From contig NZ_CP046606.1 of assembly GCF_030408355.1 (NCBI RefSeq), positions 1,178,001 to 1,242,000 on the forward strand: a DNA stretch of 64,000 nt. The letters are read 5' to 3'. Under the pieces are notes generated by a model. The model worked only from the letters and a program-made list of their open reading frames with translations, was not told the DNA's origin and searched no databases. The translations under genes and the position numbers were made by a program. This DNA comes from Corynebacterium afermentans subsp. afermentans (GTDB lineage: Bacteria > Actinomycetota > Actinomycetes > Mycobacteriales > Mycobacteriaceae). Shown in pieces: positions 1 to 64,000 of the stretch (the stretch's first letter is position 1; each line of letters opens with the position of its first letter).

Positions 1-88
1 CCCATTTGTGACGTACTCATGCCCATATTCTTTCATATTTGAGTAGTCTGTGGGATGACAGTTCATTCAGAAGGAGAAGGGTGCCCAA

Positions 89-448
89 ATGAACCGCGAA
101 ATCGTCTTCATCGTTTACGTGACCGACATTGATAGATCGGTCGAGTTCTACTCAGACCTCCTGGAGCTGGAAACTGACTTTGTTTCACCCCGCTATGTGA
201 CGTTCGCTTTGGCGGACGGTGTGGCTCTCGCACTGTGGACTGGGAACTCCGAAGTGCTTGCAGACGCTCCCGCACGCACCACCGAAGTGTGCCTCAACGT
301 CAACGGGGACGAAGTCATGGACGTGTTCCAGGCCTGGACTGGCAAGGGGGTCGACGTCATCAAAGAACCCCACCAGGACGTCTTCGGAACGACGTTCGTG
401 GTTGCCGATCCCGACGGGAACCAGATCCGAGTGGCACCTATCGACTAG
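89..448 (+). CDS. VOC/glyoxalase-like domain protein
   Basis: A 119-residue single-domain protein of the vicinal-oxygen-chelate fold. It has the usual opening in which a strand (IVFIVYVTDI) is followed by DRSVEFYSDLLEL, and it closes with the typical FVVADPDGNQIRV segment. Family members bind a metal and act as lyases, dioxygenases or antibiotic-binding proteins; which applies here cannot be read from the sequence. A strong Shine-Dalgarno (AGAAGGAG) lies about 10 bases before the ATG. It is a single gene, followed on the other strand by a tRNA. The family call is firm and the substrate unknown. Confidence 0.85.
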   Translation: MNREIVFIVYVTDIDRSVEFYSDLLELETDFVSPRYVTFALADGVALALWTGNSEVLADAPARTTEVCLNVNGDEVMDVFQAWTGKGVDVIKEPHQDVFGTTFVVADPDGNQIRVAPID

Positions 449-483
449 GCAAAGAGAAACCCCGACCCCGAAAGAAAACTTTG

Positions 484-557
484 TCGGACTGACAGGATTT
501 GAACCTGCGACCCCCACACCCCCAGTGTGGTGCGCTACCAAACTGCGCCACAGCCCG
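484..557 (-). tRNA. tRNA-Pro (GGG anticodon)
   Basis: Read on the minus strand the sequence folds as a cloverleaf. The acceptor stem is CGGGCTG/CAGTCCG with one G-U pair, the anticodon stem is CCACA/TGTGG around the loop CTGGGGG (anticodon GGG), and the T-arm contains GGTTCAAATCC. The discriminator base is A, and the 3' CCA is not encoded. It lies in the gap between the VOC gene and the YchJ-like gene. Confidence 0.93.
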
Positions 558-654
558 ATCCGCTACCTAAACGGTAACTGCGCAAATATTACAGCACTGT
601 CATACGGACCCAAAACCGGCAGGTCACCAGACAGTCACTGCTGACACCCCAGGG

Positions 655-1053
655 TTAGCGGACCACGCCGTCGACGTACACCCACCGCCCGGCGCGGCGC
701 TCGAAGCGGGAGCGCTCCCGCATCACGCCGCCGGGGTGGTGCGCGGCGAACTCGACTACGCCCTCGGCGTCGAAGGGCCCGCCGCCGGAGGTGCCCAGCA
801 CTTCCAGGCGAGTAAACGGCTCGCCAGACGGGTCCACAGCCAGATCCGCCGGCCGCGTCTCATCCGCCCAAGTCTCCGCGACGTAGGAGCCCGCGCCGCG
901 CACGTAGGCGGTGTAGCGCGAGCGCATCAGCGCCTCAGCGGTGGGCGCCGCGGCAGCGCCGTCGATGTAACGCCCGCAGCACGCCTCGTACGGCAGACCC
1001 TGCCCGCAGGGGCACAAACCCCGCACGTCCGCCCACAACCCGGATTCAGCCAT
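655..1053 (-). CDS. YchJ-like SEC-C motif protein (UPF0225)
   Basis: A 132-residue protein of the YchJ/UPF0225 family. It has an N-terminal cysteine cluster, CPCG followed by CCGRYIDG (residues about 15-31), that is typical of zinc-binding SEC-C motifs. The family signature ALMRSRYTAYVRG follows, and the rest is an NTF2-like alpha/beta fold. The biochemical role of the family is not established. Its ATG overlaps the stop codon of the upstream hydrolase gene by one base (TAATG), so the two are probably translated together. Confidence 0.85.
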   Translation of the reverse strand: MAESGLWADVRGLCPCGQGLPYEACCGRYIDGAAAAPTAEALMRSRYTAYVRGAGSYVAETWADETRPADLAVDPSGEPFTRLEVLGTSGGGPFDAEGVVEFAAHHPGGVMRERSRFERRAGRWVYVDGVVR

Positions 1054-2279
1054 TACTTGCCCAGGCGCTCCGCGCGGTGGAGCTTGTTCTGGCGGCGTCG
1101 GCGCTCAAGCGAGGCGGTCTCCGCAGTCGTTTCGATTTCGCCCTTGGCCACGTAGCCGTCCACGGTGGAGGAGGCACCCGCGGCGCGCAGGGTCTCCACC
1201 TCGTCGTCGGTCAGGTCGCCGTAGAGGGTGATCAGGCGGGTGAAGGTGCCGTCGCCGTTGTGGTTGACTTCCACGCGGACGTCGTCAAGCTGCATGCCCT
1301 TGGCCGCCTCACGCACCGCCTGCGAGCAGCTGACCGCGAGCGCGGACATGTACAGGCCGGTGGAGGTGACACCCTGGCCCTTGCCACCGGTGTTCTTGGA
1401 ACGGTCGGTGGTGATCGCGCGGTCGGAGGTGCGCACCACGTCGCCGTACTTCGTGCCGCGCGCGGAGTAGGACACGGCGTTGGTGTCCGTGGTCTTCGCG
1501 GGGACGAACAGCGGCTGGATGTATTGCTGCGCCCAGGAGCCGATGATGTCCGCGGCGCGCTGCGCGGTGCCCTGGCGGGTGAGCAGGTGGTCCGCCTTGT
1601 CCAGCGCCATCAGGGACTTGGGGTAGCGAGCCAAGGAGAAGATGTTCTGGGCGTTGTCGATGCCGACGGTGACGTCGATAGGCGAGTGCACGACAAGCAG
1701 GGGCTTGCGCAGCTTCGGCAGGTACTCCTCCGGGTTGGTCTCAGCCAGATCTTCGAGGAACTCGCGCGAGATGGTCAGCTCGCGGCCGCCGAGCACCACG
1801 CCGACGGAGCCGTTCGCATCCGCCTCACCGATGGCGTGGGCGTAGTGCAGTACCGAGTGCGCTGGGTCGAACGGCGCGCCGACGGTGGCCACCGCCTTGA
1901 TCATCTTCTTCAGCTCGGGGCGGGTGGCGGCCTTCAGGGTGGCGGCGCCGCCGAGTGAGTGGCCCATGAGCAGCTGCGGGGCCTTGTAGTTCTCCTCCAG
2001 CCACAGGGCAGCGGCGACGATGTCGTCCACATTCTCAGAAAACGAGGTGTCCTTGAACTCTCCCTCGGACTGGCCCAGGCCGGGGAAGTCGAAGCGCAGG
2101 GTAGCAATGCCGTGCTCGGTCAGGCGTTTGGCGATGCGGGAGGCACCGGGCGTGTGGCGGGAGCCGGCGAAGCAGTGGGCGAAAATGGCGTAGGCCTGCG
2201 CGGGTCCGTCGGGGCGGTCGATGGTCGCAGCCATCATGTGGCCCTTGGACGACGGGACTTTCACGTTCATAGACAGCAT
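1053..2279 (-). CDS. Alpha/beta hydrolase fused to OsmC domain
   Basis: A 408-residue two-domain protein. Residues about 10-250 form an alpha/beta hydrolase with the nucleophile elbow GHSLGG (Ser108), and an acid and histidine fit later (SPIDVTVG, DKADHLL). Residues about 275-408 form an OsmC/Ohr-type domain with a cysteine in AVSCSQAV, of the class that reduces organic hydroperoxides through cysteines. The fusion is a known architecture whose physiological substrate is unclear; a peroxide-related role is inferred. Two starts are possible, the ATG used here and an ATG three codons later. A GGAGG lies about 12 bases upstream of the first. Confidence 0.88.
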   Translation of the reverse strand: MLSMNVKVPSSKGHMMAATIDRPDGPAQAYAIFAHCFAGSRHTPGASRIAKRLTEHGIATLRFDFPGLGQSEGEFKDTSFSENVDDIVAAALWLEENYKAPQLLMGHSLGGAATLKAATRPELKKMIKAVATVGAPFDPAHSVLHYAHAIGEADANGSVGVVLGGRELTISREFLEDLAETNPEEYLPKLRKPLLVVHSPIDVTVGIDNAQNIFSLARYPKSLMALDKADHLLTRQGTAQRAADIIGSWAQQYIQPLFVPAKTTDTNAVSYSARGTKYGDVVRTSDRAITTDRSKNTGGKGQGVTSTGLYMSALAVSCSQAVREAAKGMQLDDVRVEVNHNGDGTFTRLITLYGDLTDDEVETLRAAGASSTVDGYVAKGEIETTAETASLERRRRQNKLHRAERLGK

Positions 2280-2374
2280 GGGTAGCCGTTTCCTCCTGCG
2301 GCTCGGCGGTTCAACGCAACGGTTACTTTCGCTGCAAGACTAATCGTCGCACCAACTGTTTGGCACGTTGGCGT

Positions 2375-2388
2375 TATTCTTAGCCCTT
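2375..2388 (+). promoter_or_regulatory. Probable leaderless promoter of secA2
   Basis: TATTCT at 2375-2380 is followed by 8 bases and then the secA2 ATG, with no Shine-Dalgarno before that ATG. The spacing puts the transcription start at or next to the A of the ATG. No convincing -35 box is seen. Confidence 0.5.
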
Positions 2389-4680
2389 ATGGGCAAGTTT
2401 GACTGGTTCTGGAAGGCCATGGGCTCCACCACGGAGCGCAACAACAAGAAGTCGAAAGCCGTTGTCGCCAACGCGCACGGGTTAATCGAGGAGCTATCGC
2501 TTCTCGACGATGCTTCGCTCGCCTCCGCAGTCGCCTCCACCGTGTGCGACGGGGCCATCGCTGACAAGCCGCGCTTTCTCGCCGGGCTGTCCGTCGCCTC
2601 CCAGCGCACCCTGGGCATGACGCCGTTCGAGGTGCAGAATCAGGCCGTGCTGCGCCTGCTGGAGGGCGACGTGATCCAGATGGCTACCGGCGAGGGCAAA
2701 ACGCTCGTCGGCGCGATGGCTGCCACCGGGTTCGCGCTGCAGGGCAAGCGCGTCCATCTGATCACGGTGAACAACTACCTAGCCGCGCGCGATGCAGAGT
2801 GGATGCGCCCGCTCGTGGAGTTCTTCGGGTTGACGGTGGCGGCGGTCACGGAGTCGTCGACACGCGAAGAGCGCGTCACGGCGTACCGCAGCGACGTGAT
2901 CTACGCGCCGGTGACCGAAATCGGCTTCGACCACCTGCGCGACAACCAGATCACCTCCCGCGAGCAGACGGTGCAGCTGCCTGCAGACGTCGCGCTGGTC
3001 GACGAGGCGGACAGCGTGCTTGTGGACGAGGCGCTCGTGCCGCTCGTGCTCGCCGGCTCCGAAGGCTCCAAGCAGGCGACCGGCCAGATCACCGAGGCCG
3101 TTTCGAAGCTGGACGAGGACACCGACTACACCATCGACGCGGACGGGCGAAACGCCTTCCTCACCGACGACGGGGCGAAGAAGGTGGAGCGCCTGCTGGG
3201 GATTGACTCGCTGTACTCCGACGAGCACATCGGCACCACTCTCGTTCGTGTGAACCTGGCGCTGCACGCGAAGGCGCTGCTGATCCGGGACGTGCACTAC
3301 ATCGTCGACGACGGCAAGGTCGCGCTCGTGGACGCCTCCCGCGGGCGCGTGGCGGAGTTGCAGCGCTGGCCCGACGGCCTGCAGGCGGCGGTGGAGTCCA
3401 AGGAGGGGCTGGACGTGTCCGAAGGCGGGCGCATCCTGGACTCCATCACCCTGCAGGCGCTCATGCGCCGCTACCCGCTGGTGTGCGGCATGACCGGTAC
3501 CGCCGTGGAGGCGACCGACCAGCTGCGCAGCTTCTACGGCCTGCACGTGTCTGTGATCGACCGCGCCAACGAGCTGCAGCGTTTCGACGAAGCCGACCGG
3601 ATCTACGCGACGATGGAGGAGAAGAACTCGGCAATCGTCGACGAAATCGCGCGCATCAACTCCACCGGCCAGCCGGTACTCGTGGGGACCCACGATGTGG
3701 CGGAATCCGAAGCTTTGGCAGAGGCATTGGAGGCCCGCGGCATCGCGGTCAACGTGCTCAACGCTAAAAACGACGCGGAAGAAGCCCGCATTGTCGCGGA
3801 GGCCGGCGACGTGGGGCGTGTGACCGTCTCTACGCAGATGGCGGGCCGCGGCACCGATATCCGCCTGGGTGGTGCAGATGAGCGCGACCACGACAAGGTT
3901 GCCTCGCTCGGCGGCTTGGCCGTCATCGGCACCGCGCGGCACCGCACCGCCCGCCTGGACAACCAGCTGCGCGGCCGTGCTGGCCGCCAGGGCGATCCCG
4001 GATTGAGCGTCTTCTTCGTCTCCCTCGACGACGACATTGTCACCTCCGGCGGCGACGGCGAGCAGTTTTCCGCCCAGCCGGAACCGGACGGCCGCATCTC
4101 GGGCAACCGCGCGCAGCACTTCATCGAGCACTGTCAGCGCGTCACCGAAGGCCAGCTTTTGGAGATCCACTCACAGACCTGGAAGTACAACAAGCTGCTG
4201 GCGGACCACCGAGACATCCTGGACGAGCGCCGCGCCGCCCTGCTGGACACCGACACCGCCTGGCGCGAGCTGTCGGAGCGCTCCCCGCAACGCGCCGCCG
4301 AGCTTTCGCGCCTGCCACAGGACGTGCTCGAGCAGGCCGCGCGGGAGATCATGCTGTTCCACCTGGACGCGGAGTGGTCCGAGCACTTGGCGCTGATGGA
4401 CGACGTCCGCGAATCCATCCACCTGCGCGCCATCGCCCGCGAAACGCCGATCGACGAATACCACCGCATCGCCGTGCGCGAGTTCAAGGATTTGGCTAAC
4501 CGCGCGGTCGCCGCGGCGGTGGAAACATTCAACTCGGTGGACATCGACGCCGACGGCGCGCACCTGGCAGATGCAGGGTGGAAGCGTCCGAGCGCGACGT
4601 GGACATACATGGTGTCCGATAACCCGTTGGCGGGTTCCGGCAACTCCGTGATTTCCGGAATCGGCAACATTTTCCGCTAA
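2389..4680 (+). CDS. secA2: Accessory preprotein translocase ATPase SecA2
   Basis: A 763-residue SecA family ATPase, shorter than housekeeping SecA and without the C-terminal zinc-binding tail. It drives export of a subset of proteins through the Sec channel. Visible motifs are Walker A (MATGEGKTLVGAM, about residue 108), the Walker B region VDEADSVLVDEA, the preprotein cross-linking domain, GMTGTA and the arginine-finger region QLRGRAGRQGDPG. An in-frame TTG lies 21 bases upstream, but MGKFDWFWKAMG matches the usual N-terminus and a -10 box sits 8 bases before this ATG, so the ATG was chosen. The gene stands alone upstream of odhI, as in other corynebacteria. Confidence 0.95.
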   Translation: MGKFDWFWKAMGSTTERNNKKSKAVVANAHGLIEELSLLDDASLASAVASTVCDGAIADKPRFLAGLSVASQRTLGMTPFEVQNQAVLRLLEGDVIQMATGEGKTLVGAMAATGFALQGKRVHLITVNNYLAARDAEWMRPLVEFFGLTVAAVTESSTREERVTAYRSDVIYAPVTEIGFDHLRDNQITSREQTVQLPADVALVDEADSVLVDEALVPLVLAGSEGSKQATGQITEAVSKLDEDTDYTIDADGRNAFLTDDGAKKVERLLGIDSLYSDEHIGTTLVRVNLALHAKALLIRDVHYIVDDGKVALVDASRGRVAELQRWPDGLQAAVESKEGLDVSEGGRILDSITLQALMRRYPLVCGMTGTAVEATDQLRSFYGLHVSVIDRANELQRFDEADRIYATMEEKNSAIVDEIARINSTGQPVLVGTHDVAESEALAEALEARGIAVNVLNAKNDAEEARIVAEAGDVGRVTVSTQMAGRGTDIRLGGADERDHDKVASLGGLAVIGTARHRTARLDNQLRGRAGRQGDPGLSVFFVSLDDDIVTSGGDGEQFSAQPEPDGRISGNRAQHFIEHCQRVTEGQLLEIHSQTWKYNKLLADHRDILDERRAALLDTDTAWRELSERSPQRAAELSRLPQDVLEQAAREIMLFHLDAEWSEHLALMDDVRESIHLRAIARETPIDEYHRIAVREFKDLANRAVAAAVETFNSVDIDADGAHLADAGWKRPSATWTYMVSDNPLAGSGNSVISGIGNIFR

Positions 4681-4694
4681 GCATTCTTCGGTAG

Positions 4695-4710
4695 CCGCCC
4701 CTTCGGGCGG
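4695..4710. terminator. Short GC hairpin between secA2 and odhI
   Basis: CCGCCC-CTTC-GGGCGG forms a compact stable stem-loop 14 bases after the secA2 stop. There is no U-run after it, so termination is possible but unproven. A TATTAT box (4720-4725) just downstream may be the odhI -10. Confidence 0.4.
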
Positions 4711-4767
4711 GCCGGACGCTATTATGGCGAGAGATCTCAACCACGACTCGAAAGTCAGGAGTTACCC

Positions 4768-5193
4768 ATGAGCGACAACATGCCGCAGAACCAGGTCGAA
4801 ACCACCTCGGTATTCCGCGCAGACCTGCTCAAGGAGATGGAGTCCGGAGCTGCGACGTCTGCGGACACCGCCGCCGGTGCGGACCAGCTGTCGGATGGGG
4901 AGGCGCTCCTCGTAGTCAAGCGCGGCCCGAACGCAGGTGCGCGCTTCCTGCTGGACCAGGATTCCACCACCGCAGGCCGCCACCCGGAGGCGGACATCTT
5001 CCTCGACGACGTGACCGTGTCGCGTCGTCACGCAGAGTTCCGCCGCAACGACGACGGCTACGAAGTCGTGGACGTGGGCTCGCTCAACGGCACCTACGTC
5101 AACCGCGAGCCGCGTAACTCCCAGGAGCTGACCAACGGCGACGAAATCCAGATTGGTAAATTCCGTCTGGTCTTCATCACCGCCGGCAACTAG
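4768..5193 (+). CDS. odhI: FHA-domain oxoglutarate dehydrogenase inhibitor OdhI (GarA)
   Basis: A 141-residue regulator of the TCA cycle/glutamate branch. In its unphosphorylated form OdhI binds and inhibits the E1 subunit of 2-oxoglutarate dehydrogenase, and phosphorylation by Ser/Thr kinases (PknG and others) relieves this. The phospho-acceptor motif VETTSVFRADLL is intact (Thr12/Thr13). The C-terminal FHA domain shows GRHPEADIFL, SRRHAEF and GSLNGTYVN, the phosphothreonine-binding residues through which the protein can fold onto its own phosphorylated tail. The Shine-Dalgarno is AGGAG. It is followed after 20 bases by ftsR. Confidence 0.96.
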   Translation: MSDNMPQNQVETTSVFRADLLKEMESGAATSADTAAGADQLSDGEALLVVKRGPNAGARFLLDQDSTTAGRHPEADIFLDDVTVSRRHAEFRRNDDGYEVVDVGSLNGTYVNREPRNSQELTNGDEIQIGKFRLVFITAGN

Positions 5194-5213
5194 TTAGAGA
5201 AGAGTTCGATCAC

Positions 5214-5975
5214 GTGAGCGCAATCCGTCAGACGGCACCTGCCGCTACCCCCGCGAAGCCGGCAAAGGCTGCCAAGGCAACCAAGACCGCGAAGACCATG
5301 TCCATCGGCGTGGTGCTTGAACGTCTGCGCACCGAGTTTCCGGACGTGACCGTCTCCAAGATCCGCTTCCTCGAGTCCGAAGGGCTCATCACTCCGCAGC
5401 GCACCGCCTCCGGCTACCGCCGCTTCACCGAGGAAGACGTGGAGCGTCTGCGCTACATCCTGGTCACGCAGCGAGACAACTACCTGCCGCTGAAGGTCAT
5501 CCGCGAGCAGCTCGAGGCGATGGATTCGGGCCACGTCACCGCGATCCTTTCCGCGGGCGAGTCCGAGCCGATGATCTCCCCGGAGAACTTCCGCGCGCCG
5601 GCGGCGACGCAGCTGACCGACATGGACGTGGCGGAGCAGGCCCAGGCGGATCCGTCCACTGTGGAGGAGTACATCAAGGTCGGCCTGATCACCCCGGATG
5701 CTGCCGGGCTGTTCACGGCCGACGACGTTCGCACCGTCACCACCGCGCTGTCGCTGTCCGAGTTCGGCTTCGACGCCCGCCACCTGAAAACTCTGCGCAC
5801 CGCGGCGGCCCGCCAGGCCGACATGATCAACCAGGTTGCGGAGCCGGTGTCGAAGTCCGGCAAGGTCACCGCGAAGCAGAAGGCTGAGGAGATTGGCCAG
5901 CAGATGTCCGCGCTGGTGGTGTCCCTGCACGCGTCGCTGGTGAAAAACGAGCTGCGCAAGCAGCTGGGGAGCTAA
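5214..5975 (+). CDS. ftsR: MerR-type regulator FtsR
   Basis: A 253-residue transcription factor with a MerR-type DNA-binding domain. An alanine/lysine-rich tail of about 25 residues precedes the winged helix (SIGVVLERLRTEF, then SKIRFLESEGLITPQRT and GYRRFTEEDVERL). The C-terminal half is helical and effector-like, without metal-binding cysteines. In C. glutamicum the gene downstream of odhI is FtsR, which activates ftsZ and affects cell division; the same order here supports the assignment. The start is GTG after AGAGAAGAG. Its stop overlaps the start of the next gene (TAATG). Confidence 0.88.
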   Translation: MSAIRQTAPAATPAKPAKAAKATKTAKTMSIGVVLERLRTEFPDVTVSKIRFLESEGLITPQRTASGYRRFTEEDVERLRYILVTQRDNYLPLKVIREQLEAMDSGHVTAILSAGESEPMISPENFRAPAATQLTDMDVAEQAQADPSTVEEYIKVGLITPDAAGLFTADDVRTVTTALSLSEFGFDARHLKTLRTAAARQADMINQVAEPVSKSGKVTAKQKAEEIGQQMSALVVSLHASLVKNELRKQLGS

Positions 5976-6535
5976 TGGAGGCTGTCAACCTCATTGGCGT
6001 GTTTCCGGTCGGCCCGGAAGATTTTCTGTGCGCGTTGCTGCAGCGCCCCACGAACGGGCGGTGCATCCCCGTGTGGCTTCCGCCGATGGAGGGCGCTGAG
6101 CTGGCCGCACGCTTGGACGGGTGGGCCCCGAACCGCCCGCGCCCCGTCGACGCGATGGCAGAGATCATCCGAACGTCCACAAGCGGCGCCGAGGGGCTTG
6201 AGCTGTCCAGCTATGTCGACGGCACGTTCATGGCCACGTTGACGCTTTACGGCGGCACCGAGATTGATCTGCGTGCCTCAGATGCGCTGCTTTTAGCCAG
6301 CGAGCTGGACATGGAGCTGACTGTCGACGACACGGTCGCCTCCCAAGCCTCAGTATTTTTGTCGCAGGAGGACGCCGAGCGCTACCTGCAGGCGGAGATC
6401 GAAGTTGAGGGCTTCACCGATGAGCCCGCATCCGCCAGCGGCGACGCCCAAGCGGACGCGGATTTCGAGGCGTTGATGCGCAGCCTCGGCGTGGAGGACT
6501 CGGATTTGGGGGAGGATAACCCCGAAGAGGAGTAA
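5975..6535 (+). CDS. Bifunctional nuclease family protein (DUF151)
   Basis: A 186-residue protein with the DUF151/BFN domain over residues about 5-135, showing LQRPTNGRCIPVWLPPMEGAELA and ASDALLLASELDMEL, typical of the family. Plant and bacterial members have reported RNase/DNase activity, but in actinobacteria the role is not known. The last 50 residues are acidic and probably disordered. It is translationally coupled to ftsR and ends before a short stem-loop (CTCAAG/CTTGAG). Confidence 0.88.
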   Translation: MEAVNLIGVFPVGPEDFLCALLQRPTNGRCIPVWLPPMEGAELAARLDGWAPNRPRPVDAMAEIIRTSTSGAEGLELSSYVDGTFMATLTLYGGTEIDLRASDALLLASELDMELTVDDTVASQASVFLSQEDAERYLQAEIEVEGFTDEPASASGDAQADADFEALMRSLGVEDSDLGEDNPEEE

Positions 6536-6583
6536 AACCCTCAAGTATTCCTTGAGAGTTTCGGCGTGTTACGCATGTGACTA

Positions 6584-6613
6584 TTGACCAGCTACGTATA
6601 CTTACCCTTTAAT
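6584..6613 (+). promoter_or_regulatory. Probable promoter of the second merR gene
   Basis: TTGACC (6584-6589) is a good -35 match, and TTTAAT (6608-6613) lies 18 bases on as a possible -10. An alternative -10, TATACT at 6597-6602, is a better hexamer but too close to that -35. The gene starts about 40 bases downstream. Confidence 0.4.
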
Positions 6614-6653
6614 AGTCATTAGGCTTCGAGCTAACTTTCATGGGAGTAATTAC

Positions 6654-7220
6654 GTGAGCATCATCGAGGAAAATCAGGACGGCCTGTTCGACGCTGTGCA
6701 GGAGTCGCTTTTCGACGTCGGCCCGTCCGACGAAGTCGGCTACCGCGTGCCGATCGCCTGCCAGGTCGCCGGCATCACCTACCGCCAGCTCGACTACTGG
6801 GCACGCACCGGCCTGGTGCGCCCGTCCATCCGCGGCGCCAAGGGCTCCGGCTCCCAGCGCCTGTACTCGTTCAAGGACATCCTGGTTCTGAAGATTGTCA
6901 AGGGCCTGCTCGACACTGGCATCTCGCTGCAGAACATCCGCCTCGCAGTGGATAAGCTGCGCGACCGCGGCGTCTCCGACATCGCCGAGATCACCCTCGT
7001 CTCGGACGGCGTGACCGTCTACGAGTGCCGCTCCAACGAGGAGATCATCGACCTACTCGGCGGCGGGCAGGGCGTGTTCGGCATCGCCGTGCCGCAGATC
7101 ATGAAGGAACTGACCGGCACCATCTCCGCATTCCCGTCGGAGCGCGTGATCGACGACGGTGCAGACAACGTCATCGGCTTCGACGAGCTGGCGGACCGCC
7201 GCCGTCGCAAGACCTCCTAA
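6654..7220 (+). CDS. MerR family transcriptional regulator
   Basis: A 188-residue MerR-like regulator. The winged-helix region is at residues about 25-95 (YRVPIACQVAGITYRQLDYW, then LVRPSIRGAKGSGSQRLYSF), followed by a coiled helix (GLLDTGISLQNIRLAVDKL). The C-terminal segment carries DELADRRRRKT. It belongs to the HspR/FtsR-like actinobacterial group that sits next to the DUF151 nuclease gene; its targets are unknown. The start is GTG with GGAG upstream, and the gene has its own promoter-like region. A strong terminator follows and then an IS element. Confidence 0.88.
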   Translation: MSIIEENQDGLFDAVQESLFDVGPSDEVGYRVPIACQVAGITYRQLDYWARTGLVRPSIRGAKGSGSQRLYSFKDILVLKIVKGLLDTGISLQNIRLAVDKLRDRGVSDIAEITLVSDGVTVYECRSNEEIIDLLGGGQGVFGIAVPQIMKELTGTISAFPSERVIDDGADNVIGFDELADRRRRKTS

Positions 7221-7237
7221 GAGGCACACAGACCTTC

Positions 7238-7281
7238 AAGGCCCGGGCTGGGATCACTCCCACCAGCCCGGGCCTTCTTCT
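7238..7281 (+). terminator. Rho-independent terminator after merR
   Basis: A perfect 14-bp stem (7238-7251 with 7263-7276, core GGCCCGGGCTGG) with an 11-base loop, followed by TCTTCT. It lies 18 bases after the stop codon and 15 bases before the left end of the IS element. Confidence 0.9.
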
Positions 7282-7295
7282 GTGCTCTCGCCCCC

Positions 7296-7322
7296 CACAA
7301 ACCCTGGGAGGCAGAGCCTGGG
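7296..7322 (+). repeat. Left terminal inverted repeat of the IS30 element
   Basis: CACAAACCCTGGGAGGCAGA followed by GCCTGGG. It matches the reverse complement of the right end at 22 of 27 positions. Confidence 0.85.
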
Positions 7323-7336
7323 TTCGCTCGGCGGGA

Positions 7337-9025
7337 TCAAGCGGTTAATGCGCCACGATTGAATATTTGCTGGAGTATCTCACGTGGGGTTGCTCCGCCG
7401 AGGACTTGTCGTGGTGTGTCGTTGAGTTCGTCTTGTACCCAGGCGACGTGCTCGGGGGTTACTTCGGCGAAGTCGGTGCCCTTTTTGTAGAAGCGGCGGC
7501 GGATCTCACCGTTGGTGTTCTCGTTGGTCGGCCGCTGCCACGGCGCGTGCGGATCGCAAAAGTACACCTCGCAGCCGTCTTTGATGCGCACACGTGCGGT
7601 TTCAGCCATTTCCACGCCTTGATCCCAGGTGATGGTCTTGAGCTGTTCAGCGTTGAGGTCTTTGACCATCTGCTGGATCGTTGCAATCACCGTCATCGAT
7701 GTGTGTTCGGTGGGCAGATGACCAAGCAGGGTGTAGCGGCTGGTGCGCTCCACCAGGGTAATCAGCGCGCTTTTGCCGCCGGTGCCGATAACAAGATCGC
7801 CTTCCCAGTGCCCGGGGATTGCCCGGTCGTCAGCCTCTGGGCTGCGCTTGGTGATTTCAGCACCTTTGATCCACGGCTTACCGGTGAGCACACCGGCATT
7901 ACGGGGCCGAGCTTTTCGCCGCTTGCCGCCGCGGATGAGCACATCTTGGGTCTTCATCACCGCTTCAAGCTCGGCGCGCAAGCTGCCTTTGCCCTGGATG
8001 TACAAGGCACTGTAGATCGCTTCGTGGGAAATACGCATGCTTTCATCATCGGCGAAAGCATGCTGAAGCCACACACTGATGCGCCCGGGCGACCACCGGC
8101 GGGCAAGACACGTCACCACCACAGCACGAAGTGCCGGGTTGTCGTCAAGCTTGCGCACCTTCGGCCGGTGCGCACGCGCCTTGGCGCCCAGGCCGGCTTG
8201 CCGGGCGTTGTAGTACACCGTGGCCTCACCGTCTTCGCCGGGAACTTCCCACCCGTTGCGGGCGATTTCCCGGCTGATCACGCTATGGTGGCGCCCCAGA
8301 AGTGCTCCGATCTGCCTGGCTGACATTCCCTGGCTGCACCCATGTTGGATCGTCAGGCGGTCTTCATACGACAGTCGGACCCCGCGGCCGACTTTCACAC
8401 GGTCCTCGGCATAGTCGGCAGGCGCGTGGCCTGCCTGTGTTTTCATTGGTGCTGGCACGGAATCAACTTTGCTGTGTGCAGGTGGTTTTACCGTGCAAGC
8501 CTCCGGCGTGTCCGCGCGCTGTGACGCATCACGGTTTCCGCCCGCCTTCTCCTGGCGTGCTTGCTGCACCCAGCGATACACCGAATTCGCAGACCGGTCG
8601 AACGCCGCCGCAACCTCGTCAACCGGCTCACCAGCCAGCACCCGTGCGACCGCGTCAGCTTTCTGCTGCGGGGTGATGCGGGGCTTTTGCTGCAGTTCGG
8701 TGAGCACACCGACTTTCGCCAACCGCTGGTACAACGCCCCTGGTGACATGCCTAACGTCGCAGCCGCATCCGGTACCGACATACCTGAAGCCACCAGCGC
8801 CACCGCCTCGTCGATGAGCTGGTCACGTGCACGTGCCAACGCCTTCTTCGGCGGGAGCACGCCTGCTTGCTTGACCCATTCATAAACCGTGGCCTCTGCC
8901 ACACCGGCCTCACGAGCAATCTCGCCGACATCATCGCCTGCAACAAGCCGCGCCACAGACGCAGCCTTCACATCCTTCGGAGTCCAACGACCAGCCACAA
9001 CAACCTCCAAGTCGAGGTGGCGCAT
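7337..9025 (-). CDS. IS30-family transposase with N-terminal HTH repeats
   Basis: A 562-residue DDE transposase. The catalytic domain (about 395-562) has the IS30 signature D410 (EGDLVIG), D468 (TWDQGVEMA) and E502 (NENTNGEIRRRF), with 33 residues between the last two. Before it lies the usual IS30 HTH (about 215-260, LSYEDRLTIQHGCSQGMSAR, ISREIARNG). The first 160 residues are unusual: three consecutive HTH-like units (AREAGVAEATVYEWVKQ, AATLGMSPGALYQRLAK, AAAFDRSANSVYRWVQQ). A proline-rich linker of about 50 residues separates them from the core. No stop or frameshift is seen, so it is probably active. Confidence 0.93.
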   Translation of the reverse strand: MRHLDLEVVVAGRWTPKDVKAASVARLVAGDDVGEIAREAGVAEATVYEWVKQAGVLPPKKALARARDQLIDEAVALVASGMSVPDAAATLGMSPGALYQRLAKVGVLTELQQKPRITPQQKADAVARVLAGEPVDEVAAAFDRSANSVYRWVQQARQEKAGGNRDASQRADTPEACTVKPPAHSKVDSVPAPMKTQAGHAPADYAEDRVKVGRGVRLSYEDRLTIQHGCSQGMSARQIGALLGRHHSVISREIARNGWEVPGEDGEATVYYNARQAGLGAKARAHRPKVRKLDDNPALRAVVVTCLARRWSPGRISVWLQHAFADDESMRISHEAIYSALYIQGKGSLRAELEAVMKTQDVLIRGGKRRKARPRNAGVLTGKPWIKGAEITKRSPEADDRAIPGHWEGDLVIGTGGKSALITLVERTSRYTLLGHLPTEHTSMTVIATIQQMVKDLNAEQLKTITWDQGVEMAETARVRIKDGCEVYFCDPHAPWQRPTNENTNGEIRRRFYKKGTDFAEVTPEHVAWVQDELNDTPRQVLGGATPREILQQIFNRGALTA

Positions 9026-9060
9026 TCACCCACTGACAACTCCCTCGATTCTGACACGCT

Positions 9061-9087
9061 CCCAGGATGAGCCTCCCAGGGTCTGTG
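9061..9087 (-). repeat. Right terminal inverted repeat of the IS30 element
   Basis: The reverse complement begins CACAGACCCTGGGAGGC and ends CCTGGG. It lies about 35 bases upstream of the transposase start, so the transposase promoter must lie in or near it. Confidence 0.85.
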
Positions 9088-9134
9088 AGGCAGGCCAGCC
9101 GGGGGGAGCCGGGCAGCCGGGGCAGCCGAGGAGC

Positions 9135-10586
9135 TTACAGGCCGGAAGCCTGCTTCACGGCACCCTCGATGGCGTCGGCCTGCGCAGCGTCGACAGCCTT
9201 GGCGGAAAGGGCCTCGACCGCCTGGTCCGCCTCACCCTCGCCGACGCGGACAACGGTGATCTCCACCTTGTCGCCGGCGGCACCGCGAACTGCATTTTCG
9301 AAGGCATTGTCGTCGCCGGCGTCTGCCGTGCCAGTGGTAACCAGGACGATGCGGGTTTTCGCATCCCCGGTGCCATAGGCACCCGCGGCGGCTTCAACTG
9401 CCTGGCGGGTCTGGGGCACACCACCGGTGAGGAAGCGGCGCACTGCCACGGCAACGGAGTCGGCATCGGGGGAGACCGTGATGTTCTGGCGATAGCCCAC
9501 CACAACACCCGGGTTTAGCGGCGAAGAGTAGTTCCACAGTCCGACCTGCTTGCCCTGGGCGCCGAGCTCGAGCGCGGCGTTCGCGATTGCGTCCTTCGCT
9601 GGCTGGATGTACGGGCTCATCGCGTCGGAGGTGTCCAGGAGGAACAGGGTGTTCTCGGGCTGCAGGGCGGCGGCGTTGGAACCGGCTTCGTCCGCCGCCT
9701 TGTCCGCATCCGCGGCGTTTTGGGGGTCGCTGTCCTCCTTTTCGTCCGCGGTGATGGCCTCGCCGCCAGCGGGCAGGGCTGCGGCCCAGACCAGGTCGGA
9801 GACGGCCGGCTGGTCCTTAGCAGAGCCGTCGAAGTGCTCGGAGGCGAATCGGGCGAAGTCCTGGCCGGCGCGGGCCTGGTTCTCGTCGACCTTGTCGTTC
9901 TGGTTCAGCGGGAACGCGGTGTAGACAGCGTCAGCGCCGACCGGGGTGAACTTCAGGCCCTCCGGCACGGCATCCTCGGCGGTGGCGAGGTACTCGCCGG
10001 CGTCGGCGTTGAGCTCTGATGCGCTGGCGATGCGCTGGTCGGTCAGTGCCTGCACGGCGTCGTTGCCGTTGCCGACCACCTGAGACGCCACCAGCGCCGA
10101 GGCGGCGGATTCCTCGGCGACGGCGAAGCGGAGTTTATCCGCAGTCAGGTCCTCGAACTTGATTTCGTCCTTGCCTGCCACGCCGACGGCTTCGCTGTAC
10201 GCGGGCTGCGCATCTGACACGGCGGGGGTGCGGCCGGCGCTATCCAACGACTGGTGCGTCACCGCCGTGTTCGGCGCGACAAAAACTGCGGCGTCAGCGA
10301 CGGAATCCACCAGCTGGGGCTTCACGCAGTAGTCGCGGACGACGGGGGAGGACGCACCGTAGGCGTCGACAAGCGATTGGCCCGCCCCCTTGTCGGAGGC
10401 CGCAACAGGAAGCATCAGCTCGCCCGCAACGCAGTCCTCCGGCTGCGCCGCAGCACTGTCGGCGTCATCCCCGCGCGTAGACAGCCACCAGATAACGGCC
10501 GCTGCGATCAGGGCCAGCACCACCAGTAAGGCAATGAGCTCTCCGGATAGCCTGTAGTTGTTTTTGCCGCTTGCGTGCTTCGCCAC
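9135..10586 (-). CDS. Membrane-anchored protein with substrate-binding-like and VWA domains
   Basis: A 483-residue protein with a basic N-terminus, one transmembrane helix (about residues 16-36, LIALLVVLALIAAAVIWWL) and a large extracellular part. Residues about 50-280 resemble a periplasmic-binding-type domain and hold two cysteines (EDCVAG, RDYCVKP) that could form a disulfide. Residues about 310-480 are a von Willebrand A domain. Its metal-site motif reads DTSDAMS, so the fifth position of DxSxS is Ala, and metal binding is uncertain. This two-domain layout recurs in actinobacteria and has no assigned function. The start is GTG. It lies 48 bases after the 285-aa gene and may be the last gene of that operon. 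Confidence 0.82.
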   Translation of the reverse strand: MAKHASGKNNYRLSGELIALLVVLALIAAAVIWWLSTRGDDADSAAAQPEDCVAGELMLPVAASDKGAGQSLVDAYGASSPVVRDYCVKPQLVDSVADAAVFVAPNTAVTHQSLDSAGRTPAVSDAQPAYSEAVGVAGKDEIKFEDLTADKLRFAVAEESAASALVASQVVGNGNDAVQALTDQRIASASELNADAGEYLATAEDAVPEGLKFTPVGADAVYTAFPLNQNDKVDENQARAGQDFARFASEHFDGSAKDQPAVSDLVWAAALPAGGEAITADEKEDSDPQNAADADKAADEAGSNAAALQPENTLFLLDTSDAMSPYIQPAKDAIANAALELGAQGKQVGLWNYSSPLNPGVVVGYRQNITVSPDADSVAVAVRRFLTGGVPQTRQAVEAAAGAYGTGDAKTRIVLVTTGTADAGDDNAFENAVRGAAGDKVEITVVRVGEGEADQAVEALSAKAVDAAQADAIEGAVKQASGL

Positions 10587-10634
10587 CGGAATCGCCGCCT
10601 TTATCGATCGAACGAGTGAAAATCGTCTTCGAGT

Positions 10635-11492
10635 CTAGCCGTCATAGGCGGCGTCGATGACCGCGACAAGCCGCTGGCGCAGCGGTTGTGTGCGGCGGCT
10701 GAGTTCGCGCTGGCGGGCGACGTACTCGGCCTTGCCCTCAGGCGTTTCCACGGCCACAACACCGAAGCCCAAACCCCGGCAGTCGTACGGGGAGGCCTCC
10801 ATGTCCAGCCTGCGGGCGTCGGCAGCGAGCTCGAAACAATCCATGAGCAGCTCGCCTGGAACTAAAGGTCCGAGCTTCATCGCCCACTTGTACAGGTCCA
10901 TGCTCACGTGCACGCATCCTGCCTGGTCGTTGTCCGCCTGCCCTTCGCGGGTGAGCACGGTGAGGTTCAGCGGCCGCGCTGCGGGGGTGAAAAAGCGGAA
11001 AGCGTCGAAATGGGTGCACTTCACGTTGTGCGACTCGACTACCTTGTTCGTGCCCTCAGCCCCGAGCCGCAACGGCAGGCTGTGGCGTGGGTTGTCGGTG
11101 CGGTACACCATTGCCCATTCATGCATGCCGAAGCAGTCGAAATGGGCTTCTCGCTTATCGACGGACCGAAGGATCGCCGCCGCCTCCTCCACGTCGTGGC
11201 GGCGGTGGGAGAGAAACCTTTGGACGTCGACAAGCACTGTGTCTTCGTCGCAGACGTAATCGCGCCAACCGGCGTGGGGGAGCGAGGAGGCGTCTTCGAG
11301 CGCGACACCGACACCCGGGTGCCACCGCTTCAGGTGGGCGGGGCGCTGCGGGTAATAGTCGAAGAGGAAGTCCCACACGGGGTGGTACTGGCCGCGCGCC
11401 CGGCGCGCCACCCTCGGTGCGGTCCACCGCTCGGCGCGGGCGGCGTGTGCCTTCATGCGAGGCAGGTATTCCTCGGGCGCGAGCACCTGCAT
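10635..11492 (-). CDS. Conserved actinobacterial protein (often labelled 3-methyladenine DNA glycosylase)
   Basis: A 285-residue soluble protein. I recognise it as the conserved family that databases often name 3-methyladenine DNA glycosylase, but I see no helix-hairpin-helix or other glycosylase motif, so I would not rely on that name. Conserved-looking stretches are QYHPVWDFLFDYYPQRP, FDCFGMHEWAMVY and HVSMDLYKWAMKLGPL, rich in aromatic and histidine residues. Its ATG overlaps the stop of the upstream CBS-domain gene by one base (TAATG), so it is the third gene of a coupled operon. Confidence 0.6.
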   Translation of the reverse strand: MQVLAPEEYLPRMKAHAARAERWTAPRVARRARGQYHPVWDFLFDYYPQRPAHLKRWHPGVGVALEDASSLPHAGWRDYVCDEDTVLVDVQRFLSHRRHDVEEAAAILRSVDKREAHFDCFGMHEWAMVYRTDNPRHSLPLRLGAEGTNKVVESHNVKCTHFDAFRFFTPAARPLNLTVLTREGQADNDQAGCVHVSMDLYKWAMKLGPLVPGELLMDCFELAADARRLDMEASPYDCRGLGFGVVAVETPEGKAEYVARQRELSRRTQPLRQRLVAVIDAAYDG

Positions 11493-12544
11493 TATTCGCC
11501 CTCGTGCGTCCAGTCGGAGACCGTGCCCACGTACTCCTCGATGAGGTCCTCCAGGGCGACCACGCCGACAAGCTTGCCGTTGTCGTGCACCTCTGCCATG
11601 TGCGCGGAGCGGCGGTGCAGCTGGGCGAGGGCGTCGTCCATGGACTGGGTGGCCTCGACAGTGCTCAGCGGACGGATGCGCTTAAGTGAGACCCGCGGGT
11701 CGCCCTGCGGGAACTCCATGAGGTCGAGGATGTCTTTGACGTGGACGTAGCCCGCCAGCGAGCTGGCGTCGATGCGGACGGGGAAGCGGGAATAGCCGGT
11801 GTCTTGCACCGCTTGTTCGATGACGGAGAGGCGGATGCCGCGTGGGTCGTACGGGATGGCGGTGACCTGTGCGAGGGGAATCATGGCTTCCTTCAGCTGG
11901 CGGGAATCCTGGCGCAGCGCCTTGGCCAGGCGCACCGTCTCTTCGGCATCCAGGAGGCCCTCCTCGCGCGATTCCTGAATCATGGTGGCCAGCTGCTCCT
12001 GATCCACGGTGGACTCCAGCTCATCGCGCTGCTCGATGCCGAACAGCTGCAGGGTTTTGCGCGCAACCCAGTTGAGGAACTCCAGCAGGGGTCGCGTGAG
12101 CTTCATCCACAGCGTCATCGCCGGCGTCAGCCACATGGCCATGCTCTCCGGGCCCGCAATAGCCAAGTTTTTCGGCACCATCTCACCGAAGAGGATGTGC
12201 AGAAACGAAATGATAAGCAGGGCGATGACGAAGGCGACCGGGTGCAGCAGGTCAGCGGGCATGCCCAGGGCCGTAAAGGGAGCCTCGATGTAGGAAGCGA
12301 TGGCGGGCTCGGCCACCTTGCCCAGAATCAGCGACGCCACGGTGATGCCGAACTGCGCGCCGGCGAGGTAGATCGAAAGGTGCTCGGTAGCGTAGAGCAC
12401 GCCCTCAGCCTTGGTTTTGCCCTGCGCAACCAGGGACTCCAGGCGGTCCTTTCGCGAGGAGACTAGCGCGAACTCGACGGCCACGAAAAACGCGTTGGCG
12501 GCGAGCAGCGCGACGATCAGTAGGACAGCTAACCAGATACTCAC
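11492..12544 (-). CDS. CNNM/CorC-type membrane protein with CBS domains (smaller paralogue)
   Basis: A 350-residue membrane protein of the CNNM/HlyC-CorC family. It has a DUF21 transmembrane domain (about 1-190, with FFVAVEFALVSSRKDRLE and FGITVASLILG) and a pair of CBS domains (about 210-340). There is no C-terminal CorC/HlyC transporter-associated domain; the protein ends soon after the second CBS (LEDLIEEYVG). Family members take part in magnesium or cobalt export/homeostasis, which is inferred here. It overlaps the larger upstream paralogue by 4 bases (ATGA). Confidence 0.88.
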   Translation of the reverse strand: MSIWLAVLLIVALLAANAFFVAVEFALVSSRKDRLESLVAQGKTKAEGVLYATEHLSIYLAGAQFGITVASLILGKVAEPAIASYIEAPFTALGMPADLLHPVAFVIALLIISFLHILFGEMVPKNLAIAGPESMAMWLTPAMTLWMKLTRPLLEFLNWVARKTLQLFGIEQRDELESTVDQEQLATMIQESREEGLLDAEETVRLAKALRQDSRQLKEAMIPLAQVTAIPYDPRGIRLSVIEQAVQDTGYSRFPVRIDASSLAGYVHVKDILDLMEFPQGDPRVSLKRIRPLSTVEATQSMDDALAQLHRRSAHMAEVHDNGKLVGVVALEDLIEEYVGTVSDWTHEGE

Positions 12545-13935
12545 TTGGTATCCACCGCCTCTCCTGCATCTTGCTCTGGAGGAATAGGTCGCAGCAGTGC
12601 GCGGTCGATGCGGCGGCCGTCCATCTCGGAGACCTGCGCGAGCCAGTTGCCGGCGCCGCCGGACTGCAGCTCCTCCTTGAAGTTCGCCGCGGAAGCAGTG
12701 CGCAGCACAACCTCGTCACCAAGCTCGGGGATGCGCCCCAGCGTGGCCATGATCAGCCCGCCGAGGGTTTCGTAGGGGCCGTCCACGGCTGCGAAACCGG
12801 TGCGTTCCTCCAACTCGTCCAAGCGCACCAATCCTGCGACCTCCCAGGACGTGCCGAAGCGGGTGAAGTCCTTTTCGCTTTCCCGGTCGTCGTACTCGTC
12901 GTAGACCTCACCAAGGATTTCCTCGACGAGGTCCTCGATGGTCACCAACCCCTGGGTACCGCCGTACTCGTCCGCCACCAGCACTACCTGGGATCCGGCG
13001 GAGCGGACGCGGTTGAGCACGGAGTCGCCGTCGAGTGTGCCCGGCACGAACGGCACACGACGGGCAAGGGAGGCCAGCCTCGTTGTGGAACGCAACTCGT
13101 GCGGAACCGAAAAGGCGTCTTTGATGTGGACCACGCCGAGGGTGTCGTCCAAGTCGCCGCGGCGTACCGGGAAGCGGGAGTGGCCGGTTTCGCGCGCGAG
13201 GGTGATCAGGTCCGCGACCGTCTCGTCCGCATCCAAGGAGTCGATGGTGGAGCGCGGCGTCATCACCTCTTCGGCGGTGGTCTCGCCGAAGCGAAGCGAG
13301 CGGTCGATCACCGCCGCTGTCGCCGCGTCCAGGCCACCCGCCTCAGCGGAGTTGCGCACCATCGCCCCCAACTCCTGGGAGGAACGGGCGGAGGCGAGCT
13401 CGTCGGCAGGCTCGATGCCCATCTTGCGCACGACCCAGTTCGCGGCGGTGTTGAGAAACAGGATGAACGGCTTGGTTGCCGTGTTGAAGTAGTGCACCGG
13501 GCGCACCACACCGCGGGCCGTGTTCAGCGGGTCCGTGATAGCGACGTTTTTCGGCACCAACTCGCCGAAGACCATGGACAAAAACGTCGCCACAACCAGA
13601 GCGAGGACGAGCGCGACGGTGGTGGATGCGTTCGCGGAAAGACCGACAAGTTCCAGCGCCGGAGTAAAGAACTTGCCCAGCACCGGCTCCGCCAGGAAAC
13701 CGGCGGCGAGGGTGGTCACCGTAATACCCAGCTGCGCGCCGGAAAGGACGAACGAGAGATTTGCATGGTCGCGCGCAATCGCACGCGCCGTGCCGTCGCC
13801 GCGCTCTTTGACGTGAGTTTCAATCGTGGACCGCTCTAGGCCGGTCATGGCAAATTCGATTGCGACGAAAAGCCCGGTCGACGCCGTGAGCACCACGAAC
13901 GCCAGCAGGGCGAGAATGGATAAGAATATGTCCAT
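12541..13935 (-). CDS. CNNM/CorC-type membrane protein with CBS and CorC-HlyC domains
   Basis: A 464-residue member of the same family as the following gene, with the full layout: DUF21 membrane domain (about 1-200, GLFVAIEFAMTGLERS, LGITVTTLAAG), a CBS pair (about 215-345, MTPRSTIDSLDADE, LVADEYGGTQGLVTIEDLVE) and a C-terminal CorC/HlyC domain (about 360-440). Side-by-side paralogues of different length suggest a heteromeric membrane complex, an inference. corA lies about 3.5 kb away in the same orientation, so divalent-metal functions cluster here. Confidence 0.9.
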   Translation of the reverse strand: MDIFLSILALLAFVVLTASTGLFVAIEFAMTGLERSTIETHVKERGDGTARAIARDHANLSFVLSGAQLGITVTTLAAGFLAEPVLGKFFTPALELVGLSANASTTVALVLALVVATFLSMVFGELVPKNVAITDPLNTARGVVRPVHYFNTATKPFILFLNTAANWVVRKMGIEPADELASARSSQELGAMVRNSAEAGGLDAATAAVIDRSLRFGETTAEEVMTPRSTIDSLDADETVADLITLARETGHSRFPVRRGDLDDTLGVVHIKDAFSVPHELRSTTRLASLARRVPFVPGTLDGDSVLNRVRSAGSQVVLVADEYGGTQGLVTIEDLVEEILGEVYDEYDDRESEKDFTRFGTSWEVAGLVRLDELEERTGFAAVDGPYETLGGLIMATLGRIPELGDEVVLRTASAANFKEELQSGGAGNWLAQVSEMDGRRIDRALLRPIPPEQDAGEAVDTK

Positions 13936-13952
13936 GGATGGTGGTCTGTGCC

Positions 13953-15263
13953 TTAGCGGCCGTTGCTCCTTCGACTTCGGTCTGAGCGGCGAGTGCGGCT
14001 GCGGTTGTTTCCGCCGCCGCGGTTAGCATTGCGGCTCCGGTTGCCGGAGGCAGCGGGCTTGTTGGTCCGCCGGGGCTGGCCCGGCGGAGGAAGTGGCGCG
14101 CCTTCCGGTTTGCGTGCACCGGTGATTGTAACCAAGGAATCCGACAGCGGAGCCACCCGAACCTCGGGTGCGTTAACGCCAGCCTTGCGCAAAAGCTGCG
14201 CAACTTCCTTGGTTTGGTCGTCCATCACGAGTGTGACCACGGTGCCGGACGTGCCCGCGCGCGCCGTGCGGCCGGCTCGGTGCAGGTACGCCTTGTGCTC
14301 CGCGGGCGGGTCAACGTGCACGACCAGGGAGACGTCGTCGACGTCGATGCCGCGCGCGGCGATATCTGTCGCAACCAACACCGCGGTGGAGCCGTCGGCG
14401 AAGCCCTCCAGTGCGCGGGTACGCGCACCCTGGCCCTTGTCGCCGTGCAGGCCCTGGGCCTGGATGCCAGCGCGGCGCAGTTTCTTCACCTGGCGGTCCA
14501 CACCGTGCTTCGTGCGCATAAACATGATCGTCTTGCCCTCACGCGCGGCGATCTGCAGGGCGATCTCGTTGCGCTCCTCGCGGCCGCCCACCAGGAGGCG
14601 GTAGTGGTCCATCGTGTCCACCGCGGCCTGCACTGGGGCGGTGGAGTGGGTCACGGGATCGTGCATGTAGCGGGTGATGAGCTTTTCCACGTCCCCGTCG
14701 AGGGTGGCGGAAAACAGCAGTCGCTGGCCGTCTTTCGGTGTGCGGTCCAAAAGCTTGCGCACCTGCGGCAAAAAGCCCATGTCCGCCATCTGATCTGCCT
14801 CGTCGAGCGCGGTGATCTCCACGGCGTCGAAGAAGAGTTTTTTCTGGTTGATCAGGTCCTCGGCCCGGCCGGGGGTGGCCACCAGCAGGTCCACCGGAGA
14901 GGCAAGGGCGCGGATGTGGTGGTTGATGTTCACTCCGCCCACGACGTCGAGCACGCGCAGACCCAGCGCGGCCGCCGGGTCGTCGAGGCGCTCGCGGATC
15001 TGGGCGGCAAGCTCACGCGTCGGCGCCAGCACCAGCCCGCGCGGGTGGCCCGGGGAGCTCGGCGCGCTGGCGAGGCGCGCCAGCATGGGCAGGCCGAACG
15101 TGAAGGTCTTGCCGGAGCCTGTCGGTCCGCGGCCGAGCACGTCCTGGCCGGCGAGCGCGTCGGGGATCGCCGCCTTTTGGATGGGGAAGGGCTCGGTGAT
15201 GCCCTGCTTGCTCAAGACGTTGACAATGGCCCGGGGCAAACCGAGGTCGGCGAAAGTAGTCAT
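13953..15263 (-). CDS. DEAD-box ATP-dependent RNA helicase
   Basis: A 436-residue DEAD-box helicase. Motifs in order are the Q motif (TEPFPIQKAAIP), motif I GPTGSGKT, motif Ia PTRELAAQI, motif II as DEAD (ALDEADQMADMGFLPQ), motif III SAT, and motif VI HRAGRTAR. After residue about 375 comes a basic Arg/Asn/Gly-rich tail typical of RhlE/CsdA-type proteins, which adds nonspecific RNA binding. It probably acts in ribosome assembly or mRNA turnover. A TAGACT box sits 7 bases before the ATG, so the transcript is probably leaderless. Confidence 0.93.
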   Translation of the reverse strand: MTTFADLGLPRAIVNVLSKQGITEPFPIQKAAIPDALAGQDVLGRGPTGSGKTFTFGLPMLARLASAPSSPGHPRGLVLAPTRELAAQIRERLDDPAAALGLRVLDVVGGVNINHHIRALASPVDLLVATPGRAEDLINQKKLFFDAVEITALDEADQMADMGFLPQVRKLLDRTPKDGQRLLFSATLDGDVEKLITRYMHDPVTHSTAPVQAAVDTMDHYRLLVGGREERNEIALQIAAREGKTIMFMRTKHGVDRQVKKLRRAGIQAQGLHGDKGQGARTRALEGFADGSTAVLVATDIAARGIDVDDVSLVVHVDPPAEHKAYLHRAGRTARAGTSGTVVTLVMDDQTKEVAQLLRKAGVNAPEVRVAPLSDSLVTITGARKPEGAPLPPPGQPRRTNKPAASGNRSRNANRGGGNNRSRTRRSDRSRRSNGR

Positions 15264-15270
15264 TCGGTGC

Positions 15271-15276
15271 AGTCTA
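15271..15276 (-). promoter_or_regulatory. -10 box of leaderless DEAD-box helicase transcript
   Basis: TAGACT on the minus strand, 7 bases before the ATG, with no Shine-Dalgarno between them. Confidence 0.5.
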
Positions 15277-15306
15277 CGCGGTCAGGGGTACCCGGGAAAA
15301 GCCGAG

Positions 15307-16776
15307 CTAATAGCTGAGTTCCTCGCGCTCGCCGGACCAGGTGGTGTGGAACGTGCCCTCCATGTCCACGCGCTTGTACGTGTGGGCGCCGAAGAAGTCG
15401 CGCTGGCCCTGAATCAGGGCGGCCGGCAGGCGCTTGGTGCGCAGCGAGTCGTAGTAGGACAGCGAGGAAGCGAACACCGGCACAGGCAGGCCCAGCTGGG
15501 TCGCGGCGACGACGACGCGGCGCCAGGAATCCACCAGCCCCTTTTCCAGCTCGCCCTTGAAATACGGGTCCAGCAGCAGCGACGGCAGCTCCGGGTCCTT
15601 TTCGTAGGCATCGGTGATGCGGTCCAGGAACTTCGCGCGGATGATGCAGCCGCCGCGCCAAATACGCGCCAGATCACCCGGCTTGATGTCCCAGTTGTGT
15701 TCCTGGGAGCCGGCGTTGATCTCGTCGAAGCCCTGTGCGTACGCCACCAGCTTGGAGGCGTAGAGCGCGCGTCGTACGTCTTCAATGAACGATTGCTTAT
15801 CGACGCCTACGGTGTCCAACGTCGCCGTCTCACCCGCCGGCAAACCGATTTCCTGGGCCGCTTCGCGCTGCGCAAGGGCAGAAGACAACGCGCGGGCGAA
15901 GACGGCCTCGCCGATGGCCGTGGTGGGCACGCCGAGGTCCAGGGCCTCCTTGACCGTCCAGCGGCCGGTGCCCTTCTGGCCGGCGGCGTCCACGATGATG
16001 TCGATGAACGGCTTGCCGGTGCGCGCGTCCACCTGGCGCAGCACCTCAGCGGTGATTTCGATGAGGTAGGAATCCAGGTCGCCCTTGTTCCACTCCGTGA
16101 AGATGTCGGCGATCTCTGCGGGCTCAAGGCCCGCCGCATAACGCAGTAGGTGGTAGGCCTCTCCGATGACCTGCATGTCGGCGTACTCGATGCCGTTGTG
16201 CACCATTTTGACAAAGTGCCCGGCGCCGTCAGGGCCGATGTGGGTCACGCACGGGGTGCCGTCCACCTTCGCGGAGATGTCCTCCAGCAGCGGCCCGAGG
16301 GTCTCCCAGGACTCCGCCGGACCACCGGGCATGATGGACGGCCCGCGCAGCGCGCCCTCCTCGCCGCCGGAGATGCCAGCGCCGACGAAGTGGCGGCCGG
16401 CAGCGGCGACCTCGCGTTCGCGGCGGATGGTGTCGGTGAACAGGGCATTGCCGCCGTCGATAATGATGTCGCCCTCATCCATCGCCTTCACGAGCTGGGC
16501 GATCACCGCATCCGTGGCGGCGCCGGCCTGAACCATGATCACGGCCTTGCGCGGGCGCTCCAGCGACGCGACAAACTCCTCGATCGTCTCGGCGGGAATA
16601 AAGTCGCCCTCGTGGCCGAACTCGTCGATCACGGCACGGGTCTTTTCCGGGGAGCGGTTGAAAATCGCCACCGTGTGGCCCTTGGAGGCGAAGTTACGGG
16701 CGAGGTTGGAGCCCATCACCGCCATACCGACAACACCGATTTGAGCAAGCTGGTCACCGTTGCGTGTAGCAGTCAT
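15307..16776 (-). CDS. gnd: 6-phosphogluconate dehydrogenase (decarboxylating)
   Basis: A 489-residue enzyme of the oxidative pentose phosphate pathway. It converts 6-phosphogluconate to ribulose 5-phosphate, CO2 and NADPH. Visible features are the Rossmann motif GVVGMAVMGSNLARN, NRSPEKT (the NADP phosphate-binding region), the signature IIDGGNA, the catalytic region GISGGEEGA and KMVHNGIEYADMQ, and GTGRWT. An in-frame upstream extension exists, but MTATRNGDQLAQ matches the family start and a TAGAAT box sits 7 bases before this ATG, so it was chosen. The promoter is divergent from the thioesterase gene. Confidence 0.97.
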   Translation of the reverse strand: MTATRNGDQLAQIGVVGMAVMGSNLARNFASKGHTVAIFNRSPEKTRAVIDEFGHEGDFIPAETIEEFVASLERPRKAVIMVQAGAATDAVIAQLVKAMDEGDIIIDGGNALFTDTIRREREVAAAGRHFVGAGISGGEEGALRGPSIMPGGPAESWETLGPLLEDISAKVDGTPCVTHIGPDGAGHFVKMVHNGIEYADMQVIGEAYHLLRYAAGLEPAEIADIFTEWNKGDLDSYLIEITAEVLRQVDARTGKPFIDIIVDAAGQKGTGRWTVKEALDLGVPTTAIGEAVFARALSSALAQREAAQEIGLPAGETATLDTVGVDKQSFIEDVRRALYASKLVAYAQGFDEINAGSQEHNWDIKPGDLARIWRGGCIIRAKFLDRITDAYEKDPELPSLLLDPYFKGELEKGLVDSWRRVVVAATQLGLPVPVFASSLSYYDSLRTKRLPAALIQGQRDFFGAHTYKRVDMEGTFHTTWSGEREELSY

Positions 16777-16783
16777 ACGCCGG

Positions 16784-16820
16784 ATTCTACGCGGGGTGCA
16801 TCCGCTCGCGCCCGTATGAT
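16784..16820. promoter_or_regulatory. Divergent leaderless promoters of gnd and the thioesterase
   Basis: On the minus strand TAGAAT (16789-16784) precedes the gnd ATG by 7 bases. On the plus strand TATGAT (16815-16820) precedes the thioesterase ATG at 16829 by 8 bases. The whole intergenic region is 52 bases, so the two polymerases would compete. Confidence 0.6.
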
Positions 16821-16828
16821 TGGCCGGC

Positions 16829-17278
16829 ATGGAGATGGAGAAGAATCTGCGCCTGTACCAAGAGGTCATCGAGGTTCCGCTGAGCAGCGAAGAGCTCGAG
16901 TACATCAACTCCGTAGAGTTCGACTTCGCCCAAACCCTCGGGCTGAAGCTGACCTACTGCTCCAAGGACCGCCTGGAAGGCGAACTTGAGGTGGAACAGC
17001 GCCACCTGCAGCCCACCGGCATCGTCAACGGCGGGCTCTACTGCGTGATCGGGGAGACGCTGGCATCTATCGCAGGGGTGGCTGCGAGCGGAAAGCCCGC
17101 GGTGGGGATGAGCAACTACACTGACCTGCTCGGCAGCGTGCGGGGAGGCCAGACGATTCGTGCGGTGGCCGAGCCCGTGCACGTCGGTAAGCGAACGCAT
17201 CTTTGGCGAGTGGAGATGACCGCCGACGGCAAGCTGGCCGCCGTGACCAACCTGAAGCTGATGGTGCTAGAGGTCTAA
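16829..17278 (+). CDS. PaaI-type hotdog thioesterase
   Basis: A 149-residue single hotdog-fold protein. The helix and catalytic region are QRHLQPTGIVNGGLYCVIGETL, where family members usually have HxG..HGG. Here Asn stands where the second His is common (IVNGG), as in many PaaI/menI-like enzymes. It probably hydrolyses aryl- or acyl-CoA esters; the substrate is unknown. The -10 box 8 bases upstream favours this ATG over a TTG nine bases earlier. Its stop abuts that of corA without a spacer. Confidence 0.87.
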   Translation: MEMEKNLRLYQEVIEVPLSSEELEYINSVEFDFAQTLGLKLTYCSKDRLEGELEVEQRHLQPTGIVNGGLYCVIGETLASIAGVAASGKPAVGMSNYTDLLGSVRGGQTIRAVAEPVHVGKRTHLWRVEMTADGKLAAVTNLKLMVLEV

Positions 17279-18349
17279 CTACAGCCAGTTGTTCTTGCGG
17301 AACCACCACCAGATCGCCGTGATCGCCGCGAACATAACCAGCAGCGCGGCCGGGTAGCCGTAGCGCCAACCCAGCTCCGGCATGACTTCGAAGTTCATGC
17401 CGTAGATACCGGCGATCAGCGTCGGCACGGCAGCCATCCCGACCACCGCAGAGATCGTGCGCATGTCCGAGTTCTGCTGCATGGTGATCTTTGCTACCGA
17501 CGCATCAAGAAGCGACGTGAGACGCTCATCGAAGCCGGACAGGCGGTCGCTGACGATAGTGGAGTTGTCCTGCACGTCGCGGAAGTAGGTGCGCAACACC
17601 TTTCGCATGAAGTCCTTGTTGTTGGTCAAGCCATTGCGCAAGGCGGGAGCGAGTGGGTCGATGGCGTGGCGCATCTCCAAAATCTCACGCTTGTAGGTGT
17701 AGATCTTGTCGATGTTGATGTCCCGGCGCGGGGTGAACACCTCGTTTTCCAGCTCGTCCACGTCGTTTTCCAACAGGTCGGTGACCTTGAGGTAGTTGTC
17801 CACCAAGTAGTCCGACACCGCCCAAGCAACAGCCGTGGGGCCGAGCACGGCCAGATCCTCCTCATCCTCGATCTTTGGGGTCAGATCTGGCAGGTGTGCG
17901 CCGTGGCGAATGGTGATGGCGAACTTCTCGCTGACAATCATCTGCACCTCGCCGGTGGAAATGATCTCGCGGGCGTCCGCGACCTCTTCATCGTCGCGGT
18001 AGGACACCGAACGCACGACCATGAATAGCTGCTCGTCGTGGCGCTCGATTTTCGGGCGCTGGTGAGCGTCCACAACGTCGTCGACCACGAGGTCTTCGAT
18101 GTCGAAGATCTCCGCGATCTTTTCCATCTGCTCCGTAGACGGCTCTTTCAGGCTGAGCCACACGAAGGCATTTTCGTAGCGCTCTACAACCTCCAGCGCA
18201 TGCGCCATGCGCACATTGCCAGGCTGGCGCTTGCCGTCCACGAACACGCGGCAGAAGTCGATTTGGCGTTCGAGGGGGACCGGAATGCTGCGCGTGGGGG
18301 GCTGTACCTTCTTTGGACGTTGCCCCGGCATTGGGATACGAGGCGGCAT
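17279..18349 (-). CDS. corA: CorA-family magnesium/cobalt transporter
   Basis: A 356-residue CorA channel. The N-terminal cytoplasmic alpha/beta domain (about 1-240) leads into the long stalk helix. Two C-terminal transmembrane helices follow, with the selectivity motif YGMNFEVMPELGW between them (about 318-330), and the basic end WWWFRKNNWL. It mediates Mg2+ (Co2+, Ni2+) uptake as a pentamer. The first 25 residues are proline/basic-rich. Translation is probably controlled: a hairpin in the leader covers the GGGGG ribosome-binding site next to the ATG, and a long palindrome lies further upstream. Confidence 0.94.
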   Translation of the reverse strand: MPPRIPMPGQRPKKVQPPTRSIPVPLERQIDFCRVFVDGKRQPGNVRMAHALEVVERYENAFVWLSLKEPSTEQMEKIAEIFDIEDLVVDDVVDAHQRPKIERHDEQLFMVVRSVSYRDDEEVADAREIISTGEVQMIVSEKFAITIRHGAHLPDLTPKIEDEEDLAVLGPTAVAWAVSDYLVDNYLKVTDLLENDVDELENEVFTPRRDINIDKIYTYKREILEMRHAIDPLAPALRNGLTNNKDFMRKVLRTYFRDVQDNSTIVSDRLSGFDERLTSLLDASVAKITMQQNSDMRTISAVVGMAAVPTLIAGIYGMNFEVMPELGWRYGYPAALLVMFAAITAIWWWFRKNNWL

Positions 18350-18350
18350 A

Positions 18351-18396
18351 GCTTCAAGCCCCCTTTCACTGGTACGAGGGGCTCGAGGCTTGAAGC
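18351..18396 (-). promoter_or_regulatory. corA leader hairpin sequestering the ribosome-binding site
   Basis: In the transcript GCTTCAAGCC (18396-18387) pairs perfectly with GGCTTGAAGC (18360-18351), and CCCC of the 5' arm can add pairs with GGGG. The GGGGG that would serve as Shine-Dalgarno lies in the 3' arm, and the stem ends one base before the AUG. This looks like a translation-repressing structure that could answer to Mg2+, temperature or a protein; the trigger is unknown. Confidence 0.6.
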
Positions 18397-18459
18397 GTTC
18401 GCCCCTGTGCGGCGGGAGAGCGCGCTGCGGGGCGCGCCGGTCAACTTAGGTGATATTAC

Positions 18460-18540
18460 GCGCTAACGGGCGGTTGTCTAACGGGGGTGCAAAACTGCAC
18501 AACCCCGTTTCCGACAACCGCCCTTAATGCGAGTTAGCGC
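18460..18540. repeat. 81-bp segmented palindrome between pflA and corA
   Basis: Nested inverted repeats share one centre. The outer pair is GCGCTAAC (18460-18467) with GTTAGCGC (18533-18540); then GGGCGGTTGTC with GACAACCGCCC; then AACGGGG with CCCCGTT; the inner pair is GTGCA with TGCAC around a short loop. It could terminate pflA transcription, but there is no U-run. It could also extrude as a cruciform or bind a protein. Confidence 0.75.
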
Positions 18541-18555
18541 CAGGTAAGAACCTCG

Positions 18556-19431
18556 CTAGAACACGTTCAGACCGCGACTGCGGAAGATCTCGCGGACGTG
18601 TTCCACGGACTCCGGCGACGGAGGAGAGACCCCCTTGAGCTCGTAGTCCATGCCAATGCGGTTCCATTTGTCCTCGCCCATGTTGTGGAAGGGGAGGACC
18701 TCAACGCGCTCCACGGTGCCCTTCCAGCGTGCGACAATGTCGGCCACGGCCTGCACATTGTCCTCGCTGTCCGTCAGGCCGGGCACAAGCACGAAGCGGA
18801 TCCACACCGATTTGCCCTTTTCGTGCAGCCGGTCGCCGAAGTCGATCGTCGGCTGCAGCTGGCGCGCGGTGACATTCTCGTACGTATCGGGCAGACCCGA
18901 CTTCACGTCCAGCAGGAACAGATCGATGTTGTCCAGGTCCTCGTCCGTCAGGCGGGAGCCGAGGAATCCGGAGGTGTCGATCGTGGTGTGCACACCAGCG
19001 TCGTGGACTGCCTTGAGCAGGCGACGAGTGAACGCGATCTGGAATAGCGGCTCACCGCCGGAGAGGGTCAGTCCGCCACCAGAGGCGTTGAACACCGGCT
19101 TGTAGCGAAGCACGCGGCGCACGACATCGTCGATTTGCTCGAGCGTGCCGTCCTTCATTTCCATCGTGTCCGGGTTGTGGCAGTACTTGCACCGCAGCGG
19201 GCAACCGGACAAGAAGATGGTCATCCGGGTGCCGGGGCCGTCGACAGCTGTGACCAGCTCCCACGAGTGGATAAGACCAATCTCGCCTGTGCGGCGGGCC
19301 TCAAACAGCTCGGGGCGGGTGATCTCAAGGTCGTCGGTGGACAGTCCGCCTAAACCGGCAGCGACGCCGCGCACGCGCTCGCCCTGTTCGGGCGCAAGCG
19401 TGACGACGCCGCTAGTTCCGTCCTGCGCCAT
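18556..19431 (-). CDS. pflA: Pyruvate formate-lyase activating enzyme
   Basis: A 291-residue radical SAM enzyme that installs the glycyl radical on pyruvate formate-lyase. The cluster motif CPLRCKYCH (CxxxCxxC) is at about residues 77-85, after GTRMTIFLSG. The SAM-binding GGE motif follows (LTLSGGEPLF), and the C-terminus has EVLPFHNMGEDKW. About 45 residues precede the domain and are longer than in E. coli PflA (246 aa). It is last in the pflB-glycyl subunit-pflA operon, 3 bases after the small gene, so all three are cotranscribed. Confidence 0.95.
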   Translation of the reverse strand: MAQDGTSGVVTLAPEQGERVRGVAAGLGGLSTDDLEITRPELFEARRTGEIGLIHSWELVTAVDGPGTRMTIFLSGCPLRCKYCHNPDTMEMKDGTLEQIDDVVRRVLRYKPVFNASGGGLTLSGGEPLFQIAFTRRLLKAVHDAGVHTTIDTSGFLGSRLTDEDLDNIDLFLLDVKSGLPDTYENVTARQLQPTIDFGDRLHEKGKSVWIRFVLVPGLTDSEDNVQAVADIVARWKGTVERVEVLPFHNMGEDKWNRIGMDYELKGVSPPSPESVEHVREIFRSRGLNVF

Positions 19432-19434
19432 ATG

Positions 19435-19686
19435 TTAAGCGCCCTGGTGGAAGGTACGGGAGATGACGTCGCGCTGCTGCTCCTTCGTCAGCTTGACGAA
19501 GTTGACGGCGTAGCCGGAGACACGAACGGTGAGGTTCGGGTAGTTCTCCGGGTGCTCCATAGCGTCCTCCAGCGTGGACTCGTCCAGCACGTTGATGTTG
19601 GCGTGGTACAGGCCGGAGTCCATGTTGTTAGCGGAGCGGGAAGCCTTCATGGAAGCGAGGCGCTCGTCGAAAGTAGGGGTGGTCAT
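19435..19686 (-). CDS. Separate glycyl-radical subunit of pyruvate formate-lyase (GrcA/YfiD-like)
   Basis: An 83-residue protein equivalent to the last 60 residues of E. coli PflB. It shows [20 protein letters not shown] and then the radical site RVSGYAVNF with Gly58, followed by [15 protein letters not shown]. coli has a similar spare part, GrcA (YfiD), that rescues oxygen-cleaved PflB, but E. coli PflB also keeps its own glycyl domain. Here the upstream pflB lacks that domain, so this protein should be an obligatory subunit rather than a repair part. It has its own ATG and Shine-Dalgarno (GAAGGAG), so it is not a frameshift remnant. Confidence 0.92.
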
Positions 19687-19731
19687 GATGTTTTCTCCTT
19701 CAGAGTGAAAAGGTGGATGGGGAAGTCTGAG

Positions 19732-21849
19732 TTAGGCGGGGTTGATGACCGTGTCGGCGTTGTCCATGATGAAGCCGGCGTCCAAGACACCGACCAGGTT
19801 GGTCACCTGCTCGTCCTTGTTTCGGCCCAGGCCCGACGGGGTGATGGTGTTGGTCAGCGAGATACCGTCCAGCGCATCGTTGTAGTCGAGCTTGCCCACG
19901 GAGAGCATGGACGCGACCATGCCGTGGTTGTCCGCGCCGTTCTCCGGGTTAGCGCCCGGTGCGAACGGGGTACCAGCCTTGTGGCCGGAGGGGAACGAAC
20001 CGGTTGCCTTGCCGTAGACCACGTTGGAGGTAATCGTCAGCACCGACTGGGTCGGGATGGCGTCGCGGTACAGCGGGATCGCCTTGATCTTCTGCATCAC
20101 CGTGTGCACCACCGTGGCCGCGATGTCGTCCGCGCGGTCGTCGTCGTTGCCGTAGAACGGGAACTCGCCCTCGGTGACGTAGTCGACGATCAGGCCGGTC
20201 TCGTCGCGGACCGGGGTGACCTTCGCGTACTTAATAGCCGACAGGGAGTCCGCCACGATGGACAGGCCGGCAATACCGCAGCCCATGGTGCGAACGATAT
20301 CGGAGTCGTGCAGCGCCAACTCGATGGACTCGTAGGCGTAGCGGTCGTGGCAGTAGTGGATGATGTTCAGGGCCTCGACGTAGGTGCCGACAACCCAGTC
20401 AAGCATCTCCTCGTACTTCTGCCAGACCTCGTCGAAGTCCAGCGGACCGTCGCCCTGAATCGGGGTGTGGTCGCCGTCGGTGACCTGCTTGCCGGTGACT
20501 TCGTCGCGGCCGCCGTTCATGGCGTACAGCAGAGCCTTCGCGGCATTGACACGGGCGCCGAAGAACTGCATCTGCTTGCCCACCTGCATCGGGGACACGC
20601 AGCAGGCGATGGCGGCATCGTCGCCCCACTTGTCGCGGATCTGCTTGTCGGACTCGTACTGCAGCGACGAGGTCTCGATGGAGATCGCGGCGCAGAATTC
20701 CTTGTAGCCCTCCGGAAGCGCCGGGTCCCAGAAGATGGTGATGTTCGGCTCCGGAGCCGGACCTAGGTTGCGCAGCGTCTGCAGTAGACGGAACGCGGTC
20801 TTGGTCACCTGGTGGCGGCCGTCCTCGGAGAAGCCGGCATCAGTCCAGGTTGCCCAGTACGGGTCGCCGGAGAAGATCTGGTCGTAGGCCTCGGTGCGCA
20901 GGAAGCGGACGATGCGCAGCTTGATCACCAGTGCGTCGATGATCTCCTGAGCCTCGACCTCGGTCAGGGTGCCGTTGGCCAAGTCGCGCTCGAAGTACGC
21001 ATCCAGGAAGGGGGAGAGGCGACCAATGGACATGGCGGCGCCGTCCTGGCTCTTCACGGAGGCGAGGTAGCCGAAGTAGGTCCACTGCACGGCTTCCTTG
21101 GCGTTGGTTGCCGGGCCGGAGATGTCGAAGCCGTAGTCCTCAGCCATCTTCTTCAGCTTCTTCAGCGCCTTGATCTGCTCGGCGTGCTCCTCACGGTAGC
21201 GAGCCCAGTGCTCGGAGAAGCCCTTCTCCAAGGAAGCGTCCTTCGCCTGCTGCTTCTCCTCGATGAGGAAATCCACACCGTAGAGAGCCACACGGCGGTA
21301 GTCACCGATGATGCGGCCACGGCCGTAAGCATCCGGCAGGCCCGTCACGATGTGGGAGGAGCGCGCCGCGCGGATGCGCGGGGTGTAGATGTCAAAGACG
21401 GCGTCGTTGTGGGTCTTGCGGTACTGCGTGAAGATCTTCTTCACGTCCGGGTTGACCTCTTTGCCGGCCTCCTTGATGGCCTGCTCAACCATGCGCCAGC
21501 CACCGTTCGGCATCATTGCGCGCTTGGTCGGAGTGTCCGTCTGCAGACCAACAACGACGTCGTCGTCCTCCGAGATGTATCCCGGCTTGAAGGCGTCGAT
21601 GTCGGCGGGTGTTTCCGTGTCCACGTCGTAGACACGGCGCTCACGCTCGACGGCGAGGTAGTTCTTGTCCAGGTAGTCCCAGAGGCGCAAGGTCTTTTCC
21701 GTGGCACCTTCAAGGAACGATGCATCCCCGTCGTACGGGGTGTAGTTGCGCTGGACGAAATCGCGGACGTCGATGCGTTCCATCCACGGGCCTGGCTTGA
21801 AGCCGTCCCACGCGCGGTTTTCAATTTGCGGCTCTGTCGAAACAGTCAC
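19732..21849 (-). CDS. pflB: Pyruvate formate-lyase catalytic subunit lacking the glycyl-radical domain
   Basis: A 705-residue formate C-acetyltransferase (pyruvate + CoA to acetyl-CoA + formate) that aligns with E. coli PflB from near its start (VRDFVQRNYTPYDGDASFL) to about residue 700. The catalytic cysteine pair is intact (IACCVSP, Cys416-Cys417), as is QSVLTITSNVVYGK. The chain ends after NLVGVLDAGF and DTVINPA, exactly where the glycyl-radical domain would begin; that domain is the next gene. The start chosen is GTG (VTVSTEPQ), 10 bases after AAGGA. A longer in-frame extension exists but has no homology. Confidence 0.95.
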   Translation of the reverse strand: MTVSTEPQIENRAWDGFKPGPWMERIDVRDFVQRNYTPYDGDASFLEGATEKTLRLWDYLDKNYLAVERERRVYDVDTETPADIDAFKPGYISEDDDVVVGLQTDTPTKRAMMPNGGWRMVEQAIKEAGKEVNPDVKKIFTQYRKTHNDAVFDIYTPRIRAARSSHIVTGLPDAYGRGRIIGDYRRVALYGVDFLIEEKQQAKDASLEKGFSEHWARYREEHAEQIKALKKLKKMAEDYGFDISGPATNAKEAVQWTYFGYLASVKSQDGAAMSIGRLSPFLDAYFERDLANGTLTEVEAQEIIDALVIKLRIVRFLRTEAYDQIFSGDPYWATWTDAGFSEDGRHQVTKTAFRLLQTLRNLGPAPEPNITIFWDPALPEGYKEFCAAISIETSSLQYESDKQIRDKWGDDAAIACCVSPMQVGKQMQFFGARVNAAKALLYAMNGGRDEVTGKQVTDGDHTPIQGDGPLDFDEVWQKYEEMLDWVVGTYVEALNIIHYCHDRYAYESIELALHDSDIVRTMGCGIAGLSIVADSLSAIKYAKVTPVRDETGLIVDYVTEGEFPFYGNDDDRADDIAATVVHTVMQKIKAIPLYRDAIPTQSVLTITSNVVYGKATGSFPSGHKAGTPFAPGANPENGADNHGMVASMLSVGKLDYNDALDGISLTNTITPSGLGRNKDEQVTNLVGVLDAGFIMDNADTVINPA

Positions 21850-21987
21850 AGTTGCACAGTCCTTCTTTAGAGCATTTGAGGATCTCGCGGCTGCGCTTGC
21901 CCATTTACTTACCCATGTACTTTCAAAGCGCGGGCCGCTCAAGAACCATTGTAAGCGATGATTCAGGGCTAATGGTAATACGATTGT

Positions 21988-22003
21988 TGTGACATTGTGC
22001 ACA
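21988..22003. promoter_or_regulatory. CRP/GlxR-like operator upstream of pflB
   Basis: TGTGACATTGTGCACA matches TGTGA-N6-TCACA, the GlxR (CRP homologue) consensus of corynebacteria, at all but one position. It lies about 140 bases upstream of the pflB start, where cAMP-GlxR control of fermentation genes would make sense. Binding is inferred. Confidence 0.5.
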
Positions 22004-22031
22004 ACTGTCGTGGGTGAAAATGGCATGAAAG

Positions 22032-22071
22032 AACCGGCCCAAGGCCTGTGGAGATAGGCTCTGGGCCGGTT
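22032..22071 (-). terminator. Terminator after ndh
   Basis: A perfect 10-bp stem AACCGGCCCA/TGGGCCGGTT with a 20-base loop. Read on the minus strand it is followed by CTTTC. It lies 40 bases beyond the ndh stop. Confidence 0.75.
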
Positions 22072-22110
22072 TGGATCGTCGTCGGCGAAACGCCAGGGGA
22101 GGACGAAGGG

Positions 22111-23448
22111 TTACTTCTCGTTGTCCAGCTCAGGTCCCTCGAGCTGCCCCTCGGTCACCGCCAGGTTGTGGCGGGTGCGCGAGAACGCGTTGATGGTCCA
22201 CTCGGTGGCGGCCACAAGACGGTTGCGGGTGCCAGTGAGGAAGGACAGGTGCACGCCCAGCCACATCAGCCAGCCGATGAAGCCGGTGATTTCCACCTTG
22301 CCCATCTTCACAACCGCGTTGAAGCGGTTGATGATGGCCATAGAGCCCTTGTCGAAGTACTCGAACGGGTCGCGGTTTTCCGGAGCGACGTCGTGTTCGA
22401 CCTGCTCCTTGATGATCTTGCCCACGTAAGCACCGGACTGGATAGCTACCTGCGCAACGCCCGGGAGGCGGTCGCGGTTCATCATGTCGCCGACGATGAA
22501 CAGGTTCGGCTCGTCGCCCACGGACAGGTCGGCGTTGACCGCAACCTTGCCGGCGCGGTCGGCCTCGACACCGAGCTGATCGGCAATCTGCTTGCCCAGC
22601 GGGGAAGCGGCAACACCGGCGGACCAAATCTTGGTCGGGGTGCTGATGGTGGTCTCCTGCTCGGTCTTCATGTCCTTGTAGGTCACGGAATCCGCGTCCA
22701 CGTTGGTCACCATCGCGTTGAGGATGACGGTCACGCCCGCCTTCTCCAGCTCGCGCTGCGCCTTCTTGCCCAGGCGCTTGCCAAACGGTGGCAGGACCTG
22801 TGGCGCGCCGTCCAGCAGGTAGATCTTGGACTGCTCGGTGCTAAAGGAGTAGCGGCCGGAGGTGAATGCGCGGTGCGCCATCTCGGCCACCTGGCCGGCC
22901 AGCTCCACACCGGTCGGGCCTGCGCCGACGATGACGAAGGTCAGCTCACGCTCGCGCTCTTCCGGCGTTTGCGCCAGCTCAGCGCGCTCGAAGGCTGCGA
23001 TGAGGCGGGCGCGGATCTCAAACGCGTGGTCCAACGTCTTCAGACCCGGAGCGAACTGCGCAAAGTGGTCGTTGCCAAAGTACGACTGGCCAGCACCGGC
23101 GGCGACGATGAGCGAGTCGTAGGAGAAGGTGGTCTCCTTGTCGCCCTCGACGGAGGTGACGGTCTTCGCCGGAACATCGACGGTCTCCACGGTGCCGCGA
23201 ACAACGCGGACGTTCTGTTGACTGCCGAACATCTGGCGCACATCGCCGGTGATTTCGCCGGAGGACATCAGGCCGGTTGCCACCTGGTAAAGCAGCGGCG
23301 GGAAGAGGTGGTGGTTGGTGTTGTTGATCAGCGTGATGTCGACATCTGCGTCTGCGAGTTCTTTCGCCGCATTCACGCCGCCAAAACCTGCGCCCACGAT
23401 GACAACGTGGTGGCGACTACCTTCGGGGCGGTACACCTGAGAGGCCAT
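22111..23448 (-). CDS. ndh: Type II NADH dehydrogenase (non-proton-pumping)
   Basis: A 445-residue flavoprotein that passes electrons from NADH to menaquinone at the inner face of the membrane. It has two dinucleotide folds: FAD at the N-terminus (VIVGAGFGGVNAAKELADAD) and NADH in the middle (FVIVGAGPTGVELAGQVAEM). The second FAD contact is FIVGDMMNRDRLPGVAQVAIQSG, near the family's AQxAxQ quinone-site motif. A C-terminal hydrophobic stretch (GFIGWLMWLGVHLSFL) gives membrane attachment. The Shine-Dalgarno is CGAGGAG. It lies divergent from ufaA, as in C. glutamicum. Confidence 0.95.
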   Translation of the reverse strand: MASQVYRPEGSRHHVVIVGAGFGGVNAAKELADADVDITLINNTNHHLFPPLLYQVATGLMSSGEITGDVRQMFGSQQNVRVVRGTVETVDVPAKTVTSVEGDKETTFSYDSLIVAAGAGQSYFGNDHFAQFAPGLKTLDHAFEIRARLIAAFERAELAQTPEERERELTFVIVGAGPTGVELAGQVAEMAHRAFTSGRYSFSTEQSKIYLLDGAPQVLPPFGKRLGKKAQRELEKAGVTVILNAMVTNVDADSVTYKDMKTEQETTISTPTKIWSAGVAASPLGKQIADQLGVEADRAGKVAVNADLSVGDEPNLFIVGDMMNRDRLPGVAQVAIQSGAYVGKIIKEQVEHDVAPENRDPFEYFDKGSMAIINRFNAVVKMGKVEITGFIGWLMWLGVHLSFLTGTRNRLVAATEWTINAFSRTRHNLAVTEGQLEGPELDNEK

Positions 23449-23568
23449 GAGTGATATCTCCTCGGGATAATGACGTTATTGATGGAACGGCATACATAGT
23501 ACGCGCCCGCCGATAAACTGCGCGGGCAGGCTCCGCCGTGGCACCTCATATCTCAGCGCTGCGCGCAC

Positions 23569-23574
23569 TAGCAT
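23569..23574 (+). promoter_or_regulatory. -10 box of leaderless ufaA transcript
   Basis: TAGCAT, 7 bases before the ufaA ATG. Confidence 0.45.
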
Positions 23575-23581
23575 TCGAGGA

Positions 23582-24901
23582 ATGGCCGAGAGCACTCCCG
23601 CGAACATCCCCGCGCACCTTCAACCAGTTGATGCAGACGCGTGGCCGGGGGTGGCCGATATCCCGAAGCCGGGCAGGTTGCGAACGAGGCTCGCGGAGGC
23701 CGGCTTCGCTCGTGCTTGTGCGAAAGCGGGCCTGTCGTTCGAAGGAGACGGCGCAGATATAGCGGTTGAGCGCGCTGAGGTGTTTCAACGCGTCGCGGCG
23801 AGCGGGTGGGTTGGGCTCGCGGAGGGCTACATGGCGGGAGAGTGGTCGACGGGGGGTTCGCAGCAGCTTGTCGACGTCCTGACGGCCCTCCTACGTACCG
23901 GCTACTGCCCGCGCACCCGCCGCGTGGACGCAGTGCGGCCAGCAACGCCAGGGGAGTTGCCGCCGGATCTAGTAGCGCACTTTTCGGGCGATGGACTCAG
24001 CGCGTTCCAGGGGCATTTCGCCACCGGAGTGGCCACCACGCAACGGGTGCGGATGAAGTCGCACACTAAAGGCGCAGGCAGAAGTCGTGAGCCCCGCGAC
24101 CATTTCGTAGACGTGACGGAAATTGGGGCGCCCATGGAGTCCGACAGGGCGGATCTGCAGGACGCTCAAAACCGCAGCGTAGAAGCCATTTTAGAGAGCC
24201 TGAACGTGGCATCTGGCACGCACCTGTTGGAGTATCCGTCCGGAGGCGGCGCTTTAGCGTTCGAGGCCGCTGCGCGCGGGGTGACTGTCGATGCCGTGAC
24301 CCGCGATTCGCGTCTGTACGCCGCGATGCGCGAGCGGCTGATTCTCGCGGGCACAGACGGATCCGTCACCGTGGACCGCATCGCGGAGGGCCCGGCAGCC
24401 GTAGCCAAGCAACGAAGCGGTGCTTACGACGCGGTCGCGAGCATGGAGGTGTTTGAAACCATGCCGCAACGCCAGCAGAGAAAGTACCTGCTTGCCGTGG
24501 ACGCGCTGCTTGGTCAGGGAGGGCGAGCAGCCATGCAAACGATGGTGCGCACGCAGGCGTACAACCGCACGGCGGATCTCGCGCTGGAGTCGCTGCGGGC
24601 ATATATCTGGCCGGGACTGTATTTTTCGACGGTTACGGAGATTGGCAAGACAGTCGATCGCGAGACCGACCTGCGCGTCGTGGCGCAGACGTCGGCGCCG
24701 GAGCACCTCGCAGCGTCGCTGCGTCTGCAGCGCGTCACGTTCGACGGCAAGCTGCGCGACGCGGCGGCCGACGGCTACGATGCCGTGTTCCGCCGCCTGT
24801 GGGTGTGGCAGTTCGCGTTGCGTGAGGCGATGGCGCGGCTGGGGATGATCGATCTGGCGCAGATCACGTTCGCGCGGAGAAACAGGAGAGGACGCCGCTA
24901 G
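23582..24901 (+). CDS. UfaA-like SAM-dependent methyltransferase (cyclopropane-fatty-acid synthase family), diverged
   Basis: A 439-residue protein of the Cfa/UfaA family by overall layout and by its place beside ndh. The N-terminal region has GYMAGEWSTGG (typical GDLYMDGEW-like) and a DAQNRSVEAILESLNV helix before the SAM fold. However, SAM motif I, usually LEIGCGWGG or similar, reads LEYPSGGGA. The region that normally reads HYDLGNDLF...MTYSCA reads HFSGDGLSAFQGHFATG. The acidic residue and substrate-pocket residues therefore appear lost or replaced. It may modify membrane lipids, but altered or absent catalysis is possible. Confidence 0.72.
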   Translation: MAESTPANIPAHLQPVDADAWPGVADIPKPGRLRTRLAEAGFARACAKAGLSFEGDGADIAVERAEVFQRVAASGWVGLAEGYMAGEWSTGGSQQLVDVLTALLRTGYCPRTRRVDAVRPATPGELPPDLVAHFSGDGLSAFQGHFATGVATTQRVRMKSHTKGAGRSREPRDHFVDVTEIGAPMESDRADLQDAQNRSVEAILESLNVASGTHLLEYPSGGGALAFEAAARGVTVDAVTRDSRLYAAMRERLILAGTDGSVTVDRIAEGPAAVAKQRSGAYDAVASMEVFETMPQRQQRKYLLAVDALLGQGGRAAMQTMVRTQAYNRTADLALESLRAYIWPGLYFSTVTEIGKTVDRETDLRVVAQTSAPEHLAASLRLQRVTFDGKLRDAAADGYDAVFRRLWVWQFALREAMARLGMIDLAQITFARRNRRGRR

Positions 24902-24934
24902 TAGGTGGTCGCGGCCATCGGAACGTTACTTGAC

Positions 24935-24948
24935 ATAATGTACATTAT
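24935..24948. repeat. Perfect 14-bp palindrome, possible operator
   Basis: ATAATGTACATTAT reads the same on both strands. It overlaps a TTGACA (24930-24935), so it could be an operator at a short promoter in the gap between two convergent genes. Confidence 0.55.
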
Positions 24949-24976
24949 CGGACAGTTATATACGAATAAACAGTAG

Positions 24977-25012
24977 AAGGGCGCCGCACGCTCCTTGCGT
25001 CCGGCGGCCTTC
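24977..25012. terminator. Likely bidirectional terminator between ufaA and the YceI gene
   Basis: An imperfect hairpin, AAGGGCGCCGCACGC with GCGTCCGGCGGCCTT around TCCTT. AAGG and CCTT flanks give weak U-runs in both directions. Confidence 0.55.
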
Positions 25013-25027
25013 CATATATCCCTGTTA

Positions 25028-25041
25028 ACGTAACGTTACGT
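25028..25041. repeat. Second perfect 14-bp palindrome
   Basis: ACGTAACGTTACGT, 12 bases beyond the stop codon of the YceI gene. With flanking bases it extends as a near-palindrome GTTAACGTAACGTTACGTAA. The role is unknown; it could be a protein-binding site. Confidence 0.5.
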
Positions 25042-25053
25042 AAAGGAGTCCAT

Positions 25054-25764
25054 CTACTTGGTCATGTTGATCCGCACGTTCACTTCGCCCTCCTCGGCGA
25101 TTTTCGCCGCGACGAGCTCCGGGGTCTCAACGCCATAGTCCAGGCGGTTGATCGGAATATCGCCGGCGACGATCAAACGGTCGCCCGAACGCGCAACGTC
25201 GAACTCGTGCGTCACCTCGTTCGTCGTGCCGTGGATGGTTAGCTCGCCGGTGAGTTCTACGGTGCCCACGCTGCCGTCCTCCGGCACGGCGGACACATCA
25301 GCCGGTTGCGTCACCTTGAACGTAGCCTCCGGATACTCGTCCGTGTGGAAGATGCGGCGCCGCACCGACGAGTCGCGCTTGTCGCTGTCGGACGACAAGT
25401 GCTGCATGTCAACGGTAATCTCGCCGGCGGACAGCGTGCCTTCGGTAATCGTGGCAAAGCCTGTGACCGCGCGCGTGGAAGCCGATGTGCTGCGGCGCTC
25501 GCCCGGCAGCACCTCTTCAAATGTGAAGCCGGCGGATGTGACGTTGTCGCCCGGGCGGTTAGTTACCGTCCATTCGCCGTCAAGCTCTGTGGAGGCTGCG
25601 GACACGTTGTCGGCGTCAATCCCCTCTGTCTTCACGCCGCCGCCCTTAAACAGGGTCATAAACAGCGGAATCATGGCCACGAGCACCGCCACGACGATGA
25701 AAATGGAAACGACAACGATTAAGGTTGTGCGCGTCTTTGCGCTGGTTGCCGCGCGTTTTTCCAC
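25054..25764 (-). CDS. Membrane-anchored YceI-family protein
   Basis: A 236-residue protein. A transmembrane helix (about 16-38, LIVVVSIFIVVAVLVAMIPLF) anchors a YceI lipocalin-like beta-barrel (about 60-236). Typical strands are ELDGEWTV, AGFTFEEVLPG, GEITVDMQHLSSDSDKRD and VELTGELTIHGTTNEV. YceI proteins bind isoprenoids or similar lipids outside the cytoplasm, and this one is tethered to the outer face of the membrane. The start is GTG. It follows the zinc-ribbon gene after 7 bases, so they form an operon. Confidence 0.9.
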   Translation of the reverse strand: MEKRAATSAKTRTTLIVVVSIFIVVAVLVAMIPLFMTLFKGGGVKTEGIDADNVSAASTELDGEWTVTNRPGDNVTSAGFTFEEVLPGERRSTSASTRAVTGFATITEGTLSAGEITVDMQHLSSDSDKRDSSVRRRIFHTDEYPEATFKVTQPADVSAVPEDGSVGTVELTGELTIHGTTNEVTHEFDVARSGDRLIVAGDIPINRLDYGVETPELVAAKIAEEGEVNVRINMTK

Positions 25765-25771
25765 TTGGAAA

Positions 25772-26119
25772 TCACCTCAGCCTTTCAAGTTGCTGAGCCA
25801 ATTCTACTAATTCGTCACAAAGCGGTGCCAAATCGTCAGGGCCTGCCCCTTCCGCTGCTGCCGTGCGGATATCCTCCGCGGCGCACCGCAGTGCGTACAG
25901 GCGATCGCGGTATTCTGTGACCTTGTTGCGGTTGAGGATGACCGCGTCCTCCTCAACGGACGTACCGGCAAGCATGGTGCGCTGCTCGTAGGCGCGCTGC
26001 TTGCAGGAGGGTCCGCAGTACTTGCGCTTTCGGCCACGGCCTCGGTTTACCGGGATCTCCTTGCCGCACCAGGCGCATGTGGCTGTCTTCTTGGTCAGGG
26101 CACGTAGCTTATCCGTCAC
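25772..26119 (-). CDS. Small zinc-ribbon protein of unknown function
   Basis: A 115-residue protein. Near the N-terminus it has CAWCGKEIP and then KYCGPSCKQRAYEQR, a CxxC-CxxxC zinc-binding knuckle with a basic stretch between, as in small DNA- or RNA-binding zinc ribbons. The rest is a helical region ending LCDELVELAQQLERL, probably a coiled coil. The start is GTG with TAGACT 8 bases upstream, so the mRNA is probably leaderless. It could be a regulator of the following YceI gene; that is inference. Confidence 0.7.
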   Translation of the reverse strand: MTDKLRALTKKTATCAWCGKEIPVNRGRGRKRKYCGPSCKQRAYEQRTMLAGTSVEEDAVILNRNKVTEYRDRLYALRCAAEDIRTAAAEGAGPDDLAPLCDELVELAQQLERLR

Positions 26120-26162
26120 AGCTACCTAGTCTATTACATGTGTCGATTACGCGAAAGTGGCC

Positions 26163-26194
26163 GGGAACAATTCCCAGAACTGCACCGTTATACT
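26163..26194 (+). promoter_or_regulatory. Overlapping SigH-type and SigA-type promoter of rbpA
   Basis: GGGAAC (26163-26168), an 18-base spacer and GTTATA fit the stress sigma factor SigH pattern (GGAA, 18-21 bases, GTT). TATACT (26189-26194) within the same box is a good SigA -10. The start codon is 45 bases further on. Confidence 0.6.
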
Positions 26195-26238
26195 GGAGCG
26201 ACTGAAAGACAAACGGGTTGAAAAGGATGGTGAATGCC

Positions 26239-26616
26239 ATGGCTGATCGAGTTCTTCGCGGAAGCCGCATGGGCGCAGTCAGCTACGAAACGGACCGCGA
26301 CCACGATCTCGCGCCACGCCGGATGGCAAAGTACCGCACCCCCAACGGTGAAGTGTTCGAGGTGCCGTTTGCGGACGACGCCGAAATTCCCGAGGAATGG
26401 ATGTGCAAGAACGGCCAGGTAGGCACCCTCATGGAGGGCGAAGGCGTGGAATCCAAGCCCGCCAAACCACCGCGCACCCACTGGGACATGCTGCGAGAGC
26501 GTCGCAGCATCGAAGAGCTCGACGTCCTGCTTGAGGAGCGCCTTGAGCAGCTGCGTAAGCGCCGCCGCACCGCCGCCCGCATTGCGAAGGAACAGCAGCA
26601 GGCCAACGAGAGCTAA
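26239..26616 (+). CDS. rbpA: RNA polymerase-binding protein RbpA
   Basis: A 125-residue actinobacterial transcription factor. It binds primary sigma and the polymerase beta/beta' subunits, and stabilises open promoter complexes. The N-terminal tail (MADRVLRGSRMGAVSYE) is followed by the core domain (RYxTPNGEVFEVPF-like, EEWMCKNG). The basic linker and sigma-interaction helix are HWDMLRERRSIEELDVLLEE. The cysteine in WMCKNG is alone, so zinc is not expected. In-frame TTG and ATG codons lie upstream, but MADRVLRG is the conserved start. A stress-type promoter precedes it. Confidence 0.96.
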   Translation: MADRVLRGSRMGAVSYETDRDHDLAPRRMAKYRTPNGEVFEVPFADDAEIPEEWMCKNGQVGTLMEGEGVESKPAKPPRTHWDMLRERRSIEELDVLLEERLEQLRKRRRTAARIAKEQQQANES

Positions 26617-26642
26617 CGCCGCGTCAGGACGGCGTAACGCAC

Positions 26643-26681
26643 GTGCCCGCCCCCGCGAAACGAATTCGCGGCGGCGGGCAC
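26643..26681. terminator. Hairpin between convergent rbpA and ppm1
   Basis: GTGCCCGCC (26643-26651) pairs with GGCGGGCAC (26673-26681), with an inner GCGAA/TTCGC stem. It lies midway between the two stop codons and can serve both genes. Confidence 0.8.
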
Positions 26682-26698
26682 TTGCCTATGTGCTGTCG

Positions 26699-27694
26699 TT
26701 AATGCTTCCGCTTGCCGTCGAAGCCGAGCGCGTAAAGCGCCTGGCGGACGGTTTCCTCGCCCAAGTGGATCGCGGTGTTGACGCGGCGGGCGGCGTTTGA
26801 CTGGAGCTTGCCCAGGTTGGCGTTGTCAATCTCGTGCTTAGCCACGGCTCCGAACTCGCCGAGCGCGTTGACAATCTGCTCGGGAGCGTCGGCGGCCGTG
26901 CGGCGGACGTCGGAAAGCTTCGAGTGCTCCACGGCGTAGACGAGCTGGCGCACAGTCTCGGAGGTCAGATCCTTGACAAAGGTTGCCTTCTCCGAAACAC
27001 CCCACTTGGTGACCTCGGCCAGCGATGCGGTGGCGAAGCTGGCGTCCAATTTGGACTCGCCGAGCTTACGGTCCTCAAACGTGATCGGCACCTCGCGTAT
27101 GTCGAAGCCGAGCTTGTCCACCTTGTGGGCGATCTCTACCTGGAAGATGTATCCCTTGGTAGACAGGGAATCCAAGTCTAACTCCTCCAGCACCTCGCGC
27201 TTGAAGGCGCGGTAACCGGCGGTCATATCGGCCACGTCCGTGCCGAGGGCGAGAGAGACGTACTGGTTGCCCAGCTTGGACAGCAGGAAACGGTTCTTCG
27301 GCCAGTTCACCACTTCCCCGCCCTCGATGTAGCGGGAGCCGATGGCCAGGTCCGCGCCGTTATCCAACGCGTCGAGCAGCCTGTGCAGCTCCTCCGGTGC
27401 GTGCGAGCCGTCGGCGTCCATCTGCACCAGCACCTGGTAGTCGCGCTCCAGGCCCCAGTTGAAACCGGCGCGGTAGGCGGCCAGCAGGCCGTCCTTGCCG
27501 GTGCGGTGCAGCACGTTGACCTCGTCATGGGCCGCGGCGAGCTCGTCGGCCTTCGCACCGGTGCCGTCCGGCGAGGTGTCGTCAACGACGAGGATGTCCA
27601 CGGCATCCTTCGTAGCCAGTACGCGCTCGACGATAAGCGGGAGGTTCTCCACCTCGTTGTAGGTCGGAATGATCACCAGGGTCTGGTTGGCCAC
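26699..27694 (-). CDS. ppm1: Polyprenol-phosphate mannose synthase with C-terminal helical extension
   Basis: A 331-residue GT2 glycosyltransferase that makes polyprenyl-phosphomannose, the mannose donor for lipomannan and protein mannosylation. The GT-A fold starts LVIIPTYNEVENLP, with the DxD-type site QMDADGSH and the GSRYIEGG loop typical of dolichol-phosphate mannose synthases. The core ends near residue 230, as in C. glutamicum Ppm1 (about 270 aa). Here about 90 more residues follow, helical and carrying two similar segments (SETVRQLVYAVEH and EETVRQALYALGF). The start is GTG (VANQTLV) after GAGGAG, 4 bases after the lnt stop. Confidence 0.92.
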   Translation of the reverse strand: MANQTLVIIPTYNEVENLPLIVERVLATKDAVDILVVDDTSPDGTGAKADELAAAHDEVNVLHRTGKDGLLAAYRAGFNWGLERDYQVLVQMDADGSHAPEELHRLLDALDNGADLAIGSRYIEGGEVVNWPKNRFLLSKLGNQYVSLALGTDVADMTAGYRAFKREVLEELDLDSLSTKGYIFQVEIAHKVDKLGFDIREVPITFEDRKLGESKLDASFATASLAEVTKWGVSEKATFVKDLTSETVRQLVYAVEHSKLSDVRRTAADAPEQIVNALGEFGAVAKHEIDNANLGKLQSNAARRVNTAIHLGEETVRQALYALGFDGKRKH

Positions 27695-27698
27695 GGCG

Positions 27699-29276
27699 CT
27701 AGTTCTCCTCGGTTTTACGCTGTTGTTCTCCGGTAGGAGCATACCCGCGCCCACGTTGGCGCGCGGACACGGCTGCGGCAATCATCAGCGCCACACCGGT
27801 GGCGACCATCAGCCACTCCAAAACCTGCCCGAACCGCACCGCGGGAGTAGTACCGGTACGCAGCGGAAGCGTCTCGATCAGATGCGCGGGTTCGAAGATC
27901 TCCGTCTGCTGGGACACTCGTCCATCCGGGTGCACGATCGCCGAGACACCCGAGGTGGCAACGACCACCACTGCCCTGTCGGTTTCGATCGCGCGCATCC
28001 GGCTCATCGCCAGCTGCTGATACGTCATGTCCGTGAACCCGAAGGTGGCGTTGTTCGTCGGCGTGGACAGGATCTGCGCGCCGCCGCGCACCGCCATGCG
28101 GTACGCCTCGTCTTCCGCCACCTCGTAACAGGTGGCAACGCCAACTGGAATGCCGCCCATGTGGACTACACCGTTGTCGTCGCCAGGCTTGAAGTCGCCC
28201 GCCAAGTCCACCAGATCCGAGAAGTTGCGGAAGAAATCGCGCATGGGCATGTATTCGCCGAACGGCTGCAGGAAGCGCTTGTCGTGGCGCTCGCCTGGCC
28301 CTGTCTCCGGGTCGAAGACCACCATGGTGTTGCGGGCGCCGACATCGTCGCGGGTGAGCGTGCCCACCAGCAACGGCGCATCCACGCCGCGCACTGCCGC
28401 ACCCACCAGGGCCTCGGCCTGCGTGTCGACGAACGGGTTGACGTCGGAGGCATTTTCCGGCCAGAACACCATGTCCAACTTGTCGCCGGAGTCCTTGGCG
28501 TCATCCGCGAGCCGCAGGGTCTCGTTGACGTGGTTGCTTAGTACCGCCCGGCGCTGCTCATTGAAATCCAGACCCAAACGCGGCACGTTGCCTTGCACGG
28601 CCCCCACCCGTGCCTGGTCGACGGTGGAGCTGTCCTTTCCCACGCCGATATTGGCGATCAAGCCGGCAGCCAGCGGCAGGATGATGGCAGCAACGGCTGC
28701 GCGGCGCGAAGCGGCGTCGAGAAGCGAGACGCACCCGACCGCCACGAGCACGGTGGCGACGGTGACCAGCGCGGGCCCACCCCACGCCGATAGTGCCGCG
28801 AGCGGGCCGTTGATCTGCCCCCACGCCAGGCGCACCCACGCAAAGCCACCGAAGGGCCACGAGGAACGCACGAACTCGACCGCCAGGTAGACCAGCGGGA
28901 ACGTGAACGCACCGTAGCGCCAGCGGGCCACCAACACGCCGAACGCGCCGGTGGCCAGCGCGTAGAGCGCCATCGTGATGGCCAGTGCGATGTATGGCAT
29001 GACGCCGACAAACTCGCCGACCCACGGCAGCAGGAACAGGTAGCAAAACAAGCCGTGCGTGAACCCGATCAGCGCACCGAAGCGGGCGGAAGGACGCGCC
29101 TGCGCCTCCCCCGCCATGCCCAGAGCAGCGGTGGCGCGCCTGGGCCACGGCATGAGTGTGAGCCACAGCAGCGCGATGCCGAGCACGGCAGCCCACCAGC
29201 GGCCGATAGGTTCGTACGAGAGATAGACCAGCCAGCCGGAAACGGCGGCGAGTCCGAAACGGAGAAACGCCGGCAT
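27699..29276 (-). CDS. lnt: Apolipoprotein N-acyltransferase
   Basis: A 525-residue integral membrane enzyme that adds the third acyl chain to the N-terminal cysteine of lipoproteins. Several transmembrane helices (about 1-215) precede a nitrilase-like domain (about 220-480). Its catalytic residues are plausible as Glu in FGEYMPMRDFF, Lys in the preceding loop and Cys in GVATCYEVAED. A last transmembrane helix is near the C-terminus. In mycobacteria lnt and ppm1 are fused (Ppm1 of M. tuberculosis); here, as in C. glutamicum, they are adjacent genes. Its ATG abuts the fxsA stop exactly. Confidence 0.93.
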   Translation of the reverse strand: MPAFLRFGLAAVSGWLVYLSYEPIGRWWAAVLGIALLWLTLMPWPRRATAALGMAGEAQARPSARFGALIGFTHGLFCYLFLLPWVGEFVGVMPYIALAITMALYALATGAFGVLVARWRYGAFTFPLVYLAVEFVRSSWPFGGFAWVRLAWGQINGPLAALSAWGGPALVTVATVLVAVGCVSLLDAASRRAAVAAIILPLAAGLIANIGVGKDSSTVDQARVGAVQGNVPRLGLDFNEQRRAVLSNHVNETLRLADDAKDSGDKLDMVFWPENASDVNPFVDTQAEALVGAAVRGVDAPLLVGTLTRDDVGARNTMVVFDPETGPGERHDKRFLQPFGEYMPMRDFFRNFSDLVDLAGDFKPGDDNGVVHMGGIPVGVATCYEVAEDEAYRMAVRGGAQILSTPTNNATFGFTDMTYQQLAMSRMRAIETDRAVVVVATSGVSAIVHPDGRVSQQTEIFEPAHLIETLPLRTGTTPAVRFGQVLEWLMVATGVALMIAAAVSARQRGRGYAPTGEQQRKTEEN

Positions 29277-29819
29277 TTAGCGCGCCCCGCCGGCGCTGCC
29301 GCCGCCACCGTCCGGGTCCTGCGGGCGCTCAGGGCTGTCCATGCGGTACCACTGCTCTAGCTCGTCGGCGTCGATGACCGACTCCTGCGGCTGCGTGTCG
29401 CCTTGCTGCTTGAAGGATCCGTAGCTGGTTTGGAACTGCCCCATCGGCGTGGCGTCGTAGACACGCACACCGAGGTTTTCCACGGCGGCGCGCGCCCGCT
29501 TGGTCATGGTCTTGCGGATCAGCGCGCGCGTCGGGCCAAACACCAGCGGCAGGCCGATCAGCGAAGTGACGAAGCCGGGGATGACGGAGAGCGTCCAGCC
29601 CCCGATGAGCAGCGCGGAATCACCCGCGAGCTTGCCCACGCTGGAGCGGCCGTGTGCGGCCTGCAGCAGCGAGTTGCGCAGTGCCATGCTGGCTGCGGCG
29701 CCGCCGGCAATCATGAGCACGAAAATCGCCAAAAGCGCCCAGCCAACACCGATGGCTTTGGCAACCAGGAAAAACGCGAGCGCTTCGACGACAAAGTATG
29801 CGAGAAGAGGAATCGGCAT
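29277..29819 (-). CDS. FxsA-family membrane protein
   Basis: A 180-residue protein with the FxsA domain. The first transmembrane helix begins MPIPLLAYFVVEALAFFLVA. A second (GWALLAIFVLMIAGG) and a third around GGWTLSVIPGFVTSLIG follow. Then comes a cytoplasmic tail with ALIRKTMTKR and an acidic, glutamine- and glycine-rich end. E. coli FxsA modulates phage T7 exclusion by F; the cellular function is not known. A longer in-frame start exists (29927) but it lies inside the upstream gene and is arginine/proline-rich. Confidence 0.85.
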   Translation of the reverse strand: MPIPLLAYFVVEALAFFLVAKAIGVGWALLAIFVLMIAGGAAASMALRNSLLQAAHGRSSVGKLAGDSALLIGGWTLSVIPGFVTSLIGLPLVFGPTRALIRKTMTKRARAAVENLGVRVYDATPMGQFQTSYGSFKQQGDTQPQESVIDADELEQWYRMDSPERPQDPDGGGGSAGGAR

Positions 29820-29845
29820 GGCCACGAGGGTACCTGGCTCGGCGG

Positions 29846-30580
29846 CTACCTCGGCATGTGCCTCCACACCGGCCGCGGCACCACGCGCATGACGGCTGCG
29901 AGGACGGCCAGGCGTCGCGGGATCCACACCGTGGCACTCTTGCCCCGCGCCGCGGCGTCCACCACCGCGTCTGCGACAACATCCGGGGTCACCGACATCA
30001 CCGCAGGCTTCATCCCTTCAGTCATGGATCCGATGACGAAGCCCGGTCGCGCCAGGATGAGGCTGAGGTCTGTGCCGTGCAGCCGGTCCATCAGGCCTTG
30101 GCAAAACGCGTCCAGGCCCGCCTTGGTGGAGCCGTAGACGTAGTTGGCGCGGCGTGCCCGCCACCCGGCGATGGAGGAGAAGGCAAAGATCTCCCCGCGT
30201 GCCATCTCGTCAGCAAGCACCGTAAGCATGCTCACCTGCGCAAGGTAGTCCACAGTGGCGATGCGCGCGGCCTCGCGCTCGTCGCGCTCTGCGAGCTCCT
30301 GGTCGCCGAGGATGCCGAATGCCACGATCGCGGTGGTGACATCGCCCGCCTCGCGCACGATGCGGCGGTGCGCGTCTAAGTCGGTGGCGTCGAAATCGAA
30401 CGTTCGCACCGCTGTGGCACCCGCGGCGAACAATCGCTTCTCGACGTCCGCCAGGCCCCCACTCCCCCTGGCCGCCAACACGACCTCACGGCCCTGGCAG
30501 ACGCGTGCCGCGATCTCGCCGCCGATGTCGCTGCGCGCCCCGAGCAGGAGCACTGCGCCCTGACCAGCAGCGCTAGGCAT
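29846..30580 (-). CDS. Short-chain dehydrogenase, DprE2-like
   Basis: A 244-residue Rossmann-fold oxidoreductase. It has the cofactor motif LLLGARSDIGGEIAARV, the acidic residue of the TFDFDATD segment, IVAFGILGD, SSIAGWRARRANYVYGSTKAG (Ser, Tyr, Lys catalytic triad) and the end RPVWRHMPR. These resemble DprE2, the NADH-dependent reductase that completes epimerisation of decaprenyl-phospho-ribose to arabinose for the cell wall. The canonical dprE1-dprE2 pair usually sits elsewhere with arabinan genes, so this may be a paralogue. It overlaps the M24 peptidase gene by 8 bases. Confidence 0.78.
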   Translation of the reverse strand: MPSAAGQGAVLLLGARSDIGGEIAARVCQGREVVLAARGSGGLADVEKRLFAAGATAVRTFDFDATDLDAHRRIVREAGDVTTAIVAFGILGDQELAERDEREAARIATVDYLAQVSMLTVLADEMARGEIFAFSSIAGWRARRANYVYGSTKAGLDAFCQGLMDRLHGTDLSLILARPGFVIGSMTEGMKPAVMSVTPDVVADAVVDAAARGKSATVWIPRRLAVLAAVMRVVPRPVWRHMPR

Positions 30581-31679
30581 CGTTTACTCCTAGCGTGCGG
30601 CGGGTGTGGTTGAGCGTTTCAATGCCGTTCGCGGTCATGCGCACGATGTCCTCGATGCGCATGCCCCACTTGCCTGGCACGTAGATGCCCGGCTCGATGG
30701 AAAATGCCATGCCCTCGCGCAGCACCACGTCGGAGCCGGCGATAATGAACGGCTGCTCGTGGCCGGAAAGGCCGATGCCGTGGCCCAGGCGGTGCGTGAA
30801 GTATTCGCCGTAACCGGCGTCTGCGATGACCTCGCGCGCGGCGGCGTCGAGCTCGCCGGCAGTGATGCCGGGCTTGGCGGCAGCGCACGCGGCGTCGAAC
30901 GCGCGCTCAAGCACTGCGTAGGCCTCCAGGAAGTCCTTCGGTGCCTTGGCAGTCTCGCCTACCACGTGGGTGCGGGTGCAATCGGACTGGTAGCCGGACG
31001 GCAGCGCGCCACCCAGGTCCACCACCACGGGGTCCCCCTCTTCGAGGACACGGTCGGAAAAGTCGTGGTGCGGGTCGGAACCATTAGGCCCGGAGCCGAC
31101 GATGACGAAGGAGACGGATTCGTGCTCCTCCAGGATCAGCGCGTGCAGCTCGTCCGCGATCTCGCGCTCCGTGCGACCGGGCTGGAGCAGATCAGCGGCG
31201 CGCTCGTGCACGCGGTCGATGGCTGCGCCGGCCTTTGCCAGCTCGACGGCCTCCTCGTCGTCTTTGACCATGAACAGCTCCGCCACCGCGTCGGAGGCAA
31301 GCTCGGTTGCAGGCAGCAGCGCCTGGAGGGCGAAGACGTGGTCCGCGGTCAGCGACGACCCGAGGCCCACGGTGCCGTCTTCAAGCGTGTCCGCTACCAG
31401 CTTGTACGGGTTTTCCCCGTCGCGCCAGCCAATCACTTCGACGTCTGTGGCGCCCTCCAGTCCCAGCGACTGAATGTCGGTCACCGGTGCCACCACGGTG
31501 GTGCCGCCAGGCGCGATCACCAGCGCGGTGAGCCGCTCGTGCGAGGAAGTCCAGGAACCGGTGAGGTAGGCGAACTCGGCGCCGGTGCCGATGACCAGCC
31601 CACCCAGACCGCGCTGTTTGACCAACTCGACGGCTTCCTGGCGGCGTGCGGTGTACGTATCAGAGTCGAATGCAGTCAT
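30573..31679 (-). CDS. M24-family Xaa-Pro peptidase
   Basis: A 368-residue cytoplasmic aminopeptidase P/prolidase-like enzyme. The creatinase N-domain (about 1-125) precedes a pita-bread metallopeptidase domain. Metal ligands are visible: Asp in VVVDLGGALP, Asp in SDCTRTHVVGE, His in THRLGHGIGL, Glu in FSIEPGIYVPG and Glu in MRIEDIVRM. It releases N-terminal residues before proline or splits X-Pro dipeptides with two divalent metals. A TACCAT box 7 bases upstream supports this ATG over one three codons earlier. Confidence 0.92.
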   Translation of the reverse strand: MTAFDSDTYTARRQEAVELVKQRGLGGLVIGTGAEFAYLTGSWTSSHERLTALVIAPGGTTVVAPVTDIQSLGLEGATDVEVIGWRDGENPYKLVADTLEDGTVGLGSSLTADHVFALQALLPATELASDAVAELFMVKDDEEAVELAKAGAAIDRVHERAADLLQPGRTEREIADELHALILEEHESVSFVIVGSGPNGSDPHHDFSDRVLEEGDPVVVDLGGALPSGYQSDCTRTHVVGETAKAPKDFLEAYAVLERAFDAACAAAKPGITAGELDAAAREVIADAGYGEYFTHRLGHGIGLSGHEQPFIIAGSDVVLREGMAFSIEPGIYVPGKWGMRIEDIVRMTANGIETLNHTRRTLGVNDA

Positions 31680-31705
31680 GTGCGCCATGGTAGAGCGCTA
31701 GCATC

Positions 31706-32281
31706 GTGACCGTGTTGCCTGCCCTGAACCGCTCCGTCGCCCGCCTCAGCGCTCCGGGTGGCGGCTACTGCTCGGGTGCGCTCATCGCCCCCGACATCGT
31801 GCTCACATGCGCGCATTTCTTCCGTGAACGCCTGCATACAGGGGCGCGGGTGCGTATCGACGGCTCCGTGTTCCCCGTCGACAGTCTCAATATTCTGGCC
31901 GGCACGGATGTCGCACTCGTCCGGCTGCCGGATCGAGTTGAGGCTACTCCGTTCGAGCTCGGGCCGTCGCCGCGCTTGTTCGCCCGTACGCTCACTCTCG
32001 GATACGGCGGTCAGGCTCGCAGCGTCCAGGCGCGGCCGGGTGTCTACCTGGGCACGCTTCCGGTGTCCTGGTCCAGGAAGCGTGTGACAAGGGTGCGTCC
32101 GGCCGGAGTGGTCTACGCCAACCCACCTGCAGTGAAGGGCGACTCCGGCGGTCCTGTGCTGGTCGGGGGAAAGGTCGTTGGCGTGCAATCCCTCATCCTG
32201 GATCCGGGCGGCACGAACCTGCGCATCGCCACCGTGTCGCTGTGGCCGCGGGGGCTGGCGCGGTCGCTGCGGGGGCTCTAG
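31706..32281 (+). CDS. Trypsin-like serine protease without signal peptide
   Basis: A 191-residue S1-type protease domain, short but with the full triad: His in LTCAHFF, Asp in GTDVALVRLP and Ser in KGDSGGPVLVGG. Strand GGGYCSGALIAPDIV opens the fold. The N-terminus (GTG start, VTVLPALNRSVARLS) shows no signal peptide or transmembrane helix, which is unusual because most bacterial S1 enzymes are secreted. No propeptide is evident. It lies between divergent M24 peptidase and convergent helY, overlapping the helY stop by 4 bases. The substrate is unknown. Confidence 0.85.
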   Translation: MTVLPALNRSVARLSAPGGGYCSGALIAPDIVLTCAHFFRERLHTGARVRIDGSVFPVDSLNILAGTDVALVRLPDRVEATPFELGPSPRLFARTLTLGYGGQARSVQARPGVYLGTLPVSWSRKRVTRVRPAGVVYANPPAVKGDSGGPVLVGGKVVGVQSLILDPGGTNLRIATVSLWPRGLARSLRGL

Positions 32282-35040
32282 TTGCCGATCGCCACCACGC
32301 CGCGACGGATCGCGTCAACAGCCCGGTTGGCGTTGTCCCGGATCTGGTCCGAATAGCCGGTCTTTTTGATCTGTTCCAACAGGTCGATCGCCTGGCGGCA
32401 CCAGCGCACGAAGTCCCCGGGAGTAAGTTCGGCGCCCGATTCCGCCGCCGCGGCCAGTGCGTAGCCCAGCGGCGCACCGGCGGTCCACTGATGGATGGAC
32501 AGACAGAACCCGGGGTCCGGCAGACGGGTCGCGGGCAGGCTGTGGCGCTGCTCGTCGGCAACCAGCTCGCCGTAGATGCGCATCGTCTCGTTCATCGCGT
32601 CAGCCATGGCGTCGGTCGCGGCTTCGGGGCTGCCGCCGGTGGCACGCCGGTTTTCAAAAACCACCATGGAGGCCACACCGGCGAGTTCGGCCGGGTCCAG
32701 GTTGTCCCAAATGCCGCGCTTGAGGCACTGCGCGACCAAAAGATCTGAGACGTTGTGGATGCGGGAGAGGCGCTCGCCTTCGTCGGTGACCTGCGGTTCA
32801 CCGTCGAGAAGCTCAACGTAATCCATCTCCGTGAGCAACCCGATGATGCGCTCGAACGTGCGGCCCAGCGAATCGGTGGAGGTATCCACGCGCCGCTCCA
32901 GCTTTGCAAGCGTGCGCTCCTCGCGCACGATTTCCTCGGCGGTGCGCGCCAGAATCTCCCTATCCGCCGCCGGCCAGTCGTGCACCGGGTGGTTGCGGAT
33001 GGCCTCACGCAGCGCGTTGACCTTCTTGTTCGGCCGCACCCGGGACTGCTCACGCAGGCGTTTCGGTGCGTTGAAGTGGCCCCGGTGCAGAAGTGACGCG
33101 ACCTTGCGGGCGTGGCGGCGCGGCTGGTCCTGCATGTGTCGCGGCACCTTGATGCGGCCCACAACAAGTGGCGGGTTCTTGAACGCAGCGGCGTCGATGC
33201 GCCCGGACCAGCCGCGCTCCGTGGTCACCCACGGGCGCGGGTCGTGCGGCTTGCCCGCGGGTTGCACCACGGCGGCAAGCTCCGGCTTGCGCTTGCTGGG
33301 CAGCGCGATGACCTGACCCACCTGCAGCGAGCCGAGGATCTTGATGGTTTCGGTGTGGCGGCTGTCCAGGTGGTCGCGGCGGGCTTGCTTTTCCTCCTCC
33401 GACAGATCTCGACGCAGCTGGGAGTACTCGACCAGCTCGGCGGCCGCGTCGTCGCTCGGCGGAGCGAAGGCGGAGATGTCACGCTCGAGCTTGGAGCGCA
33501 GCGAGCGCACTTTCTGCTGGAGACGCTCGATGTCGCGCACCTCGCCGACGACGGAGCGGTCCGTTTGGAACTGGGCGAAGGACTGCTCGATCAGGCGGAT
33601 GGAATCGTCGAAGCCATTCATGGCCAACATGTTGATGGCCATGTTGTAGCCGGGCTGGAACTGGGAAATCAGCGGATACGTGCGTGTGGACGCCAACCCC
33701 GCCACCTGGTGCGGGTCCATCGCGGGCGCCCACTGCACCACGGCGTTGCCGATGTGGTCGATGCCGCGCCGGCCAGCGCGCCCCGTGAGCTGGGTGTACT
33801 GGCCCGGGGTGAGGTCCACGTGCGCTTCGCCGTTGAACTTGACCATCTTCTCCAACACAACGGTGCGCGCCGGCATATTGATGCCCAGCGCCAGGGTCTC
33901 GGTGGCGAAAACGACCCTGACTAAGCCGCGAACGAACAGTTGCTCCACGATGTGCTTGAACGCGGGCAACAGGCCAGCGTGGTGCGCGGCGAACCCACGC
34001 ATCCAGGCGGTGCGCACCTGGCGGAAGTTCAGCACCTCCAAGTCCTCTTCGGGGATGCCTTCCACGCCGTCGTCGATGATCTGCTCGATCTCCGCGCGCT
34101 CCTCAGGCGTGGTCAGCTCCTTGCGGGAGCGCAAACACTGAAACAATGCTCCGTCGCAGCCCGCGCGGGAGAAGATGAACACGATCGCCGGCAGCATGTC
34201 CTGGCCTTGCAGCGCGGAGACGACCTCGGGCCGGCCGACGGGGCGCACTTTGTCCTGGCCGCGCGAGCGTCCGCTGCGCGAGCGCGAGCGAAAGCCCCTC
34301 CCCTCCTCGAAGTCGCGGCGGCCCTCGTCGGAGGAGCCCGCCTCTATGCGCTCGATGGCGTGCTCGAGGCGGCGGTTGACCCGCCCGCCGGTGCCAGGCT
34401 CGAACAGCGGGAACATCTTGCGGCCGACCATCATGTACTGGCTCAGCGGCACCGGACGGTGCTCGGAAACGATGACCTCAGTGTCACCGCGCACCGCGTC
34501 GAGCCACTCGCCGAATTCCTCGGAGTTGGACACGGTGGCGGACAGGCCGATCAGGCTCACGGAATCGTCGAGGTTGAGGATGATTTCCTCCCACACAGCA
34601 CCCCGGTCCCGGTCCGCAAGGTAGTGGATCTCGTCCATCACCACGTGCGTGAGCCGATCCAGCTGCGGAGACTCCGCGTACAGCATGTTGCGCAGCACCT
34701 CGGTGGTCATCACCACGATCTCGGCGGAGCCGTTGATGCTGGTATCGCCAGTCAGCAGGCCCACCGCGTCCTCGCCGTGCTCTGCGACGAGGTCGTGGTA
34801 CTTCTGATTGCTCAGCGCCTTAATCGGCGTGGTGTAGAAGCACTTCGTGCCGCGGTGCAGGGCGAGTGCGACGGCAAACTCGCCAACGACGGTTTTGCCC
34901 GAACCGGTGGGCGCGCACAGCAGCACGCCGCGGTCCTGCTCCACCGCCTGGCAGGCCTGAAGCTGAAAGTCGTCGAGTGCAAACGGCTTCGCGTCGGCGA
35001 ATTCCCGCAAAAACGATGTACCAGGATCGGGGGAAAGCAT
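32278..35040 (-). CDS. helY: Ski2/Mtr4-like RNA helicase HelY
   Basis: A 920-residue superfamily 2 helicase. Motifs in order are FQLQACQAVEQ, Walker A APTGSGKTVVGE, TTPIKALSNQKY, DEIH-type motif II (VVMDEIHYLADRD), GLSATVSN, and QLTGRAGRRGIDHIG. A basic linker rich in arginine (about 250-275) lies between motifs, and the C-terminal part is the DSHCT/Ski2 domain. It probably unwinds structured RNA for decay or ribosome maturation. TACTGT lies 7 bases before the ATG and inside the end of tatC, so it has its own leaderless promoter as well as possible read-through. Confidence 0.92.
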   Translation of the reverse strand: MLSPDPGTSFLREFADAKPFALDDFQLQACQAVEQDRGVLLCAPTGSGKTVVGEFAVALALHRGTKCFYTTPIKALSNQKYHDLVAEHGEDAVGLLTGDTSINGSAEIVVMTTEVLRNMLYAESPQLDRLTHVVMDEIHYLADRDRGAVWEEIILNLDDSVSLIGLSATVSNSEEFGEWLDAVRGDTEVIVSEHRPVPLSQYMMVGRKMFPLFEPGTGGRVNRRLEHAIERIEAGSSDEGRRDFEEGRGFRSRSRSGRSRGQDKVRPVGRPEVVSALQGQDMLPAIVFIFSRAGCDGALFQCLRSRKELTTPEERAEIEQIIDDGVEGIPEEDLEVLNFRQVRTAWMRGFAAHHAGLLPAFKHIVEQLFVRGLVRVVFATETLALGINMPARTVVLEKMVKFNGEAHVDLTPGQYTQLTGRAGRRGIDHIGNAVVQWAPAMDPHQVAGLASTRTYPLISQFQPGYNMAINMLAMNGFDDSIRLIEQSFAQFQTDRSVVGEVRDIERLQQKVRSLRSKLERDISAFAPPSDDAAAELVEYSQLRRDLSEEEKQARRDHLDSRHTETIKILGSLQVGQVIALPSKRKPELAAVVQPAGKPHDPRPWVTTERGWSGRIDAAAFKNPPLVVGRIKVPRHMQDQPRRHARKVASLLHRGHFNAPKRLREQSRVRPNKKVNALREAIRNHPVHDWPAADREILARTAEEIVREERTLAKLERRVDTSTDSLGRTFERIIGLLTEMDYVELLDGEPQVTDEGERLSRIHNVSDLLVAQCLKRGIWDNLDPAELAGVASMVVFENRRATGGSPEAATDAMADAMNETMRIYGELVADEQRHSLPATRLPDPGFCLSIHQWTAGAPLGYALAAAAESGAELTPGDFVRWCRQAIDLLEQIKKTGYSDQIRDNANRAVDAIRRGVVAIGN

Positions 35041-35045
35041 GCCCC

Positions 35046-36056
35046 CTACAGTACGTCCCTAAAATCTGCTCCGCCCGCGTAGCCCCGCGGCGAGGAGTTG
35101 CGCTGGCGCTCCGGTGCGCGCTGCACCTGTGCCGGGCGCTCAACCGCCTCCGCCCCGATGCTGCTTGCGGGGCCGACGGATGTCGGCGCCTCAATCGGGC
35201 CGGAGGCTTCCTCGTCGTCCAGATCCATCCAGTCGGGGCGCTCGCGCTTTTGCTTGCGGTCGTTCCAGCGGCAGAACTGGAAGGCCATCTCCACCAGCAG
35301 ACAGATGGAGATCGCCAGCGCCACCATGGAAAACGGATCCTGGCCCGGCGTCATCACCGCGGCGAAGGCGAAGATGCCCACGATGATCAGGCGGCGCTTG
35401 TCCTTGACGTGCTCGTAGCGCAGGATGCCCAACATGTTGAGCATGATGATGATCAGCGGCACCTCGAAGCTGACGCCGAAGATGACGACGAGCGCGAGGA
35501 GGAAGTTGTAGTACTCCCCACCTGTCAGTGCGGCGACCTGGACCTCGCTGCCCATGGTAATCAGCACGTACAGGCCCTTATCCAGCACGAAGTACGCGAG
35601 CAACGCACCGGAGACGAACAGCAGCACCGCAATGGTGATGAAGCTGAACGTGTAGCGGCGCTCGTTTTTGTGCAGGCCCGGGGTGATGAAGTTCCAGATC
35701 TGCAAGAGCCACACCGGCGATGAAAGGACCAGCCCAGCGAGAGCGCCCACTTTAAGGCGCAGCATAAACATCTCAAACGGGTTGGTAGCGAGCAGGCGGC
35801 ATTCGCCGTCGCCAGTGAAATCCGCCCGGACATTCGACGGCAGGTTGCAGTAGGGTCCGCGGATGATCTCGCCCAGCGGCATCATACGCGGCGGGGCGGC
35901 CTGGTACCAGATGAAGCCGATGATGGTGCCGACGACGATCGCGGCCAGCGAAATTATCACTCGCCGCCGGAGCTCCTGGAGGTGCTCCACCAGCGACATC
36001 TCACCGGCCGGGTTCTTCGCTCGCTTCGGCTTCTTGGGAGTTTTCGTGCGTGCCAT
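35046..36056 (-). CDS. tatC: Twin-arginine translocase subunit TatC
   Basis: A 336-residue six-helix membrane protein that recognises twin-arginine signal peptides. The N-terminal LVEHLQELRRRVIISLAAIVVG with the conserved glutamate, SSPVWLLQIWNFITPGL, ALVVIFGVSFEVPLIIIML and the last helices are all present. The cytoplasmic tail is about 80 residues, longer than in E. coli TatC (258 aa total), and is acidic then proline-rich. It is 9 bases after tatA and in the same operon as the Pup genes, an order shared with other actinobacteria. Confidence 0.95.
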   Translation of the reverse strand: MARTKTPKKPKRAKNPAGEMSLVEHLQELRRRVIISLAAIVVGTIIGFIWYQAAPPRMMPLGEIIRGPYCNLPSNVRADFTGDGECRLLATNPFEMFMLRLKVGALAGLVLSSPVWLLQIWNFITPGLHKNERRYTFSFITIAVLLFVSGALLAYFVLDKGLYVLITMGSEVQVAALTGGEYYNFLLALVVIFGVSFEVPLIIIMLNMLGILRYEHVKDKRRLIIVGIFAFAAVMTPGQDPFSMVALAISICLLVEMAFQFCRWNDRKQKRERPDWMDLDDEEASGPIEAPTSVGPASSIGAEAVERPAQVQRAPERQRNSSPRGYAGGADFRDVL

Positions 36057-36065
36057 CAGGCGGAA

Positions 36066-36329
36066 CTAGCGCGGATTGTTCTCCGGACGCTCCCAGAAAT
36101 CCGCCTCCTGGGCAGCGCTGCGGGTCTCCTGTGCCGGCGCAGCGTCGATCTGACGCTGCTGTGCCGGGGTGTCCGCCTCGTCTTCGTTGCGCATCTCGTT
36201 GACCTCAGACTTGAAGATGCGTGCGGAGCGACCCATGGAACGCGCCAGGTCCGGCAGCTTTTTTGCGCCGAACAACAGCAGCACGAGGAAGATGACGATG
36301 ATGAGCTCGGTCCATCCAATACTTGGCAT
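36066..36329 (-). CDS. tatA: Twin-arginine translocase subunit TatA
   Basis: An 87-residue pore-forming Tat subunit. The short N-terminal transmembrane helix (about 6-21, WTELIIVIFLVLLLFGAKK) is followed by the FGxxKLPDLAR hinge and an amphipathic helix (SMGRSARIFKSEVNEM). An acidic, glutamine-rich tail follows. It carries folded proteins across the membrane with TatC. It lies between pafC and tatC in one transcription unit. Confidence 0.95.
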   Translation of the reverse strand: MPSIGWTELIIVIFLVLLLFGAKKLPDLARSMGRSARIFKSEVNEMRNEDEADTPAQQRQIDAAPAQETRSAAQEADFWERPENNPR

Positions 36330-36364
36330 GGGTTGTCCTTTCCAAAGACGGTGTAACGCGCAGA

Positions 36365-37291
36365 TTAGTCTAACGCGTCAAGTGCACGTTGCGCGCGCGA
36401 CATAGCTTCTGCGGCAAGACCTGCAGGTTCGACGATGCGAACCCGGTCAGCTTGGCTGAGGCTGAAGCGAACCAGCCAGCTGTCGCTGCCGTAGCGCATG
36501 GTCGCCGGGAGCCATGCGCCCTGCGCTTGCGGATCTTCCAGATTGATGTCCCAGTAGTCCGCAAGCCACGTGGCCTCTTTATGGATCAGCAGTTTGGCTT
36601 GCGGCTGCTCGGCCATGCCGAACGGGTCCGCCGGGTCGAAGTCTGTGCCGGGGGTCTCCGAAGGAACGTCGAGAAGCTCAGCATGCTGGATCCTGTCCAG
36701 GCGGAACGTCTTCGTCTCCCCGCTGTCCGTGGCGCGAAGGTAGGTAGCGCCGGACTGGTGGAACAGGCTCGCGGGGTCCACCTCGCGCTCGGAGACGGTG
36801 TCCGAGGATGCCGAGTAGTAGGTGATGCGCAGCTTGCGCTTGGCGGCGAGCGCCTCCGCCACGGTGCCAGCGACGCCGGCTTCAGCGGTGTGCTCCGCGT
36901 CGCCGACCGCCTGCGACGTCGTCACCGCGCGGATCTTCTCCGCGGCGGAGCGCACCGCGCGGCCGTCCACAAGTCCCGGCATGGTTTCCAGGGAATCCAG
37001 CAGGATGAGCAGGGCGCTCGCCTCCGCCGGGGAAAGACGCAGCGGGGTGGTCATCCCCTGGTCGTCTATGATGTCGACGCCCTTCCAGGAGTACTCCAGG
37101 TCGATCATCTCGCCGGGGCCGGTACCCACGCCGGAAAGAAACAGCAGCTCGAAATCGTCGCGCACCTGCATCGGGTCCGCGCCCAGGTCGCGGGCGATCT
37201 CCATCGGCGTCAGCCCCGGGTGGTTCGACGAGTACGCCAGCAGGTTCAGCAGGCGCACCACGCGCTCCTGGCGCTTGAAGTCCACGGCCAT
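36365..37291 (-). CDS. pafC: WYL-domain transcriptional regulator PafC
   Basis: A 308-residue protein with an N-terminal winged HTH (RQERVVRLLNLLAYSSNHPG, MEIARDLGADPMQVRDDFE). It then has a WYL domain (about 140-220, RKLRITYYSASSDTVSEREVDP) and the WCX C-terminal extension. PafB and PafC form a heterodimer that activates RecA-independent DNA-damage genes in mycobacteria; WYL domains bind single-stranded nucleic acid. Its start overlaps the stop of pafB by one base, so the subunits are made together. Confidence 0.92.
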   Translation of the reverse strand: MAVDFKRQERVVRLLNLLAYSSNHPGLTPMEIARDLGADPMQVRDDFELLFLSGVGTGPGEMIDLEYSWKGVDIIDDQGMTTPLRLSPAEASALLILLDSLETMPGLVDGRAVRSAAEKIRAVTTSQAVGDAEHTAEAGVAGTVAEALAAKRKLRITYYSASSDTVSEREVDPASLFHQSGATYLRATDSGETKTFRLDRIQHAELLDVPSETPGTDFDPADPFGMAEQPQAKLLIHKEATWLADYWDINLEDPQAQGAWLPATMRYGSDSWLVRFSLSQADRVRIVEPAGLAAEAMSRAQRALDALD

Positions 37292-38244
37292 TAGTCGCTC
37301 CCCTCTACAGCGGTGCGCAGCAGCTTAACGACGTCCTGTCGGACCTGCACCGGCTCCACCGCGACCACGCTCCCGGCGAGGCTGGCGATGGTCCGCACAG
37401 CCCAGTCGCGGTCCACGTCGCGCAGCGTGATGGTGTCATGGTCTTGCCCACCCGTCTCGACTTTGGAGGCGCGGGTGCCGCGCTGGGCGAGTTCCTCGCC
37501 GCTGCCGCGGGTGACGGTGACGGTGGCGCTGATGAGGTCGCCGCGCAGCGTCTCCTCTACCAGCGCCTGCAGGTCGCCTGCGCGCTCGTGGAACGCGTCG
37601 CTGTGGCGCACCTTCTTCAGCCCCGAGATCTTTTTCAGGCGGAACACGCGCACGTCTTCACGCTCGATGTCGTAGCCGACGAAGTAGGCGCGGTTGTTCA
37701 GAGACACCACGCCCCACGGATCCACCACGCGGCGCTCCGGGTCCTTGCCTGGGGCGCGGACGAAGTCGAAGGAGATGCGCTGCTTCGCCTGCACACACTT
37801 CACAATCGCGCGCAGGGTGTCGGGACGCAGCTGGAAGATGTCGTTGGACACGCTCATCAGCGCCGGCGCGTCCATGGAGCGCGTCGCGCCCGAGGCTGCG
37901 AGCTTGGTCCAGCCGGAACGGGCAAACTCGCCGAGCGAGCCCGGCTTGCTCAAATCCGCGGCAAGGCCAACCACGGACGCTTCCTCGGCGGTCAGGTCCA
38001 CGGCGGGCAGCTCGTAGAGGTCCTTGACCACCCAGACTTCGCCGTCCTGGTAGCGCGCGGGCACGCCGAGGTCGCGCAGCTCGCGCACGTCGCGCTCAAT
38101 GAGGTGGGTGGCGGCGTCGCGGGTGCGTCCCCCGTAGCCGTCCACATTCGTCTGCACCCAGGCCACGTCGCGTTTTGCGGGCGAGGCCAGCAACGCAAAC
38201 GTGAGCCCGACTTGGCGCACGACCATGTCTTTGTCGTTGGCCAC
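37291..38244 (-). CDS. pafB: WYL-domain transcriptional regulator PafB
   Basis: A 317-residue partner of PafC with the same plan: HTH (VRQVGLTFALLASPAKRDV, ATHLIERDVRELRDLG), WYL domain (about 150-225, KQRISFDFVRAPGKDPERRVVDP with NNRAYFVGYD) and WCX region. It lies directly after pafA (6-base gap), the order seen in mycobacteria and C. glutamicum, where pafBC is cotranscribed with the Pup ligase but works in the DNA-damage response. Confidence 0.92.
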   Translation of the reverse strand: MANDKDMVVRQVGLTFALLASPAKRDVAWVQTNVDGYGGRTRDAATHLIERDVRELRDLGVPARYQDGEVWVVKDLYELPAVDLTAEEASVVGLAADLSKPGSLGEFARSGWTKLAASGATRSMDAPALMSVSNDIFQLRPDTLRAIVKCVQAKQRISFDFVRAPGKDPERRVVDPWGVVSLNNRAYFVGYDIEREDVRVFRLKKISGLKKVRHSDAFHERAGDLQALVEETLRGDLISATVTVTRGSGEELAQRGTRASKVETGGQDHDTITLRDVDRDWAVRTIASLAGSVVAVEPVQVRQDVVKLLRTAVEGSD

Positions 38245-38250
38245 CGCGAC

Positions 38251-39669
38251 CTACCCTTCTGCTGCTTCTTGCGCCCGCACCCAGCTAATCAGGTCGGCTG
38301 CGGCATCGTCCGCGTTGGCGAACGGGTCCTGCAGCTCCACGGTGCGGGGTTCCGGGCGGTTGACCTTCAAGTGCACCCAGTCGACATTATGCGCAAGGCC
38401 CCGCTCGCGCACGGCGGTGAGAAACTCACCGCGGACAGCTGCTCGCGTTGTCGCCGGCGGGTTGTCCACCGCCTGCTCGATGGCGGCATCCTCGATCCAC
38501 CGCGACGCGAGCCCCTTACGCTCCAGCAGGTAGAACAGCCCGCGCTCGGGGTTGATGTCGTGGTACGTCAAATCAATCTGGGCGAGCTTTGGGTGGTCCC
38601 AGCCGCAGCCGAGCCGGTTCTTGAACTGGGTGAGCAGTTTGCGCTTGATCACCCAATCGATCTCCGTGTCCACGCCGGAGAAGTCCTGCGTGGCAATGGC
38701 ATCGAGCACGCGGGCCCACAGGTCCACCACCCGCGCCATCTCCTCATTCGGCGTGCCCTCATCCGGGCGCTGCTCAAGCCAGCGCTTCGCCGCCTCGAGG
38801 GTGCGCTGCTGCACCTCGAGCGCGGTGACGGTGCCGCCCGCTGCAAGGGTGAGTTCGATAGCACCTGTGGGGTCGGCGGCGATGTCGCGGATGTGCGCAA
38901 TCGGATCCGCCAGTTCCATGTCCGGCAGGTCGAAGCCGGCCTCCAGCATCTCGATAACCAGCAGCATCGAGCCGACCTTCAGGGCGAAGGTGGGCTCGGA
39001 CATGTTGGAATCGCCCACGATCACGTGCATGCGGCGGTACCGGTGGGAATCACCGTGAGGTTCATCGCGAGTGTTGATGATCGGCCTGGTCCGCGTGGTG
39101 GCGGACGAAACGCCCTCCCACACCTGGTCTGCGCGCTGGGAGATGACGAACTTGTCCCCCGCGATCTTGCCCGCGCCGCAGATCAGCTGGCGAGTGATCA
39201 GAAACGGCAACAACTGTTGGCCGAAGGACTTCAGCGCGAGCTCGCGGCTGATCAGGTAGTTCTCGTGCGCACCGTAGGAGTTCCCACGCGAATCCACGTT
39301 GTTTTTGAACAGGTAGGTCGAACCTGCGAAGCCGTCGTTACGCAGCGCCTCATCGCACTGCTGCGACAACTGGTGGAAGATCCGCTCCCCCGCCTTGTCG
39401 TAGGCGAGCAGTTGGCTCAGCGAATCGCACTCCGCGGTCGCGTACTCAGGGTGCGAGCCCACATCCAGGTACAGGCGCGAAGCGTTTGAGGTGAACACGT
39501 TGGAGCTGCGGTGCTGCGCGACCACCGGGCGAAACAGGTAGCGCGCGACCTCTTCGGGCGTGAGCACCTGACGTGAGCCGTCGTAGGCGGCCACGCCGAA
39601 CTCCGTTTCCACGCCCATGACTCGGCGCGGGTAGCTGGTGGTCAGCTTACTGCCCGCCCTTCTGCACAA
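38251..39669 (-). CDS. pafA: Pup-protein ligase PafA
   Basis: A 472-residue ligase of the glutamine synthetase-like carboxylate-amine fold. It phosphorylates the C-terminal glutamate of Pup and joins it to lysines of target proteins. The catalytic N-terminus [43 protein letters not shown] and [11 protein letters not shown] are conserved. Two starts are possible. The TTG used here overlaps pup by 23 bases and keeps the conserved PRRVMG stretch. The ATG at 39618 has no overlap but would lose it. Confidence 0.94.
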
Positions 39670-39835
39670 ACGACTTCACAAACTCCTCCGCGTTTGTGTC
39701 CAACAGCGCGTCAATTTCGTCGAGCAGGTCGTCGGTGCCGGAGGTGTTGATCTGGGCCTGGCCGGCCGATTCCGCGGCGACGTCCTCGCCGTGGTTGTCC
39801 CCGCCGCCGGAAGCGTGTGTCTGTTGCGTAGCCAT
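39647..39835 (-). CDS. pup: Prokaryotic ubiquitin-like protein Pup
   Basis: A 62-residue, mostly disordered modifier attached to lysines of target proteins. The N-terminus is rich in Gln, His and Gly. The conserved Mpa-binding helix is [19 protein letters not shown], and the end is KSFVQKGGQ. The final Gln must be deamidated to Glu by Dop before PafA can ligate it. It lies 10 bases after dop and overlaps pafA, giving the standard dop-pup-pafA order. Confidence 0.97.
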
Positions 39836-39845
39836 AGATGCAACC

Positions 39846-41345
39846 TTAGCGTTCTGGGGGCAGCCCCAGGCCGGACAACAGCTCGCGTGTTGTCGCGGAG
39901 TTTTCGATTAACTCCCCCACGTCCGCTTTCGTGTGGCTGCCCAGCAGGTCCAGCGGTACCCGGTAGAGCTGCCCGTCCACCGTAAACAGCATGGACTGCC
40001 AGTTCGACGCCGTTAGGTCCTCGGCGAACTTCTCGCCGGCGCGTCCCCGAAAGTAGGCGCGGGTGTCCTCCGGCGGGTGCACCGCGGCACGCGCGATCTC
40101 CTCAGCGCTAACCATCGTGCGCATCGCTCCCTTGCGCACCAGCGCGTGGTACAGGGACGTCTTTGGATCGATGTCCGCGTACTGCAAATCAATCGCCTGC
40201 AGCTTCGCCTGGGTTGCGCCGCGCTGCTCAAACCTGCGCACCAGCGCCCACTTCGCCGTCCAATCCAGCCGGTCGGCGGTGGACAGCGGGTCGCGCTCGA
40301 GATCGTCGAGGACCTCGCCCCACATCTTGAGCACTTGCTTATCGACGTCACTGCGCCCCTCGCAGCCAGCCCTGTATTCACGGAGGATGGAGATCGCTGA
40401 CAACCTCTGGCCGTCGACAAGCTCAAGCTCGTATTGCAGCGTGGGGTCGTGGCTGACTGCCTTGATGTCCCCCACCGGGTCTTTCAGGCGCAGGTGCGAA
40501 AAATCCACGCCAGACTCAATCGCGTCGAGCACAAGCGAGGTCATGCCGAGTTTGAGGAAGTTTGAGAACTGGCTCATGTTCGCATCGCCCACGATGACGT
40601 GCAGGCGGCGGAATTCCTCCTCGGGTGCGTGTGGCTCGTCGCGCGTGTTGACGATGCCGCGGTTGAGCGTGGTCTCCAGCGAAACTTCCTGCTCGAAGTA
40701 GTCCGCGCGCTGGGAGATTTGGAAGCCCGGCTTCTCCGACGCTTGACCGATGCCGACGCGGCCCGCACCGATGATGACCTGGCGGGCGACGAAGAACGGG
40801 ATCAGCGCCTGGGTGAGGTTTTCAAAGTTGGTGTGGCGCGAATACAGGTAGTTTTCGTGGCTGCCGTAGGAGCGGCCCTTGCCGTCGACGTTATTTTTGT
40901 AGAACTTCAGCGGCGGGCACGGCTCGTGCTTGGCCAGCACGGAGACCTGCTGCTCCCACAGCTCGCGTATGCAGGCGGCGGCGTCGTTGAGGACGATGTC
41001 GCCGGCGGCATCAAAGACCATGGCGTCGAAGGCGTTCGAGCATTCCGGGCTGGAGTATTCCGGGTGCCCGTGGTCGACGTAGTAGCGCGCGCCGTTGGTG
41101 GTGACCACGTTGGCCACCCCGATCGCGTTCGCGTCCACAACCGGCACGCTTCGGTAGCGCTGCAGGTCGAAGCCGCGGGCGTCTTTCAGCGGGGCTTCTT
41201 CCGCATAGTCCCAGCGGGTGCGGGCCTGAGTGCGCAGCGCCGCGTAGGCAACCACCGCGTGCGTGGAGGTAACCAGCGGGCTGATCTGCGGATTGTCCGG
41301 GCAGGTGATGCCGTACTCCGTCTCGGTTCCCAAGTAACGCGTCAT
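39846..41345 (-). CDS. dop: Deamidase/depupylase Dop
   Basis: A 499-residue homologue of PafA that deamidates the terminal glutamine of Pup and removes Pup from conjugates. The N-terminus [16 protein letters not shown] carries the catalytic glutamate/aspartate region. Dop-typical sequences include [40 protein letters not shown] and [10 protein letters not shown]. The Dop-specific loop shows as an insertion around residues 40-80 ([19 protein letters not shown]). An in-frame upstream extension was rejected: the -10 box TAGGCT 8 bases before this ATG fits a leaderless start. Confidence 0.95.
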
Positions 41346-41353
41346 AGGTAACG

Positions 41354-41403
41354 AGCCTACAGGCGTGTCCGTGTTTGGAAAATAATACGATGCGACGTAT
41401 TTT
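41354..41403. promoter_or_regulatory. Divergent dop/peptide-transporter promoters with an operator palindrome
   Basis: Plus strand: TTGGAA (41375-41380), 17 bases, TATTTT (41398-41403), then 8 bases to the transporter ATG. Minus strand: TAGGCT (41359-41354), 8 bases before the dop ATG. AATACG-N6-CGTATT (41384-41401) is a perfect inverted repeat filling the spacer and part of the -10 of the transporter promoter, a classic repressor position. Confidence 0.55.
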
Positions 41404-41411
41404 ATTTGAGT

Positions 41412-42896
41412 ATGACTTCCGTAACACAGCCCGGTGCGGCCGTGCCGCAGACCGAGCGCAAATTCTTTGGCCAGCCCTGGGGGCTGGCCAACCTCTTCGG
41501 CATTGAGCTGTGGGAGCGCTTCAGTTTCTACGGCATGCAGGCGCTGCTGGCCTACTACATGTACTACTCGGCAACCGAGGGTGGTCTCGGCATCGACGAG
41601 CCCACCGCGCTGAGCCTGGTTGGCGCATACGGCGGCTTCGTCTACATGATGGCGCTGCTCGCCTCCTTCGTGGGCGACCGCATCCTCGGCGCCGAGCGCA
41701 CCCTGTTCTACTCGGCGATCCTGGTCATGATCGGCCACGTCGTGCTCGCCCTCGTTCCGGGCGCCACGGGACTCGCCATCGGCCTGGTGTGCATCGGCAT
41801 CGGTTCCGGCGGCGTGAAGACGGCGACCCAGGTGGTGCTCGGCGACCTGTACACCCGCGAGGACCCGCGCCGCGACGCAGGCTTTTCCATCTTCTACATG
41901 TCCGTCAACATCGGCGGCCTGCTCGGCCCTTGGCTTACGGGCTTAGTGTGGGGGAAGGCTGGCTTCCAGTGGGGCTTCGGCCTGGCCGCCATCGGTATGG
42001 CTATCGGCCTGGTGCAGTACATGCTCATGCGCAAATCCACCATCGGCGCCGCCGGCTCCGAGGTGCCCAACCCGCTGCCGCGCTCGAAATGGGCACCCGT
42101 AGGTTTCGGCGCGCTTGCCGTTGCCGCGATCGTGGTCGGTCTGCTCACCACGGGCATCCTGCCGCTGGACTTGCTGAGCTGGGTTGTCTTCGCCATCGCC
42201 CTTGCTGCGACGGTCATTCTGCTGTGGGAGATGTTCGCCTCCGACAAGGTCACCGCCCACGAGAAGTCGCGCCTGACCGGCTACATCCCGCTGCTCGCCG
42301 GCTCTGTCGCGTTTTTCGCCATCTTCCAGTCGCAGTTCACTGTAGTGGCGCTGTACACGGATCAGCGAGCCAATTTGGACTTCTTCTGGACTGAACTCGA
42401 GCCCTCACAGGTGCAGTCCTTCAACCCGCTGTTCATCATCATCTTCGCCCCGATATTCGCCGCCATGTGGACGAAACTGGGCGAGCGCCAGTGGGCTTCT
42501 GCCACGAAGTTCGGCGTGGCCAACATCATCATCGGCCTGTCGCTGTTCATCTTCCTGCCGTATGTGGGCAAGGGCGGAAACTCCACCCCGCTTGCTGTAC
42601 TGGTGCTGATCCTGTTCCTGTTCACCATGGGCGAGTTGCTGCTCTCCCCTGTCGGTAACTCGCTGGCCACCAAGGTCGCCCCGGTGGCGTTCAAGTCGCG
42701 CCTGTTCGCGGTGTGGCTGATGTCCGTATCCATGGGTACCGCGCTATCCGGCGTGCTTGGCTCGCTGTATAACCCAGACGACGCCACCGCGGAGCGCACC
42801 TTCTTCCTCACTCTGTCCGCGATCACCATCGCACTCGGCGTGGCGCTTATCGCCATCAGCCGTTGGGTCGTGCGCAAGTTTGGGGACGTGCGCTAG
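41412..42896 (+). CDS. POT/PTR-family proton-dependent oligopeptide transporter
   Basis: A 494-residue major-facilitator transporter of the POT family (DtpT-like) with about 12-14 helices. The family motif in the first helices is FGIELWERFSFYGMQALLAYYM (the ExxERFxYY-like motif, here ERFSFYG). It further shows GGFVYMMALLASFVGDRILG and GSGGVKTATQVVLGDLY. It imports di- and tripeptides with protons. The gene is monocistronic, leaderless, and has a palindrome in its promoter. It lies between dop and pdxS, a block not normally found beside dop. Confidence 0.93.
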   Translation: MTSVTQPGAAVPQTERKFFGQPWGLANLFGIELWERFSFYGMQALLAYYMYYSATEGGLGIDEPTALSLVGAYGGFVYMMALLASFVGDRILGAERTLFYSAILVMIGHVVLALVPGATGLAIGLVCIGIGSGGVKTATQVVLGDLYTREDPRRDAGFSIFYMSVNIGGLLGPWLTGLVWGKAGFQWGFGLAAIGMAIGLVQYMLMRKSTIGAAGSEVPNPLPRSKWAPVGFGALAVAAIVVGLLTTGILPLDLLSWVVFAIALAATVILLWEMFASDKVTAHEKSRLTGYIPLLAGSVAFFAIFQSQFTVVALYTDQRANLDFFWTELEPSQVQSFNPLFIIIFAPIFAAMWTKLGERQWASATKFGVANIIIGLSLFIFLPYVGKGGNSTPLAVLVLILFLFTMGELLLSPVGNSLATKVAPVAFKSRLFAVWLMSVSMGTALSGVLGSLYNPDDATAERTFFLTLSAITIALGVALIAISRWVVRKFGDVR

Positions 42897-42918
42897 GCGG
42901 AGCTTGCGTCGCTAAGCA

Positions 42919-42987
42919 AAAGCTCGTTACTCGCACATCGTTTATCGCCTCTCAGAGGGCAATAACGAGGTGCAGGTAACGAGCTTT
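42919..42987. terminator. Long hairpin between convergent transporter gene and pdxS
   Basis: AAAGCTCGTTAC (42919-42930) pairs perfectly with GTAACGAGCTTT (42976-42987). The inner parts GCAC/GTGC and CGTTTATCGCC/GGGCAATAACG continue the stem with small mismatches. It gives a 69-base structure with near-symmetric ends, likely terminating both genes. Confidence 0.85.
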
Positions 42988-43001
42988 ACGCGTTTCGAGG
43001 C

Positions 43002-43877
43002 CTACCATCCGCGCTCAGCCAGGCGGTGCGGCGCCGGGAGGTCGGCGACGTTAATGCCCACCATCGCCTCGCCCAGTCCGCGGGACGCCTCGGTCACGGC
43101 GGCGATGTCGTTCCAGTTCTGGGTCGCCTTGACCACGGCCTTGGCGCGGGCCTCCGGGTTGCCGGACTTGAAGATGCCGGAGCCGACGAACACGCCGTCA
43201 GCGCCGAGGTGCATCATCAGCGCCGCGTCGGCCGGGGTGGAAACGCCGCCGGCAACCAGCAGCGGCACCGGGAGCTTGCCGTGCACAGCCACGTAGGCCA
43301 CCAGCTGGTACGGCGCCTGCAGCTCCTTCGCCGCGACGAAGAGCTCGTCGTGGTTGCTGTTCCAGATCGCCTGCAGTGACGCAATTTCACCCTTGATGGT
43401 GCGGATGTGCTTGGTGGCTTCCGAAACGTCTCCGGTGCCGGCCTCACCCTTGGAGCGGATCATCTGCGCACCCTCGTTGATGCGGCGCAGCGCCTCGCCC
43501 AGGTTGGTGGCGCCGCACACGAACGGCACCGAGAAATCCGTTTTGTCGATGTGGTTGACGTAGTCGGCCGGGCTGAGCACCTCGGATTCGTCGATGTAGT
43601 CCACGCCGAGGTGCTCGAGGATCTTCGCCTCCACCACGTGGCCGATGCGGGCCTTGGCCATCACCGGGATGTCGACGGTGTCGATGATGCCCTCGATGAG
43701 ATCCGGGTCAGACATGCGGGCCACACCACCCTGGGCGCGGATATCGGCAGGCACGCGCTCCAGCGCCATGACGGCGGACGCGCCTGCATCCTCGGCGATC
43801 TTGGCCTGCTCGGGCGTGACCACGTCCATGATCACGCCGCCGATGAATTTCTGGTTCAGCTGTTCTACATCAGACAT
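43002..43877 (-). CDS. pdxS: Pyridoxal 5'-phosphate synthase subunit PdxS
   Basis: A 291-residue (beta/alpha)8 synthase subunit that builds PLP from ribose 5-phosphate, glyceraldehyde 3-phosphate and ammonia. It has [19 protein letters not shown], the Schiff-base lysine region [11 protein letters not shown], the second lysine in HIRTIKGEI, and [18 protein letters not shown]. It normally works with the glutaminase PdxT, whose gene usually follows pdxS. No pdxT is present: pdxS ends against a convergent transporter gene. The upstream start at 43913 was rejected in favour of MSDVEQLNQ. Confidence 0.95.
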
Positions 43878-43897
43878 ACCGCTTAGTCTGCCCCGCC

Positions 43898-43946
43898 AAC
43901 TGGTAGATTCCAAGTGCCAGTTCTATTTAATTTCTTTGGACCAGTT
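43898..43946. promoter_or_regulatory. Candidate PdxR operators between pdxS and pdxR
   Basis: AACTGGT (43898-43904) and ACCAGTT (43940-43946) are a perfect inverted pair, with an additional CCAGTT (43917-43922) between them. The 70-base intergenic region of the two divergent genes is short, so binding here could control both, as PdxR does elsewhere. Confidence 0.5.
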
Positions 43947-43947
43947 G

Positions 43948-45318
43948 ATGCTGCTGCATGTCTCCCTCGACCACCCAACGCCCATCCCCGCGCAGATCGC
44001 CGCGGGCATTCGCGACGCCGTTGCCACAGGCGCACTTTCGCCTAACGACGCCATCCCGTCCACCCGCGCGCTCGCCGAACAACTCGGCGTCTCCCGCGGC
44101 AGTGTGGTGACCGCCTACGACCAGCTCGAGGGCGAGGGCTACCTTCTGACCAGCCAGGGCGCACCGACGCGGATCCACCCAGACCTCACCGTCGTCACGC
44201 CTCTGCCCGAGCCCATCGCCGACACGCCTGCCCGCACAACCCCGAAGGCCCGAATCTCCCTAAAGCCCTCGCCCGGCAGCGCGGGCACGATCCGCCCTGC
44301 AACGTGGCGAAAGGCGTGGCGCGAGGCAGCCGCGGAACCCGGCAACACCGTGGACAAGTCCGGCGAGCCCGAGCTGCGCCACGCCGTGGCCGAGCACCTC
44401 CGCCTCGCCCGAAGCATGCGCGTGTCCCCGGACCAGATCGTGGCCACCGGCGGCTCACGCGAGGGGCTCATGTGCATCCTGACTGCTCTCGGCCCTAACC
44501 TGCGGGTCGGCGTGGAAGACCCCGGGCATCCTGGCCTGCGTCGCGTGATCCCGCTTGCCGGCCACGAGGTCGTGGAATGCGTAACTGACTCCGACGGCAT
44601 GGTGGTCAACGAACTCCCCGACTCCCTCGACGCCTTGCTGGTCACCCCGTCGCACCTTTACCCTTTCGGCGGCGCTATGCCCGCCGCCCGCCGTGTGGAG
44701 TTGCTCGAGTGGGCCGCGCGCACCAGCACCGTGGTAATCGAGGACGACTTCAACACTGAACTGCGTTACCGTATCTCCCCGCAGCCTGCGCTGTCCTCGC
44801 TGGCCACCCGCGCGGACGTGCTCACCCTCGGCACGTTTTCAACGCTGCTGTCGCGAGAGCTCGCCGCGGGCTACGTCGTCGCCTCGCCAGCGACCGCCGA
44901 GGCTTTGCGCGAGGTCCGCAGCGTACTGGGCATGCCGGTCTCCTCCGTCACCCAGCGGGCCATCGCGCACTTGCTTAACGACGGCGTCGCCCGCCGCGCA
45001 TCCCGCGCCGTCCACCGTGGATTAGCGCAGCGACGCGAGGTCTTGAACGAGCGACTAGTCCCACTGTTCAAGGGCGCCCGACTCGCACCCGGCGACGGCG
45101 CGGACCTCACGGTTCGTTTCGGCACCCGAGAAGAGCGGGACGAGTTTGAAACGCGTCTGCTTGAGGCCGGCATCGCGTCCGGGCACGAATCCACCTTGTG
45201 GACCAACAGCGGCGACGGTTTGGTGCTGAGCTTTGCACACCTCAGCGCCGGCGATTTCGATGTCGCTGTCGACACAGTTGCTCAGACGCTCGCTACCCTG
45301 GGCAGAGCCCAGACGTGA
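43948..45318 (+). CDS. pdxR: MocR/GntR-type regulator PdxR
   Basis: A 456-residue chimera. The N-terminal winged HTH (about 1-75, PIPAQIAAGIRDAVATGALS, STRALAEQLGVSRGSVVTAY) is joined to a fold-type I aminotransferase domain (about 110-456). The PLP lysine should lie in the TLGTFSTLLSRELAAGY region, but that loop shows no lysine: where other MocR proteins have GxFSKxLxPGLRLGY, this one has GTFSTLLSRELAAGY. PLP may therefore be bound without the internal aldimine. It is divergent from pdxS, which it probably regulates. Confidence 0.86.
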   Translation: MLLHVSLDHPTPIPAQIAAGIRDAVATGALSPNDAIPSTRALAEQLGVSRGSVVTAYDQLEGEGYLLTSQGAPTRIHPDLTVVTPLPEPIADTPARTTPKARISLKPSPGSAGTIRPATWRKAWREAAAEPGNTVDKSGEPELRHAVAEHLRLARSMRVSPDQIVATGGSREGLMCILTALGPNLRVGVEDPGHPGLRRVIPLAGHEVVECVTDSDGMVVNELPDSLDALLVTPSHLYPFGGAMPAARRVELLEWAARTSTVVIEDDFNTELRYRISPQPALSSLATRADVLTLGTFSTLLSRELAAGYVVASPATAEALREVRSVLGMPVSSVTQRAIAHLLNDGVARRASRAVHRGLAQRREVLNERLVPLFKGARLAPGDGADLTVRFGTREERDEFETRLLEAGIASGHESTLWTNSGDGLVLSFAHLSAGDFDVAVDTVAQTLATLGRAQT

Positions 45319-45337
45319 AGCGAAAGAGGAAACGGGT

Positions 45338-46360
45338 ATGGACGAGACCAGCTACCTACTGAACTCACCTGCAAATGCACGGGCGCTGCGCGAGCGTCTC
45401 GTTCGTCTTGAAGGCAACGTCGCCGAGAGCAAGGAACTCGCATCCGACGCAACAAGCTTTGCGAGTCAACACTTTGACGTCGTTGTCGTCGGTGGCGGAT
45501 TCGCCGGGACCGCGGCAGCGATCAATCTCGCGCGAGCGAACAGGAAGGTATGCCTCGTGGACGCGGGTACGCCTAGGAACCGCAATAGTGAGCACATGCA
45601 CGGCGTGATCGGTCTCGACGCAGCGAATCCCTCCGCACTGCTTGCCCGCGGCCACGCCGAGTTCGTGTCGTACGAGGGCCTTCTCATCGATGGACGCGTA
45701 GAAGCCCTGGAGCACCTGGACACGGGTGATTGGTTGGTGAAGCTTGCGTCAGGCGAGGCATCCACGGCTTCGCAAGTGCTGGTTGCAACCGGAATCACGG
45801 ATGTGCTTCCCGAAGTGCCTGGGTTGAGCGAGATGTGGGGAACCCGTGTCTTTCACTGCCCCTACTGCCACGGCTACGAAGTCAACGGCAAGAACCTCGG
45901 TGTCGTAGGAGGCAAGAACCCGGGGTTCACCACCAGGATCGCAACGCTGCTGACCAAGTGGGCCTCCAGCGTCACGCTTTACGCCAACGGGATGGACCTG
46001 AGCCCAGAACAGCGCGAACGCCTTGAACAATGCGGGGTAGCTCTCGTCGTCGATGACGTATTGCGAGTTTCACCAGCCACTGACGACGACCACGCCGTCG
46101 AGATCACCACTGGCTCAGAGTCGGTTCATTATGAAGCCTGCTTCACTGGTCCGGAGTTCAAGCCGAACGACGAACTCCTCCGGGGAGCTGGCTGCAGTGT
46201 TGCAGATGGCTGGGTCCAGGTGGAAGGAGGAAAGACCTCACAGCCTGGACTGTGGGCGGTCGGCAACGTAGTTAGCTCGCCGGATCAGGTCTCTCAAGCG
46301 CTTGGATCGGGTGCCGCCGTGGCTATCGCCATCGACCAGCATCTCTTCGACCAGAACTAG
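45338..46360 (+). CDS. Thioredoxin-reductase-like flavoprotein with YefM-like N-terminal segment
   Basis: A 340-residue protein. Residues about 45-340 are an NAD(P)/FAD oxidoreductase: FAD motif DVVVVGGGFAGTAAAINLAR, a redox disulfide CPYCHGYE (about residue 172), a second nucleotide-binding region (GVVGGKNPGFTTR) and the FAD end GLWAVGNV. Residues 1-38 are different: DETSYLLNSPANARALRERL resembles the C-terminal, toxin-binding tail of the antitoxin YefM (E. coli EETAYLLRSPANARRL). It starts from its own ATG with Shine-Dalgarno AAAGAGGAAA, 20 bases after pdxR, and is probably cotranscribed with it. Confidence 0.85.
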   Translation: MDETSYLLNSPANARALRERLVRLEGNVAESKELASDATSFASQHFDVVVVGGGFAGTAAAINLARANRKVCLVDAGTPRNRNSEHMHGVIGLDAANPSALLARGHAEFVSYEGLLIDGRVEALEHLDTGDWLVKLASGEASTASQVLVATGITDVLPEVPGLSEMWGTRVFHCPYCHGYEVNGKNLGVVGGKNPGFTTRIATLLTKWASSVTLYANGMDLSPEQRERLEQCGVALVVDDVLRVSPATDDDHAVEITTGSESVHYEACFTGPEFKPNDELLRGAGCSVADGWVQVEGGKTSQPGLWAVGNVVSSPDQVSQALGSGAAVAIAIDQHLFDQN

Positions 46361-46378
46361 ACGACGGAAAGCGATCCG

Positions 46379-47899
46379 CTACCCGATGACCTCCGCGGCG
46401 ACGACGCGCTTGCCGTGGCGACCAGTGATCCGCGCCCACTCGTCCGGGTTGGCGGTGTTCGGCATGTCCTCGCTCTCGTCCTGCTCGGCGCGGACAGCCT
46501 GGCGCAGGTGCTCCTCGGTCAGGCCCGCGGTAGATACGCCGGAGAGGTGGTCCTTGATGGCCAGCTTCTTGGAGCGGTCCACCACGTTGGCGATCATCGC
46601 GCCGGAGACGAAGTGGTGGTAGTGCAGGGTTTCGGCGGAGCCGTCGACAAGCTCTAAGCGCACATAGGGGCGCGGGGCGAACATGGCGTCGGCGGTGGCG
46701 TCGATAAGCACCTCGCGCGGGGACGCAAGTGGAACCTCGTCGGTGATGTAGCGGGCGAGGATGTCCTTGGCTTCGTCTTTGTTGGGGCGCGAGACGCGGA
46801 TTTTGATGTCCAGGCGGCCTGGGCGCAGGATGGCCGGGTCGATGAGTTCCTCGCGGTTGGTCGCGCCGATGACGATGACGTTGGCGATGTCCTCCACGCC
46901 GTCGATCTCGGTGAGCAGCTGCGGCACCACCGTGGTCTCCATGTCGGAGGACACGCCGGAGCCGCGGGTGCGGAAGATGGACTCCATCTCGTCGAAAAAG
47001 ACGATCACCGGGTTGCCTCCGGCGGCCAGTTCTCGGGCGCGCTCGAAGATCAGGCGGATGCGGCGCTCGGTTTCGCCGACAAATTTGTTCAGCAGCTCAG
47101 GGCCCTTGACGTTGATAAAGTGCGCCTGTCCCCCGTCGCCGATGCGCTGCGACAGCGAATTCGCCACCGCCTTGGCGATGAGCGTCTTGCCGCAGCCGGG
47201 CGGGCCGTACAGCAAAAGCCCCTTCGGCGGGCGCAGGTCGTAGGCATGGTAAAGCTCCGGGTGGGAAAACGGCAGCTCCACGGAATCCTGGATGGTCTCG
47301 ATCTGCGAGGCCAAACCGCCGATATCGGCGTAGGTGACATCCGGGACCTCGTCCAACGACAGCTGGTTGACCTCCGTTTTCGCGATGCGCTCAAACGCGT
47401 AGCCGGCGGAGGCGTTGACCAGCACCGTGTCGCCGGCGCGGGCGGATTCGCGCAGCGGCCCGGCGAGCATGACGATCGATTCGGCGCCCTGCTGGTCCGT
47501 CACAATCGCTCGGTCCGCGCCGACGCGCTCGACCATGGTGGCCAACTGACCGGTGGGGTCGAACCCGCAGGTTTCCACCACAATCGTGCCCTCGCCCAGC
47601 CGCACCAGCGTGCCGGGAACCAGCTTGGAGGGATCCACCAGCGGCGAGACCTTCAGCCGCATGCGCCGGCCGGTGGTGTGCACCTCCGCCTCCGCGTCGC
47701 GCGGGGCGGGTGCGAGGTAAATCCCGTACGTCGATGCCGGCTCGTTGAGCTCCTCGACCTTCGCGTACAGGTCATTGAGCTTGTCGCGGCTGACTTTCAG
47801 CAGCTCAGCGAGCTTCTCGTTGCGCGACCCGAGATCGCGGTTCTTGCGCTTAAGTTCGCGCAGCTCCGGTCCGAAGGCATCGTCGTGGATTTCAGGCAT
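46379..47899 (-). CDS. mpa: Mpa/ARC-type AAA+ ATPase
   Basis: A 506-residue ring ATPase that recognises Pup through its N-terminal coiled coil (about 8-48, [20 protein letters not shown]) and unfolds pupylated proteins. OB domains come next, then AAA (Walker [13 protein letters not shown], Walker [22 protein letters not shown], arginine-finger RPGRLDIK). M. tuberculosis Mpa is 609 aa and ends in a proteasome-docking QYL. This one ends RVVAAEVIG and has no such tail, which fits an organism without a 20S core. A TAGGCT box 7 bases upstream fixes the start. Confidence 0.95.
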
Positions 47900-47928
47900 G
47901 CGTTCGAGCCTACATAGGAGCGGGCTGC

Positions 47929-48762
47929 TTATCGACGAGCTTTGCGCTGCGGCCGTGGCGGCGTCACCCCGTCGGCAAGCCTGCGGGTCCACACGAGGAA
48001 TGCCGTGTGCGCGTTCATGCGGTGCTCCGGGCGCGTGGCAAGGCCATCCACCTTCCACTCACGCAGCAGAGTCTCCCACGCGCGCGGCTCGGTGAAGCAC
48101 TTCGCCTCGCGGATAGCCTCCATGATGTTCATCAACTGCGGCACGGTGGCCACGTACGTCATGAACACACCACCGGGGATGAGGACGTTTTTCACCGTGT
48201 CGATGAAGTGCCACGGCTCCACCATGTCCAAGATGACGCGGTCGACCTGGCCGTCCAAGTCTTCCGGGGTGACCTCGCCGAAGTCGCCGAGGCGCGGGGT
48301 CCACCACTCGGGCTCGCCACCGAAGTAGTCGGCGACGTTGTCTTTAGCGAACGCCAGGTGGTCGTCGCGGATCTCGTAGGAGTACACGTGGCCTTCCGGG
48401 CCCACAGCGCGCAGCAGCGACATGGTTAGCGCGCCGGAGCCGGCGCCCGCCTCGAGCACGCGCGCGCCCATGAAGATGTCGCCCTCGACCAGGATCTGGG
48501 CGGCGTCCTTCGGGTAGATCACCGCGGCGCCGCGGGGCATGGACAGCACGTGGTCCACCAGCAGGTGGCGGAAGCACAGGTAGTCGGAGCCGAGCGTGGA
48601 CTTCACCACGGTGCCCTCGTCGGCGCCGATGATGTCGTCGTGGCTGACTATGCCTTTGTGCGAGTGGAACTGCCCGCCCTCTTTCAGTTCGATGGTGAAG
48701 TGGCGGCGCTTCGCGTCGGTGAGCTGCACCTTGTCGCCTGGCTGGAACGGTCCCGAATACAT
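47929..48762 (-). CDS. trmI: tRNA (adenine-58-N1)-methyltransferase TrmI
   Basis: A 277-residue SAM-dependent enzyme that makes m1A58 in the T-loop of tRNAs. An N-terminal beta domain ([18 protein letters not shown]) precedes a Rossmann fold with motif [18 protein letters not shown], the DxxEP motif ([14 protein letters not shown]) and [12 protein letters not shown]. The C-terminal tail is basic (RPQRKARR). In actinobacteria it commonly lies next to the mpa gene, as here, with 29 bases between. Confidence 0.93.
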
Positions 48763-48777
48763 GGCGGTAAGTATGCC

Positions 48778-49989
48778 TTACTGCGCCGCCGCATAAAAAG
48801 CCGTCAGCGCGCGCACGAAGTAGTCCATATCGTCCACACCGCACAGCTCTCGAGCGGAGTGCATGGACAAAAGCGGCACGCCGACGTCCACCGTGGGAAG
48901 GCCCAAGCGCGTCGCCGAAATCGGGCCGATGGTGGATCCGCACGGCACGGCGTTGTTACCCACGAACGTTTGGTGCGGCACGCCCGCCGCGCGGCAGGCC
49001 AGGATCCACTCCGTCTCCGTGGCGGCGTTGGAGGCGTAGCGCTGGTTCGCGTTGATCTTGAGCACCGGGCCCTTGTTCACCAGCGGGTGGTGGGTGGGGT
49101 CGTGCTTGCCCGGGTAGTTCGGGTGCACGGCGTGGGCCGCGTCGGCGGAGATCTGGATGGAATCCGCGATGATCTCGGCCGGGTCGCCGAAGCCTGCCGC
49201 AACCTTGGCCAGCACCCGCTCCAGCAGCGGCCCGCCGGCGCCCGCGGTGGATGCGGAACCGACCTCCTCGTGGTTGAAGGCGGCCAGCACCAGGATGTCC
49301 TCGGCGTCGTCTTTGGCTGCGAGCATTGCCTCAAGGGACGCCCACACGCTGGTCAGGTTGTCCAGGCGGCCGGCGGCCAGCAGGTCGCCTAAAACCTCGC
49401 CGCGCTGCGCGTCCGCGGTGATCAGCTCGTGTGCCACAATGTCCTCGGCGTTAAGCCCCGCAGACTTTGCCGCTAGCTCCAGCAGCGGTCGGTCCACGCC
49501 CAGGATTGGCTGGGTGTGCACCTGGCGGTCGATCTCCGGCATGTCGCCGCGGTAGAGGTGGATGGCCAGGTTGGGCACTCGCGCGACCGGGCCGGTGTTG
49601 ACCAGGTGCTCGGTGCGGTCCGCGGTGACCACACGGCCCGCAAACATCAGGTCGCGGTCGAACCAGCTGGCCAGAATCGGCCCGCCGTAGACCTCCACCG
49701 CAGCCTGGTGGAAGCCCTCGCGCACCACGTCAGGGTCCGGCTTGGCCATCAGTCCCGGCGAATCTGTGTGGGAGCCGACCACCCTGAACCGTGGGCGGGC
49801 TTTTTCGGGCACCCACCAGGCGACCACAGCGCCGTCGCGCTCAATGAGGTGGCCGCCGGGGGCGTGTGCGCCGTCGTCAAGCGAAATGCTCCGTGTAAAC
49901 CCCGCGGCCTGAAGCCTTTCGGCGACGGCCGCGCTCGCATGGAACGCGGAGGGGCTTTGGGCGATGAAATCGATGAACGGCTGTGTCAT
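48778..49989 (-). CDS. M18-family aminopeptidase
   Basis: A 403-residue aspartyl-aminopeptidase-type enzyme with two zinc ions. It cleaves N-terminal, preferably acidic, residues in the cytoplasm. Ligands are recognisable: His in VVGSHTDSPGLM, Asp in GRLDNLTSVWASLEA, Glu pair in FNHEEVGSASTAGA, and the terminal His in LLSMHSARELCG. It lies divergent from the RecB-type nuclease gene with only 26 bases between the starts. Confidence 0.93.
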   Translation of the reverse strand: MTQPFIDFIAQSPSAFHASAAVAERLQAAGFTRSISLDDGAHAPGGHLIERDGAVVAWWVPEKARPRFRVVGSHTDSPGLMAKPDPDVVREGFHQAAVEVYGGPILASWFDRDLMFAGRVVTADRTEHLVNTGPVARVPNLAIHLYRGDMPEIDRQVHTQPILGVDRPLLELAAKSAGLNAEDIVAHELITADAQRGEVLGDLLAAGRLDNLTSVWASLEAMLAAKDDAEDILVLAAFNHEEVGSASTAGAGGPLLERVLAKVAAGFGDPAEIIADSIQISADAAHAVHPNYPGKHDPTHHPLVNKGPVLKINANQRYASNAATETEWILACRAAGVPHQTFVGNNAVPCGSTIGPISATRLGLPTVDVGVPLLSMHSARELCGVDDMDYFVRALTAFYAAAQ

Positions 49990-50015
49990 GGCTCCACTCT
50001 ATGATGTTGGGCACC

Positions 50016-50876
50016 ATGTCTGATGCCAGCACTCCCCCACGCCCAATTGCCATCTCACCGTCGCGCGCCTCCGACTACAAACGCTGCCCGCTGCAGTACA
50101 GGCTGCGCGCCATTGACAAGATCCCGGAACCGTCCACGGAGGCGCAGGTCAAAGGCACACTGGTGCACGCCGTGCTGGAAGAAATGTTCGCCTGGCCCCG
50201 CGAGGAACGCACGTACCCGGCGGCGGTCAAACGGCTCAAGCCGAACTGGGAGAAGATGCGCGAAGCCGACCCCGCTTGCGCCGAGCCGGTCGCGGACGAG
50301 TACCAGTTGCTTGTCGACGCCCGCACGTTGCTGCGCGGCTACTTCACCATGGAAAACCCCTTGGGTTTCGACGCGCAAGCCCAAGAGTTGCCGGTGGACT
50401 TCACGCTGCCCAACGGGGTACCGGTGCGCGGGTTCATCGACCGTGTGGACATTGCTCCCACCGGCGAGGTGCGCGTGGTCGACTACAAAACCGGCAAAAA
50501 ACCGCTGCCCCGCTACTCCCAGGACGCGCAGTTCCAGATGCGCTTCTACGCGCTGGTGTACTGGCGCATGTTCGGGGTGGTGCCCACGCAGCTGAAGCTG
50601 ATGTATCTGAAGGTGATGGACTCGATGATCCTCGCCCCGTCACGCGAGGAACTGGAGTACTTCGAACGAGACCTAGCGGAGCTGTGGTTCAAGATCGAGG
50701 CCGACGGCAAGGCCGGCACGTTCCGCCCGCAGCAGTCTAAGCTGTGCGGATGGTGCGCCTTCCAGCACCTGTGCCCGGTCTTCGGCGGCACTCCCCCTGA
50801 ATACCCCGGGTGGCCGGGGTCGCGGGCGGAGGCGCTTAGCGACGGCGCCGCGCCCGGGGATGGGACTGAGGCCTAG
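50016..50876 (+). CDS. RecB-family PD-(D/E)XK nuclease with likely Fe-S cluster
   Basis: A 286-residue stand-alone nuclease related to the AddB/RecB C-terminal domain. It has the opening [19 protein letters not shown], the [12 protein letters not shown] helix, the catalytic [12 protein letters not shown]...[14 protein letters not shown] (D, DYK) and [10 protein letters not shown]. One cysteine near the N-terminus (KRCP) and three near the C-terminus ([13 protein letters not shown]) form the pattern of a 4Fe-4S staple. It probably acts on DNA ends; no helicase partner is adjacent. It overlaps the fhs stop by 4 bases. Confidence 0.88.
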
Positions 50877-52540
50877 AACAGGCCGGAAACCACGCCGTCG
50901 GCGTCGACATCGATGTTGTTGGCGGCCGGCTGCTTGGGCAGGCCCGGCATGGTCATCACGTCGCCGGTGAGCACGAGCACGAAACCGGCGCCGGTGCGCG
51001 GAACGATGTTGCGCACGTGCAGCGTGTGGCCCTCCGGTGCGCCGAGCTGTGTCGGGTCGTCCGAGAAGGAGTACTGCGTCTTGGAGATGCACACCGGCAG
51101 GTTGTCAAAGCCGTTGTCCTTGAGGGTCTGCAGGTCCTTCCGCGCTGCGGCGGAGTACTGCACATCGGCGGCGCGGTAGATCTCCTTCGCGATGGTCTCG
51201 ATGGACGCCTCCACACCTTCGGCGGGGTCGTAGAGCGGGTGCGAAGTGCCCTCGGTGAGGTTGTCCAGCAGGGTCTGCGCAAGCTCGAGCGCGCCGTCGC
51301 CGCCCTTCGCCCACACATCCGCCTCAGCCAGCGCGATGTCCTTGGCCTGCGCCCAGTTCTTCAGGAATTCGAGCTCGGCCTCGGAATCCGTGGCGAAGCG
51401 GTTGAGCGCAACCACAGGGGTCACACCGAACTTGCGAACGTTTTCCACGTGGCGCTCAAGGTTGACAATTCCTTCCTCCAGAGCGCCGACGTTCTCCGCC
51501 GACAGGTCCGCCTTGGCCACGCCCGCGTTGTATTTGATGGAGCGGATCGTGGCCACAATGACGGCACCGGCGACATCGAGGTCCCCGTAGCGCGCCTTAA
51601 TGTCGAAGAACTTCTCCGCGCCCAGGTCGGAGCCGAAGCCGGCCTCCGTGAGCACGATGTCCGCGTACTGCTGGGCGGTGCGGGTGGCGATCAGGGTGTT
51701 GCAGCCGTGGGCGATGTTGGCAAACGGGCCGCCGTGGATGAACGCCGGCGTCCCGCCGAGAGTCTGCACCAGGTTCGGGTTGACCGCATCCTTGAGCAGC
51801 GCGGCCATCGCGCCCTGGGCACCGAGGTCGCCGGCTGTGATCGGCTTCTTATCGTAGGTCAGCCCGATGGTGATGTTGGCCAGGCGCTGCTTCAGATCCT
51901 CCAGGTCCGTGGCCAGACCCAGAATCGCCATGATCTCGGAGGCGGCGGTGATGGTGAAGCCGGTCTCCGCCGGCACGCCGTGGGCCGGCCCGCCCAGGCC
52001 GGTGACGACGTTGCGCAGCGCGCGGTCGTTGACATCCACACAGCGCTGCCAGGTCACACGGCGCGGATCGATGCCCAGCGCATTGCCCTGGTGGATGTGG
52101 TTGTCAATGAGCGCGGCCAGCGTGTTGTTGGCACTGGTGATCGCGTGGAAATCGCCGGTGAAGTGCAGGTTGATCTGTTCCATCGGGACCACCTGGGAGT
52201 AACCGCCGCCGGCGGCGCCGCCCTTGATGCCCATCACGGGGCCGAGCGACGGCTCACGCAGGGCCACCATGGCGTTCTTGCCCAGCTTCGCCAGCGCGTC
52301 CGTCAGACCGATCAGCGTAGTGGACTTGCCCTCGCCCGCAGGGGTTGGCGAAACACCGGTGACCACGACGAGCTTGCCGGGGGCGTTCCCCGGGCTCTGG
52401 GTGATGTCCACCTTGGCCATGTGCTTGCCGTACGGGATCAGCGCATCGTCGGACACCCCAGCCTTCTCAGCGATCTCCGCAATCGGAGCGAGTGTGTGGG
52501 CCTGAGCAATTTCGACGTCAGTCAACGGTTGTGCAGTCAT
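50873..52540 (-). CDS. fhs: Formate-tetrahydrofolate ligase
   Basis: A 555-residue enzyme that joins formate and tetrahydrofolate with ATP to 10-formyl-THF. The P-loop region is [20 protein letters not shown], followed by [18 protein letters not shown] and [11 protein letters not shown]. The substrate site includes [15 protein letters not shown] and [16 protein letters not shown]. With pyruvate formate-lyase elsewhere in the window, formate has a direct sink into purine and C1 metabolism. TAGTGT lies 7 bases before this ATG, inside the end of the dcu gene, so an upstream in-frame extension was rejected. Confidence 0.96.
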
Positions 52541-52545
52541 GCACC

Positions 52546-53856
52546 TCACACTACAACGGCACCAATGGCATAACCCAGAATTACGCTGACAAAGATGCAC
52601 ACCACACCCGGAACAAGGAACGGGTGGTTAAACACGTATTTACCGATGCGGGTGGAGCCGGTGTCGTCCATCTCCACCGCGGCGAGCAACGTCGGGTACG
52701 TCGGCAGCACGAACAGCGCCGAGACTGCGGGGAAGGCGGCCAGCGCAGTCAGCGGGCTCACCCCAATCGCAAGCGCCGCCGGAATGAGCGCCTTCGCCGT
52801 CGCCGCCTGGGAGTACAGCAGCGATGCGGCGACAAAGAGCACGACCGCGAGCAGCCACGGCTGTGCGGTGAGCACGTCGCCGGCGATGTTTTGGATGTCC
52901 TCGATGTAGTAGTTGATAAACGTCGTGCCCAGCCAGGCCACACCGAGCACGCACACGCAGGCGGACATGCCGGAACGGAATACCTGCGTGTTCAGGATCT
53001 CCGCTGCCGTCGTGCGGGTGACCAGGACGATGGTTGCCGCGGCTCCGAGCATGATGGCCATGATCGCCTCGTTGCGCGGGATGGTCGGGTTGGCAATGAG
53101 CCCCACCTGATCAGAGATCAGCGTGGCGTAGACCATCACAACCACAATTGCGGCGAGGAAGATGCCCACCGAAGCCTTTGCTCCCTGGGGCGGGACGTAG
53201 TGCTCGCGCGATGCCGGCTGCGCAACGAGGCCTTCGGACACCCGCTTGCGGTAGACCGGATCATCCTCGAGATCCGCGCCCGATGTGTTGGCGATCCAGG
53301 CCATGGGGAAAATTGCCAAGAACGTCGCGGGGATCATCACCGCCAGCAGCTGGAGGTAGCCCACGCCGAGCGGCTCGAGCGCCGAGGCCATGAACACCAC
53401 CGCGGCGGAAATCGGCGAGGCGACGATAGCCATCTGCGAGGCGATCACGGCCGCCGACAGCGGACGCGAGGGCCGCACCTTGCCTTCCTTGGCCACCTCC
53501 ACGATGACGGGCATGGTGGAAAAGGCGGTGTGGCCGGTGCCGGCGAGCACCGTCATCAGCCACGTGACAATTGGGGCGTAGACCGTGATGCGCTTCGGGT
53601 TGCGGCGCAGGAAACGCTCTGCCAAATCCACCAGGTAGTCCATGCCGCCGGCGAGCTGCATCGCGGAGATAGCGGCGATAACGCACATGATGATGCCGAT
53701 GACATCGAACGGGATAGCCTCCGCGCTGACTGGCATCCCGGTGGCGCCCAGCAGCAGCACGCCGAGCCCGCCGGCGAAGCCGATGGCGATAGATCCCATC
53801 CGCGCTCCCACCACAATCGCTCCGAGGAGGATGATGATGTGGACGGCAAGTAACAC
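52546..53856 (-). CDS. Anaerobic C4-dicarboxylate transporter (DcuA/DcuB family)
   Basis: A 436-residue membrane protein with about 10-12 helices. DcuA/B motifs are visible in [60 protein letters not shown] and the cluster [19 protein letters not shown]. Such carriers exchange fumarate, malate or aspartate for succinate during fumarate respiration. It follows aspA (gap 98 bases) in the same direction, so aspartate import and conversion to fumarate would be coupled. The start is GTG, with its GGAG inside a leader hairpin. Confidence 0.93.
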
Positions 53857-53858
53857 GA

Positions 53859-53912
53859 CGGGCTCCTTCAGACAGTTATTAGGTCATCCCATTATCTGTC
53901 CGGAGGAGCCCG
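53859..53912 (-). promoter_or_regulatory. Leader hairpin covering the dcu ribosome-binding site
   Basis: CGGGCTCC (53912-53905) pairs with GGAGCCCG (53866-53859), and an inner GACAG/CTGTC pair (53900-53896 with 53875-53871) continues the structure across symmetric 4-base internal loops. GGAG of the 3' arm is the Shine-Dalgarno of the GTG start. It may be an attenuator between aspA and dcu or a translational switch. Confidence 0.55.
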
Positions 53913-53954
53913 AAACGGAAATGCAGCCGATGTGATGTTGGCTACGCGGCTCGG

Positions 53955-55394
53955 CTACCCTTCCAAGCTCGGCTCGTCGTCGACGTAGAGCTTGCCCCGG
54001 TACTCGGGGTGCATGAGGTTTTCCTTGCTCAGCAGCTTCTTCAGGTCCTCTTCCTCGATGAGGCCCTTCTCCAGTACGAGGTCGTAGACACTCTTGCCGG
54101 TTTCCGCTGCCTCGCGGCCGATGAGGTCGCCGTTGTGGTGGCCGATCACCGGGTTGAGGTAGGTGATAATCCCGATGGAGTTGGTCACGTACGCCTCGCA
54201 CACATCCTGGTTGGCAGTGATGCCGGTGACGCACTTCTCGCGCAGGGTCTTCGCTGCATTGGCGAGCAGGCGGATGGACTCGAACAGGGATTGACCGATG
54301 ACTGGCTCCATCACGTTGAGCTGGAGCTGCCCCGCCTCGGAGGCCATGGAGATGGTCACGTCGTTGCCGAAGACCTTGAAGCAGACCTGGTTGACCACTT
54401 CGGGGATCACCGGGTTGACCTTCGCCGGCATGATCGACGAACCCGCCTGCCTCTCCGGCAGGTTGATTTCGTTCAGACCGGCGCGCGGGCCGGACGACAG
54501 CAGGCGCAGGTCGTTGCAGATCTTCGACAGCTTCATCGCTGCGCGCTTGATAGCGCTGTGCATCATCACGTAACCGCCGGTGTCGGAGGTCGCCTCGATC
54601 AGGTCCGGCGACGCCTGGATGTCCAGACCGGTGACCTCGCGCAGCGCGGAGACCACCTGGTCACGGTAGCCGCTCGGGGTGTTGATGCCGGTGCCGATGG
54701 CGGTCGCGCCCAGGTTGACCTCCAGCAGCGAGTCGGCTGCGCCGCTGATGGTGCGCTGCTCCTCGGCGAGGTTGGCGCCGAAAGCGGTGAATTCCTGACC
54801 CAGTGTCATCGGGACGGCGTCTTGCAGCTGGGTGCGGCCCATCTTGATGATGTCGGCGAACTCGTCGCCCTTCGCACGCAGAGCCTTCTGCAGCTCCTCG
54901 AGCTCCTCCAACAGCCCCTGCACCGCGTAGTACACGCCGAGGCGGAAACCGGTCGGGTACGCGTCGTTAGTGGACTGCGACATGTTGACGTCGTCGTTCG
55001 GGTTGATCACCGAATAGTCGCCCTTATCGCGGCCGATCAACTCGAGCGCGAGGTTGGCCACCACTTCGTTGGTGTTCATATTCAGTGACGTGCCCGCGCC
55101 GCCCTGGAAAACGTCGATCGGGAACTGGTCCATGCACACGCCCTCGTCCAGGATCTTGTCGCAGGCCGCCATGATTGCCTCGGATTTGTCCTTCGGCAGG
55201 GCGTGCAGGCGGCGGTTAGCCATCGCGGTGGCTTTCTTCACCTGCACCATGCCGCGAATGAACTCCGGCACGTCGTTGACGGTGCTCCCGGAGATCTGGA
55301 AATTGTCCCTGGCGCGCTGGGCGTGGATGCCGTAGTAAACGTCTGCGGGGACCTCGGCGGTGCCGAGGAGGTCTTCTTCAGTACGAGTGCTCAT
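53955..55394 (-). CDS. aspA: Aspartate ammonia-lyase
   Basis: A 479-residue fumarase/aspartase superfamily enzyme that splits L-aspartate into fumarate and ammonia. Conserved regions are [46 protein letters not shown] and the signature [12 protein letters not shown] with the catalytic serine. [10 protein letters not shown] rather than the fumarase pattern supports aspartase. TATAGT lies 7 bases before the chosen ATG (leaderless); an in-frame start 21 bases upstream was rejected. Confidence 0.94.
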
Positions 55395-55448
55395 GAGCGC
55401 CACTATACGTAGCAAGAAGCTTCTCGACGGGCGCTGCGTACCCCCGTT

Positions 55449-56117
55449 TTATGCCTGTCGAGCTGCAGAAAACCAATCGTCCACGTCACTCGCGCCCGAG
55501 CCGACGAAGTTGTCCGGGGCGAACTTCAGCACACCGGCAGGAACATCATCGGCTAGGCCCAGCACCGCACATTTGGCGGCGGCTGCGGCGGACATGCCGT
55601 GCCAGGAGTCCTCCACCACGAGACACTCCCCCGGCGCCGCGCCCACGCGCCGGGCGGCCTCGAGGTACATGTCCGGCGCCGGTTTCGCGTGTGCCACTTC
55701 GTCGCCGGTGATGGTGCCTGCAAACAAGTCGCGACCGATCGCGTCGATGCACGGATCAGCCAGCACCCGCTCCGTGTTTGTGCACACGAACATCGGCGTG
55801 CCCCGCCGCGCGAGCGACTCGAGCACTCCTCCGATGCCGGGGTTGAGCTCGATGCCGGTGGCGAACAGCTCGCGCATACGGTCGAACATCCAGGTGCGGT
55901 AGCGCTCCAGGTCGCCGTCTCGAAGCTCGTAGCCCGCCCACTCGGCCACCACGTTCAAGGTGTTGGGGAAGCTGCCGCCGATGGTCTTTGCGCGCACCTC
56001 GGGGGTGAGCGGGCGTCCCAGTAGTTCGCCGAGCTCGTAGGTGGCCGTGCCCCACAGCGGTTCCGTGTCGATGAGTGTGCCGTCCATGTCCCACAGGACG
56101 GCGGCCGGGCTACTCAA
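55449..56117 (-). CDS. HAD-superfamily phosphatase (beta-phosphoglucomutase-like subfamily)
   Basis: A 222-residue HAD hydrolase. Motif I is WDMDGTLIDTEPLW (nucleophile Asp), motif II is VCTNTE, motif III includes AKPAPDMYL, and motif IV is VVEDSWHGMSAA. The cap domain after motif I is helical (subfamily IA). It removes phosphate from a small metabolite that cannot be named. The start is TTG (LSSPAAVLWD), overlapping the end of the upstream gene by 8 bases. Longer starts lie in an arginine-rich shadow frame. Confidence 0.87.
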   Translation of the reverse strand: MSSPAAVLWDMDGTLIDTEPLWGTATYELGELLGRPLTPEVRAKTIGGSFPNTLNVVAEWAGYELRDGDLERYRTWMFDRMRELFATGIELNPGIGGVLESLARRGTPMFVCTNTERVLADPCIDAIGRDLFAGTITGDEVAHAKPAPDMYLEAARRVGAAPGECLVVEDSWHGMSAAAAAKCAVLGLADDVPAGVLKFAPDNFVGSGASDVDDWFSAARQA

Positions 56118-56508
56118 GTTCCGGCAGCTCGTTGAGAGCCTCGTCCGTGGCACCGGTGGCGGCTGCTGCACGGAACACCAGGGTCTCGATGTCGGCCTTC
56201 TCCTCCGGCTCGAGCACCGCGTTGGCGTGCTTCTCGTTGAACTCCCCGAGGTTGTCGTAGAACGGCGCAACGACCTTGACCAGCGCGTCGCCCTCAGGGT
56301 CGTCGCCGAGCAAGTCGAGTGCGTCCAGGAACGCCTCCAGGAGCTTTTTCAGATCCGGCAGCACTGCCGGGTCGAAGGGTTCTTCCCACAGGTCTTTGTC
56401 CTCATCCTGGAGGTAGGAGCCGGTGGCGAAGGTGGTTAGGTCGTCGATGAATTCGTCTACCTCGGGCTGAAACTGGGCCCGAATCGAGTTGTCCGCAGCT
56501 GCGCTCAT
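56110..56508 (-). CDS. Acidic helical protein of unknown function
   Basis: A 132-residue soluble protein, strongly acidic and almost wholly helical by composition. Examples are FQPEVDEFIDDLTTFATGSYL, LPDLKKLLEAFLDALDLLGDD and ALVKVVAPFYDNLGEFN. No catalytic motif, signal or membrane segment is seen. I do not recognise the family. It lies between mshC (23-base gap) and a HAD phosphatase with which it overlaps, so it probably shares the mshC transcript. Confidence 0.75.
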   Translation of the reverse strand: MSAAADNSIRAQFQPEVDEFIDDLTTFATGSYLQDEDKDLWEEPFDPAVLPDLKKLLEAFLDALDLLGDDPEGDALVKVVAPFYDNLGEFNEKHANAVLEPEEKADIETLVFRAAAATGATDEALNELPELE

Positions 56509-56531
56509 GCGCCCATTGTGCGCGAGGCGAG

Positions 56532-57746
56532 CTAAATGCGCACGCCGAGCAGCCCGTCGAGGGCGGTGGCGATGATCTGGTTGCAGTCGCCGGCCGCGCC
56601 GTCGAGAAGCGAAAGTGCCTCCGGGGTGTTGAGATCGTCGGCGAGAATCGCGCGAAGCTTATCGACGACTTCCGTTGCCTCCGCCGCACTGACCTCCTCC
56701 GAGAGCTGCTCGCGCCAACGCGCAAGTCGCTCCTCTGCCTCGGCGAGGATCGCGTCGGAGAAGTCCCGGTCCTCGCGGTAGTGCCCCGAAAAGACGGCCA
56801 GGCGGATCGCCGACGGGTCGTGGCCCGCCTCCGAGAGCTTGTGCACGAACACGAGGTTGCCCAGGGACTTGGACATCTTCACCCCGTCGAGCGCGATCAT
56901 GCCGGCGTGGACGTAGTGGCCCGCCATGCGGTCCACCTCCAGCGCCGCCTCGGCGTGCGCCGCGGAGAATTCGTGGTGCGGAAACGCCAGGTCGGATCCG
57001 CCGCCCTGGATGGAGAAGTGCCCGCCCAGACGGTTGGTCGCAATCGCGGAGCACTCCACGTGCCAGCCCGGCCGGCCCGGCCCGAACGGCGAATCCCAGG
57101 CGGGCTCGCCCTCGCGGTGGCCGCGCCATACCAGCGCGTCCAACGGGTCGCGCTTGCCTTCGCGGTCGGGGTCGCCGCCACGTTCAGCGAAGTACTCCTC
57201 CATAGTCGCGCGGTCCAGGTTGGACTCGTAGCCGAACTGCTTGGTGGCCTCGATGGAGGCGTAGATGTCGCCGTGGTCGAGCTCGTAGGCGGCGCCGGCG
57301 TCGAGAAGCTGCTGGACCATCGCGATCACCTCGTCGACTGACTCCATCGCGCCGATGTAGTCGCGCGGCGGGATCACGGACAGGATCTCCATGTCGCTGC
57401 GGAACAGGTCGATCTGGCTGGTGCCGAGTTCGCGCCAGTCCACACCGTCGCGTTCAGCGCGCTCGAACAGCGGATCGTCCACGTCGGTGATGTTTTGCAC
57501 GTAGTGGACCTTGTGGCCGTTGGCCATGAGTTGACGCTGCGCCAGATCGAAAGTGAGGTAGGTTGCGGCGTGGCCGAGGTGGGTGGAGTCGTACGGCGTG
57601 ATGCCGCAGACGTACATCCCCACCTCCCCGTTCGCGTCCGGGGTGGTGTCTACTTCCTTGACGCGCTGATCGGCTGTGTCGTAGAGCTTCAGGGCCACCG
57701 GGGTGCCGGCGACTGCGGGTACGGACGGGTCGGGCCAAGCATGCAT
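56532..57746 (-). CDS. mshC: Cysteine:glucosaminyl inositol ligase MshC
   Basis: A 404-residue relative of cysteinyl-tRNA synthetase that joins cysteine to GlcN-inositol in mycothiol synthesis. Class I synthetase motifs are [18 protein letters not shown] (HIGH-like, zinc cysteine) and [11 protein letters not shown], with WHVECSAIA and [13 protein letters not shown] for zinc and substrate. The tRNA-binding C-terminal domain of CysS is missing, which marks MshC. TAGGGT lies 7 bases before this ATG; a GTG six bases upstream is the alternative. It is 16 bases after uppP. Confidence 0.94.
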
Positions 57747-57762
57747 GCGCACAACCCTACAA

Positions 57763-58608
57763 CTACGCGCCCATCACGCCAGTGCCGAGCAGAGCCATGA
57801 CAAGAAGGCCCAGCGGAATGCGGTAGGCGGCGAACCACGCGAACGAGTGGTTGGACACGAACTTCAGCAGCCACGCGATCGAGATGTAGCCGACCACGAA
57901 GCCGATGCCGGAGCCGACGAGCAGCTGCAGGCCGCTCGCCGCCTGACCCGCCTGAGGGTCGAAGGCGTCCGGCAGGGAAAACAGTCCGGAAGCCAGCACG
58001 GCGGGGATGGCCAGCAGGAAGGAAAAGCGGGTGGCAACCTCGCGGTCGAGGTTGAGGAAGAGGCCACCGGAGATGGTGCCGCCGGAACGCGACACACCCG
58101 GGATGAGCGCCAGGCACTGCCACAGACCCATCACAACCGCGTCCTTCATGGTCAGGTCCTCGAACCCGCGGGTTTTCTTGCCGCGGCGCTCGGCCAGGAT
58201 GAATACCAACGAGAACAGGATCAGCACGGTGGCGGTGATCCACAGGTTGCGGAAGTTCTCGCGGATTACGTCTTTGAGCAGCACGCCAGCGATGCCGACC
58301 GGGATGGTGCCGGCGATGACCATCCATCCCATGCGGTAGTCGAAATTCCTCTTGGACTTGTCCGCCAGGCCAGCGAACCAGGCGGTGAGGATGCGCCAGA
58401 TGTCTTTGGCAAAAAACACCAGCACAGCCAGCTCAGTGCCCAGCTGGATCACGGCGGTGAAGCTGGCGCCGGCGTCTTCGCCCCAAAACAGCTGGGAGAC
58501 GATGCGCAGGTGGCCCGAGGAAGATACTGGCAGAAACTCGGTGAGGCCCTGGACGATGGACAGGACGATCACCTGGACCCAGGACATTGTGGTGGCGGGA
58601 TCAGTCAT
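57763..58608 (-). CDS. uppP: Undecaprenyl-diphosphatase
   Basis: A 281-residue integral membrane phosphatase (BacA family) that regenerates undecaprenyl phosphate for cell-wall synthesis and affects bacitracin resistance. The family motifs are [16 protein letters not shown] near the N-terminus and [21 protein letters not shown] in the middle, with Glu and Arg of the active site visible, and about eight helices. TAGTGT 8 bases before this ATG fixes the start among three in-frame possibilities. Confidence 0.95.
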
Positions 58609-58664
58609 GGCGAAAGACACTACCCCGCCCGCTTAGCCATCGCGGTACGCGACGGGCGCGTTGC

Positions 58665-58670
58665 TAGGCT
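58665..58670 (+). promoter_or_regulatory. -10 box of leaderless lipoprotein transcript
   Basis: TAGGCT, 8 bases before the GTG start of the lipoprotein gene. Confidence 0.45.
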
Positions 58671-58678
58671 TTGACCTT

Positions 58679-59731
58679 GTGAATGCTCGTTTGTTTGCCC
58701 CCAGTTCCCGCCTCCGCTTTGCCGCAGTTTCCGGTGCCGTCGCGGCAGCCTTGGCCTTGAGCGCCTGCGGCGCGTCCCCTTCGGCCAAGATCGAGGAAGC
58801 TGGCGGTGAAGCCGCTGCGAACATGGGCAGCGCCGAGCCTGTGCAATCCCCGCAATCTTCGGGCCCGGCGGGCACCGTGGTCGGCTTCGAGCCTGTAAGC
58901 GATGTGGACGAGACGAACGGCCGCATCGGCGTTCGCACGGACAACGCGCTGACCATCGGCACGCTGGAAGAGATCCAGCAGGGCAAGGCCGCCCGCCACG
59001 AGCTGGATGCCTCCTGCGGAGAGGCTTCTGCCAACGCCGGCACCTTCGCGCTTGCCTGCGCAGGCGAGATCAAGCTTTTCGGCGACCGGGAGGAGACTAT
59101 TGCCACGGAGAAGCCGGTCACGGTGGCCACGGTGGCGTCGACAGGCGAGGTGCTCGCAGGCAGCGACACTGAGCGCAAGGTGTGGGTCTTCGACGGCGAC
59201 GAGCTGAAGGACACCATCGATGTCGCGCGCGAGACCGACCAGCTTGAGGCGGTGCAAGTGGACGGCCAGCGCGACTCCGTGGTGCGCACCAACCGCTTCG
59301 ACACCACCATTCAGGACATCGACTGGAACGGCTCGCGCCAAGGCGGCACCCTGCGCGTGGGCCTAGGCGTGAGCAAGGTGCGCGGCGGCGAGCACGGCCT
59401 GGTGCTGGCCGCGGACTCCAACGGCAACCAGATCCACGTCTACACCACCGACGACATCATCCGCCTCCAGCAATCCGCACCGGTGCCGGAGGCTCCCTGG
59501 GACGCCGCGTGGGACCCAGCGCAGCGCCTCGCGTGGGTCAGCTCGCTTGCCAGCAACACGGCCACCGGTTACGACATCTCCCAAGGCGTTCCGGTGAAAC
59601 GCAAGCACTTCGCCACCGTCGCCGATGCCCAGAGCATCATTACGCTTGACGACGGCACCGTGGTCGCCGCCTCCGCATCCGGCGACGGCATCCAGATCGT
59701 CTCCCCCGCCGACCAGACAGAGAGCAAATAG
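58679..59731 (+). CDS. Secreted lipoprotein with beta-propeller-like repeats
   Basis: A 350-residue lipoprotein. Signal peptide: basic residues, a hydrophobic stretch (VSGAVAAALALSACG) and the lipobox LSAC with Cys at about residue 30. After a low-complexity linker the mature part is rich in short strands with repeated patterns such as VVGFEPVSDVDET, GEVLAGSDTERKVWVFDG and ITLDDGTVVAASASGDGIQIV, suggestive of a YncE-like propeller. The function is unknown. It is followed after 12 bases by pyrD, as in related genomes. Confidence 0.82.
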   Translation: MNARLFAPSSRLRFAAVSGAVAAALALSACGASPSAKIEEAGGEAAANMGSAEPVQSPQSSGPAGTVVGFEPVSDVDETNGRIGVRTDNALTIGTLEEIQQGKAARHELDASCGEASANAGTFALACAGEIKLFGDREETIATEKPVTVATVASTGEVLAGSDTERKVWVFDGDELKDTIDVARETDQLEAVQVDGQRDSVVRTNRFDTTIQDIDWNGSRQGGTLRVGLGVSKVRGGEHGLVLAADSNGNQIHVYTTDDIIRLQQSAPVPEAPWDAAWDPAQRLAWVSSLASNTATGYDISQGVPVKRKHFATVADAQSIITLDDGTVVAASASGDGIQIVSPADQTESK

Positions 59732-59743
59732 GAGATACCACCC

Positions 59744-60823
59744 ATGACGCTCTACGACCGCGCACTCAAGCTCATGTTCCTGTTGCCGCCGGAGCGCATC
59801 CACGGCATCATCAGCGGCGCACTACAGACGCTGCACCTGGCCACCCCGGTCAACCGAGTGATGGAAAAGGCCGTGCGCGTGCACGACCCGGTGCTGCGCC
59901 AGACCGTTTTCGGCGTGGACTTCCCCGCCCCGTTGGGCCTGGCGGCCGGCTTCGATAAGAACGCCGAGGCGATCGACGCTTGGGGCGCGGTCGGCTTCGG
60001 CTACGCCGAGATGGGCACCGTGACCCCGAAGTCCCAGCCGGGCAACCCCACACCGCGCTTGTTCCGCTTGCCAGAAGACAAAGCGATTTTGAACCGCATG
60101 GGCTTCAACAACAAGGGCGCGCTCATGGTCGCCGACAACCTCCGCGCGCGGCGCTCCCGCGACGTGGTGGGCATCAACATCGGCAAGAACAAGACGTCCG
60201 AAGACGCCGTGGCGGATTACCGCGCCACCGCGACGCTGCTCGGCGGGCTGGCGGATTACCTGGTGGTCAACGTCTCCTCCCCCAACACGCCCGGTCTGCG
60301 CGACCTGCAGGCGGTTAAGGAGCTGCGCCCGATCTTGGAGGTGGTAAAGAAGTCCACCACCACCCCGGTGCTGGTGAAGATCGCCCCGGATCTTTCCGAC
60401 GAAGACATCGACGCCGTGGCTGACCTCGCCGTGGAGCTGGACCTTGCCGGCATCGTGGCCACCAACACCACCATCTCCCGCGACGGGCTGAACACCCCCG
60501 CCTCCAGGGTGGAGAAGATGGGCGCGGGCGGGATCAGCGGTGCCCCGTTGGAGAAGCGTTCGCTCGAGGTGCTCAAGCGCCTCAACGAGCGCGTGGGCGA
60601 CAAGCTGGTGCTGGTCAGCGTTGGCGGCATCTCCACACCGGAGCAGGCGTGGGAGCGCATCGCCGCGGGCGCGAGCCTGCTACAGGGCTACACCCCGTTC
60701 ATCTACGGCGGGCTCGGCTGGATCCGCGGCATCCACCGCGGGATCGCCGCGCAGATTAAAGCCCACGGCCTGGACTCGATCGAGCAGGCCGTGGGCAGCG
60801 GGCTAGAGTGGAAAGCGCTTTAA
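59744..60823 (+). CDS. pyrD: Dihydroorotate dehydrogenase (quinone), class 2
   Basis: A 359-residue flavoenzyme of pyrimidine synthesis that oxidises dihydroorotate to orotate with menaquinone. Class 2 is indicated by the N-terminal membrane-associating helices ([19 protein letters not shown]). The catalytic base serine is in [14 protein letters not shown]. The FMN phosphate site is [20 protein letters not shown], and substrate contacts are in FNNKGA and NTTISRDGL. Its stop overlaps the stop of the convergent small membrane protein gene. Confidence 0.96.
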
Positions 60824-61176
60824 GCGTGACCGGCTGCGCTGCGGCGCAGCACCACCGCGCAGAGTCCGGCGGCGAGCGCCCAGCCGATCAGCCAGAACGG
60901 CGTGGTGGCCATGAGTTCGGTGTCGGGCGCGATGAAACCGAGCCCGATGAGCACCACGGCCGCGAGTAGCGCGCCCACCTGGGTGCGTGAGCCTTCCTGC
61001 TTGGTGTTGTAGGTGGCGAAGGCGCCGACGATGGCCACTGCAGCGATGACGGAGAGCACCTGCGGGGTAATCGGGAACGTGGCGTCGCCTCGGAGCAGCG
61101 CCAGCACGGCGTAGAGCACTAACACGAGTGCGATGCCCAAAAACGCGCCGCCGACGCGAAGTTGCACTGGAACCAT
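60820..61176 (-). CDS. Small four-helix membrane protein, unknown function
   Basis: A 118-residue protein with four transmembrane helices separated by very short loops: [48 protein letters not shown] and [17 protein letters not shown]. No known motif is seen. TAAGAT 7 bases before the ATG suggests a leaderless transcript. Confidence 0.78.
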
Positions 61177-61186
61177 TCGGCGAATC

Positions 61187-61720
61187 TTACTGGTTTTCGT
61201 ACCAGCCCCAGATGATGGCGCGGCCGAGCGAATGGAAGTTCAGGTTGAAGCCGAGCTGGGTGGGGTTGGCAATCTCGTCCGCGGGCAACTCCGTGTCCAC
61301 CGCGTGCACGGCGAAGAGATACCGGTGCGGGCCGTGGCCTGCCGGCGGATTGGCGCCGTAGTAGCCCTTAACGCCGCTGTCGCCGGTGAGCACCACTGCA
61401 CCGACGCCGAGCCCCTCCTTCGCACCTGCTCCGGCGGGCAGCTCGGTGACGTCCGCGGGGATGTTGAAAGCGGACCAGTGCCAGAAACCTGACGCAGTCG
61501 GTGCGTCCGGGTCGAAACAGGTCACCGCGAAGGTCTTGGTGCCCTCCGGGGCGCCGGACCAGGACAGCTGCGGGCTGGTCGCGTTGTCGCCGGCTAGTGC
61601 GTCGGCAAGACGCTCGCCGTCGACGATGTCCTCGGAGACGATGTCGAAGGACGGCACGTCCGTCAGCGGCGCGTACGGGTCGGGGCCGGGGAAACGGTCG
61701 GATACATAGTTGGCAGTCAT
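61187..61720 (-). CDS. YbhB/YbcL-type PEBP (Raf-kinase-inhibitor-like) protein
   Basis: A 177-residue phosphatidylethanolamine-binding-protein fold. Conserved pieces are PQLSWSGAPEGTKTFAVTCFDPDAP, FWHWSAFNIPADV, YYGANPPAGHGPHRYLF and HAVDTELP. These line the anion pocket (DPDAP and GxHR). Bacterial members are cytoplasmic with unclear roles. It precedes a heterodimeric ABC exporter on the same strand but is read after it in transcription order. Confidence 0.93.
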   Translation of the reverse strand: MTANYVSDRFPGPDPYAPLTDVPSFDIVSEDIVDGERLADALAGDNATSPQLSWSGAPEGTKTFAVTCFDPDAPTASGFWHWSAFNIPADVTELPAGAGAKEGLGVGAVVLTGDSGVKGYYGANPPAGHGPHRYLFAVHAVDTELPADEIANPTQLGFNLNFHSLGRAIIWGWYENQ

Positions 61721-61741
61721 GTCCCCATTCCTACCGGAGAG

Positions 61742-63547
61742 CTAGTGACACCCGCCACTCCACGCGGCGAAAAGTTGCGCGTATCTCCCGCCGGCTGCCA
61801 TGAGCTGGGCGTGGGTGCCGTCCTCGATGATGCGTCCGGCGTCCATGACCAATATTCGGTCCGCGGCCGCTGCTTGGTCCAGGCGGTGCGCCACCACCAA
61901 CGCCGTGGTGCCCTTCGCGATGTGTGCGGCCGCCTCTTCCAGTGTGTTCGTGGCGTCGCTGCCAGCTTCTGCCGTGGCCTCGTCCAGGATGAGCACCTTC
62001 GGGCTTGACAGTGCGACACGCGCGAGCGCGAGCTGCTGCTCCACCTCCGGCGGGATCTCCTCTGCTCCCGCGCCGACGGCGGTGTCCAGCCCTTTCGGGA
62101 ACAGGCGCGCGAACTGGGTGCCATCGGGGTCGAGCCCGACGGTTGCCAACGCCCGCAATAGGTCCGTGTCGGTCGCACCCTGTGCTGCCATCGAGAGGTC
62201 CTCGCGCAGGGAGCCGGCGAACAGGTGGACGTCCTGGGTGAGCAGAGTGACGTTCTTCGCGGTCCACGTGTCGCTGACCTGCGAGGTGTCCACCCCTCCC
62301 ACCCTGATGCTGCCAGCCGTGGGCTCCACAAGTCCCGCGATAAGCGCGGTGAGGGTGGACTTGCCAGCGCCCGAGGTCCCCACCAGCGCGGTAGTAGTTC
62401 CCGCCGCGAGTGTGACGGAGAGATCCTCAAGCACATTGGCGCCACCCGGGTACGCGAAGGAGACGTGGTCGACTGCCACATCCACGGGCTTGGTCAGGTC
62501 CTCCGGTACGACTGTGGCGACGCGGCCGTCCGCGAGCTTGGCCAGGCTCACCGCGCGGCCCACGGCGGTGGCCGCACTCTGCAGCTCCCCGACGAAGAAC
62601 AGAGCGTTGAACACCATGACTTCGGCGCGGATCACCATGAACACCGCTGCACTCGCCTGGCCCGGGGTGACAGCGCCGGTGGAGGCGAGCCAGGCACCCA
62701 CACCGAGGGTGAGCAGCACCCACGCGGCGAAAGCGACCTGTCCGATGCCCATGAGCCGGATGAACCAGGGCGCACGGTCCATCTCCGCTTCCACCGCGCC
62801 CCACGAGGTCCGCCGCATCCGGGCCAGTGCCCAGCGCTCCAAATCGAAGGCGCGCAGCGTGGGCAGGCCCCGGACGGTGTCCAGCAACACCGCGTTGCGA
62901 CGCGCCTCCGCCACGCTCACGGCGTTGGAGGCAGCCGGGATCGCGCGGACCACCGCGCGGGCGACCGGGTAGGTGCAGACGCAGATCAATAGCAGGATCC
63001 CGGCGAAGCGGACGTCGATAAGCAAAAGCCCGATAAACGTGATCGGAAAGACGAACACGATGGTGAGCACGCGCGAGCCGATGGCGGTGATGGTTTGGAC
63101 GACGTCGTCGATGTCCTTGGTCATGCGCGTGATCACGTTGCCGGTGCCGAGCTCCATCACCCGCGGCACAGGTGCGCGCAGGATCGCGTCGAGGCAGCGA
63201 CGGCGCAGATCGATGGACGCGCGGGCAACTTTGAGGCCCACCACGTAGTTGCCCAGGGCGCGCAAGAACATCTCGACGAGCATGCAGGCCAACGCGAGAC
63301 CTACGGTCCACACGAACGCGCGGGTGCCGGTGCCCAGCAGCGGAACCTCACCGCCGGTAAGCGGGTCGACGCTGCGGCCGAAAAGGTTCGACTGTGTGGT
63401 GTAGAAGACGACGGTGAGCGCCTGGATGATCAAAAGCCCCGTCCACCAACGCCTGTCCAGCGCGTTCGGCAGTGCCGAGAGGTACGCGAAGGTTTCCTTC
63501 ACGCTCGCGGGGGCGACCGCGTCAGTGCGTTCGTACTCGCGCTGCAT
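61742..63547 (-). CDS. ABC exporter half-transporter with degenerate signature motif
   Basis: A 601-residue half-transporter. Six transmembrane helices (about 1-320) are followed by a nucleotide-binding domain. Walker A (VGTSGAGKSTL), Walker B with catalytic glutamate (VLILDEATAEAGSD) and the switch histidine (VVAHRLDQ) are present. The LSGGQ signature is replaced by IPPEVEQQ. It abuts the partner gene upstream without a spacer, so the two form a heterodimer. The substrate is unknown. Confidence 0.9.
   Translation of the reverse strand: MQREYERTDAVAPASVKETFAYLSALPNALDRRWWTGLLIIQALTVVFYTTQSNLFGRSVDPLTGGEVPLLGTGTRAFVWTVGLALACMLVEMFLRALGNYVVGLKVARASIDLRRRCLDAILRAPVPRVMELGTGNVITRMTKDIDDVVQTITAIGSRVLTIVFVFPITFIGLLLIDVRFAGILLLICVCTYPVARAVVRAIPAASNAVSVAEARRNAVLLDTVRGLPTLRAFDLERWALARMRRTSWGAVEAEMDRAPWFIRLMGIGQVAFAAWVLLTLGVGAWLASTGAVTPGQASAAVFMVIRAEVMVFNALFFVGELQSAATAVGRAVSLAKLADGRVATVVPEDLTKPVDVAVDHVSFAYPGGANVLEDLSVTLAAGTTTALVGTSGAGKSTLTALIAGLVEPTAGSIRVGGVDTSQVSDTWTAKNVTLLTQDVHLFAGSLREDLSMAAQGATDTDLLRALATVGLDPDGTQFARLFPKGLDTAVGAGAEEIPPEVEQQLALARVALSSPKVLILDEATAEAGSDATNTLEEAAAHIAKGTTALVVAHRLDQAAAADRILVMDAGRIIEDGTHAQLMAAGGRYAQLFAAWSGGCH

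Positions 63548-64000
<453 letters not shown>

Follow-up and report, generated by a model that had tools for sequence, protein, structure and literature searches.

A putative two-subunit pyruvate formate-lyase with a separately encoded glycyl-radical domain in Corynebacterium

Introduction

The pfl locus of Corynebacterium afermentans subsp. afermentans raises the question of whether pyruvate formate-lyase (PFL), an oxygen-sensitive and central anaerobic enzyme, can be built from two proteins, one with the barrel and the other with the radical glycine. The locus lies in a stretch of 64,000 nucleotides (contig NZ_CP046606.1, positions 1,178,001 to 1,242,000), which as a whole is called the window here. 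An earlier note on this DNA claimed that pflB lacks its glycyl-radical segment, that a separate 83-aa gene with its own Shine-Dalgarno (SD) sequence supplies the missing part, including the radical glycine Gly58, and that pflA follows. The ORF list and the sequence bear out this layout, and the span given for the two genes, 19435-21849, is exact. The features of the locus are as follows:

21885..21940, minus strand: 5' leader hairpin of pflB, two stems, unnamed, directly after a -10-like TACAAT at 21948-21953 (found by eye)
19732..21849, minus strand: pflB, large and putatively catalytic subunit, 705 aa, predicted start GTG, stop TAA
19732..21849, minus strand: domains of the pflB product, PFL barrel and first part of Gly_radical (Pfam, NCBIfam and PDB alignment)
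20599-20604, minus strand: cysteine pair Cys416-Cys417 of the large subunit (IACCVS, alignment with 1h16)
19687..19731, minus strand: intergenic gap between pflB and the small gene, 45 nt, with SD AAGGAG at 19695-19700
19435..19686, minus strand: small radical subunit, 83 aa, NCBIfam GrcA2 (NF008341, 167.9 bits, cut-off 145)
19513-19515, minus strand: radical glycine Gly58 of the small subunit, in RVSGYAV (codon position counted by hand)
18556..19431, minus strand: pflA, 291-aa radical-SAM activase, extended at the N-terminus by ~50 aa (TIGR02493)

The mechanical ORF of pflB begins at ATG 22026 (764 aa), and GTG 21849 (705 aa) was preferred because it is preceded by an SD-like AGAAGGA and agrees with the alignment with relatives. 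The pflB product ends in NLVGVLDAGFIMDNADTVINPA, followed by the TAA at 19732. The small gene runs from the ATG at 19686 to 19435, and pflA starts 3 nt past its end.

Domain assignment of the two proteins

The Pfam Gly_radical profile (PF01228, 106 positions) is divided between the two proteins, with positions 1-65 on the large protein and 66-106 on the small one. The large protein gives 657.7 bits with the Pfam PFL-like profile (PF02901) and, when scored from residue 2, 986.9 bits with the formate C-acetyltransferase model TIGR01255, matching profile positions 1-679 of 744. The latter score is just under the curated cut-off of 994.2, and annotation that relies on full-length models can therefore miss such enzymes; the one in-frame fusion of the two genes described below (G122) scores 1041.6. 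The PFL barrel and the adjacent cysteine pair are present, and IACCVS aligns with identical letters in the PDB chain 1h16, which we take to be E. coli PflB with its 759 residues. The alignment of the large protein with 1h16 stops at residue 693 and the small protein aligns with residues 701 to 757, so that between them they span almost all of the enzyme. The barrel, the cysteine pair and the activase are thus those of E. coli PflB, but the E. coli enzyme is one chain while the corynebacterial enzyme is cut after the position of residue 693, and the radical glycine that TIGR01255 places on the same chain is found on the separate 83-aa protein. The break is flanked by unmatched residues: the large protein has 12 of them following LDAGF, and the small protein opens with 24. 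Such sequence on both sides would not result from a mere stop mutation in a gene of full length.

The small protein passes the curated score of only one of three related NCBIfam models, GrcA2, whose name is "autonomous glycyl radical cofactor GrcA2". With the GrcA model TIGR04365 it scores 86.3 versus a cut-off of 170 and matches only profile positions 67-124 of 126, the N-terminal half of GrcA being absent from the match, and with the GrcA3 model NF038360 it scores 100.4 versus 158. Among solved chains the closest match of the small protein is to 6owr, an autonomous glycyl radical cofactor, with 57 residues aligned. Residues R8, M12 and R16 of the small protein (numbered without the first Met) are invariant in the 16 sequences aligned. 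PflA scores 298.2 bits with the PFL-activase model TIGR02493, above the cut-off of 231.75.

Distribution and conservation in the genus

The genus was examined in a sample of 201 genomes that was drawn evenly from a larger group and includes the window. A Gly_radical (PF01228) match was found in 102 genomes and none in the other 99, about half of the sample. Both PFL halves are present in 97 genomes, one half alone in none, and one long match only in five; ten of the 97 PFL-bearing genomes also have a long Gly_radical match. The 15 long Gly_radical loci were considered as a possible second PFL and rejected, as they belong to class III ribonucleotide reductase: two were identified as NrdD by NCBIfam (621.0 and 621.8 bits) and the other 13 by their like C-terminal sequence. 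The genome of the window is a single contig of 2,375,453 bases (99.86% complete), and a search of it with PF02901 and PF01228 returned one PF02901 match and two PF01228 halves, all at the pfl locus, and no second PFL or full-length radical domain anywhere else. A second full-length PflB in the same genome, named in the earlier note as what would refute its reading, was thus looked for in the complete contig and none was found. With the two halves occurring together in 97 of 97 PFL-bearing genomes, the radical domain would be a separate and apparently indispensable gene product, as that note had proposed. A single formate/nitrite-type transporter is encoded elsewhere in the genome, at 399487-400197.

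The split is present in 96 of the 97 PFL-bearing genomes, window included, and is therefore neither chance nor a sequencing slip. The loci of all 96 relatives were measured; 95 are split by a stop codon and one is fused in frame. In the 95 split relatives the gap between pflB and the small gene varies from 3 to 296 nt (median 41), is found in all three frames (38, 24 and 33 for frames 0, 1 and 2), and follows a pflB stop that is TAA in 64, TAG in 23 and TGA in eight. Of the 82 gaps of at least 15 nt, 78 have an SD-like five-mer within their final 20 nt, a count obtained with a loose pattern and without a chance control. RVSGYAV is kept in 96 of 96 relatives, and an activase gene lies downstream in all of them, at -7 to 266 nt in 95 and at 826 nt in G112. 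Measured from the position aligned with the start in the window, the small protein is 83 aa long in the relatives; the true start differs in G121, giving 84 aa. Compared with 12 close relatives, dN/dS is 0.02-0.10 for the large gene and 0-0.11 for the small gene.

Two genomes depart from this picture. The pflB of G171 (locus L156) is broken and only a C-terminal open frame of 95 codons remains, with the small gene and pflA intact; this genome was counted as split. In G122 (L145, 1684-4092) the pflB stop is absent and both frames run on as one of 803 codons; at the junction (L145 3790-3850) the small gene's ATG and an SD-like AAAGGA have been kept. This fusion is either a natural re-fusion, in which case a fused form would be tolerated, or an assembly error.

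A probable two-subunit pyruvate formate-lyase and its alternatives

Very probably, pflB and the 83-aa gene encode two subunits of one obligate two-subunit PFL. The gene structure, the constant pairing, the conservation and the separate origin described below were observed, and docking, activation and catalysis are proposed by analogy with known PFLs. In the proposed enzyme, the barrel with its substrate pocket and cysteine pair would belong to the large subunit. The small subunit would add the final strand of the barrel (HANINV), together with the glycine loop and C-terminal helix. It would dock in the open barrel of its partner; on the complex so formed PflA would generate the glycyl radical at Gly58, and this radical would move to the cysteine pair in each turnover, as expected from PFL chemistry.

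Among the alternatives, the one that survives best is that the pair is a glycyl radical enzyme for a substrate other than pyruvate, such as 2-ketobutyrate. The long branch of 0.58 changes per column before the corynebacterial clade would be compatible with a change of substrate, but the next-best family for the large protein reaches only 152.9 bits versus 986.9 for formate C-acetyltransferase, the cysteine pair is present and the activase passes the PFL-activase cut-off, and this alternative is considered improbable.

It is still less probable that the small protein is a spare part of the GrcA/YfiD type that repairs a full-length PFL after cleavage by oxygen. Its NCBIfam name and the match to 6owr point in this direction, and GrcA/YfiD (6owr) and the T4 protein Y06I are likewise detached glycyl-radical domains. 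However, GrcA supplements a complete PFL after damage, while the corynebacterial small gene lies between pflB and pflA and encodes the only PFL radical carrier; neither in the genome of the window nor in the other 96 is there a full-length PFL to repair, bar the in-frame fusion of G122, and the score on TIGR04365 is about half of the cut-off. An exclusive spare-part role was rejected as there is no complete PFL in the genome. The window protein is a member of GrcA2, the name of which implies an autonomous role, but the genome context is that of an obligate subunit. One study describes only YfiD and Y06I as validated spare parts (PMC8683613), and another states that Fusobacterium nucleatum has no such cofactor (PMC12288474).

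The two remaining alternatives are scarcely credible: that pflB lost its end and both pieces are relics, for which the broken large gene of G171 might be cited, is at odds with the retention of both pieces in all 97 genomes, the low dN/dS, the invariant RVSGYAV and the SD-like five-mers, and that stop-codon read-through or frameshifting yields one full-length chain, for which the agreement of the two frames in the window might be cited, is at odds with the varied gap lengths, frames and stops of the 95 other split genomes, their differing gap sequences and the small gene's own start codon. The spare-part, decay and read-through explanations all fail because the gaps are found in all three frames and dN/dS does not exceed 0.11.

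For the preferred two-subunit reading, the closest experimental parallel is a construct of E. coli PFL cut at residue 695. According to that study, PFL 1-695 combined with YfiD has wild-type-level activity once activated, and YfiD without cleaved PFL gives no detectable activation (PMC8683613). The same study reports that binding of PFL 1-695 to YfiD is undetectable by calorimetry, that PFL 1-695 with YfiD is activated 32-fold less (has less radical) than the form cleaved at 734, and that the N-terminal half of YfiD and residues 696-733 aid docking (PMC8683613). The corynebacterial large subunit ends close to 695 and is therefore the natural counterpart of this construct, and the pair as a whole that of the hand-built PFL cut at 695 plus YfiD. 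Such a split does not work for free, since the E. coli pair binds weakly and is activated 32-fold less. In the corynebacterial enzyme docking is probably secured by the first 24 aa of the small protein (FDERLxxMKxxR) together with the tail of 4-19 residues on the large one, and the conserved N-terminal stretch is the best candidate for restoring docking. The N-terminal extension of PflA (~50 aa, before HSWE) is alike in the seven corynebacteria read and in L250 and L251, less alike in L146 and only weakly so in neighbours whose enzyme is fused; as a guess, it may recruit the small subunit. Docking, the flipping-out for activation and oxygen repair become testable with natural, co-adapted partners.

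The earlier note knew of no published description of this arrangement in corynebacteria. Among the papers listed by searches of an open-access library none deals with a split PFL, which is weak evidence of absence as most subscription papers and preprints lie outside it; to that extent the statement stands. It does not hold for the databases, which already have the GrcA2 family and, in the PDB, split-type large subunits of a second lineage. Curators know the small proteins, since families named GrcA2 and GrcA3 exist. In the genomes examined these entries look like subunits and not spares, because they adjoin a PFL without the domain.

Origin of the splits

A maximum-likelihood tree was built from 59 large proteins cut before the break (quick search, LG+G4, midpoint root). 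The 22 corynebacterial-type rows, which comprise 21 split proteins (one of them from G339, outside the genus) and the G122 fusion, form one group with a support of 100 that nests inside the actinobacterial full-length PFLs (support 96 and 99). The stem of this clade is long, as given above, and the second split type is placed elsewhere in the tree. In the AU test, joining both split types as one clade was rejected at a cost of 166 log-likelihood units (p-AU 1.7e-9), and the second type alone as one clade was not (p 0.33). As the long stem may distort the tree, single branches are not relied on; at least two independent fissions are concluded because the likelihood difference is large and the break points differ. 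A single event in a full-length actinobacterial pflB is the most likely source of the corynebacterial break, which lies in the loop at PflB ~694-700.

The corynebacterial type outside the genus

When the GrcA2 model was run over 396 genomes of the phylum, 66 matched at all and two passed the cut-off, that of the window and G339. In the family of G339 three of 99 genomes pass (G339, G690 and G737), all with the split arrangement; for G690 and G737 only the C-terminal part of the large gene and the small gene were read. Four further genomes of this family match with a long frame, and the three of these that were read are full length at the junction. A GrcA2 entry also exists in Dermatophilus congolensis. 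With so few carriers outside the genus, there has been little spread of the corynebacterial type, for which transfer is a possible route. Among phages, 1534 records matched the small protein, and for 1081 of these the identity was 60-80%.

A second split type

A second split type was found in Coriobacteriia, Gastranaerophilales and some Clostridia, with Olsenella, Gastranaerophilales and some Ruminococcus as examples in which GrcA3 accompanies a short PFL. Both types have in common a large PFL without the radical glycine and a short radical gene. In the second type, however, the large protein matches the profile only as far as 663-670, 9-16 positions short of the 679 reached in the corynebacterial type, and the NLVxxxDxY helix is on the small protein (NF038360, GrcA3), unlike in the corynebacteria. 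At 21 loci from two other families of the phylum (L042-L062) the large PFL ends shortly after LGK, the short gene opens with the NLVxMxDxY helix, and the large proteins have new tails, many of them cysteine-rich. In the class to which these loci belong, 35 of 119 genomes are above the PFL cut-off, six with full-length and 29 with split enzymes, and a separate C-terminal match is present in 29 of the 29 split genomes. The names returned by a protein search were Olsenella, Atopobium and Thermophilibacter, labelled GrcA3 or GrcA. These three genera are presumably Coriobacteriia.

Named genomes were scanned with the sequence of PDB entry 38la. Among the best 80 of the 116 loci, 18 are full length (by title 12 Paenibacillus, two Epulopiscium, two Cryobacterium, one Leptotrichiaceae and one Prevotella) and 62 are split, with the small gene within the locus in 58 of the 62. 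By title the split ones are mostly Gastranaerophilales, gut bacteria and Clostridia such as Ruminococcus, with Lachnoclostridium phytofermentans among them. As the query 38la is a split enzyme itself, this sample is biased. When the phylum of L. phytofermentans was sampled evenly, 57 of 199 genomes were above the cut-off, and of these the centre genome alone is split. Some groups thus have the second type as a rule, but across this phylum it is rare.

PDB entry 38la is a natural 666-aa protein ending in NSLGKED, with an identity of 100% (rounded) over the 662 residues searched (P0241) and of 99% to a protein of Amygdalobacter nucleatus, from which the short PFL alone was examined. The alignment of PDB entry 38lb (739 aa) with a large subunit of the split type extends through the special tail IENxxDCACxADASAxEG. 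Both are deposited under the name formate acetyltransferase and, judged by these alignments, look like large subunits of the second split type.

For three of the four remaining split loci, L177 (G774), L175 (G779) and L199 (G780), the same genome has the small gene on a different contig, which for L177 was told from the accession number. The large and small genes can be unlinked, since ~3.9 kb downstream of L177 shows no small gene. At seven loci from uncultured genomes (L201, L204, L207, L208, L210, L212 and L244) the small protein is prolonged at its C-terminus by a long tail, and these tails share a motif, approximately S[VI]GSMSMPS.

A possible role for oxygen

It may be that the small protein is a single-use radical cartridge, an idea we regard as tentative and somewhat doubtful. 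Oxygen would destroy only the 83-aa subunit, which would be swapped on a reused large subunit, and fission of the radical domain would be recurrent, having evolved at least twice. If this were the case, the enzyme would survive air cycles at about one tenth of the residues of a new enzyme. The gut bacteria with the second split type are strict anaerobes, and oxygen as the single cause is thereby weakened.

The leader of pflB

A Rex-like palindrome upstream of pflB was considered and rejected, as it is found in one of 83 leaders, that of the window, and is not conserved; simple FNR and GlxR patterns were found in none of the 83. Rfam gave no match to the leader, either in the window or at ten other loci, and the folding energy is not unusual (z 0.36). 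The pflB mRNA seems to begin with a two-stem hairpin ahead of the SD sequence, a candidate leader RNA. The stems in the window are GCGGC/GCCGC and GCGCTT/AAGCGC, and other species have different matching stems such as GGGGC/GCCCC and ATTGCT/AGCAAT (by eye, leaders L064-L145). The two-stem score is above the 95% point of shuffles in 11 of 57 leaders, with 2.9 expected. Seventeen leader rows were aligned, most of them model seeds and one a chance hit at 60806. Pairing is seen in 95.6% of their cells versus 90.0 in shuffles, and nine cells are changed on both sides versus 1.7; pairs with two-sided change (3 versus 1.4) and pair types (8 versus 8.1) do not stand out. Beyond its 13 seeds the RNA model R1 matched three near relatives and one chance hit in 80 sources, and because of these few matches it does not unify the leaders of the genus. 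In the genome of the window, with 150 of 362 candidates scored, the sole match of the leader model is the pflB leader itself.
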